Positions 1-64,000 of a DNA stretch of 64,000 nucleotides are shown one piece after another. The notes beneath the pieces are model-generated. The model did no database searches. It was not told where the DNA came from and saw only the letters and a program-made list of their open reading frames with translations. The position numbers were made by a program, and so were the translations under genes. Each line of letters opens with the position of its first letter. Position 1 is the first letter of the stretch. Source of the DNA: Furfurilactobacillus milii (GTDB lineage Bacteria; Bacillota; Bacilli; Lactobacillales; Lactobacillaceae); assembly GCF_009864005.1 (NCBI RefSeq), contig NZ_WEZQ01000006.1, forward strand, positions 1 through 64,000, given 5' to 3'.

Positions 1-60
1 ATCAGCTCCTAAAAAATGGGTTTGTGGTAAACACCATTTTAAAGGAAGCTGATCTTTTTT
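1..60 (+). terminator. Rho-independent terminator of an upstream gene
   Basis: ATCAGCT at 1-7 pairs with AGCTGAT at 47-53, an inner AAAATGG/CCATTTT stem extends the hairpin, and a run of six T follows. The gene it serves lies outside the window. Confidence 0.7.
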
Positions 61-62
61 GT

Positions 63-77
63 CCGAACAGCGTTCGG
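63..77. promoter_or_regulatory. Palindromic operator-like site upstream of gap
   Basis: CCGAAC-AGC-GTTCGG is a perfect 6-3-6 inverted repeat between the preceding terminator and the candidate gap promoter. The 3-bp spacer makes it a poor LexA box (which has 4). The regulator is unknown. Confidence 0.4.
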
Positions 78-83
78 ATTAAT

Positions 84-112
84 TTTACAATCTACCAAAA
101 CAGCTTAATTAT
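84..112 (+). promoter_or_regulatory. Candidate gap promoter
   Basis: TTTACA at 84-89 and AATTAT at 107-112 are 17 bp apart. The match is moderate. No better promoter was seen before the ribosome binding site near 171. Confidence 0.35.
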
Positions 113-184
113 CAAAAATTTGGTACCCTTGCGTCGTAGTGAAAAAGATTTACTAACATGTGCTTAGCTTAGGAGGTTACACTT

Positions 185-1192
185 ATGGCAAATATTGGTA
201 TTAACGGTTTTGGACGCATTGGTCGGGACTCCTTCCGGCGGATGTTGGCGCTTAACGATCCTGATTTAAATGTGGTCGCCATTAATGATTTGACGAGTCC
301 AGCAATGCTGGCTTACCTACTTAAATACGATTCAACCTTTGGTATTTTTGATGCCGACGTTAGCTCCACCGATGATTCATTAGTTGTTAACGGCAAAAAG
401 ATTCGGGTTTACGCTGAACGTAATGCCGCACAAATTCCGTGGGTCGCAAACGATGGTGTCGATATCGTCCTTGAATGTACAGGCTTCTATACATCGAAGG
501 ACAAGTCCCAAGCACATTTAGACGCCGGTGCTAAGAAAGTAGTCATTTCCGCTCCAGCCGGCCCAATCAAGACTCTTGTCGAAGGGGTTAATGATGACTT
601 GGTTGCTCATGATGATCAAATCGTGTCTGTCGGTTCTTGTACCACCAATGCCTTGGCACCAATGGCTTACTTCCTGAACAAGGAATTCGGTGTCGAAGTT
701 GGGACGATCACCGCGATTCACGCTTTCACTAGCTCACAGAATCTACTCGATGGTCCTAAGGGTAAAAACTTCCGGCCAAACCGGACCGCATCGTCTAACA
801 CTATTCCTCATTCAACAGGTGCAGCGAGTGCAATCGGCTTGGTGATTCCCGAACTTGAAGGCCGTCTAAATGGTCACGCACAACGGGTTGCTGTTATTGA
901 CGGTTCCATCTGTGAACTGGTCTCCGTTTTGGATAAAAAGGTGACTGCCGATGAAGTCAATGCAGCCATCAAACCTTACACGGAGAACAACCCTGCGTTT
1001 GGTTGGAACGAAGATGAAATTGTATCTAGTGATATCATCGGTGACACCCACGGTGCTGTCTTTGACCCAACACAAACAGAAGTGACTCAAAATGGTGATT
1101 TCCAAGTCGTTAAGACACATACTTGGTACGACAATGAATTCGGTTTTGTTTGCAACATGATTCGGATTCTGAAAAAAGAAGCTGTAGCATAA
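185..1192 (+). CDS. gap: Type I glyceraldehyde-3-phosphate dehydrogenase (divergent paralogue)
   Basis: Cytosolic glycolytic enzyme that oxidises and phosphorylates glyceraldehyde-3-phosphate with NAD. The Rossmann motif [10 protein letters not shown] lies at residues 5-14. The catalytic Cys152 is in [12 protein letters not shown], where the family usually has SNASCTTNCLAP, so the second, non-catalytic Cys is Ala here. The length of 335 aa is normal. GGAGG stands 9 nt before the ATG. The gene stands alone, without pgk, tpi or cggR, and the sequence after the active site ([12 protein letters not shown], then [13 protein letters not shown]) departs from the usual glycolytic form. I infer a secondary, separately regulated GAPDH. 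A palindrome at 63-77 may be its operator. Confidence 0.93.
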
Positions 1193-1207
1193 ATAACATT
1201 CATTAGT

Positions 1208-1260
1208 AAAAAGAAGGAGACAGGCCTTGTGCGATCATCAGCTTGTTTCCTTCTTTTTTT
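1208..1260 (+). terminator. gap terminator
   Basis: AAAAGAAGGAGACA pairs with TGTTTCCTTCTTTT across a 20-nt loop and is followed by a T run. Confidence 0.75.
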
Positions 1261-1283
1261 AGAGCCACATTAATTAATAACAA

Positions 1284-1466
1284 CTAGGCTTCTTTTTCAT
1301 TTTTGTTTGGATAAAGAACGTCTAAAATTTTTCTGCTACGCTCTCTTGCACCGGCCTGAATGTAGGCCTCTTTCTCTTCATCAGTAGCATTATCTTCAAA
1401 TTCATCTGAATTGTTATGATACTTTTCAACTAGTTCACGCATAAACTTCTGATCTTTATTTTCCAT
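1284..1466 (-). CDS. Small acidic protein, probable partner of the zeta-like protein
   Basis: 60 aa, rich in Glu, Asp, Asn and Lys, predicted helical, with no recognisable domain. The start codon overlaps the end of the upstream zeta-like gene by 11 nt. GGAGG stands 9 nt before the ATG, so it is likely translated from the same message. The size and charge would suit a toxin-neutralising partner, but I recognise no antitoxin family. In epsilon/zeta and PezAT systems the antitoxin precedes the toxin; here the small gene follows. The function is inferred from position only. Confidence 0.6.
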   Translation of the reverse strand: MENKDQKFMRELVEKYHNNSDEFEDNATDEEKEAYIQAGARERSRKILDVLYPNKNEKEA

Positions 1467-2169
1467 TGACTATTGCCTCCAGCCTGTCTCTCGAAATGTC
1501 ATTTGGCAAGTGTTCTATCACAGCTTCCACGCCACGATAAATATGTTGTTGATGCCCCAAACCTGCGTACATCTCTATTTCTATTCGATCTCCATATTTA
1601 TCTAAAATCTGAGCGATATTTTGCGGAATATTGAGGAAACCATTAATAAATGCCGCTTGGGGAACTTGGCGACCAGTTTTTATAGCTCGTTGAACAACAA
1701 ACCGCCAATCAATTTCAGGGTCAAGGTAAGTATAGACTATCCTAACAGAATAATCATGATTCAACGCACGCTTAATATTACTAGCTGAGCTTTGGGAGTT
1801 GAATGTACCTTCAAGAATAAACGACTGATTTTCATTTAAGGCCCTTCTAAACGCCCTGTCAACTAACTTCGTCGCACCTTTCTGATAGTCAGCCGCATTA
1901 GCACCATTATATTTCGGAAAAAGTTTTCTAAAATCGTCGGCATCTATGTGCACAAAATCCTGCATTACTGGACCATAAATACTATCAATTACTTCTGACT
2001 TTCCAGATCCTGGCGCACCGGCGGTCAGTATTGCCCACTTGTTTTTCTTCTTTCTAACATCTGAAAATATCGGATTTAGGAACTCATCCTCGTGCGCACT
2101 CGCATATTCCCGCCAATGTTGTTTTAGTTCGTCCTCGCTCATAAAACGAATATCCTTCTCCCCTGCCAT
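1456..2169 (-). CDS. Zeta-toxin-like P-loop kinase
   Basis: The Walker A motif GAPGSGKS near residue 50 is followed by a conserved zeta-family pattern: VHIDADDFRK, a Lys/Arg helix, and ILEGTFNS. Zeta/PezT proteins phosphorylate UDP-N-acetylglucosamine and block wall synthesis, but several chromosomal relatives have other small-molecule substrates. An ATG 30 nt upstream exists but has no ribosome binding site. The ATG at 2169 has AGGAGG 10 nt upstream, giving 237 aa. It is co-transcribed with the 60-aa protein that overlaps its 3' end. No upstream antitoxin is present. Toxin activity is inferred and not shown. Confidence 0.75.
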   Translation of the reverse strand: MAGEKDIRFMSEDELKQHWREYASAHEDEFLNPIFSDVRKKKNKWAILTAGAPGSGKSEVIDSIYGPVMQDFVHIDADDFRKLFPKYNGANAADYQKGATKLVDRAFRRALNENQSFILEGTFNSQSSASNIKRALNHDYSVRIVYTYLDPEIDWRFVVQRAIKTGRQVPQAAFINGFLNIPQNIAQILDKYGDRIEIEMYAGLGHQQHIYRGVEAVIEHLPNDISRDRLEAIVNGK

Positions 2170-2441
2170 CGTTCCGCATCCTCCTGCAACCTTCATCACA
2201 CAGCAACCAACATTTCAACATCAACCAGAGTTCGAACAGTTCCACGTCCTCTATGCGACTAACATAGCAAACTGAAATCCGGAAGTAAATTAGGGACGCC
2301 TAGAAATGAAAAATGGATATTTTCGACTAATAATAAACGCTTTATACACAAATTTTGTAATACTGACTACTTTTTAATCGATATTCGCCAATTTTTGTCG
2401 CCTATAAACAATAATTGTTTTACGTGGTCACTGGTTCAAAC

Positions 2442-2485
2442 AAAATGACCCACATGCCGGCAAAGGCCAGTATGTGGGTCATTTT
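2442..2485 (-). terminator. Bidirectional terminator after the dipeptidase gene
   Basis: AAAATGACCCACAT at 2442-2455 is an exact inverted repeat of ATGTGGGTCATTTT at 2472-2485. It lies just downstream of the minus-strand dipeptidase. Confidence 0.85.
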
Positions 2486-2501
2486 AAATCAATTCACAAT
2501 T

Positions 2502-3929
2502 CTACAAGTTAATGTCAAAATCAAATGTCAGTTTGGAGCGGTTGAGTCCTTCAGTGACAAAGTGACCGATGATGGCCATCGTCTTATCGCGCATGACATC
2601 AACGATGTGGTGGTTTTGCTCTGTCAGATAGGCTGTCAAAGCGTTGCCAGTCAAGCCCTTAGCCTGTGCCTCTTTATCAATTCCGTCCATCAAGCGACGT
2701 AATTCTTCACGGCAGTCTTTAAGATAGTCAACATCGTCTTGGACAAAGTGACTGTAGTGGCTTTCTGTCAGCATTGAAACTGTCCGGTACATCCAGTAAG
2801 CATCCTTGACGTTGTACGTCATGGATGTGTTGCTGTAACTAGGGTCCGTATCCGTTGCGTTGGCATAGAATGGCAGATATGGCGTAAAGGCAGGAATACC
2901 AATACAAATCCACATAACGGCAGACAACGCTTCTGGTACATCGTTACGGATTTGCAAAACGTGACTTTGCTGTGTCCGGTTTAATGAAATTGCCCGGTAA
3001 CGCAATTTGTCTTCATCGGAACCATGACCGAGTGGATCATACTTCGTTTCGTTATAGTGTGAGCCTTCAATATACTCAACATCTTCAACACTGATCAACC
3101 GATTGGCGTGGTTGATGAATGGCAAATCACTGGATTCTGGATCTTGTTCGATTTCTGGATTCAGGTAGCGTTGCGCAAACCAAACCCGTGGTGTGTTGTA
3201 GTAACGGTCCTTTTCGGTATCCGTTCCAAAAATGTGCCGGAAGTTCCAACCAGTCTTATCGGGGTTCAAATGATGTTCATCGACAAACTCGCGAATACCG
3301 TCAGACCACATAAAGTTGTCTGGGTCATCGAAATCAATTTGTTCCTGACCAACCTGGTTAGCAGCAACGACGTAGGCATCATCGGGAATTCGGGAAGCAA
3401 CCCAGTGATGACCAGTAACGATTTCCATGTACCAAATATCGTTCTTATCAGCGAAGATAACCCCGTTACCTTCTGGTGAGCCATACTTGGCAACCAACTT
3501 ACCTAAATACTCAACCCCTTCTTTAGCGGAGTTGATGAATGGCAGAACCATCGTTTGCATGGTGTCTTCAGCCATACCATCAGGCAACAATGGGTCATAA
3601 GCTAAAACTTTTTCGTTGGCGTAAACACTTTCAGTAGCGGACATGGCAACATTCTTCTCATTGAAGCCACTTTCGTCATAGATACCTTCGCTTTGAACGT
3701 CCACGTTTGGCGTCGCTTGATAACGATAACCACTTTCTGGTAGTGGTGCCTTAAAACCATTCTGAGTAGATGCTAATTCCTCATGGCGACCATTAGCAGC
3801 TGGTTTCATTTCAAACTTTTGTGGTGTGATTGGCAAGAATGTGTCGTCGTTACGTGCTACCATTACGGAGCCATCAACGGACGCCTTTTTCCCAACTAAA
3901 ACGGTCGTACAAGCTTTATCCCATTTCAT
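2502..3929 (-). CDS. pepD: C69-family dipeptidase (PepD/PepDA type)
   Basis: Intracellular dipeptidase of the N-terminal-nucleophile hydrolase superfamily, which releases amino acids from dipeptides taken up during growth on peptides. The signature ACTTVLVGKKAS then DGS at the N-terminus gives the nucleophile as Cys7, with ARNDD following, as in lactobacillar PepDA proteins. A TTG start 12 nt upstream is possible, but it sits directly on the AAGGA box, so ATG at 3929 (475 aa) is preferred. The gene is monocistronic with its own terminator. Length matches the family. Confidence 0.9.
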   Translation of the reverse strand: MKWDKACTTVLVGKKASVDGSVMVARNDDTFLPITPQKFEMKPAANGRHEELASTQNGFKAPLPESGYRYQATPNVDVQSEGIYDESGFNEKNVAMSATESVYANEKVLAYDPLLPDGMAEDTMQTMVLPFINSAKEGVEYLGKLVAKYGSPEGNGVIFADKNDIWYMEIVTGHHWVASRIPDDAYVVAANQVGQEQIDFDDPDNFMWSDGIREFVDEHHLNPDKTGWNFRHIFGTDTEKDRYYNTPRVWFAQRYLNPEIEQDPESSDLPFINHANRLISVEDVEYIEGSHYNETKYDPLGHGSDEDKLRYRAISLNRTQQSHVLQIRNDVPEALSAVMWICIGIPAFTPYLPFYANATDTDPSYSNTSMTYNVKDAYWMYRTVSMLTESHYSHFVQDDVDYLKDCREELRRLMDGIDKEAQAKGLTGNALTAYLTEQNHHIVDVMRDKTMAIIGHFVTEGLNRSKLTFDFDINL

Positions 3930-4094
3930 GTATTTACTCAATCCTTCCAGTACATTTTTAATTACTTAACTGCCATTTTAACGCACCCAGTCAGGTTTTC
4001 ACAACAGCGGACGGGACTAGAAAATTCTGTCAAAAACAGCAGTCTGCTATAATGATGGTAAATTCCGTTTATATTCTGGTATGGAGGATTATTT

Positions 4095-4724
4095 ATGCAA
4101 AACTTTGTGTTTGATGTGGATGGTACACTGATTGATTCCGAAAAAATGTACATGTTGTCTATGCAGCGTGCACTAGCCGCCAGCGGTCGCCAATTCGACT
4201 ATGATCAGCTGTCACCGACATTTGGTACGACTGGCAAAATCGCCTTACAAGAAATTGGCATTCCTGACAGCGAAATCGATGGGTTACTCGATACGTGGCA
4301 AACGTACACAAAGGATACATATGACACCATGCGTGTCTACCCAGGAATCACCTCCGCACTTGCACAGTTACATGAAAATCCGCGTCTAAAGACCGCTATC
4401 GTGACATCTAAGGCCGCATCAGAGTACCAACGCGATCTTGTCGAAAACTTTCCGCTCGATCAATACATGGATGATCACGTTACTGCTGACGAAGTGGAAC
4501 GCGGCAAACCTGCGCCAGACTCCCTGTTTGCCATCATTCACAAAATGAAACTTGACCCGACACAAACTATCTATGTCGGCGACACCATTTACGATCTACA
4601 GGCAGCCCACGCCGCTGGGCTAGCATTTGCTTTAGCTACTTGGGGCGGCCCCAAGGATCAAAAACTCATTCGCGACAGTGAAGAAGTGCTAGATAAACCA
4701 CATGATTTACTTAATTTAATTTAG
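4095..4724 (+). CDS. HAD-superfamily phosphatase, phosphoglycolate-phosphatase-like
   Basis: 209 aa. HAD motif I is DVDGTLID at residues 7-14 (nucleophile Asp7), motif II lies in AIVTSK, motif III is the Lys of ERGKPAPDSL, and motif IV is GDTIYDLQAAHAAG. The helical cap between motifs I and II is of subfamily I, typical of PGP, Gph or beta-phosphoglucomutase relatives. Which sugar phosphate it hydrolyses cannot be told. GGAGG is 7 nt before the ATG. A terminator follows, so it is a single-gene unit. Confidence 0.88.
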   Translation: MQNFVFDVDGTLIDSEKMYMLSMQRALAASGRQFDYDQLSPTFGTTGKIALQEIGIPDSEIDGLLDTWQTYTKDTYDTMRVYPGITSALAQLHENPRLKTAIVTSKAASEYQRDLVENFPLDQYMDDHVTADEVERGKPAPDSLFAIIHKMKLDPTQTIYVGDTIYDLQAAHAAGLAFALATWGGPKDQKLIRDSEEVLDKPHDLLNLI

Positions 4725-4737
4725 ATATTTAGTCGAC

Positions 4738-4779
4738 ACCGTCCTATCTTGGCATTCATGAGATGGACGGTCTTTTTAC
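4738..4779 (+). terminator. Terminator after the HAD gene
   Basis: ACCGTCCTATCT pairs with GAGATGGACGGT and is followed by TTTTT. Confidence 0.8.
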
Positions 4780-4826
4780 GTTCAAAATCATCAAGTATTT
4801 TACAAAAGTCATAAAAAAGCTTGTCA

Positions 4827-4840
4827 TGAAACGCGTTTCA
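4827..4840. promoter_or_regulatory. LacI/CcpA-like palindrome upstream of gldA
   Basis: TGAAACGCGTTTCA is a perfect 14-bp palindrome in the form bound by LacI-family regulators. The central GC where a strict cre has CG makes assignment to CcpA uncertain. Confidence 0.5.
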
Positions 4841-4925
4841 TACATTACTATGAGTTTACGAAACCTTCTAGAAGTCGAGTTGACACAGAGTGCTTGAGCA
4901 TTTTGTGAATATTTTATCGTATATT

Positions 4926-4940
4926 TGGAAAGCGCTTCCA
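4926..4940. promoter_or_regulatory. cre-like site close to the gldA start
   Basis: TGGAAAGCGCTTCCA; the 14-mer ending at 4940 fits cre (TGWAANCGNTNWCA) except at the ends. It lies about 40 bp before the start codon, where binding would block transcription. TTGACA at 4880-4885 stands between the two palindromes. Confidence 0.5.
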
Positions 4941-4980
4941 ATTATCTATTACAGCTCTTTTAATGAATAGGAGAATTATT

Positions 4981-6093
4981 ATGACGCAAATGTTTGGTAG
5001 TCCATCATCCTACGTTCAGGGTAAGGATGTGCTGTTTGATAGTGTTAAATACTTGGAAAAGTTCGGTAGCCGTGCCGTCTTAATTTCTGACAACATGGTC
5101 TACGATATTGTTGGTCAACGATTTGAATCCTATCTAGGTAAAAACGGCTTCACAATAACCAGAGCCAAATTTCAAGGTGAAGCTTCTCCGGAAGAAATCG
5201 ATCGAATTACAAACATAGGTAAAAAAGCTGCTGTTAATTTCATTATTGGCCTAGGTGGCGGTAAAACTTTGGATTCTGCGAAAGCCGTTGCGGACAATCT
5301 TGGCGTTGCTGTCGCAATCTTACCGTCCTTAGCGTCCACCGATGCCCCATGTTCGCGGCTGTCAGTTATTTATAATGAAGACGGCTCCTTTAAGGAATAT
5401 CGCTTCTATGATATGAACCCTAACCTTGTACTTGTCGACACGCGCTTAGTCGCCGGAGCTCCAGTCCGTTTATTAGCATCAGGAATTGCTGACGCACTTG
5501 CTACAAATGTTGAGTCTCAAGCTGTCGCAAAAGGTGACAGCGAAACCATGTTAGGCGCCAAACAGACTCTAGTTGGTAACGCCATTGCTCAAAAATGTGA
5601 AGAAACACTTTTCAAGTATGGTCACCTCGCCATTGAGTCTGTAAAGAAACACACGGTCACATCCGCACTAAACAAAATTATCGAGGCTAATACCTTAATG
5701 AGCGGTGTTGGTTTTGAAAGTGGCGGATTAGCTGCAGCACATGCGATTCATGATGGCTTAACTGTTCTTGACGGTCCCATCCATGATTTGACGCACGGTG
5801 AAAAAGTGGCTTTTGGTACATTAACGCAGCTCTTCCTAGAAGGATGTAGTGAAGAGAAATTCAACCGCTATCTATCATTTGATCTGTCTCTAGGACTGCC
5901 AACTACGTTTGAAGATTTAAAAATTCCTAACGTGACCGACGAAGAATTGTTAAAAGTCGGTGAACGGGCAACGTCACCAGCCGATACTATGAACCGAATG
6001 CCATTCACAGTAACCGCTGACGACATCGTACAAGCAATGCGGGGCGTTGATGCATACAGTCATGCATTCAAAGAAAAGTATGCCGAGAAATAA
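4981..6093 (+). CDS. gldA: Glycerol dehydrogenase (NAD, zinc)
   Basis: Iron/zinc alcohol dehydrogenase family; it oxidises glycerol to dihydroxyacetone or works in reverse. GLGGGKTLDSAKA is the NAD-binding loop. Zinc ligands are the Asp of LASTDAPCS and the two His of AAAHAIHDGL and DLTHGEKVAFG. Starting at 4981 gives 370 aa, the family norm. An ATG at 4963 exists but overlaps the AGGAG box, so it is not used. Two LacI/CcpA-like palindromes precede it, suggesting carbon catabolite control. Confidence 0.92.
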   Translation: MTQMFGSPSSYVQGKDVLFDSVKYLEKFGSRAVLISDNMVYDIVGQRFESYLGKNGFTITRAKFQGEASPEEIDRITNIGKKAAVNFIIGLGGGKTLDSAKAVADNLGVAVAILPSLASTDAPCSRLSVIYNEDGSFKEYRFYDMNPNLVLVDTRLVAGAPVRLLASGIADALATNVESQAVAKGDSETMLGAKQTLVGNAIAQKCEETLFKYGHLAIESVKKHTVTSALNKIIEANTLMSGVGFESGGLAAAHAIHDGLTVLDGPIHDLTHGEKVAFGTLTQLFLEGCSEEKFNRYLSFDLSLGLPTTFEDLKIPNVTDEELLKVGERATSPADTMNRMPFTVTADDIVQAMRGVDAYSHAFKEKYAEK

Positions 6094-6221
6094 CTATTAA
6101 CGAGACCAGCCATTGAAAGAACGAATATTAAAATAGTGATTATTCCAGCAATGTTAGTTCTTCTGTTGTATGGCCATCTTTTTAACAATTAGGTAATTTT
6201 TGCGAACAATGTTAGCTGTAG

Positions 6222-6394
6222 GTCATCAATGTTGATACAGAGCTGTGAAAGTGATGTTAATTCGAGAGAATCATTCGAATTTGCATCACGAACGGCCGCA
6301 GAGACTCGGAACTTCACGAGGCTGTGTGGCGAGGTGAAAGACTCTGGTTTCAGGAGGCTTGAACCGGTCCCACGGCGAGTGTGTCAATATTGAC
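6222..6394 (+). repeat. Structured intergenic element, subtype A (copy A1)
   Basis: GTCATCAATGTTGATAC at the left pairs with GTGTCAATATTGAC at the right. In between are a hairpin (GTGATG...TTCGA/TCGAATTTGCATCAC) and the family core GGCGAGGTGAAAGACT ... GGCTTGAACCGGTCCCACGG. The left half is the most divergent of the A copies. It lies between gldA and a convergent acetyltransferase gene. Confidence 0.8.
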
Positions 6395-6466
6395 AACCGT
6401 AAGCGCCATTCTTGCTACAAAGATGAACTTGAAACGACAAAGACGTCACAGTTTTAAGCCAAAAAT

Positions 6467-6521
6467 AAAAGGAAAGAACCAAGGCAGTGAAAAACCACAT
6501 TGCTTTGGTTCTTTCCTTTTT
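6467..6521 (-). terminator. Bidirectional terminator
   Basis: AAAAGGAAAGAACCAA at the left is an inverted repeat of TTGGTTCTTTCCTTTT at the right. It ends the minus-strand acetyltransferase gene. Confidence 0.85.
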
Positions 6522-6536
6522 CGAAATAGCAGTCAA

Positions 6537-7058
6537 TCAGTCCAAGCCCAACACCCGCATGTTAAATGTCAGGACTTGTGTTTCAAAATCGCAACCGTTA
6601 GCTACGTACGTCCCAGACTTCAACAACTCGCCACCATGCGACTGGTAAAATCCGAGCGCTGGCACGTTGCTGCTGAGGCAATCAATGGTAAACGGTAGCA
6701 AACGTTCATTTAGCAGTTCCGCCCGTTTGCTATAAAACAACCGCGTCCCGATACCCTGATGCTCTAATTTAGGATCGACATATAAGCCGTAAATTTCGCC
6801 TGGATAATCCGTCATCTCTGGATGCGAACGTTGCGGTCCACCGGTAATAAAGCCTAACAAACGCCCACTGTGCTCATCAATGGCAACTAACGTGCGGTCT
6901 GACTGATAGATTTTTTCCCACAGAGCCAAACGGTCCGGATATGAATGCTGATCGATCACCTTGCGTGGCAACAAACCTGAGTATGTTTGTTGCCAACTGT
7001 CAACGTGAATTCTGGCAATTACTGGAACATCACTAGCCCGTGCTAACCGAATTTCCAC
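6537..7058 (-). CDS. GNAT-family N-acetyltransferase
   Basis: 173 aa, one GNAT domain over the full length. The acetyl-CoA loop lies at GEIYGLYVDPKLEHQGIGTRLF (residues about 99-120), with the Q-G-I-G-T pattern, and NVPALGFYQSHGG is the usual C-terminal motif. The start is GTG at 7058, preceded by a run of G (GAGGGGGG). The substrate is unknown. Single-gene unit. Confidence 0.85.
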   Translation of the reverse strand: MEIRLARASDVPVIARIHVDSWQQTYSGLLPRKVIDQHSYPDRLALWEKIYQSDRTLVAIDEHSGRLLGFITGGPQRSHPEMTDYPGEIYGLYVDPKLEHQGIGTRLFYSKRAELLNERLLPFTIDCLSSNVPALGFYQSHGGELLKSGTYVANGCDFETQVLTFNMRVLGLD

Positions 7059-7151
7059 GTTGCGTCGCCCCCCTCAAGGATTACTTACACCTTAAGTATC
7101 GAACGCAATGTGTAAAACCGTCAATTGAAAACCATTAAAAATAGGAAACTT

Positions 7152-7931
7152 TTATCGTAGCCCAACCAATGTTGCAAAAATTGGTACTACCAGATCAACT
7201 ACGATGCCAATAATAACCACCGCAATGGCCCCCATTGAGCCTTCGATCGTGCCTAACTCCAAAGCAAACGCCGAGCCGATGGTGTGTCCAGAAGTTCCTA
7301 ACCCTAAACCGGTACCGATTGGATCAGACTTCAAACGGAAAATTTTAACGAGCCAGTTGCCCAGTGCGTAAATAATCACAGCATTTAAGATACATGCCAT
7401 CGCTGTAACTGCCGCATTGCCGCCAATGGCCGTTGAAATCGGCAACGCAATGGCGGTTGTCGCGGCTTGTGGCAACATGGATGCCAGCCCCACTTTGCTG
7501 AGGCCAAATCCTTTAGCAACTAAGAAAATCAGCGATAGTGCAATGAAGACACCAACAATCAATGACAATAAAATTTCGAGCCAGAACTTTTTCACGATGT
7601 CGTTACGTTTATATAGAGGGATCGCAAAGGCAATAGTAGCTGGATTCAAGAACCAGAAAATGATATCACCACCGGGTTTGTAAGCCTGCGTATAAAAAGC
7701 AGCGGTGTCCATCCCTAGCCACTTTGCAAGAATTGCTAACGCTAAGATACCCATTACCATACCAACAAATAATGGTTGAAATAAAAAGAAACCTTTTGAA
7801 ATTTTAAATAACCACTGACCCAATAAATAAACGGCAATTGATAATACGATACCAAAGAACGGCGTTACAAAATAAGCGAGTGGTCCCTTAATGACTGGTG
7901 CAGCGGCTGCTAAAATAAATGTGCTTGTCAT
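7152..7931 (-). CDS. lrgB: LrgB-family membrane protein (copy 1)
   Basis: Integral membrane protein of the LrgB/CidB family, about eight hydrophobic segments. With LrgA it forms a holin/antiholin-like system, in several Firmicutes now linked to pyruvate uptake and control of autolysis. The conserved signature SVALPISTAIGG-like block (TAIALPISTAIGG) and LGLGTSGHTIGSAFA are present. GTG at 7940 is possible, but ATG at 7931 gives 259 aa, exactly the length of copy 2, and has a GGTGG box 5 nt upstream. It follows lrgA copy 1 by 9 nt. Confidence 0.88.
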   Translation of the reverse strand: MTSTFILAAAAPVIKGPLAYFVTPFFGIVLSIAVYLLGQWLFKISKGFFLFQPLFVGMVMGILALAILAKWLGMDTAAFYTQAYKPGGDIIFWFLNPATIAFAIPLYKRNDIVKKFWLEILLSLIVGVFIALSLIFLVAKGFGLSKVGLASMLPQAATTAIALPISTAIGGNAAVTAMACILNAVIIYALGNWLVKIFRLKSDPIGTGLGLGTSGHTIGSAFALELGTIEGSMGAIAVVIIGIVVDLVVPIFATLVGLR

Positions 7932-7940
7932 GTTTGCCAC

Positions 7941-8399
7941 CTACCCTTCGTCCTTGGTATCCGCATCGACCTGCGCATCCTTATGCAAAACGTGCACGCG
8001 GAGCCAAATAAAGAAGCGGGTACAATAAGCCACGGAAACTAATAAAATCACAGTTGAGATAATGATAACGACAATTAACTTCCAACCTTCATTTTCTAAA
8101 ATACTGAGCGTTCCTGCCAGTTGGATACCAGACGGGACAAACAGAAATCCAATAATACTAATCAAAAAAGCACCTAAATCCTCAACCCACTCTACCTTAA
8201 TAATATGCAGCGTTAACGCTAGATACATGAGAACTAATCCCACAACCGGTGTCGGTAACGGGAATTTAGGAAATGTCTTGTTACCCCACTCAGAAATGAG
8301 CCATGAGATAAAAAGAATAGTTGCGTAAATTCCGATTTGAATCAGAATTGGTGCGCGATGCGACGTTTTTTGTGGATGTTTACTGCCTTGTGCTGTCAT
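7941..8399 (-). CDS. lrgA: LrgA/CidA-family holin-like protein (copy 1)
   Basis: 152 aa from the ATG at 8399, which has GGAGG 9 nt upstream; the longer reading frame to 8441 has no such support. Four hydrophobic segments and the family signature LPTPVVGLVLMYLAL, LGAFLISIIGFLFVPSGIQL. It is expected to oligomerise in the membrane with LrgB. Upstream (8400-8596) there is no gene; copies of GTT-containing direct repeats near 8508 and 8532 could be LytTR sites but are weak. Confidence 0.87.
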   Translation of the reverse strand: MTAQGSKHPQKTSHRAPILIQIGIYATILFISWLISEWGNKTFPKFPLPTPVVGLVLMYLALTLHIIKVEWVEDLGAFLISIIGFLFVPSGIQLAGTLSILENEGWKLIVVIIISTVILLVSVAYCTRFFIWLRVHVLHKDAQVDADTKDEG

Positions 8400-8596
8400 C
8401 TCTATTCGCCTCCAAAAAGGTCTGTCTATGCTTGTGAACAAAACTCTTCTTGAACAGAATTATAACGGATTTTTTATGCTATGAATACTAATACCATAGG
8501 TTTTGTAACCGTTTTCTTAGAGGACGACACAATCGTTAAGTTTGTTCACAAAGTAAGTCTTTTCAATAGCATTATTACCATTTTGGCGCACAAAAA

Positions 8597-8627
8597 AACG
8601 TCACCAACTTATTTGTTTGGCGACGTT
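8597..8627 (-). terminator. Terminator between the two lrgAB operons
   Basis: AACGTCACCAA and TTGGCGACGTT form a stem; read on the minus strand a run of seven T follows. It separates copy 2 from copy 1, so each pair is its own transcript. Confidence 0.8.
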
Positions 8628-8644
8628 CATAAAACCATTTTAAA

Positions 8645-9424
8645 TTAACCGAGACCAACTAAGGCAGCAAAGATTGGCACAACGATATCGATAACGATAC
8701 TGATGATAACCACCGCAATGGCAGCCATAGAACCTTGAGCGGATCCTAACTGTAAAGCAAATGCTGAACCAACTGTGTGACCAGAAGTTCCTAAGCCAAG
8801 CCCAGTCCCAATTGGATCTGAGTTCAAACGGAAGACTTTAACAAGCCAGCCACCCAATGCGTAAATGATAACCGCATTCAGGATACATGCCATCGCCGTT
8901 ACAGCAGCGTTACCACCGACAGCTGTTGAAATTGGCAATGCAATCGCAGTCGTTGCAGCTTGTGGCAACATGGATGCAATACCGACATTGCTGAGGCCAA
9001 ACAGTTTGGAAATACCGAAGATGACGAACAGTGAGACGAACGCCCCCACGATCAATGATAATAGAATTTCCAACCAGAACTTTTTGACAATATCATTACG
9101 TTTGTACAATGGAACGGCAAACGCAATCGTTGCTGGGTTCAAGAACCAAAAGATAATGTCACCGCCGGGCTTGTAAGCCGTGGTGTAGAACTTGGCCGTA
9201 TCCATGCCCAACATTTTGGCCATGATAACCAACACAATGATCCCCAGGACCATCCCAACAAATAATGGCTGAAATAAGAAGAACCCGTTAAATTTCTTGA
9301 ATAACCATTGGCCCAATAAATAAACAGCGATGGACAAGAAGATTCCGAAGAATGGTGTCGCAAAGTAAGCCAGTGGTCCTTTAATGACCGGTGCCGCAGC
9401 AGCCGCTAAAATTGAAACAGACAT
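8645..9424 (-). CDS. lrgB: LrgB-family membrane protein (copy 2)
   Basis: 259 aa, closely similar over its whole length to the LrgB encoded at 7152-7931, with differences concentrated in the loops and in the segment after LSLIVG. AGGAGG is 7 nt before the ATG. The gap to its lrgA is 15 bp. Tandem duplication of the whole lrgAB pair is the simplest origin. Confidence 0.88.
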   Translation of the reverse strand: MSVSILAAAAAPVIKGPLAYFATPFFGIFLSIAVYLLGQWLFKKFNGFFLFQPLFVGMVLGIIVLVIMAKMLGMDTAKFYTTAYKPGGDIIFWFLNPATIAFAVPLYKRNDIVKKFWLEILLSLIVGAFVSLFVIFGISKLFGLSNVGIASMLPQAATTAIALPISTAVGGNAAVTAMACILNAVIIYALGGWLVKVFRLNSDPIGTGLGLGTSGHTVGSAFALQLGSAQGSMAAIAVVIISIVIDIVVPIFAALVGLG

Positions 9425-9439
9425 AAAGCAATCCTCCTT

Positions 9440-9895
9440 TTACTTTTGATCATCCTGATTAACAGTTGCATCGCCGTGGAACCAGTGAACCCGGATCCAG
9501 ATAAAGAGCCGCGCGGTGTAAGCCACAACAACCAGCAATACGATAGTGGATAGAATAATAACAATAACTAACTTCCAGCCTTCGTTTTGAAGGATGCCAA
9601 GCGTGCCTGCCAATTGGATACCAGAAGGAACAAAAAGAAAACCAATGAGACTGATCATAAAGCTACCGAAGGAATCAACCCACTCCACTTTAATAATTTT
9701 GAACGTCAATGCTAAGTAGAGTAGTACCAGCCCAATAACAGGCGTTGGTAGTGGGAACTTTGGAAAAGTCTTTGCAACAAACTCAGAAATGAGCCAGGAA
9801 ATAAATAGTACCGTGGCATAAATACCGATTTGAACCAGAATGGGCGCATCTTTTTTAGTTGATGTCGCCGTCTTAGATTTATTATTTTCTGCCAT
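9440..9895 (-). CDS. lrgA: LrgA/CidA-family holin-like protein (copy 2)
   Basis: 151 aa from ATG at 9895; the frame is open to 9973 but the ribosome binding site (GGAAAGGA) is placed for 9895. It carries the same motifs as copy 1 (LPTPVIGLVLLYLAL, FLFVPSGIQL). The cytosolic N-terminus is Lys/Thr/Ser-rich. It is the first gene of the operon nearest lytST, so likely the main LytR target. Confidence 0.87.
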   Translation of the reverse strand: MAENNKSKTATSTKKDAPILVQIGIYATVLFISWLISEFVAKTFPKFPLPTPVIGLVLLYLALTFKIIKVEWVDSFGSFMISLIGFLFVPSGIQLAGTLGILQNEGWKLVIVIILSTIVLLVVVAYTARLFIWIRVHWFHGDATVNQDDQK

Positions 9896-9969
9896 GACAA
9901 ACGTCCTTTCCATTATTGTGAATAGTGTCACTAGTAGCGACAAAACTTGCCGTACCAGCACTCTTTTTA

Positions 9970-9982
9970 ACACTTAAAGTGT
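9970..9982. promoter_or_regulatory. Palindrome upstream of lrgA copy 2
   Basis: ACACTT-A-AAGTGT, a 6-1-6 inverted repeat about 75 bp before the lrgA start. A candidate operator; the regulator cannot be named. Confidence 0.35.
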
Positions 9983-10086
9983 AGTCGCCAATTCACAAAA
10001 AAACGTGATTCACTTGTCAAACGCACATTTTACCAGCTGAAATACCCTGCTCGGGAAGTGATTTACTGCGACACATTTGTTAGCTA

Positions 10087-10170
10087 ACTTCACGAGGCTG
10101 TGCGGCGAGGTGAAAGACTCCGAACTTGGGAGGCTTGAACCGGTCCCACGGCGAGCGTATCAATGTTGAC
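10087..10170 (+). repeat. Truncated subtype A element (copy A2)
   Basis: Only the right half of the element is present: CACGAGGC, GCGGCGAGGTGAAAGACT, GAGGCTTGAACCGGTCCCACGG, then GTATCAATGTTGAC. The partner for that last arm and the first hairpin are missing. It sits between lytR and lrgA copy 2. Confidence 0.75.
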
Positions 10171-10212
10171 AACCGCAAGCGACATCTACACCAATATTCG
10201 TGGCGGATATAC

Positions 10213-10947
10213 TTACATGTTCAATCGATCTTTCATCGACTTAACGAAGGAACGGCTGACCGGCACCTTGTCGCCATTGGTCAGCTTAATTTGATAGGTA
10301 TGGTTAAACCACGGTTCGACCTCGGAAATAGCGGTGATATTCACGACGATACTGCGATGTACCTGCATAAACTGATCCTCTGACAATCGCGTCATCAACC
10401 AGCTTAACGTCTGATGAGTGTGGAAGCGACCGTCCTTGGTCGTCAATATTAACTCACCATTTTCAACGAAACCAGCGAGAATGTCACCCTGCTTAAGAAC
10501 ACGTGTCTTCTCGTTTTCGGTTATTGAAATCATCCCCAGTTGTTTACGTGGTTTGGTTTTGGCAACTGGATTGGCCTCTTCCCGAAGTTGAAGCACCTCG
10601 TCAACTCTTGATAACGCCTGATTGATTCGTTGTTGCTCAAATGGTTTAAGCACATAATCAACCGCATTGATGTTAAATGCGCGAACTGCATAATCATCAT
10701 AGGCCGTTGCTACGACCACTAACGGTGGATTCGCCAACTGATCAAGTTTGTTTGCCAAATCAAAACCGTTTTCGTTATTCAGAGAAATGTCGAGAAAAAC
10801 GAGGTCACTGGGAGTAGTTAATAATTGTGCCAACGCCTGACTTATCGATTCTGCTTGAGACACCTGATCAACAAGTGAATTCTGTTTAAGCAAGTATTCC
10901 AGCTCGTTACGTGCGAGCGGTTCATCATCAACGATTAAGACTTTCAT
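10213..10947 (-). CDS. lytR: LytR/LytT-type response regulator
   Basis: Receiver domain at residues 1-120 with Asp8/Asp9, phospho-acceptor Asp53 (VFLDIS) and the Lys of VLKPF, then a LytTR DNA-binding domain (about 140-244; FMQVHRSIVVNI, GDKVPVSRSF). Paired with LytS, whose 3' end it overlaps by 20 nt, so translation is coupled. AGGAGG precedes the ATG. The adjacent lrgAB operons are the expected targets, as known for LytSR-lrgAB in staphylococci, streptococci and bacilli. Confidence 0.92.
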   Translation of the reverse strand: MKVLIVDDEPLARNELEYLLKQNSLVDQVSQAESISQALAQLLTTPSDLVFLDISLNNENGFDLANKLDQLANPPLVVVATAYDDYAVRAFNINAVDYVLKPFEQQRINQALSRVDEVLQLREEANPVAKTKPRKQLGMISITENEKTRVLKQGDILAGFVENGELILTTKDGRFHTHQTLSWLMTRLSEDQFMQVHRSIVVNITAISEVEPWFNHTYQIKLTNGDKVPVSRSFVKSMKDRLNM

Positions 10948-12685
10948 GAATTGCCTCCTGCTTATTTGGAATTGTTAAACTTACCGTCGTACCAGTTGAA
11001 GATGTTTTAAAATGTAGCTGACTGTTTGGACCATAAAGGCCCACCAGCCGCGCATTCAAGTTTTCCAACGCTGTACCACTACCATTCGTAGAAGTTACCA
11101 CTTGATGACCAAGTTGCGGTAAAACATCTTGGTCAATCCCGAAACCATTATCGCTGACACTAATCTCAGTCGCATAGCGCTGGGCTTCAACTTTTACCCA
11201 CACCCGATTACCATATCGTCGGTCATCAAACGCATGACGAATCGCGTTTTCAACCAACACCTGAATGGTAAACGGTGGAATCAATACTTCATCATCCGAT
11301 GGCGTATCAAACGTAATGTCGTATTTATCTGGGAATCGCGTTTGCTCCAGCGATAGGTATGCATCAACATGTTCGCGTTCTTGACGCAACGGAATTTCCG
11401 TTTGCCGGACACCTTGCAGATTTGTTCGGAAGTACGTGGATAATTGTAGCAACAGAGTGCGCGCCTTGTCAGCGTCCGTTCGCATCAACGCAGATATCGT
11501 ATTGATCGCATTAAAGAAGAAGTGGGGATTTACTTGAGCTTGTAAGGACTTAATTTCAGCATCCTTGACGAGCTTTGATTGTTCCTCAGCAGCCCCTAAT
11601 GCTAATTGACTCGAAAAAATTGAGGCGAGACCCGTTGCCAACTGTTCCTCAACCGGCGTTAAATCTTTCGGATTGGTAAAGTACATCTTCAGCGTACCCA
11701 CAACGTGATTTTGAACGACCAGGGGAATCACCACTGCGGCGGCCAACGGACAGCCCGGATGCGGACAACCAATTTCAGCCTTAGAATGAGCAATTCGCAT
11801 CTGACCGGTCGCAATGACCCGTTTGGATAAATCTGTCTTGATTTCTTTTTCTGGAATATGGTGGTCGCTTCCTGGCCCCACATGAGCCAAAACGTCCGTC
11901 GTATCCGTAATGCCGATTGCGTCAAAGTTTGTATAATTACGAATGATGGTCGCGACCTGTTGAGCGTTGTTTTCGGTTAAACCGGAACTAAAGAATGGTA
12001 ATGTCCGGTCCGCCAGTTCCAACACATCGTGCGTTTGCACAGCCCGCAACTGTTCTTCCTGCCTAATGTAAGCTGAAATGACTGACATAAAGATGGCCGT
12101 GCCAGCACTATTTAAAATCATCATGGGGAAAAAGATGAGTTTTACCAAACTGAAGCCAGAGGCGCTGAAAATGAAGATAAACAACATCTGGACTGATTCC
12201 ATCATCAACCCAATCAGTGCTGACGTCGTCATGCTTGGATATCGGCTCTCGTTGAGATAACGTTTGCCAATCATCCCAGAAAGAAAACCAACGATAATTG
12301 AACTGAAAATATAGAATAGATCGGAGCCATTTCCTTGAATTACACGATGGACACCGGCAATTAACCCAACCACCGTGCCGACCAGTGGCCCGCCAACTAA
12401 GCCGGACACCGTAATCGCTAAAGTTCTCGTGTTGGCGATTGAATCAGTAGCTGGTAGACCTGTTAGCCATGTTGTTGATACCAACGTGTTGTGGGAAGTA
12501 ATTTCAACCCCCGTTAAGTTCGAAATAATCGCAAAAACAGCGAAAATGAGAATCAACATTCCCTTCGCTGTCCATGCATCATCAGCTTTGACTAATTGTC
12601 TGAAATAACTGACATTTACCAAAAGAAAGGCGAGGATAATGATCAGCCCAACCCGCTGCATCAGTAACAAAAATAGCGTTAACAT
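10928..12685 (-). CDS. lytS: LytS-type sensor histidine kinase
   Basis: 585 aa. The N-terminus has a 5TM-LYT membrane sensor (residues about 1-200), then a GAF-like domain (about 220-360), then a His_kinase domain with QAQVNPHFFFNAINTISAL as the phospho-acceptor box and an HATPase domain (VLVENAIRHAF, GSGTALENLNARL). The start at 12685 has AAGGAG 5 nt upstream; 44 further upstream codons are open but unsupported. In related systems LytS responds to membrane potential or extracellular pyruvate; the cue here is unknown. Confidence 0.92.
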   Translation of the reverse strand: MLTLFLLLMQRVGLIIILAFLLVNVSYFRQLVKADDAWTAKGMLILIFAVFAIISNLTGVEITSHNTLVSTTWLTGLPATDSIANTRTLAITVSGLVGGPLVGTVVGLIAGVHRVIQGNGSDLFYIFSSIIVGFLSGMIGKRYLNESRYPSMTTSALIGLMMESVQMLFIFIFSASGFSLVKLIFFPMMILNSAGTAIFMSVISAYIRQEEQLRAVQTHDVLELADRTLPFFSSGLTENNAQQVATIIRNYTNFDAIGITDTTDVLAHVGPGSDHHIPEKEIKTDLSKRVIATGQMRIAHSKAEIGCPHPGCPLAAAVVIPLVVQNHVVGTLKMYFTNPKDLTPVEEQLATGLASIFSSQLALGAAEEQSKLVKDAEIKSLQAQVNPHFFFNAINTISALMRTDADKARTLLLQLSTYFRTNLQGVRQTEIPLRQEREHVDAYLSLEQTRFPDKYDITFDTPSDDEVLIPPFTIQVLVENAIRHAFDDRRYGNRVWVKVEAQRYATEISVSDNGFGIDQDVLPQLGHQVVTSTNGSGTALENLNARLVGLYGPNSQLHFKTSSTGTTVSLTIPNKQEAIHESLNR

Positions 12686-12849
12686 GCTTTCTCCTTGTCT
12701 TTGTAAACCTGTATCATTATTGTTAATCTTTTTGTGCCCCATTGAATTATACCCGCGCGAAAACTTGTGAAACAGAGGCAACTTTAAAAACGTTTGTGTG
12801 TCGGGCTTAAAGAGCATATATTAAAACTATTCGATTGGTGGTGAGCAAA

Positions 12850-13572
12850 TTGACTCAAAGTACTCCAAAAAATCCGGCAAGCGTGCAGGCTCTTTTCACT
12901 CGCATTGCGCCAGATTATGACCGCATGAACAACATTATTTCTCTTGGTTTACAACACAGATGGCGGCGATATGCCATGCGTCAAGCCCACTTTTTACCTG
13001 GCGACACGGTCCTTGACTTGTGCTGTGGGACGGGCGATTGGACAGTTGCGCTGGCCAGCAGTATCGGCCGCAGTGGACAAGTCATTGGCGTCGACTTTAG
13101 TCAGGCAATGGTTAAGCTGGCTCAACAAAAAATTGCTGACAATAATTTGACCAATGAAGCGACCGTTTCCTTTGGTGACGCGCTTCACTTGCCATTTCCC
13201 GATAACAGTTTTGATCTGATTACAATTGGTTTTGGCATGCGCAATCTAGCAAACTTAAACGCCGGTCTAACAGAGATGCTACGTGTCCTACGCCCTGGTG
13301 GTCAGCTCGTGTGCTTGGAAAGTTCTCAACCAACTGCACCAATTATTAGACCCGTTTGGCAGTGGTATTTCGGTACCGTCATGCCGTGGTTAGGAGCCGT
13401 ATTTGCCCATGCTCATGATGATTATGATTATCTTCAGCGGACTACCCAGGCGTTTGCCAATTATCAAACGTTGGCCGAAGCGTTCACAACAGCCGGTTTT
13501 AAAGACGTCCATTACCGTCGCTTTACGTTTGGCGCGGCGGCTTGTCATACAGGAGTTAAACCGGCAAAGTAG
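12850..13572 (+). CDS. menG: Demethylmenaquinone methyltransferase
   Basis: Class I SAM-dependent methyltransferase of the UbiE/MenG family, 240 aa. SAM motif I is VLDLCCGTGDWT; GVDFSQAM and the UbiE signature FGMRNLANL are present; FTRIAPDYDRMN marks the N-terminus. It makes the last methylation of menaquinone. The start is inferred as TTG at 12850 with GGTGGTGAG upstream; the frame is open from a TTG at 12835. No other men gene is in the window, so it may complete quinone synthesis from precursors or be part of a dispersed pathway. Confidence 0.9.
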   Translation: MTQSTPKNPASVQALFTRIAPDYDRMNNIISLGLQHRWRRYAMRQAHFLPGDTVLDLCCGTGDWTVALASSIGRSGQVIGVDFSQAMVKLAQQKIADNNLTNEATVSFGDALHLPFPDNSFDLITIGFGMRNLANLNAGLTEMLRVLRPGGQLVCLESSQPTAPIIRPVWQWYFGTVMPWLGAVFAHAHDDYDYLQRTTQAFANYQTLAEAFTTAGFKDVHYRRFTFGAAACHTGVKPAK

Positions 13573-13637
13573 CCGTTTACTAACGTTAGAAATTTCGTTA
13601 AACTGGAGCCATTGTATTAACAGAAAGGATGGCGCTC

Positions 13638-14006
13638 GTGTCAGAAGATCGGTATTATCAGCCCAAAGATAGCAAGGATGCAATGCGGTACATTGAACGT
13701 TTGTTTAACCGCTACAAAGATGCTCCGATTACGCAAGAACTCGTTGATTATAATCACAACTTAACTGCTGCTCTACGCAGTGATATTGCCCAAGCAGCCT
13801 TGACTGAAAATGCGCCACAACGTCATGATGCGGCCATCAACATGGCCGATGAAATGGACAAGTGGGCACGCACGCGAGCAGCTGGGCAGCCATTTCATGG
13901 GCAGCTAAAACACTTCAAGTTTGTCGGTGAAGCGTCAACGCCACGGTTTAAGGCTCACACAGTTAAAAACCATCAACGCGGCAACTTACGCGCGTCACGC
14001 CATTAA
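13638..14006 (+). CDS. Conserved hypothetical protein
   Basis: 122 aa, hydrophilic, basic C-terminus (KNHQRGNLRASRH), no membrane segment. No domain recognised. The ATG at 13629 sits directly on the AAAGGATGG box, so GTG at 13638 (spacing 5) is chosen. It follows menG by 65 bp and has its own terminator. Confidence 0.7.
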   Translation: MSEDRYYQPKDSKDAMRYIERLFNRYKDAPITQELVDYNHNLTAALRSDIAQAALTENAPQRHDAAINMADEMDKWARTRAAGQPFHGQLKHFKFVGEASTPRFKAHTVKNHQRGNLRASRH

Positions 14007-14017
14007 TCCATTCACAT

Positions 14018-14060
14018 AAAAATCCTGTCGATTAGTTATCACTAATTAACAGGATTTTTT
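14018..14060 (+). terminator. Terminator after the 122-aa gene
   Basis: AAAATCCTGT pairs with ACAGGATTTT and runs into TTTTTT. Confidence 0.85.
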
Positions 14061-14106
14061 GATTACAAACATGATTTTTATGTTAGCGTGATCTGCCGTT
14101 ACGTCA

Positions 14107-14264
14107 TTGAGAAACGCCGTTCCATGGGACCGGTATCAGCCTATGAAAACCTAGGCTTCACCCTCGACTTCGAGCCCAAAGCCCAGGTCTCGAAGCTCGT
14201 CCTGCAATGCTAAGTGGCAAAACCGGCCACTAACCATTGCTTTCACGGAACTCTATTTCTCACT
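14107..14264 (-). repeat. Structured intergenic element, subtype B (copy B1)
   Basis: Outer stem TTGAGAAAC-GCC-GTTCC with GGAAC-TCTA-TTTCTCA. Read on the minus strand it has a hairpin (GCAATGGTTAGTGG...CCACTTAGCATTGC), then two further arms, and the shared core ACCGGTCCCATGG. It stands head to head with copy A3, 94 nt away. Confidence 0.75.
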
Positions 14265-14358
14265 GCCTTCACTCTTGTTCCAAAAATAAGCAGTGCAACC
14301 TCCCCATAACTAGAAAGTACTTAAAATCAGCAATTAGCTTCTATGTGAGCCGAAGGGC

Positions 14359-14525
14359 GGCAGCATTGACACCGAGCCGTGAAGGTAACGTTAATTCGGT
14401 GGTTTTCCCGAATTTAGGTTACGGACGGTCGTTAAGACTCGGCACTCCACGAGGCTTGACGGCGAGGTGAAAGACCGTGAACTTCGGGCTTGAACCGGTC
14501 CCACGGCGAGTGTGTCAATGCTGCC
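14359..14525 (+). repeat. Structured intergenic element, subtype A (copy A3)
   Basis: GGCAGCATTGACAC at 14359-14372 is a perfect 14-bp inverted repeat of GTGTCAATGCTGCC at 14512-14525. Inside: the hairpin GGTAACGTTAATTCGG/CCGAATTTAGGTTAC, the arm GAGGCTTGACGGCGAGGTGA, and GGGCTTGAACCGGTCCCACGG. Relative to A4/A5 the outer stem changes G:C for A:T on both sides at once, which supports an RNA fold. Confidence 0.85.
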
Positions 14526-14559
14526 AACCGGAGGCGTAAGACAAGAATCAGCTTAAAGA

Positions 14560-15435
14560 TTAAGGTTTACTACCCGGTTTGCCAAAGAGTAAATTGGTGA
14601 CTAGCTTGTAGCTACGGATTGTGGTGTGAATTTGGTGATGATTGGTATTGTTCATTAAAATCTCGTGATACTGCGGCACAATGCCGCGAACAAGGTAGCG
14701 CAAAGCCTGTGCCTGCACAATAGGCACGGAGTTGTCTGTATCTTCGCCGTTAGCAGAGCCATAGACGTTAAAGATTTGAGCCCGACTATTAGCCCACAAA
14801 TTGTTGCGGTCTGCGATCAACTGACGATAACTGTGCGATGAACGTTTAGGCTTTCCGCTAGGTAATACATCTTTAGGCCGATCAATACTTTCATCGACCG
14901 GTGCACTCAACAATACCATTTTATGCAACTTTGGTAATCGCTTATCGTTACCATAGCGAATCAACTGAGTCACCATCGCACTGCCGCCCCATGAATGGCC
15001 AACGGCATTGTATTCATTAACGTGATAGCGACGTTTGAGCAACATCAGAATCTGATTGAGCCACTTGGCCTGTGGCTGATAACTATTGCCCAGATTGCGA
15101 TCAAACGTGACTTGAATGAGCGGATTAATATCCGTTTTTTTAAGACGGCCAATCACGTGAATGCGACCAAAAAAGTCGACATTGATTCGCATAACTTTGC
15201 CTGCAGTGCGTTCACCTTGCATATAACCAATCATGGCGTTAAACGAATTAGCCGAAGTGGCCCAACCAGGCATGAAGATTGTCGGCGTGTGCGTTTTCAT
15301 AACACTCTTGTTAACTTCGCTACTCTCCAGCGGTTCGGCAGTCACGCCAATGCTGGTTACTTTATGGAACAACACAAAACTTGCGCCCAGCACTAACACG
15401 AGCGCACTGGTAATTGTCCAAATCCGTCGATGCAC
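14560..15435 (-). CDS. Cell-surface alpha/beta hydrolase (DUF915-like)
   Basis: 291 aa. An N-terminal hydrophobic segment (residues about 5-23, WTITSALVLVLGASFVL) acts as signal anchor or signal peptide. The alpha/beta hydrolase core follows: TIFMPGWATSANSF for the oxyanion region, nucleophile elbow GHSWGGS, Asp probably in SANGEDTD, and His in NNTNHHQIH. This matches the lactobacillar DUF915 family of secreted lipase/esterase-like proteins. The start is GTG at 15435, 7 nt after GGGAGG; TTG at 15441 is too close to the box. Substrate unknown. Confidence 0.8.
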   Translation of the reverse strand: MHRRIWTITSALVLVLGASFVLFHKVTSIGVTAEPLESSEVNKSVMKTHTPTIFMPGWATSANSFNAMIGYMQGERTAGKVMRINVDFFGRIHVIGRLKKTDINPLIQVTFDRNLGNSYQPQAKWLNQILMLLKRRYHVNEYNAVGHSWGGSAMVTQLIRYGNDKRLPKLHKMVLLSAPVDESIDRPKDVLPSGKPKRSSHSYRQLIADRNNLWANSRAQIFNVYGSANGEDTDNSVPIVQAQALRYLVRGIVPQYHEILMNNTNHHQIHTTIRSYKLVTNLLFGKPGSKP

Positions 15436-15702
15436 GTGCAAACCTCCCCATCGCTGACGTTTCCCGCTCAGCCGTTTATTTCTAATTAACTTTAACGCTT
15501 TCGAATCCTTGTGACCAGTCGCAACGCGTGACTTAACAGCAAATTAAGTTTGCCACAATGAGAATAATCAGCTCGTTTACAAACCGTCAGCTAACAATTA
15601 TTCTGTTTTGTCGAAATAACGAGCATTATTTTCTGAGTTTTTCTGATCAATCATCTATACTGTTGCCAAACATATATTGAAAGTGAATTGGAGGGGATTA
15701 AT

Positions 15703-16383
15703 ATGACACAACCCGTTGTTGCAATCGTCGGTGTTGGTAAAACTGGATTAGCCCAAGCTCAGGCCGCACTTTTTGGCCGTCAAGGCTTCCAAATTGCTTT
15801 ACTATCCCGCGATGAAAATATCCTTAAACAAACTGCCGATGACCTTCAACATCAGCAGATCAACGCCACTATTTTTCCAGTTGATCTAACGAAGGCAGCC
15901 ACTATTGATGAAGCATTTGATCAGGTCAAACAATTGGGCCAACTGACAGCTGTCATCTTTAACGCCACGTTCCGTCCTGGCATTAAGCCACGCGCGCTCA
16001 CAGCCGAGACAGCCGAAACTGGCATGCTGATTGGTGCAGTTGCGCCGGTAGCAGTAGCTCACGCGGTCATTCCAGCCCTACTTGAAAGTTCACAACCAAC
16101 GGCCTTGCTGTTCACTAACAGCATTGCGGCCACCAAACCATCAACAGGCGCACCTCTGCAAAGCATGGAAAAAGCGGCAATGAAGAATTTCGTCCTGGCC
16201 CTCAATCAGGATTTAGCAAAGACCAACATTTTTGCCGGCCAAGTCACGATCAACACGTATATCCGTGACGGACACCGTGAAAATCAGGACCCTGTTAACA
16301 TTGCGAAGGCTTACTACAAACTGTTTACAGAACGTGAGCCCGTCGATTTGGCCTATCACGACCTCATTAAAGAGGACTATTAA
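15703..16383 (+). CDS. SDR-fold oxidoreductase with altered active site
   Basis: 226 aa, Rossmann fold with a nucleotide-binding turn GVGKTGLAQA in place of the usual GxxxGxG. FNATFRP replaces NNAG. The Ser of FTNSIAA fits the catalytic Ser, but the YxxxK site reads QSMEK, so the catalytic Tyr is missing. It may bind NAD(P) without classical dehydrogenase chemistry. GGAGGGG is 8 nt before the ATG at 15703; the ATG at 15688 overlaps that box. Convergent terminator downstream. Confidence 0.8.
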   Translation: MTQPVVAIVGVGKTGLAQAQAALFGRQGFQIALLSRDENILKQTADDLQHQQINATIFPVDLTKAATIDEAFDQVKQLGQLTAVIFNATFRPGIKPRALTAETAETGMLIGAVAPVAVAHAVIPALLESSQPTALLFTNSIAATKPSTGAPLQSMEKAAMKNFVLALNQDLAKTNIFAGQVTINTYIRDGHRENQDPVNIAKAYYKLFTEREPVDLAYHDLIKEDY

Positions 16384-16397
16384 TTTGTACATTCATA

Positions 16398-16441
16398 CGA
16401 AAATGGTTCAAACGCAGATTATTGTGTTTGAACCATTTTCG
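16398..16441 (+). terminator. Bidirectional terminator
   Basis: CGAAAATGGTTCAAAC is an exact inverted repeat of GTTTGAACCATTTTCG; it serves the SDR gene and the convergent membrane gene. Confidence 0.88.
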
Positions 16442-16446
16442 TTTAT

Positions 16447-16875
16447 TTAAGATTTTTGGCGCTTAACAAATACAAACCGAATCACAAGCCAAACGTCGAC
16501 GACAGCTGCGAAAATATAAACTAGTCCATATAGCATAAATGTTAACAGCGCTGAACCACCGTTTGGAGAACCATGTGAAGCCCACGCGCTGTTGTATTCC
16601 GTTTGCGCAAAGGATTCGCCATTTTCATCATAGGCACGCCGGATAAATGTTCGGTTATCAACAGTTTTGCCCTGCCGTCGCAGTTGGCGCCAGCGACTAA
16701 CACTCGCGCGAGCAAACGGATAAAGCAGTAGCCAATTCACAAGATTGCCATAATCAAACGCCGTAAGTGTGTAAAATAAGCCACCAGCTGGTTTCAAATG
16801 CGCTACCAAGGTAAAAAAGGCAAAGAAGATCAGTCCCAATGTATAGGAAATTACGAGCTGTAGCCACTTATTCAT
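16447..16875 (-). CDS. Small membrane protein of unknown function
   Basis: 142 aa. Hydrophobic segments at residues about 5-25, 38-54 and 108-135, with a basic loop (SRWRQLRRQGK) between the second and third. No domain recognised. GGTGAGGG precedes the ATG. It follows rnhA by 23 nt and is probably in the mutY-rnhA transcript. Confidence 0.75.
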   Translation of the reverse strand: MNKWLQLVISYTLGLIFFAFFTLVAHLKPAGGLFYTLTAFDYGNLVNWLLLYPFARASVSRWRQLRRQGKTVDNRTFIRRAYDENGESFAQTEYNSAWASHGSPNGGSALLTFMLYGLVYIFAAVVDVWLVIRFVFVKRQKS

Positions 16876-16898
16876 ACCCTCACCTGTCTCTAAAAGTC

Positions 16899-17732
16899 TT
16901 AAAATAAATTCATTTGTTCAGAATCATCTGACGCAGCATTACCGGAGTAACCATCAGCCACTGCTTGGTCCGTAATTGTCGCTAACGGGTTCACTTCGGA
17001 CCGTTTGCCGATCGGATTTTCCCCATTCATGGCATCCATTGTTTGATTCAACAGTTCATCCACAAACACGTTACCAGAATTGTCGGCGTGACCCTTTGTC
17101 CACTCAAAACGTAGATGTGGAAAGGCTGTCAACTGGTCGCTCATTGCTTGCCACAGCTCTTTGTTTGCCAGTGGCGCACCGTTACTGCGTGCCCATCCCC
17201 GTCGTTTCCAACCGGCTAACCAACGTTTGGTAATCGCATCCAGAACATATTTTGAATCCAGTACAGCCAAAATCGGTTCTTTGTTCAAACCTGACTGTTG
17301 TAAAGCCTGTAGCGCTCGCAATAAGCCGGTGATTTCCATTTTATTGTTGGTTGCGCCAAATTCACCCAGTGAATCGTAATACTGCTGACCATCTTTTTTA
17401 ATCAGGTATGCCCACGCCGCCTTGTCGCCTTGTCGTACGTGCCCACCAGCCACGTTACCCGTATTTCGAGAACCACCGTCAGAATACATGACAATTTTTT
17501 CTGTTACTGGTTGACTGGTTGTAACGTGCCGTGAAGCTGTTGCTGCCGGTTTACGTCCCGACGCAGTGTATTGCCCACCAGCATCCAACCACTGCTGGGC
17601 GGCGTCACGCGTTGGGAAACTCTTGTATCGTGCTCCAGCCATCCCGTCAACCTGCTGCTTAGCGGCGGCCCAAGTTGTGAAGATGCCTGTTTTGCGGCCA
17701 TGAGCGACTGCATAAAACTTTTTTCCTGCCAT
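16899..17732 (-). CDS. rnhA: Ribonuclease HI with N-terminal hybrid-binding domain
   Basis: 277 aa. The caulimovirus-viroplasmin-type domain at residues 1-50 (KFYAVAHGRKTGIF, WLDAGG) binds RNA:DNA hybrids. The catalytic RNase H domain has all four acidic residues: Asp of MYSDGG, Glu of NNKMEITGL, Asp of VLDSKYV, and Asp of VFVDELLN, plus the TKGHADNSGN loop. It removes RNA from RNA:DNA hybrids. ATG 17732 is 7 nt after the mutY stop, with GTGAGG overlapping that stop, so the two are coupled. The frame is open to 17834 but unsupported. Confidence 0.92.
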   Translation of the reverse strand: MAGKKFYAVAHGRKTGIFTTWAAAKQQVDGMAGARYKSFPTRDAAQQWLDAGGQYTASGRKPAATASRHVTTSQPVTEKIVMYSDGGSRNTGNVAGGHVRQGDKAAWAYLIKKDGQQYYDSLGEFGATNNKMEITGLLRALQALQQSGLNKEPILAVLDSKYVLDAITKRWLAGWKRRGWARSNGAPLANKELWQAMSDQLTAFPHLRFEWTKGHADNSGNVFVDELLNQTMDAMNGENPIGKRSEVNPLATITDQAVADGYSGNAASDDSEQMNLF

Positions 17733-17739
17733 AATAACC

Positions 17740-18864
17740 TCACTTTTTTGATGCAGCTTGCCAACGTCGCCACAGCTTTTGTTGGACAACTGGCATCGGA
17801 TATTGATCAAACGCCGATTCAGCCACAATTTCACCCGCGAACAAACTGATATCTGGGACTGTTGATAACTCCGCTGAAACCAGCCGAATTTGCCACTTCA
17901 AATGGGTGAATGTGTGTGTCACAGCGCGGCCACCAATCAAGGCCAAAGAAACCGGAATTTCCGTTTCCGTTTCGAACGCCTGCTCAGCACGTGACACGAT
18001 ATCGACGTCCATCAAGTCTGTTTCCTGCTCATCATCCTTCAACAAATCGCTTACCTTAACCAATGGAAAGGTCCATAAGTTGGCCAGTAATCCCGTCGAT
18101 GGTCGTTTCGTCATTAAATACCCAGCAGGTGTGTGAATGACTAGTGCAACATAATCGACTGGTACTGGCCGCGGCTTGGCCGTTTTAACCGGATAATCAA
18201 GTACATGGCCCGTTTCGTATGAACGGTCAAACGCTTTTACTGGTGAGTGAGCAACATCCGGATTTTTCGCTGTCATGTAGCTACTGCCCAAGTCCATAAT
18301 GGCTTGATTAAAATCCCCAGGCCGCTGTGGATCAATAATTTGATCAATCGTCTCGGCAAACAGCTGGCGAGTTGCCGGTTTGGTAATATCAGCGTCAATC
18401 ATCAGCAAGCGGCCAAATACCCGAAAGGCATTCCCATCGACCGCCGCCACTGGTTCGCCAAACGCAATGCTGGCAATCGCGCCCGCCGTGTACGGACCAA
18501 TGCCAGTCAGTTCCTGCAAACCCGCAGCCGTTGTCGGCCACTCACCATTCCGGTCGTCGACGATTTCCTGTGCCGCTCGTTGCAGATTGCGGGCTCTTGA
18601 ATAGTAGCCAAGGCCCTCCCACGCTTTCAATAACTGTTCTGGTTTAGCCGCTGCCAAATCATTAATTGTAGGAAACATGCTCATAAAACGTTCATAGTAA
18701 GGAATAACCGTATTCACTTGCGTTTGTTGCAGCATAATTTCTGATACCCACACGTGATACGGATCATGATCACGACGCCATGGCAAATCCCGTTTATTTT
18801 CGTCATACCACTTTAATAATGTTTTTCGAAACGCTGCAATCGTTTCTTCTGACCACTGTTCCAT
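17740..18864 (-). CDS. mutY: Adenine DNA glycosylase MutY, lacking the Fe-S cluster
   Basis: 374 aa. It removes adenine mispaired with 8-oxoguanine. The HhH-GPD fold has catalytic Glu42 (SEIMLQQTQV), the helix-hairpin-helix LTGIGPYTAGAI and Asp143 (VDGNAFRVFGR). A C-terminal NUDIX-like domain (about 230-370; VTHTFTHLKW) recognises oxoG. The family's 4Fe-4S loop, four Cys just after MDLG, is replaced by SSYMTAKNPDVAHSPV, and the whole protein contains no Cys. Cluster-less MutY has been reported for some lactic acid bacteria, as I recall. First gene of a likely mutY-rnhA operon. Confidence 0.93.
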   Translation of the reverse strand: MEQWSEETIAAFRKTLLKWYDENKRDLPWRRDHDPYHVWVSEIMLQQTQVNTVIPYYERFMSMFPTINDLAAAKPEQLLKAWEGLGYYSRARNLQRAAQEIVDDRNGEWPTTAAGLQELTGIGPYTAGAIASIAFGEPVAAVDGNAFRVFGRLLMIDADITKPATRQLFAETIDQIIDPQRPGDFNQAIMDLGSSYMTAKNPDVAHSPVKAFDRSYETGHVLDYPVKTAKPRPVPVDYVALVIHTPAGYLMTKRPSTGLLANLWTFPLVKVSDLLKDDEQETDLMDVDIVSRAEQAFETETEIPVSLALIGGRAVTHTFTHLKWQIRLVSAELSTVPDISLFAGEIVAESAFDQYPMPVVQQKLWRRWQAASKK

Positions 18865-18930
18865 TGCTGCGCTCCCATCCGCTTGTTAGTGGTGTTATCT
18901 TAGCATATTTCAGCTCACTGATGTGCATCC

Positions 18931-19776
18931 CTAATCGCCATTATCATTCGAATCCACGTTATCAGAATCAACACTGACACTATTATTGCTATCTTGAGAA
19001 ATACTGTCATCTTCACTCGATTGAGAATCCGAAGTGTCATCGTTTGAATCACTATCATCATTGCTTTGCGAATCATCACTCACGGAATCTGACGAGTCAT
19101 CATCGGTCGAATCTGCATCGCTTTGCGAATCAGTATTTGAATCACCTTCATCCTGTTCTGTATGAGTTTGAATGCCAAAATAACTCAACATGTTTTCATA
19201 ATTTCCAGATAAGTTTTCATTGCTTAATATTGAGCCATTTTTAGCATCGACAACCAGTTTCATATCAGGCTCAGAGGCTGCACCACTGCCTAAAATAATT
19301 GTAACGGTATGGTTATTGTTTTTTGTCAACACAATTCCACCATCACCGGCACCACTTTTGTTTACGTACATAACAAAGATACTATTGCCTGGTATTTTGT
19401 TCGAAGGCCAAGCATACGATGAGTCAGACACTCCCGTTAAATCAATGACATCTAAACCAATATATTCATGACCTTCAGACGAAGCGCCGTACACCTTTTG
19501 TAGGAACGATGAAGCTGTCGCAAATGTCCAAGGTGCCTGAATAAATGCGTCAGTTTGGTCATTGTCATTCGCCGATTCACCGTTTTGATTTGAGTCTTGA
19601 CTGGCATCACTAGTTGACGAATCAGCATGAGAACTCACATTTGTTTTGGAATGTTTAACAACCTTCTCGCTTCTATTAGACGCATCTCTAGAATTCTGTC
19701 CATTGCTTGAATCACCACAAGCAGTCAGCATAAGTAACGAAGCTGTTGATATCAGCAGTACAACAGTCTTTTTCAT
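18931..19776 (-). CDS. Lipoprotein with Ser/Asp-rich C-terminal tail
   Basis: 281 aa. Signal peptide with lipobox LTAC (Cys20), then a Ser/Asn/Asp-rich linker, a central folded region (about 80-200; WTFATASSFLQKVYG, GHEYIGLDVIDLTG) and about 70 residues of mostly Ser and Asp. The tail resembles Ser-Asp stalks of surface proteins but comes after the folded part and lacks LPxTG. Function unknown; the central region is reminiscent of DUF4767-type lipoproteins but I cannot confirm that. Single gene. Confidence 0.82.
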   Translation of the reverse strand: MKKTVVLLISTASLLMLTACGDSSNGQNSRDASNRSEKVVKHSKTNVSSHADSSTSDASQDSNQNGESANDNDQTDAFIQAPWTFATASSFLQKVYGASSEGHEYIGLDVIDLTGVSDSSYAWPSNKIPGNSIFVMYVNKSGAGDGGIVLTKNNNHTVTIILGSGAASEPDMKLVVDAKNGSILSNENLSGNYENMLSYFGIQTHTEQDEGDSNTDSQSDADSTDDDSSDSVSDDSQSNDDSDSNDDTSDSQSSEDDSISQDSNNSVSVDSDNVDSNDNGD

Positions 19777-19918
19777 ACTTAAATAGCTCCCCTGAATATG
19801 TATTTTCCCTTAACTCTCCATATAAAATTATAAGTCAAACATTTGAAAACAAACGGTTTAGTTTTAGAACCGTTAATATCAATTTTGTCAGACTTCCGAA
19901 GGGTATTAGTAGTGTAGT

Positions 19919-20075
19919 CAGACAGGGACATAGTTCTGTGACAGCAATCCTTAGCAGCGCTTTACGGCCGCTTAGTATTGCAGGGCGACTTCAGAGACGG
20001 TTTGTGGCTCTGAATCGAGGTAGAAGACCGCAAAGCGGGCTGAGACCGGTCCCACAGAACGGCCGTCCCTGTCTG
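19919..20075 (+). repeat. Structured intergenic element, subtype B (copy B2)
   Basis: CAGACAGGGAC plus GTTCTGTG pairs with CACAGAAC plus GTCCCTGTCTG, 19 bp of perfect stem broken by small internal loops. Inside: GCAATCCTTAGCAGCGC...GCTTAGTATTGC, then GAGGTAGAAGACC and GAGACCGGTCCCACAG. It is the only plus-strand B copy and lies tail to tail with the usp-like gene. Confidence 0.78.
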
Positions 20076-20115
20076 GCGGAACGGTTAACATTTTTCCTCT
20101 TTCAAGACACTAAAA

Positions 20116-20142
20116 AAGACACTTAATATGGAAGTGTCTTTC
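20116..20142 (-). terminator. Terminator of the usp-like gene
   Basis: AAGACACTT and AAGTGTCTT form the stem; a T run follows on the minus strand. Confidence 0.75.
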
Positions 20143-20157
20143 TGATTAGTTATCATA

Positions 20158-20595
20158 TTAAAGAACAACAGTTGCCACTTCTAATTCGTCGTTAGCTTGA
20201 TTTACCGCCCGCCGAATCTGGGTGTGATCATGATGATCCGAACTCATCACCAATACATCAAACGAAAAATCAGTGCAGTACACTTCTTCCGTTAACCGAG
20301 CCAGATTACTACCTCGCTTGATGGAAGCTTTCACGCTCCTGGCACCCATCGCTTTAGCAACATCACTTAAATCTGTTGCAAACTTATCAGCCTGATCATG
20401 TTGTTTGCGAACGTATCTTGGGTTCAATGCATTAAAAACACTTAAATTATCATCATCTATCCATACAATAATGTTGAGACTGGCGTTATCATGAACTGCC
20501 GTCTGCAAAGCATAATCAAACGCGTCAATATTTTCTGTGGCCGCGTTAACCACAACAGAAACCATATCAAAACGAGTTGCTTCTGCTAATTCCAT
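20158..20595 (-). CDS. UspA-like universal stress protein
   Basis: 145 aa with an alpha/beta fold like the Usp family: MVSVVVNAA at the first strand, NASLNIIVWID, and a C-terminal DVLVMSSDHHDHTQIRR where canonical members have the ATP-binding GSRG pattern. The ATP-binding glycines are not clear, so this may be a non-nucleotide-binding member. The start at 20595 has GGAAG upstream; the frame is open to 20748 but that part overlaps the operators and the divergent marR start. It faces marR across twin operators. Confidence 0.75.
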   Translation of the reverse strand: MELAEATRFDMVSVVVNAATENIDAFDYALQTAVHDNASLNIIVWIDDDNLSVFNALNPRYVRKQHDQADKFATDLSDVAKAMGARSVKASIKRGSNLARLTEEVYCTDFSFDVLVMSSDHHDHTQIRRAVNQANDELEVATVVL

Positions 20596-20620
20596 AAGAT
20601 CACTTCCGTTTAAAAAATGA

Positions 20621-20639
20621 TTGTTTCTCTTGGAAACAA
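20621..20639. promoter_or_regulatory. MarR operator 1
   Basis: TTGTTTC-TCTTG-GAAACAA, a perfect 7-5-7 inverted repeat, 25 bp upstream of the usp-like start. Confidence 0.7.
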
Positions 20640-20657
20640 AAACGAGTATAGCACCTA

Positions 20658-20675
20658 TTGTTTCCAAAAGAAACA
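20658..20675. promoter_or_regulatory. MarR operator 2
   Basis: TTGTTTC-CAAAA-GAAACA, the same repeat with one end base lost, on the marR side. The centres of the two sites are about 37 bp apart. Confidence 0.7.
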
Positions 20676-20719
20676 TTTCGCGGTAAAATAAATATATTAA
20701 TTCAAATGGAGGAATGGAT

Positions 20720-21307
20720 ATGGACCATTCACGTGCACAAGAAATCAACGATCTTTATACGGGCCTGCTCAATTTTGAAACGGCCAACCACCCGTTTGAC
20801 ATGCGTTTTCAGCAAGCCATGATGATGCACAAACGTTTTGGGGGTGGACCAGGAAATATGGGCCATCATAATCACCATGATCAACGTAATATGCAAGACT
20901 GGGCCAATCATATCGACCAACATTTCCGTGGACCTCTTCGCGATGTTATGGAAACAATTCAAGCACATCCCAAAATCAATGCACATGGTATCAGTGACGC
21001 CCTCGACATTTTACCAGGCACGCTGTCCAAATATCTCAAACGCCTGATTTCACGACGCTTAGTCGATGAACAAACTAATCCAGAAAATCGGCGAGAAAAG
21101 TTTTATCGCCTGACGGATGCCGGCACATGGCTACTTTCTTTGGCCCATGGGATTCAGGATGATGACAAAGAAGCAAAGGAAACTGTCGTAAATGAATTTT
21201 CACCAGAAGAACAAGATGTCATCGTTCGGTTTTTAGTTGCCATGCGGCACCGTAACGACAATGCTGAACCAACTAGTGATACTAATGATGTCAATCCAAA
21301 CAAATAA
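20720..21307 (+). CDS. MarR-family regulator with His/Met-rich insert
   Basis: 195 aa. The winged helix-turn-helix occupies about residues 75-150 (GISDALDILPGTLSKYLKRL recognition region, then ENRREKFYRLTDAG wing). Before it is a Gly/His/Met-rich stretch (residues about 38-55: RFGGGPGNMGHHNHHDQ) not usual for MarR, possibly metal binding. The ATG at 20720 is 7 nt after GGAGG; ATG 20714 is too close. Two identical inverted repeats between it and the divergent usp-like gene are probably its own operators. Confidence 0.87.
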   Translation: MDHSRAQEINDLYTGLLNFETANHPFDMRFQQAMMMHKRFGGGPGNMGHHNHHDQRNMQDWANHIDQHFRGPLRDVMETIQAHPKINAHGISDALDILPGTLSKYLKRLISRRLVDEQTNPENRREKFYRLTDAGTWLLSLAHGIQDDDKEAKETVVNEFSPEEQDVIVRFLVAMRHRNDNAEPTSDTNDVNPNK

Positions 21308-21344
21308 CCACCAACGGTTAAAAGACTGAACCGTCAGTGGTTAT
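21303..21344 (-). terminator. Hairpin between marR and cysK
   Basis: ATAACCACCAACGGTT pairs with AACCGTCAGTGGTTAT; symmetric, so it can serve both convergent genes. The T run is poor. Confidence 0.6.
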
Positions 21345-21357
21345 CAACACGAATTTA

Positions 21358-22275
21358 TTAATCTGCATAAAGCGAAGTTGAGAGATAACGTTCGCCATTA
21401 TCAGCAGCTAAAGCAAGCACTTTATGACCTGCACCCAATGTTTTAGCACGTTCAATCGCTGCCCAAACGGCTGCACCACCTGAGAAGCCCAACAGAATTC
21501 CCTCTTGGCGTGCAATTAACCGCGCAGTAGCAACAGCGTCTTCACCAGTTACATCGGTGACACTGTCATACACATGAGTGTCCAAAATATCCGGTACAAA
21601 ACCAGTCCCAATTCCTTGAATCGGGTGTTTGCCCGGTTGACCGCCATTTAAAACGGCCGACGCAGCCGGTTCAACCCCAACGATTTCAACATTGGCATTA
21701 GTCTCTCTCAGGAATCGACCCGTGCCTGAAATTGTGCCACCGGTGCCAATTCCGGCAACAAAAACATCCGGCGTGCCGTCAAAGTAGTCAACAATTTCGG
21801 GACCAGTTGTTTCATAGTGTGCCTGTGGGTTCAGTTCATTAATGAATTGTCCCAAACGGAAGTAGCCACCTTCCTTAAGTTTGTCATTCACCAAGTTAAT
21901 GGCACCAGTAATGCCTTCACTACCAGGCGTTTCAATTAATTCGGCACCGTAAGCTTTCATAATTTGCTTACGTTCCTCACTGGCCGTATCTGGCATAACT
22001 AGCACTGCATGGTAGCCCTTAGCGGCGGCCACCGCAGCAATCCCAATCCCTGTGTTTCCTGAAGTAGGTTCAATGAGCGTCATGCCATGCGTTAGAGTAC
22101 CTGCCGTTTCTGCGGCTTCGATCATTTTCAAGGCGATACGGTCCTTAACGGAACCAGCCTCGTTAAAGAATTCCAACTTCACATAAACATCAGCGGCACC
22201 ATCTGGCACCGAACGTTGGAGCTTAACAATTGGTGTGTGACCGATATAATCTAAAATGTTTTCTTTTTTAATCAT
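21358..22275 (-). CDS. cysK: Cysteine synthase (O-acetylserine sulfhydrylase)
   Basis: 305 aa PLP enzyme that makes cysteine from O-acetylserine and sulfide. The PLP Lys is in AGSVKDRIA, the substrate loop is EPTSGNTGIG, the phosphate-binding loop is GIGTGGTISGTGR. Its start overlaps the end of cysE by 8 nt. The pair is a complete two-step serine-to-cysteine pathway under the leader attenuator upstream of cysE. A cystathionine beta-synthase role is less likely given the adjacent cysE. Confidence 0.92.
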   Translation of the reverse strand: MIKKENILDYIGHTPIVKLQRSVPDGAADVYVKLEFFNEAGSVKDRIALKMIEAAETAGTLTHGMTLIEPTSGNTGIGIAAVAAAKGYHAVLVMPDTASEERKQIMKAYGAELIETPGSEGITGAINLVNDKLKEGGYFRLGQFINELNPQAHYETTGPEIVDYFDGTPDVFVAGIGTGGTISGTGRFLRETNANVEIVGVEPAASAVLNGGQPGKHPIQGIGTGFVPDILDTHVYDSVTDVTGEDAVATARLIARQEGILLGFSGGAAVWAAIERAKTLGAGHKVLALAADNGERYLSTSLYAD

Positions 22276-22840
22276 GTTGATGACCTACCTTTGTATTTGT
22301 TTGAGTGTCTTCTAAATGAGTAACTGGTTCGTTGGGATGCCATGTTCGAACGACCTTGGCCGGATTACCAGCAACGGTATTGCCAGTGCCAACATCGTGA
22401 AGTACAACGGCGCCAGCGCCAACTTTAGCAAAGTCATGAACCGTAATATCGCCTAACAACATCGCATTGGCGCCAAGGAGTACGTGGCTCCCAATGGTCG
22501 GATGTCGTTTGCCTGGCTGATCATGACGCGAACCTAATGTGACACCGTGAAGCATCGTCACATCATTGCCAATCACTGCGGTTGCCCCAATCACGACACC
22601 CATGCCATGGTCAATGAAGAGCCGTTCGCCAATAGTCGCCGCCGGATGAATATCCACGCCGGTATGATGACGTGTCCAATGGCTAATTAACTCTGCAAAT
22701 AATAAATGTTGCCTGCCCCAGAGCCAGTGCGCCAATCGGTATCCGACCAATGCCTGGTATCCCGAATAAGTTAACATAACCTGCCAACGCGTCCGTGCCG
22801 CCGGGTCTTCCTTAATAATACGGTCAACCGTCTTAAACAT
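22268..22840 (-). CDS. cysE: Serine O-acetyltransferase
   Basis: 190 aa, left-handed beta-helix acetyltransferase. The hexapeptide repeats run from about residue 60 to 160 (HTGVDIHPAATIGERLFIDHG, VTLGSRHDQPGKRHPTIG, GAGAVV). It makes O-acetylserine for CysK and lacks the longer N-terminal helical domain of the E. coli enzyme, as is usual in Gram-positives. AGGAGG precedes the ATG. The transcript begins about 270 nt upstream and passes a terminator. Confidence 0.92.
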   Translation of the reverse strand: MFKTVDRIIKEDPAARTRWQVMLTYSGYQALVGYRLAHWLWGRQHLLFAELISHWTRHHTGVDIHPAATIGERLFIDHGMGVVIGATAVIGNDVTMLHGVTLGSRHDQPGKRHPTIGSHVLLGANAMLLGDITVHDFAKVGAGAVVLHDVGTGNTVAGNPAKVVRTWHPNEPVTHLEDTQTNTKVGHQHD

Positions 22841-22896
22841 GGTAACCTCCTTTCCATTACTGATAATTATGCGTTCCTACGGGGATGCAGATAAAC

Positions 22897-22952
22897 AAAA
22901 AAGCATCCACCACACCTGTCCTGGCCCTAGAACCAAGCAGATGGGTGAATGC
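22897..22952 (-). terminator. Attenuator terminator of the cysEK leader
   Basis: Read on the minus strand, GCATTCACCCATCTG pairs with CAGGTGTGGTGGATGC (one bulge, G:T pairs) and is followed by TTTTTT, 56 nt before cysE. Its left arm (22944-22952) also belongs to the alternative antiterminator stem. Confidence 0.8.
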
Positions 22953-22989
22953 TAACAAAATTTTCTTGATATTAATTGTTGAATGCCAG

Positions 22990-23085
22990 TTACGACATAA
23001 ACAATTCAGATGTGTTAGCGGTTGTTAGACTTCCCCATAAACTTGGTCGGTTGATCAATCCGCTACAACAGTTCATGTTCATCAT
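22990..23085 (-). CDS. Cysteine-codon leader peptide of cysE-cysK
   Basis: 31 codons, beginning Met-Met-Asn-Met-Asn-Cys-Cys-Ser. Two adjacent TGT codons lie at 23065-23070. GAGGTG stands 6-7 nt before the first ATG. The peptide ends 38 nt before the terminator stem. Codons 16-22 (23022-23038) can pair with the left arm of the terminator, and codons 23-26 (CGCTAACAC, 23012-23020) with the leader's own ribosome-binding region (GTGTTAGCG, 23086-23094). A ribosome stalled at the Cys codons would free the antiterminator. The peptide itself probably has no other role. Confidence 0.75.
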   Translation of the reverse strand: MMNMNCCSGLINRPSLWGSLTTANTSELFMS

Positions 23086-23118
23086 CGCTAACACCTCTTC
23101 CATAAATTTTATAATCGT

Positions 23119-23147
23119 AGTATACGTGCTTATCTTTTGTAAGTCAA
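23119..23147 (-). promoter_or_regulatory. cysEK promoter
   Basis: On the minus strand TTGACT, 17 bp spacer, TATACT. Transcription is expected to start near 23112, about 27 nt before the leader peptide. Confidence 0.8.
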
Positions 23148-23243
23148 CAATTTACACATTATCTGTCAAACGTCCTGGCTAACATTTTTACAACACTCGC
23201 GCGTATAATAAGACCAAATCCAACGTAAGGTTTGTGAACAAAT

Positions 23244-25547
23244 ATGAGCTTAGCTTTCTTTATTGGTATTTTGATTTTGGCCGTTATTGCTGCTGAAATC
23301 GTTTATAACCAGTACCCTGCAATTCCGCTCGCGTTCTACCAAATTGCGGCAGGAATTGCGTTATCATTCATCACTTTTTATCATCATTATCAGTTCGATC
23401 CAAAAATCTTTCTGTTTGCGATCATTGCACCCATTATGTTTAATGACGCGCAGGAAACCTCAAACAGCCGGTTGAGACGCAATTTTTCTGATACGCTGTC
23501 GTTGGCAATCCTATTGGTGATTACCACCGTTATTGTTGTTGGCTTCGGTGTCCACTGGATTTACCCGGCGTTCGCACTACCATTAGCCTTTATGTTAATT
23601 TCCATCGTTAGTCCGACAGACGCAACGGCAGTTAGTTCAATTACGAAGAATCTGCAGCTGCCATCTGGATTAATGGAAACGTTGAAAAGTGAATCACTCT
23701 TCAATGACGCTTCTGGTATTGTAGCTTTTGACCTAGCATTGACAGCCTTTTCGTCTGGTAACTTTTCACCTGCTAGTGGTGTGCTAACGTTCCTGGAGAC
23801 TTTCTTCGGTGGGATTCTAGTCGGCTTGATCCTCGGTTGGGCCATTGTTGGATTACGCATCAGCTTAATTCACTGGAACGTTGATAATGCTTCTACCAGT
23901 GTGCCAATCCAGTTGTTGACGCCATTCTTAGTTTATTATGTTGCTGAAGAACTCGGTGTTTCCGGTATCTTAGCCGTTGTTGCAGCTGGCCTAATTCATG
24001 GTATCGAGCGAAACCAATTACACCTAACCTCTACCAAAATGCAGGTCGTTAGCTCAAGCGTCTGGGGATTACTCACAGATATTTTAAACGGATTTGTGTT
24101 TGTTCTTCTTGGCGTGAGTCTGCCAACGATTATGGACAATTTGTTCACCAAACACCAAGTTTCAATCTTAATCCTGCTTGGTTTAGCCGTCGGCATCTAC
24201 TTATTGATGATCGTGATTCGGTTCCTTTGGATTCGCCGTTTTCTCAACTTACCATTTCGTAAAGATCCCAACCAGTCTGCAGCGTTGTTAGCATTGAGTG
24301 GCGTTCATGGGACCGTCACATTAGCGATGGCTTTCTCGCTGCCCTTAACACTGCACGGTGAAGCTTTCCCGATGCGTAATGAGCTTATCTTCATCTCTGC
24401 GATCATTATTTTAATCAGTCTAGTCGTTCCTTTATTCACAATTCCGTTTATTTTACCTAAACAAGATGACGACAATAAAGAAGACTTTCAGGTCTCACAC
24501 CAAAACATGCTGGACTATGCGATTGCCTGGCTGAAGAATAATGTGCCAAACAACTCCGCTCGTCACACCGTTATCGAAACACTGGTTGATGAAAAGGGCA
24601 CCCTACATCGACCTGACAGAAAGACCGTTTCGGCTCTCTTTGACGGCGCTGCTCAAGCGGAAGCAGACGCCATCAACGATGAAATTGAAAATGGTAATCT
24701 CAACACCAGCGAACAACAAATATACCGTAAATACTTGTTAATGATCACCAGTCGGCGAGCCAACGCTACCGTCAGTACCCAGGTTAAATTACGTTTGAAG
24801 TTTGTGTTAATGCGGCTACTTCACCCTGGCAAGCAACGGAAAATTCGTAAACGTGGTCGACAGATGTACAAGCAACATCTTGCCTCCTATCAAAACGAAT
24901 CAGATCAAACAACGACGGTCATTGACGCGCCCCTTGATACGATTAGGGACGTTACATCTAAGACACAGATTGCGACCGAATCGACATCGATTAGTGACGC
25001 TGCGGCTACAAGTAATAAGTCCTCAGAACCTGCTAGTGCGGCAAAGAGTGTTTCCTCTGCTACGGTAACCGTTCGTTCAGCCAACGCTTTGCCGGCCAGT
25101 CTTAGCGGTGAAGAGGCAGTCTCTAGTGCCACTGCTGAAGCATTGACGAAGAATGACACGGCTTCCACCAACGCCCTCATTCAGGTTCTCCATGATAATC
25201 CTCATGCAGCTCGTTCCTATACCCGTCGTTTAATGCAAACCATCGAAAAACTTGGTAACGACGCGGCCATGGAGTGGCTGTTCAACCAAGACATTACGCG
25301 TGACCCGGCGGCCATCAACGCTGTTCGTGATTCTTACATTAAGCGTTCGCAACGATTCAGTCGTGATCAAACGGACCAAAGCGAGGCCATCAACTCACTT
25401 TTCCTATCCGCTTTTCAGGCCGAGTATCAGTATATTCAAGACGCGCTTAGCGCCGATGAAATCTCAATGAATATGGCCAAAACGTTGCGGGAACAAGTGT
25501 CCTACGATCAAATGGTCTACATGAAGAATGCGGAAAGCGACAGTTAA
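23244..25547 (+). CDS. CPA1-type Na+/H+ antiporter with long cytosolic tail
   Basis: 767 aa. Residues 1-415 hold about twelve membrane helices of the NhaP/CPA1 family with SPTDATAVSSI and FNDASGIV, the ion-binding signature. Residues 415-767 are hydrophilic and helical, interrupted by a Ser/Ala/Thr-rich stretch (about 570-640) that looks like a flexible linker. It exchanges sodium (or potassium) for protons across the membrane; the tail probably regulates. The promoter is divergent from cysEK, with TATAAT at 23204-23209. The ribosome binding site is weak (AAGG, long spacing). Confidence 0.88.
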   Translation: MSLAFFIGILILAVIAAEIVYNQYPAIPLAFYQIAAGIALSFITFYHHYQFDPKIFLFAIIAPIMFNDAQETSNSRLRRNFSDTLSLAILLVITTVIVVGFGVHWIYPAFALPLAFMLISIVSPTDATAVSSITKNLQLPSGLMETLKSESLFNDASGIVAFDLALTAFSSGNFSPASGVLTFLETFFGGILVGLILGWAIVGLRISLIHWNVDNASTSVPIQLLTPFLVYYVAEELGVSGILAVVAAGLIHGIERNQLHLTSTKMQVVSSSVWGLLTDILNGFVFVLLGVSLPTIMDNLFTKHQVSILILLGLAVGIYLLMIVIRFLWIRRFLNLPFRKDPNQSAALLALSGVHGTVTLAMAFSLPLTLHGEAFPMRNELIFISAIIILISLVVPLFTIPFILPKQDDDNKEDFQVSHQNMLDYAIAWLKNNVPNNSARHTVIETLVDEKGTLHRPDRKTVSALFDGAAQAEADAINDEIENGNLNTSEQQIYRKYLLMITSRRANATVSTQVKLRLKFVLMRLLHPGKQRKIRKRGRQMYKQHLASYQNESDQTTTVIDAPLDTIRDVTSKTQIATESTSISDAAATSNKSSEPASAAKSVSSATVTVRSANALPASLSGEEAVSSATAEALTKNDTASTNALIQVLHDNPHAARSYTRRLMQTIEKLGNDAAMEWLFNQDITRDPAAINAVRDSYIKRSQRFSRDQTDQSEAINSLFLSAFQAEYQYIQDALSADEISMNMAKTLREQVSYDQMVYMKNAESDS

Positions 25548-25575
25548 ATTTTCCTTCAAACCTTTTAAGAACAAA

Positions 25576-25624
25576 AGAACAGCCAATCTGCTGATGTAAT
25601 TTCAGCAGGTTGGCTGTTCTTTTT
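25576..25624 (+). terminator. Antiporter terminator
   Basis: AGAACAGCCAA-CTGCTGA pairs with TCAGCAG-TTGGCTGTTCT, then TTTTT. Confidence 0.88.
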
Positions 25625-25644
25625 AAACGGCTCACTGCCGTTAC

Positions 25645-25813
25645 GCTGACCGAAGACGCCGTTCCATGCGGACCGGTCTCAGCCTCCTGAAACCCGGAGT
25701 CTTTAACCTTGATTATGAGCCGAAGTACACGTCTCATAAGTCATCCTGCACCACTAAGCGGCAAAGTTCCCGCCGCCAAGTGTTGCCGACACGGAACTCT
25801 GTTTTCAGTCAGC
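25645..25813 (-). repeat. Structured intergenic element, subtype B (copy B3)
   Basis: Outer stem GCTGAC...GTTCC with GGAAC...GTCAGC; core ACCGGTCTCAG (minus-strand CTGAGACCGGTCC) as in B2 and B4. It stands head to head with A4, 97 nt away, the same arrangement as B1-A3. Confidence 0.75.
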
Positions 25814-25910
25814 TCCACTCCTATAGTCAATATTTCAGCGTTCGCTGATTTACCCATCAAAAAGGTAAACGAAAGTTAGCCGAAACTTGCTACTATGTCA
25901 GCTGAAGGGC

Positions 25911-26078
25911 GCCAACATTGATACCAAGCCGTGAAGGTAACGTTAATTCGGTGGTTTATCCGAATTTAGGTTACGGACGGTCGCCAAGACTTGCGGGCCT
26001 CACGAGGCTTGGCGGCGAGGTGAAAGACCGTGAGCTTCGGGCTTGAACCGGTCCCGCGGCTAGCGTGTCAATGTTGGC
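25911..26078 (+). repeat. Structured intergenic element, subtype A (copy A4)
   Basis: GCCAACATTGATAC pairs with GTGTCAATGTTGGC. It has the same internal arms as A3 and A5 and is nearly identical to A5. TACTAT stands shortly upstream, where A3 and A5 have TTCTAT and TTATAT, so a -10 box is possible. Confidence 0.87.
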
Positions 26079-26099
26079 AACCATAAGCCGCATTCACAA

Positions 26100-27128
26100 C
26101 TATTCTTTTTCTAAGATCAAATCAACCAGATCATTAACATCAATGTCGCCAATATTCTGTTTGTAATTACCGGCATTGAGTCCTTCTGTTAGACCATCCT
26201 TGGTGTAAGCAACACCAAGCATTGCCTTATCAACAATTGCTGGATCACCGCCATTGATAAAATCACCATATGTTTTAAAATCGGCAATTTTATTATCTTT
26301 AAGCGTAAAGTTAAACGCCACGGTGCCAATCTGAAAATGTTTGGAGCGATATTCATCAAAACCTGGATTCTCACCATAGTTCCAAGCATCGGTGTCGTAC
26401 TTACCAGCTAGCCGTTTGTCGATGATCTTCCAGTCATGGTCATTCAAGTGATAAGTTTCGATTTTACTTACGTCGTCAACATGGAACAATCGCTTTAATA
26501 GCTCAGCTCGAAATGCTTCAATATCTAGGTTTTGGAACTCAGGCTTCAAGTACGGCATGATGTTGGTCACCCGACTATCAACCGATTTAACACCCTTTGA
26601 TGCCAACTTGTCAGCTTCTGGTGTCAGTACGTCGCTCGCCGCTGTCAAATCTAAGTTGTACATCAATGTCCCACCGGCAGCGTATGAATCGCCAACTTTA
26701 AACATCGTCATGCCAGAGAACTTTTTCCCATCGATAACCATATCATTACGACCACGCAGTTGTGCATCCGTTGCTCCCATATCATGAAGAGCATCCAGAA
26801 TTGGGTTGGCAAATGCATCGAAATGACCAAACTTACTCGTGTCACCGATAACAATGTTTTCAAAAATAATGTTACCAAAATCATGGTATACCGCTCCGCC
26901 ACCAGAAGTGCGGCGCACTAGCTTAATATTTTTCTTTTTCAAATATGGCAGATCAACTTCTGCATAGGCGTTTTGATGAACCCCAACAATAACGGACGGC
27001 TGATTTACATACACGATAAGACCGTGCCCTGGCAGACGCAGATCGTTTACTAAATAATTGTCTAACGACTGATTAACAATCGGGTCATACACCGGTTTGC
27101 CATTGCGACTAACATCAATTAAAAACAT
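26100..27128 (-). CDS. lplA: Lipoate-protein ligase
   Basis: 342 aa, LplA-type: an N-terminal catalytic domain with the lipoyl-AMP loop RRTSGGGAVYHDFGN (residues about 72-86) and the conserved Lys of DGKKFSGMTMF, and a C-terminal accessory domain (about 250-342). It attaches lipoate to E2 or GcvH subunits of 2-oxoacid dehydrogenases. GGGAGG precedes the ATG. No dehydrogenase complex gene is nearby. Confidence 0.92.
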   Translation of the reverse strand: MFLIDVSRNGKPVYDPIVNQSLDNYLVNDLRLPGHGLIVYVNQPSVIVGVHQNAYAEVDLPYLKKKNIKLVRRTSGGGAVYHDFGNIIFENIVIGDTSKFGHFDAFANPILDALHDMGATDAQLRGRNDMVIDGKKFSGMTMFKVGDSYAAGGTLMYNLDLTAASDVLTPEADKLASKGVKSVDSRVTNIMPYLKPEFQNLDIEAFRAELLKRLFHVDDVSKIETYHLNDHDWKIIDKRLAGKYDTDAWNYGENPGFDEYRSKHFQIGTVAFNFTLKDNKIADFKTYGDFINGGDPAIVDKAMLGVAYTKDGLTEGLNAGNYKQNIGDIDVNDLVDLILEKE

Positions 27129-27379
27129 GCTTTATCCTCCCTTGGCTTCACAACGTGACTAGATTGGTTCTATTGTAAGCCTTTTCAATTCGGATAAAAT
27201 ACTTCTGTAGAAAATAATGATGTGCACTTCCGTTGCGGTCCCCACTACCTGCATTTACAGTTCATTTATTGATTTGACTAAGTAAACTGTCGAATAGCAA
27301 CGCGTTTGAATCAACAGACAACAAAGCAAATTGAAGCAAAGTGAAGCAAAGTGAATAACGCTTATATGAGCGAGAGGGC

Positions 27380-27547
27380 GCCAACATTGATACCAAGCCG
27401 TGAAGGTAACGTTAATTCGGTGGTTTATCCGAATTTAGGTTACGGGCGGGCGCCAAGACTCGCGGGCCTCACGAGGCTTGGCGGCGAGGTGAAAGACCGT
27501 GAACTTCGGGCTTGAACCGGTCCCACGGCGAGCGTGTCAATGTTGGC
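27380..27547 (+). repeat. Structured intergenic element, subtype A (copy A5)
   Basis: GCCAACATTGATAC pairs with GTGTCAATGTTGGC; hairpin GGTAACGTTAATTCGG/CCGAATTTAGGTTAC; core CTTGAACCGGTCCCACGG. Almost the same as A4 over 168 bp, so a recent copying or gene-conversion event is likely. It lies between lplA and a convergent small gene. Confidence 0.87.
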
Positions 27548-27570
27548 AACCGGAAGCGGAAGTGCAATGC

Positions 27571-27885
27571 CTACAACCCGTCAGTAATATTGTTTGAGGA
27601 ACGTAATTGCTCAACGAGGTCATCACTGATACGCTCGCTGGTGAACCGTTGCATCGGCGTCCACTGGTGACGTTCTTTGAATGGCACTGGATAAGCCGCA
27701 ATAATGGCCACCATCAAGTTGTTTTCAGTTAGAAACAGTTGTCCCAAATGATCGAACTTTCCCTTCGTATGTTTGCCAACCCGCCATTCATGTGGTTTGC
27801 CATCACCGCTCACAACATATTTACCACTATCATCAGTCGTCATCGGAATGCCGACAAATCGTGTCACTTCGTACTTACCCTTCAT
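27571..27885 (-). CDS. Hypothetical protein
   Basis: 104 aa, soluble, no domain recognised. It has a beta-rich look (KYEVTRFVGIP, KYVVSGDGKPHEWRVG, LMVAIIAAYPVPF). GGAGG precedes the ATG at good spacing, which supports a real gene. Function unknown. Confidence 0.72.
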   Translation of the reverse strand: MKGKYEVTRFVGIPMTTDDSGKYVVSGDGKPHEWRVGKHTKGKFDHLGQLFLTENNLMVAIIAAYPVPFKERHQWTPMQRFTSERISDDLVEQLRSSNNITDGL

Positions 27886-28019
27886 TTGTTAATCCTCCAA
27901 ATTATCTATTTTGATGTTACCACATCGTTTTCAAAAAAAGTTTCAATTAATTGGTTCACATTGGTCAAAAAGGACTACCATAGATGGTGATCATAAAAGA
28001 AAGGGAGGCTGATTTCAAC

Positions 28020-28238
28020 ATGGCACAAGCAGTTGAAATGACAAAGTTACTAGATCAACCAATGAACGAAGTGTTTGACTGGAGCGACAGCACCCTACCG
28101 ATTCGCGACGCAGTATGGAACCACTACATGGACGAGGATACGCACGACACCAACAAAACGGCCGACGAAGTAGCACCTTACATGTCCATGAAGGACGACG
28201 AACTTAAGGCAGCGGTTGAAAAGTTGTTAAAGAAGTAG
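28020..28238 (+). CDS. Small acidic hypothetical protein
   Basis: 72 aa from the ATG at 28020 (GGGAGG 11 nt upstream); the frame is open from 27984. No cysteine, two Trp, acidic. No family recognised. Monocistronic, convergent with the CDF gene and sharing its terminator. Confidence 0.7.
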   Translation: MAQAVEMTKLLDQPMNEVFDWSDSTLPIRDAVWNHYMDEDTHDTNKTADEVAPYMSMKDDELKAAVEKLLKK

Positions 28239-28269
28239 TCGCGAGCGACAATTAAACATTCCATTAATA

Positions 28270-28312
28270 AATACCAGTCAGACGAATTTATCGTTCATCC
28301 GACTGGTATTTT
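28270..28312 (-). terminator. Bidirectional terminator
   Basis: AATACCAGTC pairs with GACTGGTATT, TTTT follows. Confidence 0.8.
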
Positions 28313-28322
28313 GTTTGTCTAC

Positions 28323-29342
28323 CTAATGCTTCTTGTGTTTGCGAATAGTTGCAGGGTCGGGCACAGTGGCCACGTCAGTATCAGTAATGCCATACCGATG
28401 ACGCATCAAACGTTCAATGCGCTCGCTCAAACCATAGCTGTCCAAAATATTCATCTCTGCATCTACATAGATCATGACGTCTAATGTCACAAGATTACCG
28501 TTGTAGTGAGCTTTTAATTCACCCACGCCGCGCACACCGTCCACATCTTCAATCGCGTCACGGTATGTGGCCTCCATTCGTGGGTCAAAGTAATCTGCTA
28601 AATTAAGGCTACTATCCAAGAAAATCTTCAACCCTGCAAATAAAATAAACAGACCAACCACAATACTAGCCGCACCATCCAGCCATGATAGATTAAACAA
28701 CAATGCTCCAGCAATTGATACAAACGTCCCGATGCTGGTGAACGCATCGCTTAAACTATCTTGCGCGGAAGCTGTTAATGCGGCGTTCTTTAACTTTCTG
28801 CCAGCCTGCCGGTTCAGATACCACACAATCAGCATGATGACACTGGCAATAGCTGCCCCAATCAATGCCACCGGTTGAGGAACAACCCGCGTATCCGGAT
28901 TAATAAGTCCACGAATACCGCTGTAGATAACCTGCAGAGAAATACCAATCATAATGATACCGGTAACAAGCGTAAAAATCGTTTCAGCACGGAACCGAGT
29001 GAATCTAACTCGCTGCATCGTTCCCATCGTTTGTCGCTGATTGGTCATACTAATGCCGCGATCAAACGCATCATCGTCTGTATCCCGAGCGATATGTATG
29101 CCCAGCATCAGCAGCAGACTCGACACGATTCCTGATAAATTGTTAAATGCGTCAGCTCGTAATGTTTGTGATTGGCTCATTTCTGCCAATGCGTACTCAA
29201 TAACTGAAATCGATAAATAAGCTACCAAATTCAGACTCAAATGTCGCATGGCCCCGCCAAGTTTGCTAATTTCAGCGGCTTGCGTTTGCAGCCAATTATT
29301 TTGTTCTCGTTCTAAATGTCGTCCAATATGATTCTTGATAAT
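28323..29342 (-). CDS. Cation diffusion facilitator transporter, probable ATT start
   Basis: CDF exporter (zinc, manganese or similar divalent metal against protons). Six membrane segments; the metal-site helices hold RADAFNNLSG (helix II) and SAQDSLSDAFTSIG (helix V), and the C-terminal cytosolic ferredoxin-like domain lies at about residues 240-330. The first in-frame ATG (29249) would cut away an open N-terminal helix (IIKNHIGRHLEREQNNWLQ) that related proteins carry. Upstream to the next stop there is no ATG, GTG or TTG, but ATT at 29342 has GGAGTG 5 nt before it. I infer an ATT start, giving 339 aa. A small assembly error is the alternative. Confidence 0.8.
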   Translation of the reverse strand: MIKNHIGRHLEREQNNWLQTQAAEISKLGGAMRHLSLNLVAYLSISVIEYALAEMSQSQTLRADAFNNLSGIVSSLLLMLGIHIARDTDDDAFDRGISMTNQRQTMGTMQRVRFTRFRAETIFTLVTGIIMIGISLQVIYSGIRGLINPDTRVVPQPVALIGAAIASVIMLIVWYLNRQAGRKLKNAALTASAQDSLSDAFTSIGTFVSIAGALLFNLSWLDGAASIVVGLFILFAGLKIFLDSSLNLADYFDPRMEATYRDAIEDVDGVRGVGELKAHYNGNLVTLDVMIYVDAEMNILDSYGLSERIERLMRHRYGITDTDVATVPDPATIRKHKKH

Positions 29343-29558
29343 TGTCGCACTCCATTTTTGTTTTCGCCATCCAGCTTAGCGACTTTAAGATTACGAAACA
29401 AGTAAAGTGAGTTGGCAGCCAATTCAAATAATCTGCCGATTAAGATTGCCACTTTCGTGCACAAAATTATGCAAACTTTCAGTGAAACGACTACAATAAT
29501 AATTGTAATTGAGATTTGTGTTATGAATTTTCATAACCGTTGAAAGAGGTGAACATAC

Positions 29559-29669
29559 ATGGCAGAAGAATTCCCAGAAGGCCAAGAAGCCAAAGAAGAA
29601 CGTCGTACCATCAATGTTGATGGTGTTGAAGTCACCCTGTTCGTTCGTGACGATAAGTTCAGCAAGTAA
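29559..29669 (+). CDS. 36-residue acidic small protein
   Basis: Open frame of 37 codons beginning Met-Ala-Glu-Glu-Phe-Pro, with AGAGGTG 6 nt upstream and a strong terminator just after it. The second half (TINVDGVEVTLFVRDD) looks like a beta hairpin. Clean expression signals suggest a real small protein of unknown function. Confidence 0.65.
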   Translation: MAEEFPEGQEAKEERRTINVDGVEVTLFVRDDKFSK

Positions 29670-29684
29670 TGTTTGTTTACACTA

Positions 29685-29735
29685 AATACGTCCACCGAAT
29701 GCCGTTTTCAAACGACGCCGGTGGACGTATTTTTT
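29685..29735 (+). terminator. Terminator of the 36-aa gene
   Basis: AAATACGTCCACCG pairs with CGGTGGACGTATT, then TTTT. Confidence 0.87.
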
Positions 29736-29766
29736 ACTTTTATTTTGAAGATTAACGAGCGTTCCG

Positions 29767-29932
29767 CTAGGCAGAGGCTCCGTTTCATGGGACCGGTCTC
29801 ATCCCGAAGGACACTGTCTTCTTCCTCGACTTGAGGCCATCAAAAGCCGATGTCCTCAAGCCCGTCCCGCAATGCTCAATGACCAAAACCTTGTCACCAA
29901 GTATTGCTTTACGAAACTGCACCTCTGTCTGG
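29767..29932 (-). repeat. Structured intergenic element, subtype B (copy B4)
   Basis: Outer stem CTAGGCAGAGG...GTTTC with GAAAC...CCTCTGTCTGG, core minus-strand GAGACCGGTCCCATG. It lies between the 36-aa gene and a convergent acetyltransferase. Confidence 0.72.
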
Positions 29933-29992
29933 CTACACTAACATTAGCTGTTGATATAGTTTGCACACATCATCCACAGTGATGTCGCTTAA

Positions 29993-30868
29993 TTAGTCAT
30001 TTATTTTTGCCTGAACACTAACACTTTCAAGTGTCCGCTCTGCTTTAAAGTGGAGACCCGTATAAAAGTCTCCGGCAGCCTGCTTCCTGAGCGGCCAATT
30101 TAAGTGAACTTTCTTTTGGTCGAGATTTTGAAGGCACATCGTTTTGACTAATGAACGAGCGATTCCCTGATGACGATAGTGGTCATCCACAATAATATAG
30201 TTAAGGAATAGATCTTCACCATCACGCGCATACAGGTTAAATCCAACAATTTGTTGATTAGAAAAACAACAAATCATCGTCGATTGATCATAGTCAGCCA
30301 AAATTGTGTCAAACGCAGCTGAGCCACCAGGAAAATTGGCATTGAATAGTTTGAGACAGCCAGACTTCACTGTATCTGTTAATACTGCGTCATGGCTAAG
30401 CTGATACGTTTGCATTTCTACGTGACAAGTGTCGCCTGTAGCTAATTGACTAAGTCGAGTGACGTCCGCAATCAAGCGTCTGTGACCAGTAGTTTTAAGT
30501 GAACGATTTTTTCGACTGAGCTTTGCAAAATATTGAGTCAAATTCGTACCGAAAAAATGAATTTCTGACGATTCTCTTTCATACAGGTAGCACACCAGCA
30601 TCTGTCTGCTTTTAAAGTCATTTCCAAACGGACCCCATGTCTCGGCAATCCAGCGGCTATTTTCCTGATATCGTTCAACTAGCAAAATCCCAGTTAACTT
30701 GTCTTCGTCGATGCTACAAAGAAAGTAGTGATCATCCATTTCAGAAATATCCTGAATCATTTCATCGACATTATCTGACACAAAACCACAAAAAGTAGGC
30801 TCGTGATTATGGTCAATTAAATAAGTCATCCATGTATTTGATGCCGTTTCAAATCGTTTGATCACCAT
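29993..30868 (-). CDS. GNAT-family acetyltransferase with extra N-terminal half
   Basis: 291 aa. The recognisable GNAT domain is in the C-terminal half (about 155-285): LFLNYIIVDDHYRHQGIARSLV is the acetyl-CoA motif. The N-terminal 150 residues may be a degenerate second GNAT fold (DEMDDHYFLCSIDEDKLTGIL). Substrate unknown. It follows the MFS gene by 17 nt, so the two are probably one transcript. Confidence 0.8.
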   Translation of the reverse strand: MVIKRFETASNTWMTYLIDHNHEPTFCGFVSDNVDEMIQDISEMDDHYFLCSIDEDKLTGILLVERYQENSRWIAETWGPFGNDFKSRQMLVCYLYERESSEIHFFGTNLTQYFAKLSRKNRSLKTTGHRRLIADVTRLSQLATGDTCHVEMQTYQLSHDAVLTDTVKSGCLKLFNANFPGGSAAFDTILADYDQSTMICCFSNQQIVGFNLYARDGEDLFLNYIIVDDHYRHQGIARSLVKTMCLQNLDQKKVHLNWPLRKQAAGDFYTGLHFKAERTLESVSVQAKIND

Positions 30869-30885
30869 AAGAACTCCATTAAGAT

Positions 30886-32052
30886 TTATTTGCCATTCGG
30901 TTGTTTGTCGACGGCCAGTATCAGCAGTCCCGCACCAACAATATCAGCGGCACATAGCCACAGGAACATGGCAGGATATGACGTGGCTTCAATGATTAAG
31001 CTACCTAGTAAAGGTCCGACAGCCCGACCAAAACCGCCTGCCAGACTACTGATGGACTGAATGGTACCCCGGTTGTCTGGCGTCGCAAATTCATTCAACC
31101 AAGCCGGAATCGTTGGCATTACGATCATTTCACCAAACGTCAGCAACAACATCCCCATCACAAAATTAATATAGCGTGGCTGGTGAATAATCATTAAAAA
31201 GGAACAGGCAAATACTACCGTACCAAAAATCACTTGGTACTTTTTGCGCGGAAAGATACGTGGCAGTATCCGGTTGCCAAACGGCTGAATCAGTACAAGT
31301 ATAACAGCATTTAGCGTGAATAAAGCACTATACTCAGCCACAGTGGCTCCATGACTAGTCATGTATGTGGATAAATTAGTGTTCCACTGTGAGTATCCAA
31401 TCCAGATCACAAAGAAAGCGAACGCAATCAAAACAATTGAACGAAGCGCACCATCGATTGGTTTGGAAACAACATTATTCGTCGATTCTTTAACTACTTG
31501 AGCGTTCCCGTCCTCCAGTTTGAAAATGTCAATGAGGACAGCTAGACCAAACAAGATGCCTGGTACCAGAAATGTGAGGTGAATACTGATGGCAAACAAG
31601 ACGCCGGCACTCAGAGAACCAACCGCCATCCCCACGTTTGCCGCGAGAAACGAATAGTTGAACATCAAAGGTTCATCAGCCTGCAGGATTGCAACCAGAC
31701 CATTGAAGGACGCAAACGCCGTCCCTATGCCTAGCCCATAAAACACCAAAACAATCGGATACAATGGCCAAGTTGGCGACAGTCCAATAATTAATAACGA
31801 CAATGACGCGACCGTTTGGCCAACAATGACTGGACCTTTATGACTCCATCGATCAAACAACCGTCCACCAATGACGTTGCCGACCATCGACGCACCTGAG
31901 AAAAATAATAACGTCGTGCCAGCTACCGACAGCGGCTTTCCCAGAACAGTGTGAATATAGATTGTGGTAATTGGCATCACTAGTCCAATCCCCATGTTGA
32001 TTAACATGCTGATGAGTAACACCCACTTGTGCTTTAACACATGACAAAACAT
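30886..32052 (-). CDS. MFS drug-type efflux transporter
   Basis: 388 aa, twelve membrane segments, with the MFS motif GGRLFDRWSHKGPVIVGQ in the loop after helix 2 and GRAVGPLLGS in the second half. Likely proton-driven export of a toxic compound. The start is uncertain: GGAAGG touches the ATG at 32052, so GTG at 32040 is possible. The linked acetyltransferase may act on the same compound. Confidence 0.85.
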   Translation of the reverse strand: MFCHVLKHKWVLLISMLINMGIGLVMPITTIYIHTVLGKPLSVAGTTLLFFSGASMVGNVIGGRLFDRWSHKGPVIVGQTVASLSLLIIGLSPTWPLYPIVLVFYGLGIGTAFASFNGLVAILQADEPLMFNYSFLAANVGMAVGSLSAGVLFAISIHLTFLVPGILFGLAVLIDIFKLEDGNAQVVKESTNNVVSKPIDGALRSIVLIAFAFFVIWIGYSQWNTNLSTYMTSHGATVAEYSALFTLNAVILVLIQPFGNRILPRIFPRKKYQVIFGTVVFACSFLMIIHQPRYINFVMGMLLLTFGEMIVMPTIPAWLNEFATPDNRGTIQSISSLAGGFGRAVGPLLGSLIIEATSYPAMFLWLCAADIVGAGLLILAVDKQPNGK

Positions 32053-32271
32053 CCTTCCGCAAGAACAGCGTTTGTCAAACGCCTTCCATGAATCCGGTTA
32101 AACCGGTTGCTACCTATTATGGCAAAACAATAAACATTTACAATGACAAATTCTCATATCGTTGGTATACCAATGTTTTGAAATGACGCTCAAAACAATT
32201 TAAAAGAATTTCTTAAGTTGGCGAGTCTTTCTTTTGTAAGCGGTTACGTTTCGTGTTACTATACTTGTGAG

Positions 32272-32965
32272 GAAAGGAATTACCTCCTCAATCGACGCCT
32301 TCTCATAGAAACTGTGCCGGGCTGGTTCTTGGAACCACGGTTGACAGTTTGATTGCTACCCCGGCATTTTCAGCCGGTAGTCCGCAGGCCACGTAAAGTT
32401 ACGATGTTGAAAGACATCTATCGCGCATTGATGACGCAATTAGCCATCCGCGCCAAAAGTTGGTGACTAGTAGGTTATGGTAGCTACCCGAATTAAAGCT
32501 CCAACAAGTTTTGTTTCATCTGTTTCAAAAGTTCTATACCAAAGTTTCAAGTTGAGCATGTGATGTTGGTTGTTTTTCAACTCTCTAAGCAGGCGATACC
32601 AATGACCAAGTTTGTATAAAAGAAACCCGATGCTTTGAGTTTCTGCGTTTCCCGTACCAAAACCGTAAAGGATTCACTTGGGAGGTGTATGGCCGATACA
32701 GAGTCATATGTGTTCCACGCGTGATACCGATACCGCCGTTTGCCTGTCGATCAAATGGTGATGAGCGGCCAGTGGTAATGTTGATTACTGCTCCGCCCAC
32801 ATTAGCAGACAGTTTACAAGTGGGCAGGTAGGTCAGGACACGGCGTTACGTAAATTAAATATTGAGGTGTTAGCTCATTCCGAATTGTAAAACGAATGTC
32901 ACGCCGATTGAGGATCTTTCCTTGATGTAACAGGTTCCGGGTAGAGAAGGCTCGGAGCCTTTTTT
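32272..32965 (+). ncRNA. Candidate large structured noncoding RNA (about 0.7 kb)
   Basis: -10 box TATACT at 32260-32265 (a weak TTGTAA is 20 bp upstream). TCCTCAATCGACG at 32285-32297 pairs with CGCCGATTGAGGA at 32902-32914 (12 of 13), and GGAAAG at 32271-32276 with CTTTCC at 32916-32921, so both ends close on each other. Inside are hairpins AAACTGT/ACAGTTT (32309-32350), CTACCCCGGC/GCCGGTAG (32356-32380), GATGT/ACATC (32403-32418) and AGTGGTAAT/ATTACTGCT (near 32775-32795). A terminator (AAGGCT-CGG-AGCCTT plus T6) ends it. No continuous reading frame with a ribosome binding site covers it. Size and architecture recall ROOL or GOLLD RNAs of Firmicutes; this is not verified. Confidence 0.7.
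32947..32965 (+). terminator. Terminator of the large RNA
   Basis: AAGGCT-CGG-AGCCTT stem with a T6 tail, 33 nt after the closing stem of the RNA. Confidence 0.75.
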
Positions 32966-33200
32966 GTGTTGCAAAAGACTTGGTGTCTGTCTCAGTTGCC
33001 ATCGTGAACATCAAAAGTGTAGAGTCAAGTAAGACCATAGCATAATCGTGTTCGCGATTAACGACGTGAGGAATATCGTACTCTAAATTCTGATAAAGCT
33101 GCTTAAACGTAATGGCGCCCCATTCCCCAGTCTAGGAATAGGACGCCATTATGTTTAATGCTTGTTAGCAAACACCGAGAAAATATCCTAACACTGTAGT
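32966..33200. other. Noncoding remainder of the 32-33 kb desert
   Basis: No gene supported. A minus-strand frame is open across 32814-33038 but has no ribosome binding site and runs into the RNA. A hairpin at about 33110-33155 (AATGGCG...CGCCATT) could be a weak bidirectional terminator for the kinase gene. Confidence 0.5.
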
Positions 33201-34553
33201 CTACTTTGTTTGTGCTCTTGGCACATGAATCGTCGTTGTAAATTGCTGACCATCAATTGTTTGTTCAACCTTGATTCCTTGACGGGCCAAACGTCGAATA
33301 TTGCTCATACCAATTCCCATGTGTCCTTTTTTAGAAGTGACACCCATTTGTGACGCATGACTCAAATCAATTTTTGCATTTTTTGGAATCGTGTTTGTCA
33401 CTTGAAACACGTTGCATGCATCGGTTGGCGTCGCACTCAGCTTGACGAGCTGATCACTGTCCGCAGCGGCATCAAGTGCGTTATCTAAAACATTTCCAAA
33501 GATTCGTACTAAGTCCACAGAACGCTCTTCACGTAATTTGATTTCTTCATTGATGCGAACCTCAAACTTAATGTGTCGCTTTTCGGCTTCCAGTAACTTT
33601 GAATAAACCAGCCCTTTTACGTAACCACTACTCAAATACCGTAGCCGTTCAATATCCCCATTACTCATACTGGCAATACGTTGGTCATTATCATGCGTCA
33701 CCTGAGCAAAATACTGTTGCAATTCCTTATCGTTTGAACGCCGAACGAAATAGCTGAGACCTAACAAGATATTTTGGTAGTCATGTGATACGCGGTGCAT
33801 CTCTTCATTCATTCGACTAACTGAAGCATCATAGCCCCGCAAGTTTTCCAGCAACTGTTCACTGCGCGTTTGCTCAGAACGTGATAACACAAGATAATAA
33901 TAAAAGCCGCCTAGCAGCATTCCCAAAATCATCGTCAGGTCTGTCAATAATTGCAATTTCTGTTGCAATGCTGCGGATAGTGAAACGAAATAAACAACAA
34001 AGTAGATGGCGACCAATGTGTAGTCTGAACCATCAGGTTGTAATGCAATCAGTCGTCTAAGTAGAAGATAACGGTTACTAAACCGACCTGCCCAAAGGCC
34101 AAGAATTATAAACACAATAAAGCCAATCGCAACAGCAATTAATTGGTTTAATTCCATCGACAGATTAAAATTAGATTTAAAAATGGACCGTGTATAAATT
34201 GTCAGCGTAGGGGTCAAAAAGAATTGAATCAACAATCCCGATACTCCTCCAACAAACCGCCGAAATGAATCAAAAATCACCAACAATGGAACCACCGTCA
34301 CCCACTTTATCTTAGTGGTCCAGGCCAACATCAAGCTGTTGATTAGGAAAAATGGCAAAATGCTTGAAAATCCATGCGGCCAATTTGGCGCCCATGCCAT
34401 GATGCCAATCCCGACCGCTTCAGCAACTAAGGTCAGTCCAAACCACGTCCATACCTGACGCTTAGTGATCGTTTCGCGCATTGCCAAACTGAAAAATAGC
34501 CAGGTTAGTAATGCACTTTGACTCGTAATTAAAAAAACAATGGTGTTAAGCAC
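33201..34553 (-). CDS. AgrC-like sensor histidine kinase, orphan
   Basis: 450 aa. Six or seven N-terminal membrane segments (residues 1-230), a coiled linker, a phospho-acceptor box MHRVSHDYQNIL, and a GHKL ATPase domain (IFGNVLDNALDAA as N box, KKGHMGIGMSNIRRLA as G box). This layout is typical of kinases sensing cyclic or linear peptides (AgrC, PlnB, BlpH types). GTG start 8 nt after GAGAGG. No LytTR response regulator, AgrB or peptide gene is adjacent on either side. Confidence 0.87.
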   Translation of the reverse strand: MLNTIVFLITSQSALLTWLFFSLAMRETITKRQVWTWFGLTLVAEAVGIGIMAWAPNWPHGFSSILPFFLINSLMLAWTTKIKWVTVVPLLVIFDSFRRFVGGVSGLLIQFFLTPTLTIYTRSIFKSNFNLSMELNQLIAVAIGFIVFIILGLWAGRFSNRYLLLRRLIALQPDGSDYTLVAIYFVVYFVSLSAALQQKLQLLTDLTMILGMLLGGFYYYLVLSRSEQTRSEQLLENLRGYDASVSRMNEEMHRVSHDYQNILLGLSYFVRRSNDKELQQYFAQVTHDNDQRIASMSNGDIERLRYLSSGYVKGLVYSKLLEAEKRHIKFEVRINEEIKLREERSVDLVRIFGNVLDNALDAAADSDQLVKLSATPTDACNVFQVTNTIPKNAKIDLSHASQMGVTSKKGHMGIGMSNIRRLARQGIKVEQTIDGQQFTTTIHVPRAQTK

Positions 34554-34670
34554 ATCCTCATCCTCTCACTCATAAACTTCTAGTTTAATCATATACTTCT
34601 TTATTAGATTCAACTGTTCATTTAAAAGCCAAAAATGCGCAAAATGCGTACTATAAGAAAGTGTGATCCG

Positions 34671-35531
34671 ATGACATTCCAAATTTCACCACAAACACAA
34701 GTGGCTCACGTGACTTTACGTGTTCGTAATCTCGGTACAATGACCGACTTTTATACAAAAATGGTTGGCCTCATAATTTTACAGCAAACGTCAAAAATGG
34801 CCGTGTTAACTATCCCTGGCGACGGGCGTCCCCGACTAACGCTCGAGCAAGGCTACGACACTATTCGCAACTTACACACAACCGGCCTTTATCACACCGC
34901 TTGGGTTCAACCAACACGTCGTGATCTTGCAAATACACTCCAGCACTATCAACAAAATCACGTCCCAGTATTTTTGGCAGCGGACCATCGTTTTAGCCAG
35001 TCCCTGTACGTTTGGGATCCAGAGATGAACGCTGTCGAGGTGTATTACGATTTGCCACAAGCAAGCTGGCTGATTCTGCCAGATGGCCGTATGCCGCAAC
35101 GGACTATTCCATTGGACACCAACGATTTGCTACATGAAGCCAATAATCAATGGCAAGGATTGGCCTCCGGCTCACGCTTAGGTCACATTCATTTACGGGT
35201 AAGCATGCTGCGGCCCAGCACTGATTTTTATCAGCGGGTCTTGGGCTTTGGGCTAAAGGACTGGCTAGTACCCCATGCATCGTTTCTAGCTGCCGATGGT
35301 TATCACCACCACATTGCATTAAACGATTGGCACGGACCTTATCCGAAAATGGCGTCGAATCAAACGGGACTGATGGATTTCACTATTGATGTCGGCGCGC
35401 ATTCTTCTTGGCTGGCTCTAAAGCAACAATTAACGAAACAGCAATGGTTGTTCGACCAAACAGATGGACGAATTCAGTTATTTGACCCGGATCAAAATAG
35501 GCTTAATTTTGTTTATTATGACGCTGGGTAA
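34671..35531 (+). CDS. Two-domain VOC family protein (glyoxalase / ring-cleavage dioxygenase fold)
   Basis: 286 aa with two vicinal-oxygen-chelate modules: residues about 8-125 (AHVTLRVRNLGTMTDFYTKMVGL ... NAVEVYYD) and 170-285 (GHIHLRVS ... NRLNFVYYD). It resembles CatE-type extradiol dioxygenase relatives of Bacillus and lactobacilli. Metal ligands likely include His of AHVTL, His of GLYHTA and Glu of VEVYYD. Substrate unknown. The start ATG 34671 fits the domain start; the frame is open from 34635. Single gene. Confidence 0.85.
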   Translation: MTFQISPQTQVAHVTLRVRNLGTMTDFYTKMVGLIILQQTSKMAVLTIPGDGRPRLTLEQGYDTIRNLHTTGLYHTAWVQPTRRDLANTLQHYQQNHVPVFLAADHRFSQSLYVWDPEMNAVEVYYDLPQASWLILPDGRMPQRTIPLDTNDLLHEANNQWQGLASGSRLGHIHLRVSMLRPSTDFYQRVLGFGLKDWLVPHASFLAADGYHHHIALNDWHGPYPKMASNQTGLMDFTIDVGAHSSWLALKQQLTKQQWLFDQTDGRIQLFDPDQNRLNFVYYDAG

Positions 35532-35545
35532 CAACAAAAACATCG

Positions 35546-35604
35546 AAAAGGGACTACTAATCAAAGTCAACACAACTAGTGTGACAAAGACTGGTAGTCC
35601 CTTT
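35546..35604 (+). terminator. Bidirectional terminator
   Basis: AAAGGGACTAC pairs with GTAGTCCCTTT; it serves the VOC gene and the convergent NAD(P)-binding protein gene. Confidence 0.8.
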
Positions 35605-35672
35605 ATTATGGTGCTTTTTTCAACAGTTGGTAACTAAACGGCTCTACTAACTTAAACGGTAATGCAGAAAAA

Positions 35673-36314
35673 CTAGTACCAGCTTGGCTTAGCACCGTCT
35701 GTATTAGGTTTATTAACGCCTAGAGAAGCACGAATGTGAATCGTTGGGTCCTTAATTAAACTAGTCACAACTGCAGCAATGCTCTTACGAGATACCTCTG
35801 TTCCCTTAAAAGCATCACCCTTGTTCGTCAGTTCGTAATCAACTTCATCCTGATTCTGCAGCCATGCAGGCCGAATAATTGTGTAATCCAAATCCGAGGC
35901 CTCAATCACTTTTGCCGCCGCTGCATAAGTTGGCAAATAACCATCATCTAACATCTGGTGATTCCATTTGCCAAACGCACCAGGAACTTCGTCATAAATA
36001 CCTAGTGTTGAAATCCAAACTAACCGATTAACTTTTGCTTCGTCCATCGACTTTACAACCTGCTGAGCCTGGGTCTCAATATTTGAGCCAGCTAAATTAG
36101 CGTAAACAACATCCTGCCCCTTCATCGCCTGAGCCAGGTCGCTTGTGTTAGCCGCATCCCCTGTAACCACTGTTTCACGTTGTTCATCACTAACCGTAAT
36201 CTTTTCAGGGTGACGCAAAAATAAGGTTAAATCTGCATCCGTTTCGTTCAACAACATGGTCTCAGCTAACTTTGCAATCTTTCCACCTGCACCTAAAATT
36301 AAAACGTGTTGCAT
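35673..36314 (-). CDS. NAD(P)-binding, NmrA/SDR-atypical protein
   Basis: 213 aa. Rossmann motif HVLILGAGGKIAKL at the N-terminus, then VVYANLAGS and WISTLGIYDE. Atypical SDR of the NmrA or quinone-reductase-like group; many have sensory or stress roles. No catalytic YxxxK. AGGAGG upstream. A 19-bp palindrome lies 41 bp before the start, a likely operator. Confidence 0.82.
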   Translation of the reverse strand: MQHVLILGAGGKIAKLAETMLLNETDADLTLFLRHPEKITVSDEQRETVVTGDAANTSDLAQAMKGQDVVYANLAGSNIETQAQQVVKSMDEAKVNRLVWISTLGIYDEVPGAFGKWNHQMLDDGYLPTYAAAAKVIEASDLDYTIIRPAWLQNQDEVDYELTNKGDAFKGTEVSRKSIAAVVTSLIKDPTIHIRASLGVNKPNTDGAKPSWY

Positions 36315-36354
36315 AACGAACCTCCTAAATGGTCATATTATTTTCGATTTCAAT

Positions 36355-36373
36355 TGTAATTATAATAATTACA
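36355..36373. promoter_or_regulatory. Operator-like palindrome
   Basis: TGTAATTAT-A-ATAATTACA, perfect 9-1-9 inverted repeat. The centre does not follow the 7-1-7 Fur/PerR/Zur pattern. An HxlR or MarR type regulator is possible; none is adjacent. Confidence 0.5.
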
Positions 36374-36415
36374 GTTAAAAATTCAACCAAAGGCACTTCA
36401 AGTCCTTTGATAAAA

Positions 36416-36463
36416 AACGTTCCATAATCATTGGGCACAGAGACGCAATAATTGTGGAACGTT
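36416..36463 (-). terminator. Terminator of the UDG-like gene
   Basis: Minus strand: GAACGTTCCACAAT ... ATTATGGAACGTT followed by a T run. Confidence 0.83.
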
Positions 36464-36476
36464 CATCGAATGAAGA

Positions 36477-37091
36477 TTAAAGTAACGTTTTTAACATCTT
36501 TAAATCGTCTTCAACAAGTGTTCGCTTACTTGGAAAACGTCGTACGTATGACGGATGAAACAATGGAAACAGTGAATACGTTCGTGTTCCTGGCTTGAAC
36601 TGATTGATGGCAACATGAAAAGTCAAAATTGGCATTTTCATTAACTCACCATGGACTTGTGTGATCTTCATTTTATTGCCAAGTAGTCGTTGTAAACCAG
36701 TATTTCCTAGTGGAACAAGCAAAGTACCGGATGGCAATGCGGCTAATTCATGATCCAGTAACGGCGCAAACGCCTTTAATTCTGCCTGTGTCGGTTGACG
36801 GTCTCGCTTACGGCCATTAGTTTCGGTAAATGGTCTGGCTCGAATTGCCCCTGTCATATAAATTTCATCTCGGGTTATCCCTAACGATGCCAACCACTTG
36901 TTCAATTCCGTACCGGCTGGTCCCTGAAAGCCATGACTAAGCTCTGCTTCCTTAGCACCAGGCGCTTCACTAACCAGCACTAATTTGGGTGTCAATGACC
37001 CCTCGCCTGGCACAAATCCTTCCAAATGATCATTAGCATCAATTAATTCATGAGCACGCTGAATAAGCGCTGGTGTTAAAAACGTTGCCAT
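36477..37091 (-). CDS. Uracil-DNA-glycosylase-like protein without Fe-S cysteines
   Basis: 204 aa, UDG superfamily close to family 4: LVSEAPGAKEAE for motif A, GFQGPAGTELNKWL, VPLGNTG, and LFHPSY for motif B. Family 4 enzymes bind a 4Fe-4S cluster through Cys before motif A and in KCRP/ACRP-type positions; here those positions read RARP and AFAP, and the protein has no Cys. ATG 37091 has AAGGAG 7 nt upstream and overlaps the helicase stop by a few bases; the two are one operon. It probably excises uracil, but activity without the cluster is untested. Confidence 0.82.
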   Translation of the reverse strand: MATFLTPALIQRAHELIDANDHLEGFVPGEGSLTPKLVLVSEAPGAKEAELSHGFQGPAGTELNKWLASLGITRDEIYMTGAIRARPFTETNGRKRDRQPTQAELKAFAPLLDHELAALPSGTLLVPLGNTGLQRLLGNKMKITQVHGELMKMPILTFHVAINQFKPGTRTYSLFPLFHPSYVRRFPSKRTLVEDDLKMLKTLL

Positions 37092-37092
37092 C

Positions 37093-39471
37093 TTAAGACT
37101 CCTTTGTTTGCGGTAATTTCGCCTGTTTCCAAAATGCATCAATGCAGGCTGAAAGGGCCTGCACGTTATTGACCCCCCGCCAAAATCGCCAATGCGGTGG
37201 GAACAAGTTCGAATAACGTGGCTGACTAAAACGCTGATCCATCAACAGGACAATTCCCTGATCGTGACTACTGCGAATTAATCGACCAGCCGCCTGCAGT
37301 ACATTATTCAACCCAGGAAGTTGGTACGCGTACTCGAAACCGTGACCGTTTGTTCCATCAAAATAATCCCGAATAAGGTCAGTTTCTACATTCAAGCCGG
37401 GCAAACCAACACTTACGATACCCACACCAATCAATCGATCTGCAGGTAAGTCAATTCCTTCAGAAAAAATGCCGCCAAGCACGGCAAACCCAACTAGTGA
37501 CTGAGTAGCATCTGGTTTAAATTTTGCCAAAAAAGCATCTCGATCCTGACTTTGCATCGCCGGTTCCTGCTTGATGACCCGCTCATCTGGGTAGGCCTGC
37601 TGATACGCTCCAACAACGGTCGTCAAATAGCCGTATGATGGGAAGAAAATAAGATAGTTGCCAATCTTGCCAGCAACTAGTGTATGAATACTCGTTAGAA
37701 TCCTTGTCAAGTTGGCGTCCCGCTGACGATATGTCGTTTGGATATAATTCGCTACCAAGATTGCTTGGTGCCGTGGTTCAAACGGCGATGGCAACTGATA
37801 TGTGATCCCGTCTTCGTCAACGCCCAAGACCTGTTGATAATAGCTGAGCGGCGTCACGGTTGCGGAGAATAAGACAGCGCCCCGGCCTAGATGCATTGAT
37901 TGGTTAAGGAATGTACTTGGATCCAGACAAACTAGTCTCACACAGAGACCACGGTTCGTTTGAAATAATCGCGTTCGGTACTCTTCACCATAATTATCGC
38001 TTAACCGAACATAATCTAGGCAGGCAAAATACGCATCTAGTACTTTCTGCAGCTCCTCACTATCTTCTTGTTTTGGCAGCCAGTCAGAAATGAAATCGTT
38101 AAAATGTTGTAATTCCTCGACGAATGAGGTTAGCGGCGGCTGAATAGTAAGATCGTCTGAATGTTCATCGTCCAGCAATGATGACAACGCCTTAAAGGTT
38201 TTAATCAATGCATTAACGTGGCGGTGAAAACCTTTGTCCCCTTTAAACAATGGTTTGAGGTCCTTGATTTCTTGCTCATCAACACTAGTCGAATACATCT
38301 CTCGCGCCCGACTAAGCAAATTATGAACTTCATCAATGAGGAAGAAGTTATCCTCATCAGGTTCACTAAAAAATCGTTGTAAGTATACTAACGGATCAAA
38401 CAGATAATTGTAATCGCAGACAATAACATCACAAAATAAGCTGACATCTAGTGAAAACTCGAATGGATCTAGCGTATGTTTATGTGCATATGACTCAATA
38501 ACGTCACGAGTGATCTGCTGCTCATGTGTCAAAATGTCCATTAAAGCAGGTTTTAACCGATCATAGTACCCCAGCATAAATGGATTATCTGCTGGGGCAA
38601 TGTCGACTTCCTCGGGAAACGTGATGGTCTCTTTGGCAGTTAGCGTAATACTCTTCAGCGAAAGACCTTGGGTAGCCATTAAGGATAAGGCATCTTCTGC
38701 CACACGCCGAGTGCTTTGCTTGGCAGTCAGGTAGAATGTCCGTTGAATGAGCCCTTCCCCCATTGCTTTTATGGTCGGAAACAGCGTCGATATCGTTTTA
38801 CCTGTGCCCGTGGGTGCCTCGACCAACATCTGCTTTTTAAGCATAATGGATTTATAAGTCGCTACGGCCAGCTCATGTTGACCTGTGCGATAAGCCGGAT
38901 ACGGAAACTTTAAGGCCGCAATCGTTTGATCGCGCTGTGTACGCATGTCAGCTCGTAAGATCAACCAAGACTCGTACTCATCGATAAGAGATTGAAAGAA
39001 TTTTTGAGACTCTTCAAACGACCATTCCTGTTCTTGAGTCGTCACCTTATCTTCGTTTGTCTGATAATACGTCAGTTGCAATGTCACATGGTCACGTTGC
39101 TGGTCCTTCATCAGCAGATAACCATAGACTTTGACCTGTCCCCAGTAGAGCGTCAATGTGCTGTCCGGCACATCTTCAAACACTAAATCAGACGTTTTGA
39201 TTTCTTCAATGTGTGCTTGATCACCCACCTCGAAAATACCATCAGCTCGACCATGAATGCTATAACTTTGATCATTCATCGTCACGGTAGTCTTCAGGCC
39301 CACTTCTTTTTGATAATCGGGATGATCTTTAAGCCGTTGTTTTTGCAGTCGACGGTGAATGTTGGCGCCAGCGAGTGCTGTATTGGTACTGGCATCCGTC
39401 TGTGGATTGAGATCACCACTGCGAAGGACAAATTCCACCAGTTCCCGAATGCCTAATTTAATCATCGCCAC
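37093..39471 (-). CDS. XPD/DinG-like DNA helicase with N-terminal PD-(D/E)XK nuclease domain
   Basis: 792 aa. Residues about 1-180 hold a PD-(D/E)XK nuclease (HGRADGIFEVG, IEEIKTS). The superfamily 2 helicase follows: Walker A EAPTGTGKT, DEVH box (FLIDEVHNLL), and C-terminal motifs GIFSEGIDLPADRL and QAAGRLIRS. The family's four Fe-S cysteines between motifs I and II are absent: the loop reads APADNPFMLGYYDRL and TLDPFEFSLD. It probably acts in DNA repair. GTG 39471 (GAGG 8 nt upstream) is chosen over ATG 39465 and the unsupported upstream frame. Operon with the UDG-like gene. Confidence 0.87.
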   Translation of the reverse strand: MAMIKLGIRELVEFVLRSGDLNPQTDASTNTALAGANIHRRLQKQRLKDHPDYQKEVGLKTTVTMNDQSYSIHGRADGIFEVGDQAHIEEIKTSDLVFEDVPDSTLTLYWGQVKVYGYLLMKDQQRDHVTLQLTYYQTNEDKVTTQEQEWSFEESQKFFQSLIDEYESWLILRADMRTQRDQTIAALKFPYPAYRTGQHELAVATYKSIMLKKQMLVEAPTGTGKTISTLFPTIKAMGEGLIQRTFYLTAKQSTRRVAEDALSLMATQGLSLKSITLTAKETITFPEEVDIAPADNPFMLGYYDRLKPALMDILTHEQQITRDVIESYAHKHTLDPFEFSLDVSLFCDVIVCDYNYLFDPLVYLQRFFSEPDEDNFFLIDEVHNLLSRAREMYSTSVDEQEIKDLKPLFKGDKGFHRHVNALIKTFKALSSLLDDEHSDDLTIQPPLTSFVEELQHFNDFISDWLPKQEDSEELQKVLDAYFACLDYVRLSDNYGEEYRTRLFQTNRGLCVRLVCLDPSTFLNQSMHLGRGAVLFSATVTPLSYYQQVLGVDEDGITYQLPSPFEPRHQAILVANYIQTTYRQRDANLTRILTSIHTLVAGKIGNYLIFFPSYGYLTTVVGAYQQAYPDERVIKQEPAMQSQDRDAFLAKFKPDATQSLVGFAVLGGIFSEGIDLPADRLIGVGIVSVGLPGLNVETDLIRDYFDGTNGHGFEYAYQLPGLNNVLQAAGRLIRSSHDQGIVLLMDQRFSQPRYSNLFPPHWRFWRGVNNVQALSACIDAFWKQAKLPQTKES

Positions 39472-39589
39472 GTCACTCACCTCGCTTCTTTTGAAAATGT
39501 CTCCGTCTACTCTATCACAAGGCAAAATTTAATTCAGAAGTTAAACGGCAGTGAATCACGAGTGGCTTTTCATTCTAAATAAACAAAAA

Positions 39590-39617
39590 GAGCCCACTCT
39601 TCATTAGAGTTGGACCC
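39590..39617 (-). terminator. Terminator of the phn-like operon
   Basis: Minus strand: GGGTCCAACTCT-AATGA-AGAGTGGGCTC, then TTTTT. Confidence 0.75.
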
Positions 39618-39723
39618 ATTTGCCGTTATTACCAAATACAAATTTTATCAACACAGCCTTTTGTGAGGGATGGCTGCTGACTTAATACACCTTGTGACGT
39701 CACCTCAGCACTAATAACTGTGC

Positions 39724-40659
39724 TTAGTTTGCGGCGGAAGCTAAAGCATCAATTAAATCAAAGAACTGTGCATTATTTACCGTATCCACTAATCTAATTG
39801 GTCGACCATCAGTGGTCAATATCGTCCGTCCAAGTGATGGCCCGTTTGTAATGACATCCCCGTGAACCAACTTGGTCGTTGTTATTTCCGGGTGGGTTAA
39901 ATAGCAGGTAGCTAAAACGTCCCATAAAAAATACGTTGAATTTGTGACAAAATGTCGTAATTCTGGCACTAATGCATAACTGTTGCCCAGAAAATCAAAA
40001 CCTACTTGTTGACGACGGTGTGCCCAGTGACGTCGAACAGCAGATGTTAGTGGCACATTATTGGTACTTTCCAACCCAACCATGTCAATGTCGATGTTGC
40101 TATCCCACACTGTCTTAACGGCCTCTGCATCCCAAAAGGCGTTCCATTCTGCATGCCCATCAGCTTCTGGCTCTTCAACGTTACCACGTTCAAGAAATGT
40201 ACCACCCATCCAGACCAATCGACTAATTTTATTCGTTAATTCAGGCTGTACCCGAATGACTGTCGCTAAATCTGTCAATGGACCTGTGAATAATAATGTG
40301 ATTGGTTCGGAAGTCTCGCTCAGAATTATCCGTAAATGTTCCGCTGCAGAATCGCCCCGTAACGGTGTTTTAATTGGCTCGTGCTCGTTGAGTAATGGCA
40401 GTGCAGTCATCGAAAAGGTTTCAAGGCGCCAAGGCGTTGGAAATGGATGTTGAGTCCCAGCATCCGAACAAGCCACTTCAATAGTCTGTCCTTTTCCAAA
40501 ACGATCAATAATCTTTTGGGTAGCCGAAGTGGCGGGTTCCACATAACTGTCTGCACCCATTACACCAACGCCAAGTAGTGTTACTTCTGGCATTTGGAGT
40601 AATAAGAACAAGGAAGTTAAATCATCAACACCGCCATCATGATTAAAATAAACTCTCAT
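39724..40659 (-). CDS. Inosine-uridine-type nucleoside hydrolase
   Basis: 311 aa. It hydrolyses the N-glycosidic bond of a nucleoside to base and ribose. The N-terminal calcium-binding motif reads NHDGGVDD (family DTDxGxDD), LFTGPLTDLA and GHAEWNAFWDAEA are conserved, and the C-terminal Asp motif is FLWDVLA. ATG 40659 has AAGGA 9 nt upstream; the frame is open to 40719. It follows the last permease by 19 nt, so it is in the transporter operon, which points to a nucleoside-related substrate for the transporter. Confidence 0.88.
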   Translation of the reverse strand: MRVYFNHDGGVDDLTSLFLLLQMPEVTLLGVGVMGADSYVEPATSATQKIIDRFGKGQTIEVACSDAGTQHPFPTPWRLETFSMTALPLLNEHEPIKTPLRGDSAAEHLRIILSETSEPITLLFTGPLTDLATVIRVQPELTNKISRLVWMGGTFLERGNVEEPEADGHAEWNAFWDAEAVKTVWDSNIDIDMVGLESTNNVPLTSAVRRHWAHRRQQVGFDFLGNSYALVPELRHFVTNSTYFLWDVLATCYLTHPEITTTKLVHGDVITNGPSLGRTILTTDGRPIRLVDTVNNAQFFDLIDALASAAN

Positions 40660-40678
40660 ATCATTTATTCCTTTCCCT

Positions 40679-41485
40679 TTAGCCGAGCTGCTTTCGTAAC
40701 CATCCTGACAAGTAATCAATAATCGTCACTGTGATAATAATGCCAATGAGAATTATGCCGACTCGATTCCAGGAACGCGTCTGAATTGCAAACAATAGTG
40801 GCGTGCCAACACCGCCAGCACCAACCATGCCTAAAATAGTAGCGGAACGAACTGAGATTTCAAATCGATAAAGGCTATATGAAGCAAAGGCAGGCAACAC
40901 TTGCGGTAACATGGCAAATACAAGACCGTTCACAGCATTCCCACCGACACTAACGATGGACTCACCAGGGCCTGCATCAATAGTCTCAATTGATTCAGCA
41001 AATAGTTTCCCTAACATCCCTACCGAATGAACACCAAGTGCTAGCACACCGGCGAATGCACCAGGCCCCACTGCTTTAATGAACATAATTGCCAACACAA
41101 TTTCTGGAAAAGTTCTCACAACCGCTAGCACGATTCGGCCACTCGTAGACAATACTGAAAAGTGATGGCGACGTCGTTTAGCCGCCCAGAAAGCAAACGG
41201 GACACTGATCAGTGCTGAGATAATGGTGCCAACGAAAGCAATGGCCAATGTCTGGAGCATCACACTGACTAAGTCCTCACCGTTCCCTTGATAAACATAA
41301 TGCCAATCAGGATGAATGATGCCCATTAATACAGCCTTGGTAACTGCCCCTGCCGATGATTGGACCTTACTGAAATTGATACCAAAAAGTCCCCACCCAT
41401 AGACAATAACGAGTAGCAATCCCCAAAACCATGATTTCGTCCGATGCCAAACGCCAGCTGACCTATGTTGTATTGAATCCATCAT
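40679..41485 (-). CDS. phnE: PhnE-type ABC permease (second)
   Basis: 268 aa, five or six membrane helices, BPD-type permease. The EAA-like loop is ETIDAGPGESIVSVGGNAV, as in PhnE. Its start overlaps the first permease gene by 4 nt (ATGA), implying translational coupling. With the first permease it would form a heterodimeric channel. Confidence 0.88.
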   Translation of the reverse strand: MMDSIQHRSAGVWHRTKSWFWGLLLVIVYGWGLFGINFSKVQSSAGAVTKAVLMGIIHPDWHYVYQGNGEDLVSVMLQTLAIAFVGTIISALISVPFAFWAAKRRRHHFSVLSTSGRIVLAVVRTFPEIVLAIMFIKAVGPGAFAGVLALGVHSVGMLGKLFAESIETIDAGPGESIVSVGGNAVNGLVFAMLPQVLPAFASYSLYRFEISVRSATILGMVGAGGVGTPLLFAIQTRSWNRVGIILIGIIITVTIIDYLSGWLRKQLG

Positions 41486-42267
41486 TGAAGACGCTCCCTT
41501 GCAAAATTGCTAAGACCATCAATAGCCAAAACCACAATTAAAATTGCTAAAATAATCACTGCAGTTTGGTCATAACGAAATTGTGATAACGATGTTTGTA
41601 ATTGCTGGCCAATACCGCCTGCACCTAAATATCCCAATACGGTCGAGGCTCGAACATTAATTTCAAAGGTATAGAGAATATAGCTAATAAAGCGACTAGA
41701 CACCTGCGGTAAAATGGCAAACACCACCATCGCGCTGCGCTTACCACCGGTTGTCAAAATAGCCTCAAGCGGACCATTATCAATCGTTTCAATACACTCG
41801 TAGAACAATTTCGTGATCATCCCGAAAGAAAAAATCGTCAGTGTTAGCACACCAGCATATGGTCCAATACCAACAATTGCTACAAAAAGCGCCGCAAGTA
41901 ATAAATCTGGCAAGGTGCGGATCATGTTAAAAATAATTCGTACGAAACCTGTGATCCATTTGTTTGTAACGACATTACGAGCTGCAACAATGGCCGCTGG
42001 AATCGCCAAAAGGGTTCCAAGCGTGGTACCAATTAGCGCCATTTGAATGGTTTCCAGCATGGGCTGAACAACAAACGGTGCTGACTTCCAATCTGGATGA
42101 AGCATCTCTTTAAAAAGCGCCAGAAACTGATCAAAATTCTGAATGAGCGCACTAAAATCGAGCTTCAAAAAATTATTGCTGGCAATCAGTAAACCCAATA
42201 AAACAATCAAACTGCCAAAGAAACGAACGTGAAACCGTTGAACAACTGTTTGTTTTGGAAGTTTCAT
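41482..42267 (-). CDS. phnE: PhnE-type ABC permease (first)
   Basis: 261 aa, same fold as its neighbour; EAA-like loop [21 protein letters not shown]. Overlaps phnC by 4 nt and the second permease by 4 nt. Confidence 0.88.
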
Positions 42268-43046
42268 TGACCTTCACCAACTAACGAATCCCCGTTGTAA
42301 ATATTCGCTAAATCGGCGTCCGTCACATTCTGAATTGGTTCATCATAGACGATCCGTCCTGCACGAAGACCAATGATTCGAGTTGCGTATTCTTTAGCCA
42401 AGGCAACTGAATGTAAATTGGCCACCACGGTTTTACCGAGCTCCTGATTCATGCTTTTAAGATCATTCATGACTAAATGAGCCGTTTTAGGATCTAGAGA
42501 AGCAGTCGGTTCATCTGCCAAAACAATTTTAGGATCTTGAACAAAGGCTCGGGCAACGGCAACCCGTTGTTGCTGACCGCCGGATAATTGATCCACGCGC
42601 TGATACACTTTATCCAATAAATCAACTCTTTCCAATGCTTTATAAGCGCGTTGCTTATCAGCTTCTTTAAAGAGTCCTAGACTACTTTGCCACGTTGGAT
42701 AATAGCCCAACCGGCCAGCTAAAACATTACGAAGCACCGTTGACTGCTTAACCAAATTAAAATTTTGAAAAATCATTGCCACATCACGGCGCAACTGACG
42801 CAATTTTCTTCCTTTTGCTCCAGTAATCGACTGACCATCAATTAACACACGCCCTTCTGTCACTTGATGCAGACGGTTAAGACTTCTCATCAGCGTGCTC
42901 TTACCAGCACCCGAAAGTCCCACAATAACAACAAACTCACCGGGCTTAACTTGTAGATTAATATCGGCCAGCCCGCTTGTGCCATTGTCATAAATTTTAG
43001 AAACATGTTGCACGTCAATTACCGGTTTCAATTCCGGTTTAGTCAT
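42264..43046 (-). CDS. phnC: PhnC-type ABC ATPase
   Basis: 260 aa. Walker A GLSGAGKS, signature [14 protein letters not shown], Walker [13 protein letters not shown], and switch His in ANLHSVALA. It is the closest to PhnC of phosphonate transporters. AGAGGT precedes the ATG. A hairpin-terminator lies between it and phnD, which would lower expression of the membrane parts relative to the binding protein. Confidence 0.9.
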
Positions 43047-43068
43047 AAATATTTACCTCTTCACAAAA

Positions 43069-43102
43069 ATAAGGTGAGCGAAGCTAGCCCCGTTCACCTT
43101 AT
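43069..43102 (-). terminator. Intra-operon terminator between phnD and phnC
   Basis: ATAAGGTGA and TCACCTTAT form the stem; on the minus strand TTTTTG follows, 22 nt before phnC. A partial terminator that adjusts the ratio of binding protein to ATPase is typical of such operons. Confidence 0.75.
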
Positions 43103-43117
43103 GATTCGAACTACATC

Positions 43118-44053
43118 TTATTCAGCATCTTTAACTTGTTTGTCGTACTTGCGAATAATATTAAAGGTACTGTCCTTGGCTGGTGCATAACCTTCATGGC
43201 TGTACACCGACTTAATGATTTTGCGACCTTCCTTAGACTTACCAATCTTGATAAAGGCACGAGAAATCTTTTTTTGCCATTTAGGACTCATATCGCCACG
43301 AACGGAAATCGTGTCATTAGGAATTTTGTTTGTCAGGTAGAGTGGTTTAGTGGTCTGGAAAACATCCTTAACATCTTTTTGAACAATCTGCCGTGCGTCG
43401 GCAAAGACAAAGGCCGCATCTGTGTTCCCGTTAACCACCGACATCACACCTTGGTCATGTCCTGTGACAGTGACAGTTTTGATATTGTCTTTCTTAATGT
43501 TGACACCGTGCTTGGCCAGCTCTGCCACTGGAAAGATATAACCAGCAGTTGACGTTGTGTCCTGTACGGCAATCTTCTTACCCTTTAAATCCTTCAACGA
43601 CTTAATACCACTATTCTTTTTAACCAAAATCATTGAACGATAATAGTTAACCAACTTTTTATTGTTCTTGCCACTTGGTTCATCTACGCCATAGCGCAGT
43701 GCTTGCAGAAGCACTTTTGCATGATTCATCTTGTGAGCCTGAACGTATCCATCAGGTGGTAAAAAGCCAACGTCAACCTTCTTTGATCCCATTGCTTCAA
43801 CAATCGTATTGTAGTTAGTCGAAACACTAACCTTCACCGGTACATGAAGTTGTTTTTGAAGTAAACCTTCCAATGGTTTGGCCTTAGCCTCAATGGAGCT
43901 AGCGTTTGAAGATGGTACAAACTGAACGGTCAAAGATTTAGGTGTGTATGTAGATTTAGCCGATGCAGTGCCTGGATGTCCGAAAGTCATTAACGTGGCG
44001 GCAGCTAGCGTACTGGTCAAACCAATCAACAATCGTTTTAAATTACGATGCAT
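43118..44053 (-). CDS. phnD: PhnD-type substrate-binding protein
   Basis: 311 aa. Signal peptide residues 1-32 with cleavage after TASA; there is no lipobox Cys, unusual for a Gram-positive binding protein. The mature part is PhnD/transferrin-like type II: LTVQFVPSSNAS, VDVGFLPPDGYVQA, KKIAVQDTTSTAGYIFP, GNTDAAFVFAD. Family ligands are phosphonates or phosphorylated small molecules. No C-P lyase or phosphonatase gene is in the window. First gene of the operon phnD-phnC-phnE-phnE-nucleoside hydrolase. Confidence 0.87.
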   Translation of the reverse strand: MHRNLKRLLIGLTSTLAAATLMTFGHPGTASAKSTYTPKSLTVQFVPSSNASSIEAKAKPLEGLLQKQLHVPVKVSVSTNYNTIVEAMGSKKVDVGFLPPDGYVQAHKMNHAKVLLQALRYGVDEPSGKNNKKLVNYYRSMILVKKNSGIKSLKDLKGKKIAVQDTTSTAGYIFPVAELAKHGVNIKKDNIKTVTVTGHDQGVMSVVNGNTDAAFVFADARQIVQKDVKDVFQTTKPLYLTNKIPNDTISVRGDMSPKWQKKISRAFIKIGKSKEGRKIIKSVYSHEGYAPAKDSTFNIIRKYDKQVKDAE

Positions 44054-44401
44054 TCGTGTGAATCCCCCTCACAAAATTTGGTGTTTAAGTACACGAGTTA
44101 TTGTAAACGACATTTTCATAACATTTCAACGTAATTCACGAACTTCTAATGTATAAATAGTGTAATAGTTTGTGTTTAATACTAAATTGTTATTTTTATA
44201 TTCTGTAAAAGGTTTTATTTCCCATTTTAACGAACTTTCTTATTCTGCTTTTCATTGATACAGACAAAGACTCATAAATATTAGTTGTTAAAGTTTACTT
44301 AGAAAAACGAACCATTTACGTAAAGCTTTGATTTTTTTCAATTATTCAATCTCGTCATGCAGTATGATATGAAACGATGCTTTTATGAAGGGGAGAACAT
44401 T
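44054..44401. other. Divergent intergenic region phnD / GH20
   Basis: About 350 bp, very A+T-rich, containing promoters of both divergent units by position. Two partial PurBox-like strings (TTTTAACGAACTTT near 44226, AAAAACGAACCATT near 44302) were seen but each has two mismatches to consensus. Nothing else supported. Confidence 0.3.
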
Positions 44402-45547
44402 ATGAAATCACGACATCGTTCGCTACTCATTACGTTTATCGTCGTTATTACCATTTCTTTAATGCAAATCCACGTTTACGCAGCTGATCAACAACGCGAA
44501 AATGGTCAGTTCAATGGGCTCACACTTGATGTTGCCCGCCGTTATTACCAACCAGATACCATCAAATCATTTATTTCACAGGTTGCGCAAAACCATGGCC
44601 AGTTTATTCAACTGCATCTTAGTGACGCACAGTCGTTTGCAATTGAAAACGAAACGGTTGGTCAAAGGTTAGCCAATGCGACCCAAACTAATGGTGTCTG
44701 GCGCAACAACACAACACATCAGGCCTTTTACAGTAAAGCGCAAGTTGCTGATCTAGTGACGTTTGCCAAACAAAAGCACGTGACGTTAATTCCTGAAGTT
44801 GATACGCCTGCTCATATCAACGGCATGGTCAAAACGATGCGAGCTAATCATCAAACGCAACAAGTTGACCAATTGACGTACAATAATAAAAGCTACGGTC
44901 GCGAGTTTCATCTAAATAAGGCCAGTACAACGTTTGTTAAACGGCTAGATACTGAGGTGGCTCAGTCATTCAGCGGTCAGCAAAACATGCGGTTTCACCT
45001 TGGTGGCGATGAATTTACCGATCAAACTGGTGTTAACAAGCCTTATATCGCCTATTTGAACGCTCTTGCCAAAAACGTTCGCTCCCTGGGATTCATCCCC
45101 GAGGCGTGGAACGATGGGTACATTAGCCAGGCTCTTAATCAATATGACAAACATATTCAAATTACGTACTGGAATTGGACAGCCGATGAAAAAGGTGCGC
45201 CAGGCAAGGAACGACAAAAAGCATGGGCCACAATGCCAGAGTTAATTCATCACGGTTTCAAAGTGCTGAATTATAACGATTATTATCTTTATTTCAACTT
45301 GTCCAAAAAGAACGTCAAATCCAGCAATGTCACTTACATGACTTCTGACATGAAACAAAATTGGGATCCGACCATTTGGGATAACGACAACGACTCAAGC
45401 CTGAACACACTGCACAATATTGTCGGCAGTAGCGTGTCCATTTGGGCAGATAAGGATCCCCACAGCAAAATCAATGACAAACAAGTGTTACAGGCTTCTC
45501 AAAAATTCTTGAGTCAATTTCTGCAACTTGCACGACAACCTATCTAA
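44402..45547 (+). CDS. Secreted GH20 hexosaminidase (dispersin-like)
   Basis: 381 aa. Signal peptide (residues 1-27, cleavage after VYA), then a GH20 catalytic barrel alone, without the usual extra N-terminal domain: GLTLDVARRYY, LHLSD, IPEVDTPAHI, the catalytic pair HLGGDEF (Asp-Glu), AWNDG, and QITYWNW. Dispersin B has the same minimal layout and cleaves poly-beta-1,6-N-acetylglucosamine. It precedes the synthase by 18 nt, so it is the first gene of the polymer locus. GGGGAG is 6 nt before the ATG at 44402. Confidence 0.87.
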   Translation: MKSRHRSLLITFIVVITISLMQIHVYAADQQRENGQFNGLTLDVARRYYQPDTIKSFISQVAQNHGQFIQLHLSDAQSFAIENETVGQRLANATQTNGVWRNNTTHQAFYSKAQVADLVTFAKQKHVTLIPEVDTPAHINGMVKTMRANHQTQQVDQLTYNNKSYGREFHLNKASTTFVKRLDTEVAQSFSGQQNMRFHLGGDEFTDQTGVNKPYIAYLNALAKNVRSLGFIPEAWNDGYISQALNQYDKHIQITYWNWTADEKGAPGKERQKAWATMPELIHHGFKVLNYNDYYLYFNLSKKNVKSSNVTYMTSDMKQNWDPTIWDNDNDSSLNTLHNIVGSSVSIWADKDPHSKINDKQVLQASQKFLSQFLQLARQPI

Positions 45548-45565
45548 CAATCATCGGGGAGTATC

Positions 45566-46780
45566 ATGAATTTAATTAGCACATACGTTATTTTATATCC
45601 GGTAATTGTTTCGATTATCTGGATCATCAGCTCGATCTTCTTTTCAATTCAGCAGAGAACTGTTCCACTAGTCAATCAGCCCGCTGGTCAACCAAACGAC
45701 TTGGTCTCAGTCCTTATCCCTGCGCATAACGAGGGCGCGACCCTTAGCGGAGTTGTCGAGTCTGTCGCCGCATTAAGCTATCAACATATCGAATTAATCC
45801 TGATTGACGATGGTAGCGACGATAATACGTTTGATGTTATGCAAAAACTGGCGCGCCAATATGCCAAACGTTGTGACATCATGCTTGTCCCATTAATGCC
45901 TAACCGCGGCAAAGCCAACGCCCTTAATGAAGGCGCGAAACAGGCTCATGGTAAATTCTTGTTGTGTCTTGACGCCGACTGCTACGTCGATGCCGATGTT
46001 TTGCAGCCAATGCTTGCGCGTTTCTACGATAATACAAAACTTGGCGCCGTCGCCGGTAAACCTATTGTCCGCAACCGAACTAGTTTATTAGGACGCCTTG
46101 AATTATTGGAATATATCGGCGTCATCGACATTATCAAACGTGGTCAGGCCTTTATTACCGGCCACATTACCACCGTTTCTGGCGTGGTGGTCGCCTACCG
46201 ACGTGAAGCACTAGCACAAGTCGGCTGGTGGAATCCACAAGCTTTGACTGAAGATATCGACATCACATGGCGCTTGTATCAGCACCAATGGCAAGTTAGC
46301 TATTGCCCTGACGCCGTGGCATGGATCTTGGTGCCCGAACATGTCGGTGCCCTAGTTCATCAACGACAACAATGGGCTCGAGGTGGTTTTGAAGTACTCT
46401 GGCGCAATAAAGGCATGTTATTACGTGGCCCACTAAGCGCGCAGTGGTTATTATTAGACATGGTTCTCAGCGATACATGGGCATTAGCCTGTGCGTTTGT
46501 ACTACTTTTCTATGTATTTACCATTGCCTTCACACAAACATTAATTATGGACGGCGTGGTGCTATTTTTATTAGTGCTGATCAGCATCATTCAATTTCTA
46601 ATCGGCTTTGCGGACTCAAAACAGTCTGATTTTATCGATTGGCAAGACTTATTATTGTTGCCCGTTTACATTATTTTCTACTGGTTTATCAATTTGATCA
46701 GTTGCTTATCAGCACTAGCATCATTCTTCTTGGATCCGCACCATGCAGGCACATGGCGCAGTCCAGATCGGGGGTTATAA
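45566..46780 (+). CDS. pgaC: Poly-N-acetylglucosamine synthase, GT2 (PgaC/IcaA type)
   Basis: 404 aa processive beta-glycosyltransferase. The N-terminal helix, then the GT2 catalytic domain: ILIDDGSDDNT, LDADCYVDAD (DxD), TEDIDITWRL (TED), QRQQWARGG (Q/RxxRW), and three or four C-terminal helices. This is the IcaA/PgaC pattern for making PNAG from UDP-GlcNAc. The stop overlaps the next start (TAATG). Confidence 0.88.
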   Translation: MNLISTYVILYPVIVSIIWIISSIFFSIQQRTVPLVNQPAGQPNDLVSVLIPAHNEGATLSGVVESVAALSYQHIELILIDDGSDDNTFDVMQKLARQYAKRCDIMLVPLMPNRGKANALNEGAKQAHGKFLLCLDADCYVDADVLQPMLARFYDNTKLGAVAGKPIVRNRTSLLGRLELLEYIGVIDIIKRGQAFITGHITTVSGVVVAYRREALAQVGWWNPQALTEDIDITWRLYQHQWQVSYCPDAVAWILVPEHVGALVHQRQQWARGGFEVLWRNKGMLLRGPLSAQWLLLDMVLSDTWALACAFVLLFYVFTIAFTQTLIMDGVVLFLLVLISIIQFLIGFADSKQSDFIDWQDLLLLPVYIIFYWFINLISCLSALASFFLDPHHAGTWRSPDRGL

Positions 46781-47097
46781 TGCGTCAACAAAAAGATCCT
46801 CGTTCATTGATTATCCGCAAACGGCCATCAATTTGGGCACGTCTGCGTCGGGCAGCGATTTTATTAGTACTTTGGTTAATTACTGGATTCATTATCTACA
46901 TCAACGTCTGTTTTTTACTGGGCGTTTATTCTGATGCCCTCGTTTCGGATTACCTTGTCCTGAATTTATCACTACATTTGTACAAAACACTGGCAATTCT
47001 CGTCATCATTGTTGCCGTTTTGATCACTTTTTTCGGCACACTGCACATTAATACTTTGAAACGGAGGGCAAAGCATCGTGAGCAAGACAACGCGTAA
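46780..47097 (+). CDS. pgaD: Small membrane partner of the synthase (PgaD/IcaD-like)
   Basis: 105 aa with two membrane segments (about 24-48 and 62-88) and a basic C-terminus. Sequence similarity to PgaD/IcaD is not obvious, but size, topology and position between synthase and deacetylase match. Overlaps pgaC by one base and the deacetylase by 20. Confidence 0.75.
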   Translation: MRQQKDPRSLIIRKRPSIWARLRRAAILLVLWLITGFIIYINVCFLLGVYSDALVSDYLVLNLSLHLYKTLAILVIIVAVLITFFGTLHINTLKRRAKHREQDNA

Positions 47098-47974
47098 ATG
47101 GATTTTAGCCGGCTTTTTACTACTCGTTTTGGGCGCGCTAGCGGTGAGCGTTAAACGCAATATTGCATTCGAGCTAGGTAACAAACCTAGCTATGCTATT
47201 TCCACTCATGATGAAAAAAAGCCTGCCGGGATCATGGTTTTCTGTTATCACCGGATCTTGAACGACAACAAAACAGTCAAATTGGACGAACGTTTATCCC
47301 CCAACAGTCAGTTTCACGATTTCAACGTCAATCTCAGCGACTTCAAAAAGCAAATGGCCACTTTAGCCCGTGAACACGTTAAAGTAATTTCCACGGCACA
47401 AATGGTACAAATGGTGGAATCACACCGACGCATTCATGGCCGTTACGTTGTCTTAACGTTTGATGATATCGATCGAACTACTGTGGATAACGCGGCCCCA
47501 GTGATGATCAAACACCACTTTCCGTTTACAGTTTCCATCATCACTGGCAATACTGGCGCCTACCGAGCAGGCACCAAGCTGGCAACATGGCCGCAGATCC
47601 TGACCATGAGAAAACAGGCTGGCGACTTGGTGACATTTGCCGTGCATACTAACAACATGCATTATCTGAATAGTGCCGGCACACCAATCTTCAACGTTCC
47701 CCGCAACTTCATGCGTTTCAAACGTGATTACACAACTAGCCAAAACGTGATGCAAAAAAAGATTGACGCCGAAACGCCAATCTTTACGTATCCTTATGGT
47801 AGTGGTGATGCACAGGTTCAAGAATTTTTGGAACGTCAGCCGCTGGAGGTCATCTACACGCTAAACACCGGTATTGTTGATGAAAACACGGATCTGAAAA
47901 ACACGCCGCGGGTGATTATTAATACAAATAGTTGGCCCAGCGTTCACCAGTGGTTAAAGCAAACGCGACTGTAA
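47078..47974 (+). CDS. pgaB: Membrane-anchored polysaccharide deacetylase (PgaB/IcaB type)
   Basis: 298 aa. N-terminal anchor (residues 7-24), then a carbohydrate-esterase-4 domain: IMVFCYHRI, metal Asp pair in LTFDDIDRTTV, the metal His motif HTNNMH, and TYPYGSGD. It partly deacetylates PNAG outside the membrane, which keeps the polymer on the cell. GTG start with GGAGGG 9 nt upstream. Last gene of the locus; convergent with mscS. Confidence 0.86.
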   Translation: MSKTTRKWILAGFLLLVLGALAVSVKRNIAFELGNKPSYAISTHDEKKPAGIMVFCYHRILNDNKTVKLDERLSPNSQFHDFNVNLSDFKKQMATLAREHVKVISTAQMVQMVESHRRIHGRYVVLTFDDIDRTTVDNAAPVMIKHHFPFTVSIITGNTGAYRAGTKLATWPQILTMRKQAGDLVTFAVHTNNMHYLNSAGTPIFNVPRNFMRFKRDYTTSQNVMQKKIDAETPIFTYPYGSGDAQVQEFLERQPLEVIYTLNTGIVDENTDLKNTPRVIINTNSWPSVHQWLKQTRL

Positions 47975-47991
47975 GCATGAAAATGGCTAGC

Positions 47992-48825
47992 CTAAGGCAA
48001 TTCAATCCCTTCTTGATGCAATGCATTTAAATAGCTCGTTGTAAACGTGGATCGGACATTGCTCTGGTCCCCGTTTTTTACATACATCGTAACTGAAATT
48101 GCCAGCAGGTGGGTCTTAGGCAAAATCGTTGGTCCCTGAATAACCGCACGCCCAACGACCTCTGGGTGTTTAGGTAACAGGCGGTCATTCACAGCTTTAA
48201 CGGTTTTAATAGCCTGATTCGTAGCCGTATCGGCTTTTAATGGCAAATCAATTTGAACTCGCATATTTGTGCGTGATTGGTTTGTAATCGTGGTAATGCT
48301 GCTGTTGGTGATGTAATTCAGACCACCATCAGCATCTTTAATTGTTGTCAAACGCAGGCCAAACGCAACTACACGTCCCGATGTCGTGTCATTGATGATG
48401 ACGTTGTCGCCGACTTCCATCTGTTGTTCCATTAAGATCAGAAAACCGGCAATCACGTCACGAATAATGCCCTGAGCACCTAGCCCAACAACAACCGTTA
48501 CAATTCCAGCACTCGCAATCAACGTTCCAATTGGAAAACCAAGAACACTCAAAATCGTATAGAGAAAAAAGAAGACAACAATGTAACGCGTTGTATTGCG
48601 AATTAAGGTATGTAACGTTTCCGCTCGTTTTTGGTTAATTCGCCGATTCTTCATATAGCTGCCAAAACTACGATCAATCAAAAAGATAATTGCTCGGTTG
48701 ATTAGCCAAAAAAGAACCGAATACAATAAAATTTGAAGCATCATATTCAATAGATGCGGACCAAACGTCCGCCACTTAAACTGTTCAAAAAATTCGCTAA
48801 AGCTTGCTACAGTCATCATTATCAT
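47992..48825 (-). CDS. MscS-type mechanosensitive channel (YkuT-like)
   Basis: 277 aa. Three membrane helices; the pore helix is GIVTVVVGLGAQGIIRDVIAGF; the beta domain has VGDNVIINDTTSGRVVAFGLRLTTI, as in small-conductance mechanosensitive channels. Releases solutes on hypo-osmotic shock. GGAG is 6 nt before the first ATG. Single gene. Confidence 0.9.
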   Translation of the reverse strand: MIMMTVASFSEFFEQFKWRTFGPHLLNMMLQILLYSVLFWLINRAIIFLIDRSFGSYMKNRRINQKRAETLHTLIRNTTRYIVVFFFLYTILSVLGFPIGTLIASAGIVTVVVGLGAQGIIRDVIAGFLILMEQQMEVGDNVIINDTTSGRVVAFGLRLTTIKDADGGLNYITNSSITTITNQSRTNMRVQIDLPLKADTATNQAIKTVKAVNDRLLPKHPEVVGRAVIQGPTILPKTHLLAISVTMYVKNGDQSNVRSTFTTSYLNALHQEGIELP

Positions 48826-49004
48826 TTGCTACTCCAGTTCGTCTGTGATGATTTACTAATCACAACTTTAGCATACTCATCAGCTCAATTTGAGGCGAGT
48901 TAATCGTTTGTGAGGAAAATTTGAAAAAATACAGGACTATCAGCTGTTGCATCCTAATGAATTGGCCTAGAAAACGATTTCTTCTATTTTTCCTCATTTA
49001 CTCA

Positions 49005-49033
49005 TTGACTTCTCATAAGTTGCTTGATACTAT
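49005..49033 (+). promoter_or_regulatory. tRNA-Asn promoter
   Basis: TTGACT, 17 bp, TACTAT, 23 bp before the tRNA. Confidence 0.75.
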
Positions 49034-49056
49034 TAACAAATCAACTTGATTGATAT

Positions 49057-49128
49057 TGCTCGGTGGCACAATGGTACTGCGTTCGACTGTTAATCGAAAG
49101 TGTGTTGGTTCGATTCCAACCCGAGCAG
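49057..49128 (+). tRNA. tRNA-Asn (GTT)
   Basis: 72 nt cloverleaf: acceptor TGCTCGG/CCGAGCA, anticodon stem TTCGA/TCGAA with loop CTGTTAA (anticodon GTT), T arm GTTGG-TTCGATT-CCAAC, discriminator G. The D arm has only three good pairs (GCA/TGC). CCA is not encoded. Single tRNA gene with its own promoter and terminator. Confidence 0.92.
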
Positions 49129-49160
49129 TTTTTGAACCTTAATTTTACTAGGAATTTGTT

Positions 49161-49210
49161 AATCTCTGCAATGCATGGTTTTAGTCATCATGTGTTGTAG
49201 AGATTTTTTA
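49161..49210 (+). terminator. Terminator after tRNA-Asn
   Basis: AATCTCTGCAA pairs with TTGTAGAGATT, T run follows. Confidence 0.75.
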
Positions 49211-49267
49211 TTGGTCTCCCATCTTTTCACGGGCCAGCATTAATATCGTCTGCACGACTCAAAAAAT

Positions 49268-49306
49268 ATGGGTAACCACATTTAATTGTGGTTGCCCATG
49301 TTTTTT
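49268..49306 (-). terminator. Terminator of the envelope gene cluster
   Basis: ATGGGTAACCAC pairs with GTGGTTGCCCAT; T/A runs on both sides make it bidirectional. Confidence 0.8.
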
Positions 49307-49889
49307 AATCATCATCATTTTCGTTATTGTCATCGTTGCTATCAACGCTACTATCGGTACTATTACTTTCAGGATTCTGTCCCATAACATTGCCGCCTAT
49401 ACTTGGGTACGCTGCATGAATTCGATTATAGAACCCCGCAATATCTTCTCCAGCACCTTCAGAAGCAGTATATTGTTGAACTAAAGTGCTATCTGGTACC
49501 GAGGCCAGCGCCGCCGAATCACAGCCAAACTGACTAGCTAAAGAATCACGCATACTTTGGGCAGTTTCACCAGCTGGGCCCGTTGGAACGGTGGAAGAAG
49601 ATTGTGCTTGTGATGAACTGCTTGCAATCGATACTGCTGAACTAGTACTAGCACTGCTTGCATCAGAGCTAACACTATCGCTTTCCGTACTGATCGAGCT
49701 CTGAGTTGAGGAGTTTGCCTCCTTCTTACTCTTCGCTTTTAATTGTTTGTTTTCTCGCTTTAAACTAGCTAAGCTACTGCTTTTAGCCACGTCTGATTTA
49801 TTACTCGAACTGTTCAAATTATTACTGCTACATGCTGCCAGCAAGCCTAATTGTAAGACCGCCGCAGCTACTAGGACCGCTTTCTTCAT
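49305..49889 (-). CDS. Ser-rich lipoprotein
   Basis: 194 aa. Lipobox LAAC (Cys20), then a Lys/Ser coiled stretch (SLASLKRENKQLKAKSKK) and a long Ser-rich stalk, a short folded region (MRDSLASQFGCDSAALASVPDS, GFYNRIHAAYPSIGG) and an acidic Asn/Asp tail. The KRENKQLKAK segment resembles KKENERLKKT in the neighbouring zinc-ribbon protein. Function unknown, probably extracellular partner of that protein. Confidence 0.8.
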   Translation of the reverse strand: MKKAVLVAAAVLQLGLLAACSSNNLNSSSNKSDVAKSSSLASLKRENKQLKAKSKKEANSSTQSSISTESDSVSSDASSASTSSAVSIASSSSQAQSSSTVPTGPAGETAQSMRDSLASQFGCDSAALASVPDSTLVQQYTASEGAGEDIAGFYNRIHAAYPSIGGNVMGQNPESNSTDSSVDSNDDNNENDDD

Positions 49890-49909
49890 TTTAAATCTTA
49901 CCTCTCAGT

Positions 49910-50848
49910 TCACTTATTTTGAGAAATTAACTGTTTTAATTCATTTTGAGCGGCACTATCTTGTGAGACTTGGAAAGTCTGATTACCATCGCCTGCACCT
50001 TCTCCATTAGTAAAACCAGTAGTCGGCGAAGCGCTTGTACCAGCAGATATTTTAAGCTCATAGACAACTCCATTGTTAGCTAATAAATACTTACTAATCG
50101 GCTTGCTAAAGCTCATATTTGTTGAATAGCCGTCAGCATTGCTACCACTGTTTAGTCCACTATCTAGACCTGTTGTTCCATCCTTAGCTGAGTAAAATAC
50201 AACGCCACCGATCGCTTGAATTTTGTAGTTTGCAGAACCAGGATTACCGTTATCTTGCACCAACACTTTTCCATCAGAAGTCATTGCCACCCAATCAGAA
50301 TCTCCAGCTGATCCATGATCAAAATACCAATCGCTAACAGCCATATTTCCCATCTGGGCCCGATGAGCCGCCCAGCTTGTAAATGCAGATGAAATTGCAG
50401 ATTTTTGAGATGAACTTAATGGTGTAACATCATTAGAGCTTGTTTGCGTCGAAGCTGTGGCACTCGAACTCGAGTTTGTACTTGAACTTAAATTCGTAGA
50501 TTTCGTGTTCGCAACGCTTTCTTTAGTCTTTTTCAAACGCTCATTTTCTTTTTTCAAACTACTTGCTTCACTATCATGATGGGGACTTTTTGATTCAGTA
50601 TTCATCCCCCCAATGTTGATTCGACCAGTATCGTAAAGCCAATAACCCAGCCCAGAGACAAGCAATAAAATTATCATTATCAAGACTAGCCAAAGGCAGC
50701 CATGATGTTTGCGCACAACTTTTGCATTATTTTGATCATTATTCGATCTGCTATCACTGTGTGGATTACTGGTTAAAGGCGTACCACACTTTTGACAGAA
50801 CTTTGCTGAGTCGGGATTTAAATGCCCGCAATTCGCACATTTTTTCAT
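49910..50848 (-). CDS. Zinc-ribbon membrane protein with DUF4767-like domain
   Basis: 312 aa. N-terminal zinc ribbon (CANCGHLN...FCQKCG, residues 4-21), one membrane helix (about 52-70), a coiled segment (KKENERLKKT), Ser-rich linker, and a C-terminal extracellular domain (about 145-310; SSAFTSWAAHRAQMGNMAVSDWYF) of the DUF4767 type seen in lactobacilli. Inside-out topology suggests a sensor or envelope scaffold. It lies between two related envelope genes with almost no gaps. Confidence 0.83.
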   Translation of the reverse strand: MKKCANCGHLNPDSAKFCQKCGTPLTSNPHSDSRSNNDQNNAKVVRKHHGCLWLVLIMIILLLVSGLGYWLYDTGRINIGGMNTESKSPHHDSEASSLKKENERLKKTKESVANTKSTNLSSSTNSSSSATASTQTSSNDVTPLSSSQKSAISSAFTSWAAHRAQMGNMAVSDWYFDHGSAGDSDWVAMTSDGKVLVQDNGNPGSANYKIQAIGGVVFYSAKDGTTGLDSGLNSGSNADGYSTNMSFSKPISKYLLANNGVVYELKISAGTSASPTTGFTNGEGAGDGNQTFQVSQDSAAQNELKQLISQNK

Positions 50849-51481
50849 TTATTCCCCTTCTGAATCTGAATCAATAAAGTAAAGGACCATATCGAATCGA
50901 TTTTCACTACCGGCAACGTCTACATAAAAATCACCAGACTGATTTCGCCCATCTTCAGTAGGACTGTCAACATGAAAACTATATTTCCCGGGAAACAGCC
51001 CATTTCTAAAATCTTGTGCGGTAGCCTTTATATGTTTCCCACCATTTGTAATGGTAATTCGCATTTTTGCTGTATCATCCGTTGTCATAAAATGAACAGA
51101 TGTTGGTTTTGCTGCCAAGTAGTATGAGTCAAACAACCCAAATACTTTCTTTGACTCTACATAAAACTTGTATTTAACGGATGGACCAGCAATTGTATGC
51201 CCGTCCGTGATACGCTTCCCGATTTCCGCTGTCGGAACTGAAGCATGGTTATGCCATTGTTCGACAACACTCTGTGCCCCTAGTTTGGCAAACCCTAAAT
51301 TTTGGCTATCCTTATCAAACTGTTTTAGAAACAAATCACCGTCTTCATTTTGAGTGGCTTTAGTGATGTTGGCAGCCAATTGATCCTTTGAAATAATGAA
51401 CTGATTCTTGATTCCAACTATTCCAGTAACAAAAACAACCAAAATGATTATTGCAATTAATATTTTTGGACCTTTTTTCAT
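50849..51481 (-). CDS. Single-pass envelope protein, TcaA-like region
   Basis: 210 aa. One N-terminal membrane helix (KILIAIIILVVFVTGIVG), then an extracellular region (ISKDQLAANITKATQNEDGDLFLKQF ...) similar in layout to the domains of TcaA/YvbJ proteins, which have zinc ribbon, helix and repeated small domains. Here the ribbon is on neighbours. ATG 51481 fits the GGTGG box better than GTG 51490. Stop is adjacent to the start of the next gene. Confidence 0.75.
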   Translation of the reverse strand: MKKGPKILIAIIILVVFVTGIVGIKNQFIISKDQLAANITKATQNEDGDLFLKQFDKDSQNLGFAKLGAQSVVEQWHNHASVPTAEIGKRITDGHTIAGPSVKYKFYVESKKVFGLFDSYYLAAKPTSVHFMTTDDTAKMRITITNGGKHIKATAQDFRNGLFPGKYSFHVDSPTEDGRNQSGDFYVDVAGSENRFDMVLYFIDSDSEGE

Positions 51482-51493
51482 TGCATCCACCCA

Positions 51494-52099
51494 CTACGTT
51501 AAGCTCACAGGCTCTGACCCAAACTGATTACTATACTCATTGCCTGGCTCCGCCATAAACACTTGTAAAACAGGGCCGCCAATGACTGGAATAAATATCA
51601 GGCAATAGTATCCGCCAGATCGATTCGTATCATGAAATCTACGTATACTTAAAGCAATTGAAACGATGGCCAGTGCCACATAAATCAGTGTCATCAATAT
51701 GACACCGATAATTGGAATAAATATCGGAATAAGGCCCAATATTGCAATAACTGTCAATCCGACCTGCGCATACCAATAATCGGTCTGCGATGTCCGTCCA
51801 CTAAACTCAAATACTTTGTTTAAAGCGTCCTTAGTGGCTGCAAACGATTTTGAAGCAAATGTATCACTAGTTGAATCATTCTTGTGACTTTCATTTGGAC
51901 TAATCACCGTTGCACTAGAGCCACTGCCATTGTTGACTTGCTCTTGGCTCACAGACTGATTTTTAAGAGCACTACTTTCAGCCGCTCCGTTAGAAAAATC
52001 ATTTTCTTCATTATTTTGTATTGCGCCACAAAAAGGACAAAATTTAACCTGTGTGCTAATTTTTTGTCCACAATTTGTACAGAATTTCGTTTCTTCCAT
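51494..52099 (-). CDS. Zinc-ribbon DUF805 membrane protein
   Basis: 201 aa. Zinc ribbon at the N-terminus (FCTNCGQK...FCPFCG), Ser/Asn-rich linker, then a DUF805 domain (about 95-190): FEFSGRTSQTDYWYAQ, ALSIRRFHDTNRSGGYY. Three or four helices. Second zinc-ribbon protein of this cluster. First gene of the run that ends at 49305. Confidence 0.85.
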   Translation of the reverse strand: MEETKFCTNCGQKISTQVKFCPFCGAIQNNEENDFSNGAAESSALKNQSVSQEQVNNGSGSSATVISPNESHKNDSTSDTFASKSFAATKDALNKVFEFSGRTSQTDYWYAQVGLTVIAILGLIPIFIPIIGVILMTLIYVALAIVSIALSIRRFHDTNRSGGYYCLIFIPVIGGPVLQVFMAEPGNEYSNQFGSEPVSLT

Positions 52100-52112
52100 G
52101 ATAAAGTTCCCC

Positions 52113-52382
52113 TCAACTATTATTTTTTGCTAATTTAATTACTTGACGAGCCCAGCGTTTGGTAAAACCATATTGTTTTGCTAGGGCATCTAAATTTGAA
52201 CCATTGTAACTTTCAATTATCTTCGGCTTTACCTTGTCACGATCATTTAAATGAATTGGAAAATTAATCTCCTCACCCTTAAATGCGTCCCACAATAATA
52301 ACAGCTTGTCTTCACCCAGCAAATCATAGATTCGCCGATATACGTCCGGTAATGTGGTAGGATCAACTTTTTGCTTGTCCAT
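52113..52382 (-). CDS. Mor-like transcription regulator (copy 1)
   Basis: 89 aa. Pattern of the Mor activator family: YDLLGEDKLLLLWDAFKGEEINFPIHL, then IIESYNGSNLDALAKQYGFTKR..RQVIK, a C-terminal helix-turn-helix. ATG 52382 stands after GAGGAGGGGG. The first two of the three neighbours share YNG-NL-L-YG/Y-RW-RQ. Mor proteins of phages activate middle or late genes; chromosomal copies in lactobacilli have unknown targets. Confidence 0.75.
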   Translation of the reverse strand: MDKQKVDPTTLPDVYRRIYDLLGEDKLLLLWDAFKGEEINFPIHLNDRDKVKPKIIESYNGSNLDALAKQYGFTKRWARQVIKLAKNNS

Positions 52383-52510
52383 AAGCCCCCTCCTCACCTT
52401 CGTTTTTCATCATAGCAACAACCTTGTGCAGTTACTAACGCGGCGCGCAAGGCACATGTCCGTATAAACGTAGTGAAGATTTCACGAGATTCGTCCTGAA
52501 CTATGCAAAA

Positions 52511-52774
52511 TCATTCCGTTTTTGAATCATTTTGACGAATCATTTGGCGAATCCATCGTTGAGAATAATCATATTTATGAGTCAATTGCACTAAGTTATG
52601 CCCGTTATACTCAGCAATGATTTTTTGGGCTACCTTCTTTCGGTCATATAAACGCATTGGAAACGAAATTTGACGTCCACGATATATCTCAAACACTTTC
52701 ATCATTTGTTCGGTGCCCAAAACTTCATTTAGTTGTGCATATGACTCTTGAAGTAATTCTGGCGTCACATCCAT
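52511..52774 (-). CDS. Mor-like transcription regulator (copy 2)
   Basis: 87 aa: LNEVLGTEQMMKVFEIYRGR, ISFPMRLYDRKKV, IIAEYNGHNLVQLTHKYDYSQRWIRQMIR. ATG 52774 has GGGGG 7 nt upstream. Separated from copy 1 by about 130 bp and closest to it in sequence. Confidence 0.75.
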   Translation of the reverse strand: MDVTPELLQESYAQLNEVLGTEQMMKVFEIYRGRQISFPMRLYDRKKVAQKIIAEYNGHNLVQLTHKYDYSQRWIRQMIRQNDSKTE

Positions 52775-52847
52775 ATGATGACCCCCACTAATCAATTTTT
52801 AAGATAAGATTATCAGACCCATAATGACTCCTGTAATGTAAATGTCA

Positions 52848-53123
52848 TTACAAGTTGAAGGTGTTCCGGCTGCCTTTGCTCCTATTAACGATTCGATAAA
52901 TTGTTCTTTCACTGTACTGATGTCGAATTGCCAAATCTGTTATTGTAAGACCACTTCTATACTCGTCCATAATTTGTTCGTACTCATATTGGGGCTTCAA
53001 TAGTCGTTTCGGGAAACTAATTTGATTGCCGGAATAAGTTTGATATATCTTTAACGTTGCCTCTTTACCAACACTTTCATAAAATTCTTGATAAATTTGT
53101 TTCCACATATAAATCTCGTTCAT
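52848..53123 (-). CDS. Mor-like transcription regulator (copy 3)
   Basis: 91 aa: YESVGKEATLKIYQTYSGN, ISFPKRLLKPQ, MDEYRSGLTITDLAIRHQYSERTIYRIV. The HTH end is a better match to canonical Mor/resolvase-like helices than in the other two. AGGAGG is 6 nt before the ATG. Divergent from the WYL regulator. Confidence 0.78.
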   Translation of the reverse strand: MNEIYMWKQIYQEFYESVGKEATLKIYQTYSGNQISFPKRLLKPQYEYEQIMDEYRSGLTITDLAIRHQYSERTIYRIVNRSKGSRNTFNL

Positions 53124-53241
53124 ATCTGGCCTCCTTGTATACTCAGTAAATTCAGTCTAAAATTTTGCATAGACACAATAAGTCTATTTATAAATAAAAA
53201 TGACCTGAATAATATTTCAAATTCAAGTCGCTTCAAGGACG

Positions 53242-54201
53242 GTGTACATATTGAATGCAGCATACCGACAGTTATTTATTTTTCAACAATTATTAAGTGG
53301 TCTAGTGGTCCACAAACAAGATTTAGTTAAACGATTTAATGTGAACGCACGTGTTATTCAAAGAGACTTTAGTCAAATTCGTCAGTTCATTGATGATCAA
53401 CAGCTTTTCTACCAAATGCAGTACAAGCGAGGTCTAAACGGTTATGTTTTAGAGACAGACCAAGATAGCATTTCAAAACAATCTATTTTAGTCATTATCA
53501 AAACATTATTGGCTAGTCGCTCTTTGACGAGTAAAGAAATGAAAACGACAGTGAACGGCTTATTGAATCTTGTAACGCCTGAAGAACAGCATGAAATTCG
53601 ACCGATTATTCAAAATGAAAGTTTCTACTACCTTCCAGTCCATCATGATCAACCACTTCTACGAACAATTTGGCAATTTAGTCAGTTTATTATTAAAAAA
53701 CAAGCAGTCCAAATAACTTATCAACGTCAACATGGTGAATATAAAACATACATTATCTTGCCAGAATCGGTCATTTTTTCCGAATACTATTTTTATATAA
53801 TTGCATTTAATCCTCAGGGAAAAGGTAATCGCTTCTTTCGAGCTGATCGAATAAAGGATTATCATCAGATTAACAAGAAAATAACTCAAAACTACGCTGA
53901 CAGATTCGAAGATGGTAAGTTACGCCAACAGATTCAATATATGCAACCTGGTCAGACAATCACCCTTCTCTTTGAGTTTTCTGGCATTGTTGAAGCTGCT
54001 TTAGATCGTTTTCCAAACTCCGTTGTAAAAAAAAGAGATTCAGTCCGTCATTGCGTTCTGATTGAAGCAAAAACATACGATACCGGCGCTAAAATGTGGT
54101 TACTTAGTCAAGGCAATTTGGTAAACGTTTTAAAACCGACAAAATTGCGCGATGAAATAAGGGATGAACTTCACGCCATGCTTCATAAATATGACGACTA
54201 A
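53242..54201 (+). CDS. WYL-domain transcription regulator
   Basis: 319 aa. N-terminal HTH (residues about 10-60; VVHKQDLVKRFNVNARVIQRDFSQIR), then the WYL domain (about 140-225; VQITYQRQHGEYKTYIILPESVIFSEYYFYIIAFN) and C-terminal WCX region. WYL domains bind nucleic acids or nucleotides and often sit in defence or stress loci. The start is GTG 53242 or TTG 53251. A+T-rich like the Mor genes. Confidence 0.83.
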   Translation: MYILNAAYRQLFIFQQLLSGLVVHKQDLVKRFNVNARVIQRDFSQIRQFIDDQQLFYQMQYKRGLNGYVLETDQDSISKQSILVIIKTLLASRSLTSKEMKTTVNGLLNLVTPEEQHEIRPIIQNESFYYLPVHHDQPLLRTIWQFSQFIIKKQAVQITYQRQHGEYKTYIILPESVIFSEYYFYIIAFNPQGKGNRFFRADRIKDYHQINKKITQNYADRFEDGKLRQQIQYMQPGQTITLLFEFSGIVEAALDRFPNSVVKKRDSVRHCVLIEAKTYDTGAKMWLLSQGNLVNVLKPTKLRDEIRDELHAMLHKYDD

Positions 54202-54340
54202 TGAACGTATTTTATGTCAAAGTTCAAAATGAGAAAAAGATTCAATTCATCTTTTTAATTACGTTTTAGCCTTCATCATTGTCACATCACAATTAGTATT
54301 TCTATAATTAAATTTAATCTGTTAGAAAGAAGTCCTCCAC

Positions 54341-54835
54341 ATGTCCCTTACCTTAGCAATTGCCACCCAATCCGATCTTCCCACTATTGTTAGCATCTAT
54401 AACCAGAGCATCCCCAGCCATGCCGTCACTGCTGATTTAGCGCCGGTGACCATTGATGATCGTCAGTCATGGTTCGAAGCGCACCAATCAGACAGTTATC
54501 CCATTTGGATGGTTAAAGATGACGATAACATCATTGGCTGGGTCAGCCTGTCACCTTTCTATGGGCGCGGTGGGTACGCTCATACGACCGAGATTTCGAT
54601 TTACTTAGATCAACAAACGACTGGTCACGGCTATGGTAGTCAGGTGATGTCGTTACTAGCACGACAGGTTGCCAACCTTCATTTCACCAGCGTAGTAGCT
54701 TACATTTTCGACTCCAACGCAGCCAGCCTGCATCTGTTCCATAAGTTTGGCTATGAAGAGTGGGGACATTTGCCAAAAATCGCTAATATGGCTGGCACTC
54801 CTCGCGACCTAATCATTTTGGGCCGTCACTATTAA
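54341..54835 (+). CDS. GNAT acetyltransferase of the phosphinothricin type
   Basis: 164 aa: YNQSIPSHAVTADLAPV, GWVSLSPFYGRGGYAHTTEISIYLDQ, GHGYGSQVM as acetyl-CoA loop, DSNAASLHLFHKFGYEEWGHL. This is the Pat/YwnH group, which acetylates L-amino-acid-like herbicides or methionine sulfone. Single gene with a strong terminator. Confidence 0.85.
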   Translation: MSLTLAIATQSDLPTIVSIYNQSIPSHAVTADLAPVTIDDRQSWFEAHQSDSYPIWMVKDDDNIIGWVSLSPFYGRGGYAHTTEISIYLDQQTTGHGYGSQVMSLLARQVANLHFTSVVAYIFDSNAASLHLFHKFGYEEWGHLPKIANMAGTPRDLIILGRHY

Positions 54836-54847
54836 TTACTGCATAAT

Positions 54848-54906
54848 AAAAAGGCGTTTGAACGTAATGGCTTCTAAATGAAGTCATCAGTTCAAACGCT
54901 TTTTTA
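54848..54906 (+). terminator. Bidirectional terminator
   Basis: AAAGGCGTTTGAAC pairs with GTTCAAACGCTTT, T run. Confidence 0.85.
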
Positions 54907-54918
54907 TACTATCCAAAA

Positions 54919-55905
54919 TCATTTCAAAGCTGCATCAATGGCAGACAACTCGTCATCGCTAAACTCTAAGTGTTTTAAGGCACCCAAGTTGTCTCTAAGT
55001 TGTTGCGGACGACTAGCCCCAATCAGCACGCTTGTGACTTGTTGATGATGCAATAACCAGGCAATTGCCATATCGGCCAACGATTGATCACGCTGTTGGG
55101 CGATTTCATTCAACCGTTTAACCGTACTCAGTGTTTGCTCGACCTGATCCTCATGCAAAAACGGACTCGTGGACCGATGCGCACGTGAGTCTTCAGGAAT
55201 GCCGTTCAGGTAACGATCCGTCAGCAGGCCCTGTGCCAACGAGCTAAACGTAACTAGTCCAGTTTGGTCGGTCGCCAATTTGTCTAGCAAACCATCTTCA
55301 ATGTGGCGATCAAACAGATTGTAACGATCTTGATGGACAATGTATGGCGTGTGTAAATCGTCAAAGACCGCCTCAATGGCAGCTGTCTGCTCCGGATTGT
55401 ACTTCGAAATCCCAATGTATAAGGCTTTCCCCTCCCGTACCAGCTTGTCTAAGGCATATGCCGTTTCTTCAACCGGTGTGTCAGGATCCGGGCGATGTGA
55501 ATAAAAGATGTCCACGTAATCCAAGTGCATACGTTGAAGGCTCTGATCGGCACTTGCTAAAATATTCTTCATCGAACCACCGTCACCATAGGGGCCATCC
55601 CACATACGATGTCCAGCCTTACTGGCAATAACCAGTTCATCACGATAGGGTTTTAAGTTTTCATCCATCAGATGTCCAAAGTTCGTTTCAGCACTGCCTG
55701 CCACTGGACCATAATTATTCGCCAAATCGAAATAGGTTATGCCTGCATCAAACGCCGTTCGGACGATCTGCTTTTGGGTCTCATACTCGTCCACACTGCC
55801 AAAATTGTGCCAGAATCCGAGACCGAGAACGGATAATTTCAAGCCACTCTTACCTGCTCGCCGATACATCATCTGTTCATACCGATGTTCGTTTGCTAAA
55901 TACAT
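54919..55905 (-). CDS. Aldo/keto reductase (YghZ/Gpr-like)
   Basis: 328 aa TIM barrel. MYRRAGKSGLKLSVLGLG, catalytic Asp and Tyr in FDLANNYG, Lys in VIASKAGHRMW, His in DIFYSHRPD, NADPH site LIGASRPQQL. Related to E. coli YghZ, L-glyceraldehyde-3-phosphate reductase. GGAGG precedes the ATG. Detoxification of aldehydes is the general role. Confidence 0.88.
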   Translation of the reverse strand: MYLANEHRYEQMMYRRAGKSGLKLSVLGLGFWHNFGSVDEYETQKQIVRTAFDAGITYFDLANNYGPVAGSAETNFGHLMDENLKPYRDELVIASKAGHRMWDGPYGDGGSMKNILASADQSLQRMHLDYVDIFYSHRPDPDTPVEETAYALDKLVREGKALYIGISKYNPEQTAAIEAVFDDLHTPYIVHQDRYNLFDRHIEDGLLDKLATDQTGLVTFSSLAQGLLTDRYLNGIPEDSRAHRSTSPFLHEDQVEQTLSTVKRLNEIAQQRDQSLADMAIAWLLHHQQVTSVLIGASRPQQLRDNLGALKHLEFSDDELSAIDAALK

Positions 55906-56024
55906 ACTCTGCCTCCACTTATAATTGCGGCCAATGCCGATTTGACGCGGTTATACTGTTGTCAATTATAGGCTTTTACCCATTTTCATTGCAAACGTTT
56001 TCAGGAAAACCCAACCCACTATAA

Positions 56025-56067
56025 AAGAGCATCAATCACTGTGATATCAGTGAATTGATGCTCTTTC
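56025..56067 (-). terminator. Terminator of the 77-aa gene
   Basis: AAGAGCATCAATCACTG pairs with CAGTGAATTGATGCTCTT, T/A runs on both sides. Confidence 0.83.
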
Positions 56068-56149
56068 ATTTAACCTACTACTTAAAGCAGATTTGTTGCC
56101 AATCTTATATATAATCACGTACGCTCGACCCAATAAATATATAAAACAA

Positions 56150-56383
56150 TCAACGTAATTCAATTTGAAACTTTTCAGGCCCGTCCAACGTTTGCACATT
56201 TACCGTCATACCGTTTTGTAACGGACGATCAACCCAAAAACTAGGATGCAAATGATAATTAAAATCGAAACTGTATCGGGTTTGACCAGCGCCCTCAGTT
56301 TCTGCCTCAACTTCACCACGACTGCCATCGGACAATTCAACGCTTTGCTGCTTCACATTTGGTGCCACATAAATCGTTGTCAT
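56150..56383 (-). CDS. Hypothetical protein
   Basis: 77 aa, beta-rich, soluble, no domain recognised. ATG 56383 has GGAGG 8 nt upstream; the frame is open to 56404. Single gene with terminator. Confidence 0.68.
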   Translation of the reverse strand: MTTIYVAPNVKQQSVELSDGSRGEVEAETEGAGQTRYSFDFNYHLHPSFWVDRPLQNGMTVNVQTLDGPEKFQIELR

Positions 56384-56573
56384 GGACTCCACCTCCAATG
56401 ACATTATAGCAGGAAAAATATTTTAGGTTAAGTTAAAACAATTATTTTGCACACCAAATTATGATAAAAAAGCACTCAAATTGCATTTCTTAGGAAAAAG
56501 CGTACAATTAGTTGTAATCTTATTTATCACTTGATAAATGAAAGCAAATCTACTGGAAAAAGGAGAAATCATC

Positions 56574-57638
56574 ATGTATTTAGGGCTAAAAGAAATGCGC
56601 TACGAAAAGTTACGCTATAGTCTGTTAACTGGTGTGATGGTTCTGATTGCGCTTGTTGTCTTCATTCTAGCCGGATTGGCTGGTGGTCTCTCTCAAGGGA
56701 ACCGTTTAGCAGTCGATCAATGGCAGGCCAAATACGTTTATTTGAACAAAGATGCTAACAAAAACATCATGGCATCACAGTTAACCACCGATGCAACTAA
56801 TGACGTCAAGGGTAAGCAGGTCGCAAACATTGCACTGGATAGTACCGTCGTTCGCAAAGTTGGTAGTAATAACAAGATTGACATTTCCGCGCTAGGAACT
56901 GCCAACAACAGCTTCATTATGCCTAAGGTTACTAGCGGCCATAAAGTCCAACGTGATAATCAAATCATCATTTCACAAAACCTAAAGGACCAAGGGATTA
57001 AGATTGGTGACAAGGTCCGTTTGGGATCGAACGACACAAAATTAACCGTTGTCGGCAGTTACGGTAAGAGCACATACAGTATTGCCCCAACCATGTATAT
57101 GAACTTGGCCACACTGGCTAAAATTAAGGCCGCTGGCACCCCTGTCACGAAGCCTCTTGGAATTAATGCCATTATCACCAAAAACAGTCAATTATCCGGT
57201 AACAAACACAATTTACAACGGCTCCCAATCAATGATTTTATTCAAAATCTGCCTGGTTACAGTGCTGAACAGACAACTTTAAACACAATGATCTACTTCT
57301 TGTTCGCCATGTCACTGGCCATTATCGGGATTTTTATGTACGTTCTAACCTTACAAAAGCAGTCACTGTTTGGCGTTCTGAAAGTTGAAGGAATCGGGAC
57401 GCGTCACATCCTTGCTAGCGTTGTGACACAGGCCGCCGTTATGAGCGTGATCAGTGTCGCCGTCGGATTATTGATCACGATTGGCATCGGCGCCATCGCC
57501 CCAACAGGTATGCCGTTTGCACTAAACTACCCACAACTCGGCATTTATGCCATCTCATTAATCCTCGCTTCTATTCTAGGATCCCTACTATCCTGGCACA
57601 CGATTGCCAAAATTAACCCAGTCACGGCAATTAAATAA
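56574..57638 (+). CDS. FtsX-like ABC transporter permease (DevC type)
   Basis: 354 aa. One N-terminal helix (about 22-44), a large extracellular domain, and three C-terminal helices with the FtsX pattern (SLFGVLKVEGIGTRHI). LKEMRYEKLRYSLL opens the protein. Works with the ATPase encoded downstream. ATG 56574 has AAGGAG at 8 nt; ATG 56538 is unsupported. A type C repeat separates it from the ATPase gene. Confidence 0.87.
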   Translation: MYLGLKEMRYEKLRYSLLTGVMVLIALVVFILAGLAGGLSQGNRLAVDQWQAKYVYLNKDANKNIMASQLTTDATNDVKGKQVANIALDSTVVRKVGSNNKIDISALGTANNSFIMPKVTSGHKVQRDNQIIISQNLKDQGIKIGDKVRLGSNDTKLTVVGSYGKSTYSIAPTMYMNLATLAKIKAAGTPVTKPLGINAIITKNSQLSGNKHNLQRLPINDFIQNLPGYSAEQTTLNTMIYFLFAMSLAIIGIFMYVLTLQKQSLFGVLKVEGIGTRHILASVVTQAAVMSVISVAVGLLITIGIGAIAPTGMPFALNYPQLGIYAISLILASILGSLLSWHTIAKINPVTAIK

Positions 57639-57644
57639 AAGAGT

Positions 57645-57800
57645 GGTGCCGAAGCCTGGGAGAAGCTGAGCACTAACGTGAAAGTGAAGAATTCGGTGAT
57701 TTTCCGAATCATTCACTTTCGGGTTATGCACAAGCTTCTGGGCGTCAGGTGCACGTTTATGAGAGCGATGCCGAAGCCTAGGAGAAGTCGAGCAATAACA
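57645..57800 (+). repeat. Structured intergenic element, type C (copy C1 plus partial repeat)
   Basis: TGCCGAAGCCTGGGAGAAG..GAGCA.TAAC, hairpin GTGAAAGTGAA..TTCGG/CCGAATCATTCACTTTC, GGTTATGCACAAGCTTCTGGGC, GTGCACGTTTATGA. The left end recurs at 57769-57799. It sits between permease and ATPase genes and shares its hairpin style with subtype A. Confidence 0.7.
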
Positions 57801-57819
57801 AGAAGTAAAGGAGAAAAAC

Positions 57820-58521
57820 ATGGCAAACGTAATGGAACTTGTTAACGTATCAAAACGTTTCGGAAGCGGCCATACCGCGGTCAACGCACTTAGTGATGTA
57901 AATTTCGAAATTCAACAAGGCCAATTTGTTTCAATCATCGGGCCATCAGGATCTGGTAAGAGTACATTTTTGACCATCGCGGCCGGACTCCAAACACCGA
58001 CAAGCGGTAAAGTTTTGCTAAATGGCACAGACCTAGCCACCCAAACAGAAAAGCAGCGGCTACAATACAGATTTGATCATGTTGGCTTTATTCTACAAAG
58101 TTCAAACTTGATCCCCTATCTGACTGTCTCTGAACAATTTAAGCTCATTGACCGTTTGGCTCACCAAAAATTTCAAGAAAAGGAAATGCGTCAATTGCTG
58201 GATAGACTAGATTTGAAGAACCTAGATGATGCCTATCCAAATGCACTATCCGGTGGTGAACGCCAGCGTGTCGCAATCGCTAAAGCGCTATATCACGAAC
58301 CTGACATTATCTTAGCTGACGAACCAACAGCCAGCTTGGACTCGACCCGTTCGTTTGATGTCGTTGATCGTTTGGTTAGCGAGGCTCATGACCTGAATAA
58401 AGCGATTATCATGGTAACCCATGACGAACGGCTGATTACTAAAAGCGATGTCGTGTATCAAATCGACGATGGTAAAATGCAAAAGCTTGAGAACCAAGAA
58501 GCTGTCGAATCACAGAATTAA
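57820..58521 (+). CDS. ABC transporter ATPase (DevA/LolD type)
   Basis: 233 aa. Walker A GPSGSGKS, signature LSGGERQRVAIAKA, Walker [13 protein letters not shown], switch His MVTHDERLI. Pairs with the FtsX-like permease, as in MacB/DevCA-like exporters of peptides or lipids. AAGGAG precedes the ATG. Confidence 0.92.
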   Translation: MANVMELVNVSKRFGSGHTAVNALSDVNFEIQQGQFVSIIGPSGSGKSTFLTIAAGLQTPTSGKVLLNGTDLATQTEKQRLQYRFDHVGFILQSSNLIPYLTVSEQFKLIDRLAHQKFQEKEMRQLLDRLDLKNLDDAYPNALSGGERQRVAIAKALYHEPDIILADEPTASLDSTRSFDVVDRLVSEAHDLNKAIIMVTHDERLITKSDVVYQIDDGKMQKLENQEAVESQN

Positions 58522-58571
58522 AAAATCGTATGTTGCGGAAGATTAATGTCTCCTGCACCATACGATTTTTT
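58520..58571 (+). terminator. Bidirectional terminator
   Basis: AAAAATCGTATG pairs with CATACGATTTTT; it serves the ATPase and the convergent acetyltransferase genes. Confidence 0.85.
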
Positions 58572-59139
58572 AGTTTTCAAGATTTGTCTTAAGCACTCGC
58601 GCTGGATTGCCGCCAATAATGACATCGTCACCAAAAGATTTTGTCACAACACTACCAGCGCCGACGATGACATTATCCCCCAGTGTTACACCAGGACAAA
58701 TAATTGCGCCACCACCAATCCACACGTCGTCGCCAATGGTAACTGGTTTGCCAATACCTTTCGCCCCGTTACGACGCAACCTGGGATCAGCAGGATGATT
58801 AACCGAATAGATTTGCACTTTGGGTCCTAACAAAGCATGTTTGCCAATTCGAATCGGTGCCACATCCAACATTACGCAATCATAATTGGCAAAGAAATCG
58901 TCTCCAACATAAATGTTATATCCATAATCACAACGGAAAGTCGCATGGACACTACAGTCTTGCCCCGTCTCGCCAAACAACTTTTTAATGATTGCAGTAC
59001 TGTGTTCAGGATCTCGCTCTCCTAGTGCATTAAATTCTTCAATTTGTTTACGTGCTTCGGCACGTTCAGCGACAAGCTCAGCGTCGTAAACGTCAAAGAT
59101 ATCGCCTGCTAACATCCTTTGCTTGTTGGTTTTTATCAT
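58570..59139 (-). CDS. maa: Maltose/galactoside O-acetyltransferase
   Basis: 189 aa, hexapeptide-repeat acetyltransferase. The N-terminal helix region reads KQRMLAGDIFDVYDAEL, catalytic His in YSVNHPADP, and the beta-helix ends with GAGSVVTKSFGDDVIIGGNPARV. It acetylates sugars that cannot be used. GAGGTG precedes the ATG. It follows araA, separated by element C2, and could be read through from the ara operon. Confidence 0.9.
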   Translation of the reverse strand: MIKTNKQRMLAGDIFDVYDAELVAERAEARKQIEEFNALGERDPEHSTAIIKKLFGETGQDCSVHATFRCDYGYNIYVGDDFFANYDCVMLDVAPIRIGKHALLGPKVQIYSVNHPADPRLRRNGAKGIGKPVTIGDDVWIGGGAIICPGVTLGDNVIVGAGSVVTKSFGDDVIIGGNPARVLKTNLEN

Positions 59140-59169
59140 GTATTCACCTCGTTATTTTGCTTCACTACT

Positions 59170-59300
59170 TCATAGCCGAAACGTGTCACTGTCGCCCAGA
59201 AACCTGCGCATAACCTAAAACTGCTGCCATACAGGAAAAGTCACCTGCATGGCAGCAGTTTCATGTTATTGCTCGATTTCTACCGGGCTTCGCGAGCACT
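59170..59300 (-). repeat. Structured intergenic element, type C (copy C2), includes the ara terminator hairpin
   Basis: Read on the minus strand: GAAGCCCGGTAGAA, TCGAGCAATAAC, a strong hairpin AAACTGCTGCCAT...ATGGCAGCAGTTTT, GGTTATGCGCAGGTTTCTGGGCG, GACACGTTTCGGCTATG. It starts right after the araA stop. Confidence 0.7.
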
Positions 59301-59301
59301 C

Positions 59302-60726
59302 TTAATCAATAACCACCGACTTCAAACCAAACATGGTAACAAGGTCGTTGATTTGTTCTTCGTCCAAAGCAAAGGTGAAGACAGTGTGGTGACCACCACC
59401 ATTTTCGATCCACTTTGTGGCGCCGGCTTTCAAGCCAACCTTTGGTGTCCACAATTGTTTAGCAACTGGCAGATTTGGTGTTTCAGCTTCTGGCTTATTT
59501 GCGTTAACTGGGTAGCTGATGAACTTGTATCCATCACGGAAATCAGCCAACGTAACGTCAATCGCGTCACCTTCAGAACCAGTGAAGACCAAACGTGCTG
59601 GATCAGCTTTACCACCAATGTCCAATGGGTGAACTTCAACCCGTGGCTTATCACTAGCAATTGATGGGTCAACTTCCAACATGTGCGAACCAAGAATGGC
59701 TTCGTGACCTTTCCGTAAGTCCAACGTGTAGTCTTCCATGAAGGCTGTCTTTTGGTTGTGTGACATAATCTTCATCAAACGGCCAAGGGCAGCTGTCTTC
59801 CAGTCACCTTCAGCACCGAAGCCATAGCCGTCACGCATCAACAATTGAGCGGCCAAACCAGGTAATTGTTCCATACCCCACAGATCTTCAAAGTTTGTCG
59901 TAAATGCAGAGTAACCGCCACGGTCCAAGAAGCTTTTAATACCAAGGTATTGAGCTAATTGAACGCGAACTGAATGCTTGTATGTTTCAGGATCATTGTC
60001 GCCTTGAACCAAGGTGTAATCAGTTGCCAGTTTTTCGTATTCCTTGTCTACGTCAGCTTCACTAACCTTGCTGATTTCTTGAACCAAGTCACCAACACCG
60101 TAGTAATCAACGGTCCAGCCAAGGTCAATTTGTGCTTGAACCTTGTCACCTTCAGTAACCGCAACATTACGCATTGTGTCTCCGAAACGACAAACCTTCA
60201 ACTTGAAACTCTCGTTGTAGGCAACGGCAACATCTTCCCACTTAGCGATTTCAGTTTGTGTTTCTTCGTCACCCCAGTAGCCGTAAACGATCTTGTTGTG
60301 AACACCCAAACGTGCGTTGATGTAACCATATTCGCGGTCACCATGAGCACTTTGGTTTAAGTTCATGTAATCGAAATCAATGGTGTCGTAAGGAATCTTG
60401 TTTAAGTATTGCGTTGCCAAGTGAAGTAATGGCTTCTGTAACAATTTAGTCCCACGAATCCAGTTTTTAGCTGGTGAGAAAGTGTGCATCCATGTGATAA
60501 CACCGGCAACGTTGTCGTTGTAGTTAACTTCCTTCATAAACTTCGTGATTCCATCGGCTGTCGTCATAACATCTTTAAAGACAACTTTGTAAGGCAACTT
60601 ACCGCTTGCGTTCAGCTTGTCAACGATGTCTTCAGCATCCTTAGCAACCTGCTTTAATTGATCTTCACCATATAAGAACTGACTACCCGTAACAAACCAA
60701 AATTCGTAATCTGGAACTGCTAACAT
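59302..60726 (-). CDS. araA: L-arabinose isomerase
   Basis: 474 aa. It converts L-arabinose to L-ribulose. [14 protein letters not shown] at the N-terminus, then [35 protein letters not shown] and [19 protein letters not shown] with the metal ligands (Glu, His). AAGGAG precedes the ATG. Third gene of araB-araD-araA, with a type C element on each side. Confidence 0.95.
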
Positions 60727-60769
60727 AATGAATTCTCCTTTGTGTTTAATGTTTTTGTTTTTACTACTA

Positions 60770-60880
60770 CATAGCCTAAACGTGCTCTTAGCTCCTGAAC
60801 CCTGTGCATAAACTGAAAGTCAAATCATTCGCCTTTCTGCTTATTGCTCGAATTCACCCCGGAGCTAATCACACTCTCGT
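60770..60880 (-). repeat. Structured intergenic element, type C (copy C3), inside the ara operon
   Basis: Minus strand: TAGCTCCGGGGTGAATTCGAGCAATAA, hairpin GAAAGGCGAATGATTTGACTTTC, GTTTATGCACAGGGTTCAGGAGC, GAGCACGTTTAGGCTATG. It lies between araD and araA. Confidence 0.68.
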
Positions 60881-60882
60881 AC

Positions 60883-61611
60883 TCACTCTCTTAGCGCATG
60901 CGACTTAGACTTCGCATTATTTTGACCGTAGTATGCATTGCTGCCATGCTTACGATAATAATGTTTGTCCAACAAGTACTGTGGCAACTCGGTATCACTA
61001 CGAGTCAATTGCAACGTGTGATAATCCTCTTCAGCGATGACTTCCAAAACTTTAGAGTTATAAACAGCCTTGGCCGGAGTAGCACCCCAAGCAAACGGAC
61101 CGTGTTGGCTAACTAAAGCAGCAGGAACGGCTTCGTAATCCAAACCGCGTTCCTTGAAGGTCTTCACGATTGTCTTACCCGTATTGCCTTCGTAGTCTTC
61201 TTCGATTTCTTCCTTAGTTAGCGCATCAGCAGCCGGCACATCCCCGAAGAACGTATCTGCGGCCGTGGTGTTTAACGCAGGCACGTCCATCTTGGCAGCT
61301 GCAAACGATACGGCCCATGGTGAATGTGTGTGTACGATCCCACCAATATTTGGAAAGGCGTTATATAACACCGTGTGAGTGGGTGTGTCACTTGAAGGGT
61401 TCATATCCCCTTCGACAACTTCACCTTTTAAATTCACAACGACCATGTCAGAAGGCTTCATTTCGTCATACTCCACACCAGATGGCTTAATGACGAATAA
61501 CCCTTTTTCGCGATCGATGCCTGAAACATTACCCCATGTAAAAGTAACAAGTCCCAGTTTTGGTAATTGCATATTTGCTTCATAAACTTCTTGTTTTAAC
61601 GCTTCCAGCAT
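60883..61611 (-). CDS. araD: L-ribulose-5-phosphate 4-epimerase
   Basis: 242 aa, class II aldolase fold. VTFTWGNVSGID, KPSGVEYDEM, zinc site HTHSPWAVSFA and SQHGPFAWG. It makes D-xylulose-5-phosphate, which enters the phosphoketolase pathway. 12 bp after araB. Confidence 0.94.
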   Translation of the reverse strand: MLEALKQEVYEANMQLPKLGLVTFTWGNVSGIDREKGLFVIKPSGVEYDEMKPSDMVVVNLKGEVVEGDMNPSSDTPTHTVLYNAFPNIGGIVHTHSPWAVSFAAAKMDVPALNTTAADTFFGDVPAADALTKEEIEEDYEGNTGKTIVKTFKERGLDYEAVPAALVSQHGPFAWGATPAKAVYNSKVLEVIAEEDYHTLQLTRSDTELPQYLLDKHYYRKHGSNAYYGQNNAKSKSHALRE

Positions 61612-61623
61612 TAACAGTCAGCC

Positions 61624-63234
61624 TCACTTTCGTTCTGGAATATCATTAATGGCTGCACCCTCAACGGGGAGACCAGCTTGATAATTTTCAATAAATTGTT
61701 GATAGCCCTTAACACCGTCTGGTTCCGGACTCAACGTCATGCTTTCAGGATTAGCAAAGACTTTACGGTCCAAGAAGTCTTCAAGGGAATCTTCGTTCTC
61801 GCCAGGCAATGCATAAATGGCTAACACTGCCATCCCCCACGGACCGCCTTCACCAGCGGTACTCATCACTGTAATTGGCGTATTCAATGCATTAGCAAGA
61901 ATTTGTTGGCCAATCACTGGTGTCTTGAACAAACCACCCTGAGCAATCATGACATCTGTTTTGATATTTTCTTCATTTGTCAGGATGTCCATCCCAATTT
62001 TGAGTGGTGCAAACGCGGCGTAGAGTTGCGTGGCCATGAAGTTTGCTAGCGTAAAGTTGCTCTTTGGTGTCCGCACAAACAATGGGCGGCCAGCCGACAT
62101 CTTGGTGATATTCTCACCTGATAAGTAGCTGTAGTTCACTAGCCCACCAACATCTGGATCTGAATGGGTCGCTTGCAAGAACAAGGTCTCGTATAACCGA
62201 TCAGGTTTAAGATCAATTCCTAGCTTGGCCGCAAACTCACTAAACAAGTTGGCCCAAGCGTTAATGTCAGATGAACAGTTATTGATATGAACCATTGCGA
62301 CTGGTGCACCCGTTGGTGTCATAACCATATCAATATCACGGTGAACTGCCTTTAAAGGCTGATCCAAAACGACCATTGAAAAGGCTGATGTGCCGACGGA
62401 AATGTTCCCAGTACGTTTGCGAACACTGTTGGTGCCAACCATCCCTGTGCCAGCGTCTCCCTCAGGTGGTGCCATCACGCTACCCGCCTGAAGATTGCCA
62501 CTAACGTCGAGCAATTTAGCACCGACATCTGTCAATGTTCCGGCTTGCTGACCAGCAGGTAAAACACTCGGCAGAATGTCTTTAGTATTCCAAGGGTAAC
62601 GTTTAACAGCGTCCTGAGTATTGAACGCTTTCAACATTGTCTCGGAATACGTACCCGTTTTTTCATCGATTGGGAACACACCAGATGCATCACCAACACC
62701 CAATACACGCTTGCCTGACAATTGCCAATGTACGTAACCTGCTAATGTCGTGATAAAGTCAATATCCTTAACGTGAGGTTCATTATTCAAAATTGCTTGA
62801 TATAAATGAGCAATACTCCAACGTTGCGGAATGTTAAATGAAAATAACTTCGTCAACTCATCGGCTGCCTGACCGGTAATGTTGTTACGCCAGGTTCTAA
62901 AGGGCACCAATTGCTTACCAGCCTGATCGAACGCCAGATATCCATGCATCATGGCACTGACACCAATCGACCCAATTTTAGTCAACGGACTGTGATACTT
63001 GCTTTGAACTTCTGCCACCATCTGGGTATAGCTGGCCTGAATACCAGTCCAAACCTGTTCCAGTGGATACGTCCATACACCATCAACGAATTGGTTTTCC
63101 CAAACGTAACTGCCAGATGCAATTGTCTGAAAGTCGTGAGTTACCAGAACCGCCTTGATTCGTGTTGAACCAAGTTCGATACCTAGCGAAACATCACCGC
63201 TCTTAACCGCTTGGGAGGTTTCAACTAAGTTCAT
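61624..63234 (-). CDS. araB: L-ribulokinase, FGGY family
   Basis: 536 aa. LGIELGSTRIKAVLV for the ATP phosphate loop, MMHGYLAFD, and the FGGY-type C-terminal block GTSAFSMVV ... MIAQGGLFKTPVIGQQILANAL. It phosphorylates L-ribulose. ATG 63234 has GGAGG 8 nt upstream; nine upstream codons are open but unsupported. First gene of the operon. Confidence 0.92.
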   Translation of the reverse strand: MNLVETSQAVKSGDVSLGIELGSTRIKAVLVTHDFQTIASGSYVWENQFVDGVWTYPLEQVWTGIQASYTQMVAEVQSKYHSPLTKIGSIGVSAMMHGYLAFDQAGKQLVPFRTWRNNITGQAADELTKLFSFNIPQRWSIAHLYQAILNNEPHVKDIDFITTLAGYVHWQLSGKRVLGVGDASGVFPIDEKTGTYSETMLKAFNTQDAVKRYPWNTKDILPSVLPAGQQAGTLTDVGAKLLDVSGNLQAGSVMAPPEGDAGTGMVGTNSVRKRTGNISVGTSAFSMVVLDQPLKAVHRDIDMVMTPTGAPVAMVHINNCSSDINAWANLFSEFAAKLGIDLKPDRLYETLFLQATHSDPDVGGLVNYSYLSGENITKMSAGRPLFVRTPKSNFTLANFMATQLYAAFAPLKIGMDILTNEENIKTDVMIAQGGLFKTPVIGQQILANALNTPITVMSTAGEGGPWGMAVLAIYALPGENEDSLEDFLDRKVFANPESMTLSPEPDGVKGYQQFIENYQAGLPVEGAAINDIPERK

Positions 63235-63263
63235 GTGAACATCCTCCAAATACAAATTCAAAA

Positions 63264-63292
63264 GTAAAATAAAACGTTTTCATTTTTGTCAA
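63264..63292 (-). promoter_or_regulatory. araB promoter with overlapping cre-like site
   Basis: Minus strand: TTGACA (63292-63287) and TTTACT about 18 bp on. TGAAAACGTTTTAT within the spacer resembles a cre site, which fits glucose repression. Confidence 0.6.
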
Positions 63293-63309
63293 CGACCATA
63301 GTGTAATTT

Positions 63310-63325
63310 ATTTATTCGAATAAAT
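63310..63325. promoter_or_regulatory. AraR-type operator, araB side
   Basis: ATTTATTCGAATAAAT, perfect 16-bp palindrome close in form to the AraR operator of bacilli (ATTTGTACGTACAAAT). Just upstream of the araB -35 box. Confidence 0.65.
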
Positions 63326-63547
63326 CAACACTATTTTTATTTATACGTATTAATACGGAAAACTAAATAATCTGATCATAGTTACTTATAGGTAACCACA
63401 ATCACGCCATTATCATTTCTTATTCTTTAAAAGCCAAGCGATAAAAACTATTTAAAGCCTTTAAATCAGCTATTTAATCTCACGTAATTAATCATAAAAT
63501 TTGTTCCAGTTGTACTACAATCGCATAAATTTGTCGTTTTTCTATTG

Positions 63548-63563
63548 ATTTATTCGAATAAAT
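63548..63563. promoter_or_regulatory. AraR-type operator, transporter side
   Basis: The same 16-bp palindrome, 238 bp from the first, so looping between the two is possible. Confidence 0.65.
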
Positions 63564-63579
63564 GATATAGATTGTTTCC

Positions 63580-63593
63580 TGAAAGCGTTTTCT
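63580..63593. promoter_or_regulatory. cre-like site, transporter side
   Basis: TGAAAGCGTTTTCT matches the cre consensus except for the last base. Confidence 0.55.
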
Positions 63594-63747
63594 ATTTTTG
63601 TCGACAGATTTTCATTCTTTACCTAGTACGTTTGTATTTGCTATTTTTTACTTCGCGTCTGAATCGACGATGAGTTCAACTGCTTGATGTCCTTCTTCAG
63701 TTGGCGGTTCAACGGTTCACATCTATTTATAGAAATGAGGGTTCGTC

Positions 63748-64000
63748 TTGAAAAAAGTGTCGAATGGCTTCATCTATACGTTTGGTTCGTTAGGTGGCCT
63801 TTTGTTTGGTTATGATATTGCATCTGTTTCAGGTGCCATCTTATTTATTCAAAAGCAATTGCGATTAGGTTCATGGCAGCAAGGGATGGTTGTTTCAGCT
63901 GTCTTGATTGGTGCGATCATTGGTGCCCTTGCTACTAGTAAGTTCTTGGATAAATATGGTCGTCGAATTCTATTGATTTGGGCATCTATTATCTTCTTCA
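63748..64000 (+). CDS. Sugar porter of the MFS, probable arabinose uptake (partial)
   Basis: First 84 codons only, cut by the window end. TTG start 6 nt after GAGGG. Helix 1 carries GGLLFGYDIASVSGA, the sugar-porter signature, and the loop after helix 2 has DKYGRR. Divergent from araBDA across shared operators, so L-arabinose:H+ symport is the best guess (AraE/AraT type); xylose is possible. Confidence 0.85.
   Translation, partial: MKKVSNGFIYTFGSLGGLLFGYDIASVSGAILFIQKQLRLGSWQQGMVVSAVLIGAIIGALATSKFLDKYGRRILLIWASIIFF

Follow-up and report, generated by a model that had tools for sequence, protein, structure and literature searches.

A predicted large structured RNA gene of Furfurilactobacillus milii and its relatives in Lactobacillaceae

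The analysed stretch of the Furfurilactobacillus milii genome (contig NZ_WEZQ01000006.1, 64,000 nucleotides, hereafter the window) contains a 1.15-kb segment without an evident protein gene, raising the question of what this segment encodes. An earlier note on the same DNA had proposed a noncoding RNA of about 0.7 kb. Our comparisons support this proposal, with a closing stem and a terminator recurring at 53 of 54 loci and no reading frame conserved. We consider it very likely that positions 32267-32965 are a structured, untranslated RNA gene belonging to a Lactobacillaceae family absent from Rfam. This confidence covers the gene, its RNA nature and the family, and does not extend to its role.

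The segment is the coding desert that had been described. Leaving aside one ORF that overlaps the upstream gene, just two ORFs there reach 60 aa; both are antisense (71 and 74 aa), and neither has a Pfam match. The neighbouring genes encode GNAT, MFS, GHKL kinase and glyoxalase proteins, in agreement with the statement that the locus is not beside phage genes. Relative to the RNA gene, the upstream neighbour is divergent and the downstream one convergent. The GHKL-type sensor kinase gene (33201-34553, minus strand) is convergent with the RNA gene, and no link between the two is implied. The sole tRNA of the window sits 16 kb from the RNA gene, which is single-copy in its own 2.7-Mb genome. The elements of the locus are as follows.

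32234 to 32248, plus strand: cre-like box (putative CcpA operator) TTGTAAGCGGTTACG, lying over the -35 box TTGTAA (32234-32239), read from the sequence
32254 to 32262, plus strand: extended -10, with TG at 32254-32255 and TACTAT at 32257-32262, separated from the -35 box by a 17-nt spacer
32267 to 32965, plus strand: predicted RNA of about 699 nt, its start inferred from the -10 box and its end from the terminator
32268 to 32277, plus strand: 5' strand of the P1 outer stem, TGAGGAAAGG, pairing with 32915-32924
32285 to 32297, plus strand: 5' strand of the P1 inner stem (the stem of the earlier note), pairing with 32902-32914
32297 to 32304, plus strand: 5' pseudoknot strand GCCTTCTC, just inside P1, complementary to 32944-32951
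32798 to 32965, plus strand: conserved 3' core, matched by model R3 (see below) with E = 4.8e-10 in its own genome, this locus being in the training set
32902 to 32914, plus strand: 3' strand of the P1 inner stem, where A-U/G-U and U-A/U-G changes preserve pairing
32915 to 32924, plus strand: 3' strand of the P1 outer stem, TCTTTCCTTG, pairing with 32268-32277
32932 to 32965, plus strand: terminator, a hairpin (32932-32960) with a 7-nt loop followed by a T-run (32960-32965), read from the sequence
32944 to 32951, plus strand: pseudoknot strand of the terminator loop, GAGAAGGC, complementary to 32297-32304

The cre-like box TTGTAAGCGGTTACG agrees at 13 of 14 positions with TGWAANCGNTNWCA, which we take to be the CcpA operator consensus. 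A -10 box had been placed at 32260; a promoter does lie there, and its -10 is better read as TACTAT at 32257-32262 with an extended-10 TG. The pattern TGnTAnTATA is invariant across 18 aligned rows of promoter/5'-end family members, while deviations of the extended -10 pattern occur in some later members (L086, L099). The combined cre and extended -10 pattern, composed after the site had been seen, occurs once in the 64 kb and in none of 100 shuffles. A simple sigma-70 scan, which needs 9 of 12 positions, does not list this promoter, which matches 8 by our own reading. At the other end, the T6 terminator assigned to 32947-32965 is real, its hairpin being larger than claimed (stem 32932-32960). 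Transcription of 32267-32965 is inferred from these signals, without transcript data.

The position of the cre-like box suggests CcpA control, under which the RNA would be repressed on preferred sugars and made once the sugar runs out. This is inferred, in the absence of CcpA data, by analogy with the cre box of 6S RNA: according to PMC8414754, roughly one in three species of lactic acid bacteria has a cre box at the -35 of its 6S RNA gene, and 6S RNA rises about 3-fold when ccpA is mutated in L. lactis.

A coding gene was considered and rejected, since no long or conserved ORF is present. All 10 ORFs of at least 25 aa within the RNA, counting both strands, are broken in F. siliginis by a stop, a lost start or an indel frameshift, and among 40 fetched loci the longest ORF beginning in the first 400 nt measures 264 nt. 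The minimum free energy of the RNA is -210 kcal/mol (z = -2.2; none of 20 shuffles as low). Because this value departs only modestly from expectation, we rely on comparison, and conservation and covariation in relatives form the main evidence.

In a search of 60 genomes, own genome included, the RNA was found in four of the five other genomes of the genus, three at 98-99% and one at 78% identity. The four carriers are F. milii (two), F. rossiae and F. siliginis; the fifth genome, without a match, is 87% complete and split into 350 contigs. Two early weak matches (L006 and L007) are 30 and 26 bases long. The similarity to F. siliginis (78%) sets in at the -35 box and ends at the terminator, and the flanking genes differ. 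Judged from this sequence comparison, 32267-32965 is an independent RNA gene unit with the predicted limits given above.

Comparison of the window DNA with 397 Lactobacillaceae genomes showed that other genera share the promoter and 5' end, at noncoding stretches of about 600 nt having the same start, closing stem and terminator. The RNAs of the family are about 500-1030 nt long, occurring in Furfurilactobacillus, Lactiplantibacillus, Pediococcus and further genera. A scan of named genomes with the start pattern gave 15 loci, namely four in Furfurilactobacillus, nine in Lactiplantibacillus (nine species), one in Pediococcus pentosaceus and one in a metagenome bin. Among the genus labels used here, g5 is Pediococcus, identified by an identical 840-nt stretch, and g55 is Lactiplantibacillus, identified by shared loci.

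Three models were used to trace the family. R1 is a sequence-only model of the promoter and 5' end that includes the cre box. By our own count from the match table, 66 of the 397 genomes have an R1 match with E below 1e-6; these genomes span 8 genera, and four of the 66 belong to g19, where three loci show no closing stem. Ordinary cre promoters are probably present among the many weaker R1 matches. A sample of 395 genomes of the order yielded 17 with an R1 match at E <= 1e-5, of which 16, own genome included, belong to Lactobacillaceae. The only match outside the family at this threshold, L131, was rejected, as it resembles a coding leader in the 80 bases read. R2, a covariance model of the 3' core built from 13 Lactiplantibacillus sequences with the promoter excluded, matches the window at 32837-32965 (E = 0.0015). 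Of 52 sources, 27 have an R2 match at E <= 0.06, the window among them; L078 and L112, which count as two of these, are the same place, and no g16 or g19 locus is among the matches.

R3 is a broader model of the 3' core, trained on 32 sequences including the window locus. At E <= 0.001 it finds 56 places in 51 of the 397 genomes, spanning 9 genera; many of these were in the training set. R1 and R3 share no sequence, and both are partly trained on loci that they recover; 51 of the 56 R3 matches lie 380-970 nt downstream, on the same strand, of a listed R1 match. For the other five places (G026, G060, G094, G115, G188) no R1 match is among those listed. These five and the match in G085, none of them in the training set, were fetched, and all six show the start and a closing stem by eye. 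The closing-stem sequences of the held-out members from g22 and g25 are quite unlike that of the window. The recurrence of the cre box among R1 matches comes partly from selection, and the promoter-free test is provided by these held-out R3 members, five of the six having a cre-like box upstream and L156 lacking a recognisable one. In 236 genomes of the order, R3 gave only two weak matches outside Lactobacillaceae (E 0.004-0.006, with a cut-off of E <= 0.01). These two (G513 C16 59735-59881 and G485 C1 22501-22641) fall in the same genus, g64, of another family. Weak 3'-core matches (E 0.001-0.003) were also observed in two further Lactobacillaceae genera, g14 and g15 (G018 C1 1481284-1481425, which is L150, and G079 C54 1507-1672), and these are perhaps more distant family members.

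The neighbours of the RNA gene differ between genera, and inspection by eye revealed no neighbour gene conserved from genus to genus. In Lactiplantibacillus and Pediococcus loci only, a small gene whose function is unknown was seen near the RNA by eye. Some genomes contain two divergent copies of the RNA in different neighbourhoods: L083/L084 and L100/L101, both in g5 (Pediococcus), and L087/L088 in g21. The paired copies of Pediococcus are about 500 and about 790-930 nt long.

Closure of the RNA by its ends is the feature most widely retained. A stem pairing 12 of 13 positions between 32285-32297 and 32902-32914 had been proposed, together with an outer pairing of GGAAAG (32271-32276) with CTTTCC (32916-32921). 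The inner stem is present exactly as described, and the outer one is present as well, extending to 32268-32277 and 32915-32924 through G-U pairs. Together they form a single closing stem, P1 (32268-32297 with 32902-32924), located just inside the terminator. The 53 loci with P1 include the window, and the single exception is L094. The third pair of P1 is A-U in 37 loci, C-G in 11 and U-A in five, and is never mispaired. For this count the best-matching 3' strand in a 53-nt stretch was selected, and 54 of the 58 loci with an assigned terminator were used, setting aside L024, L097, L098 and L100; L100 later showed both stem and terminator. Six fetched loci without an assigned terminator (L106, L116, L117, L118, L119, L121) stayed outside the count, two of which (L118 and L119) were later matched by the 3'-core model. 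Among the 40 fetched R1 loci, the closing stem was not found in L094, L116, L117, L121, L097 and L098, and L106 is cut by the contig end. The earlier note had named homologues that conserve a reading frame and not the closing stem as a refutation; the stem is kept at 53 of 54 loci, with compensatory changes, and no reading frame is conserved.

Exchanging 3' strands between genera lowers the P1 score in g5, g11, g16 and g21 and slightly in g50; no drop occurs in g1, g55 and g3. Covariation extends beyond P1. In the cross-genus alignment of the 3' core, 142 cells are changed on both sides, versus 36.5 +/- 5.1 in shuffles, none of 500 reaching this value; the alignment was fitted to the model structure, and sliding controls gave 10-34. 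The Lactiplantibacillus consensus (19 sequences) contains 180 pairs with 96.5% of cells paired, and sliding the partners lowers pairing to 33-45%. Over this whole RNA, 67 cells are changed on both sides, versus 22.7 +/- 4.5 in shuffles. The structure was derived from the same sequences, so these figures are biased in its favour. Against it, every one of 500 shuffles had more further pair types (mean 79.0) than the real Lactiplantibacillus alignment (73). Of the 202 pairs in the Furfurilactobacillus alignment, 11 survive through double-sided changes, whereas at least one sequence breaks 33 (our own count).

In addition to P1, a predicted pseudoknot connects the two ends, in which a 5' CUUCUC segment pairs with GAGAAG in the terminator loop. 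This complementarity is present in the window and recurs elsewhere with different flanks (GCUUCUCAAC/GUUGAGAAGC, ACUUCUCA/UGAGAAGU and UCUUCUCA/UGAGAAGA). Moreover, its core is itself replaced by compensated versions, CUCCUC/GAGGAG in g50 and CUUCUCGCAA/UUGCGAGAAG in g11. At least six contiguous Watson-Crick pairs are formed at 40 of 42 loci from seven genera, versus 12.7% of shuffled loops, and at least eight at 28 of the 42, versus 1.0%. The count comprised these 42 loci plus 12 of g16, excluding L094, L122 and three g19 loci, which show no such pairing, and leaving out L106, L116, L117, L118 and L121, which were not examined for pairing. The pseudoknot is absent in all 12 g16 loci tested and also in L085, L122 and L154. 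Loci without it show no CUUCUC at the 5' end and no GAGAAG in the loop. In g21 and g3 the genus's own loop pairs no better than the loops of other genera, only the core being shared. The lack of a swap effect in g1, g55 and g3 for P1, and in g21 and g3 for the loop, arises because those genera share sequence.

Two groups of loci depart from this arrangement. The g16 subfamily (L017, L018, L029, L030, L089-L092, L095, L107, L108, L110) has the promoter, P1 and the terminator but lacks both the CUUCUC/loop pairing and any detectable 3' core. The g19 loci (L024, L097, L098) have a similar promoter, with cre box and extended -10, before a noncoding stretch in which the closing stem was not found, and they are possibly a different large RNA.

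The 5' domain contains tandem arrays in three members: a 66-nt unit repeated 2.9 times in L096 (3078-3324; also readable as 129 nt repeated 1.9 times), a 69-nt unit repeated 5.7 times in L115 (3078-3465), and a 174-nt unit repeated 4.0 times in L068 (1573-2247), whose RNA is about 1.03 kb long. No array is present in L119, a sister of L096 and L115. The consensus units of L096 form a hairpin pairing 8 of 8 positions as GACTGCTA/TAGCAGTC and 7 of 8 as GACCACCA/TGGCGGTC; this hairpin is thus paired under two sequences, implying changes on both sides between copies within one RNA. Among the hexamers enriched in the family are CTTCTC, GTTCCA, AGGTGT and GGAGGT. GTTCCA was observed 33 times with 5.1 expected, in 19 of 30 loci, and GGAGGT 20 times with 3.7 expected, in 20 of 30 loci.

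The earlier note could not tell whether the RNA is ROOL, GOLLD or new. This is now resolved as none of the known families, on an Rfam search that included ROOL, GOLLD, OLE and raiA. With the 4227 models of Rfam 15 at curated thresholds, applied to the window and 12 related loci, the whole window gave a single match, a tRNA, and the RNA region none, and the 12 related loci gave no match. Under permissive settings, the RNA region produced two noise matches at E up to 10, and six related loci produced unrelated noise at E up to 5. The gathering score of ROOL (RF03087) is not reached by the window RNA or the related loci; as a positive control, the ROOL model exceeds its cut-off in two of 60 genomes (G027 and G038), none of them among those of the same genus (G000-G005). 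The window and the 12 related loci likewise do not reach the gathering scores of GOLLD, OLE and raiA and have no 6S match, and neither the window nor the related loci match a group II intron or domain V model. A known Rfam family was rejected accordingly, there being no match at curated or permissive cut-offs. The window RNA had no match among phage and plasmid records, no plasmid record matched a Lactiplantibacillus member, no phage record matched a Pediococcus member, and the start pattern has 0 matches in viral contigs; carriage by phages or plasmids was thus not found with the queries tried.

Several described RNAs resemble the new one in part. RNAIII of Staphylococcus aureus is about 0.5 kb long, has a long-range stem closing its ends, is condition-dependent with an agr-type promoter, and encodes a peptide. 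It shares with the new RNA the size class, the closed ends and, by inference, the condition dependence, whereas the new RNA has a cre-type promoter and no Rfam match. ROOL, which assembles into an octameric cage, is likewise a large, structured noncoding RNA of similar size in Lactobacillaceae, with unknown function. It is said to occur often in phages and prophages, close to tRNA islands. PMC12286853 cites for ROOL an abundant lncRNA of 520 nt from Lactobacillus salivarius (PMC5643018). In PMC5643018 that lncRNA lies on a megaplasmid and is called species-specific. In contrast, the new RNA lies on chromosome-sized or long contigs in 9 genera and has a cre-type promoter. GOLLD and OLE share its size class, complex fold and loop-loop contacts; unlike them, the new RNA has no Rfam match and no phage or tRNA-array setting. 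The LPSM RNAs (L. plantarum supermotifs; Wels 2009, as summarised in PMC5643018) are large intergenic transcribed RNAs of 800-1000 nt, present in many copies and reported from L. plantarum only, whereas the new RNA crosses genera and is single-copy in five of five Lactiplantibacillus genomes tested. An LPSM repeat was rejected on this copy number, the LPSM sequences themselves not having been compared. 6S RNA, a rod of 160-200 nt that binds RNA polymerase, is unlike the new RNA and shares with it the noncoding nature and the cre box at -35. No description of the family was found in Rfam or the open-licence literature, most subscription papers lying outside this scope; in the main text of PMC11109978, the strings Lactobacill, Lactiplantibacillus and Pediococcus occur 0 times. 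The RNA is a new family among the large structured bacterial RNAs, which are a known kind.

How such an RNA might work can be proposed from its architecture. In the presence of a preferred sugar, CcpA on the cre box over the -35 would block expression, and the RNA would be made upon depletion. It would then fold as a closed multi-domain body with its ends locked twice, by P1 and by the 5' CUUCUC/terminator-loop pairing, which should shield it from nucleases. The locking is inferred, and a stable RNA is predicted from it. The conserved 3' core bears a fast-evolving 5' domain, which takes the form of a tandem array of a structured module in some species. As the neighbours differ between genera, the RNA probably acts in trans. 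Since module number varies on a constant core, a scaffold or decoy is suggested, in which the modular array may hold a protein or RNA partner in several copies. This role is a guess that nothing tests, and we put it at somewhat under an even chance. The fuller reading, which we rate as less likely than not, is a carbon-starvation-induced RNA machine in which the terminator loop docks on its own 5' end as a structural part and duplicated 5' modules would set the number of partners, either alone or in an RNA-only assembly. We know of no other RNA with docking of the terminator loop to the 5' end or growth by tandem modules.

The same loop pairing could instead join neighbouring chains, making the RNA a homo-oligomer in the manner of ROOL, GOLLD or OLE; such large RNAs form homo-oligomers through kissing loops, as stated in PMC12286853. 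Similar size, a complex fold, the lack of a conserved neighbour across genera and the length of the loop pairing are in line with this possibility. However, the RNA matches none of these three families, has no phage or plasmid match and no start pattern in viral contigs, and no oligomer data exist. Both pairing partners adjoin P1, moreover, making an intramolecular contact easy. We regard the homo-oligomer as rather unlikely.

No more probable, in our judgement, is an RNAIII-like regulator acting in trans as antisense to many mRNAs, perhaps with a small peptide. It would account for a closed-ended RNA of 0.5-1 kb with a condition-dependent promoter and for the recurring motifs GTTCCA and GGAGGT. 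Yet the GGAGGT segment lies within predicted helices, and the short ORF that follows it varies, by our own reading, from 17 codons in one Lactiplantibacillus to 11 in the window and four in F. siliginis, with no ATG in Pediococcus (L036).

The remaining explanations are hardly tenable. The RNA could be a mobile-element remnant, a repeat or a decayed gene, with conserved ends representing those of an insertion sequence or intron; the genomic neighbours do differ in two Furfurilactobacillus species, and the 5' GUGNG of the RNA resembles what we take to be group II intron starts. This is countered by the presence of one copy in its own genome and in each of five Lactiplantibacillus genomes, by the RNA's own promoter and terminator, by structure that covaries over several genera, and by the absence of an Rfam intron or element match. 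Just as improbable is that the RNA, which sits between two genes, serves one of these neighbours as a long untranslated leader or as an antisense RNA, as the upstream gene diverges, the downstream gene converges, the terminator closes the RNA and the neighbours vary by genus.

Bacteria have few large structured noncoding RNAs, most of them without a known function. The family described here occurs in tractable, food-grade genera (Lactiplantibacillus and Pediococcus) and carries a readable regulatory clue in its cre box for CcpA. Its natural variants in module number and loop pairing would make the function of a giant RNA open to experiment.
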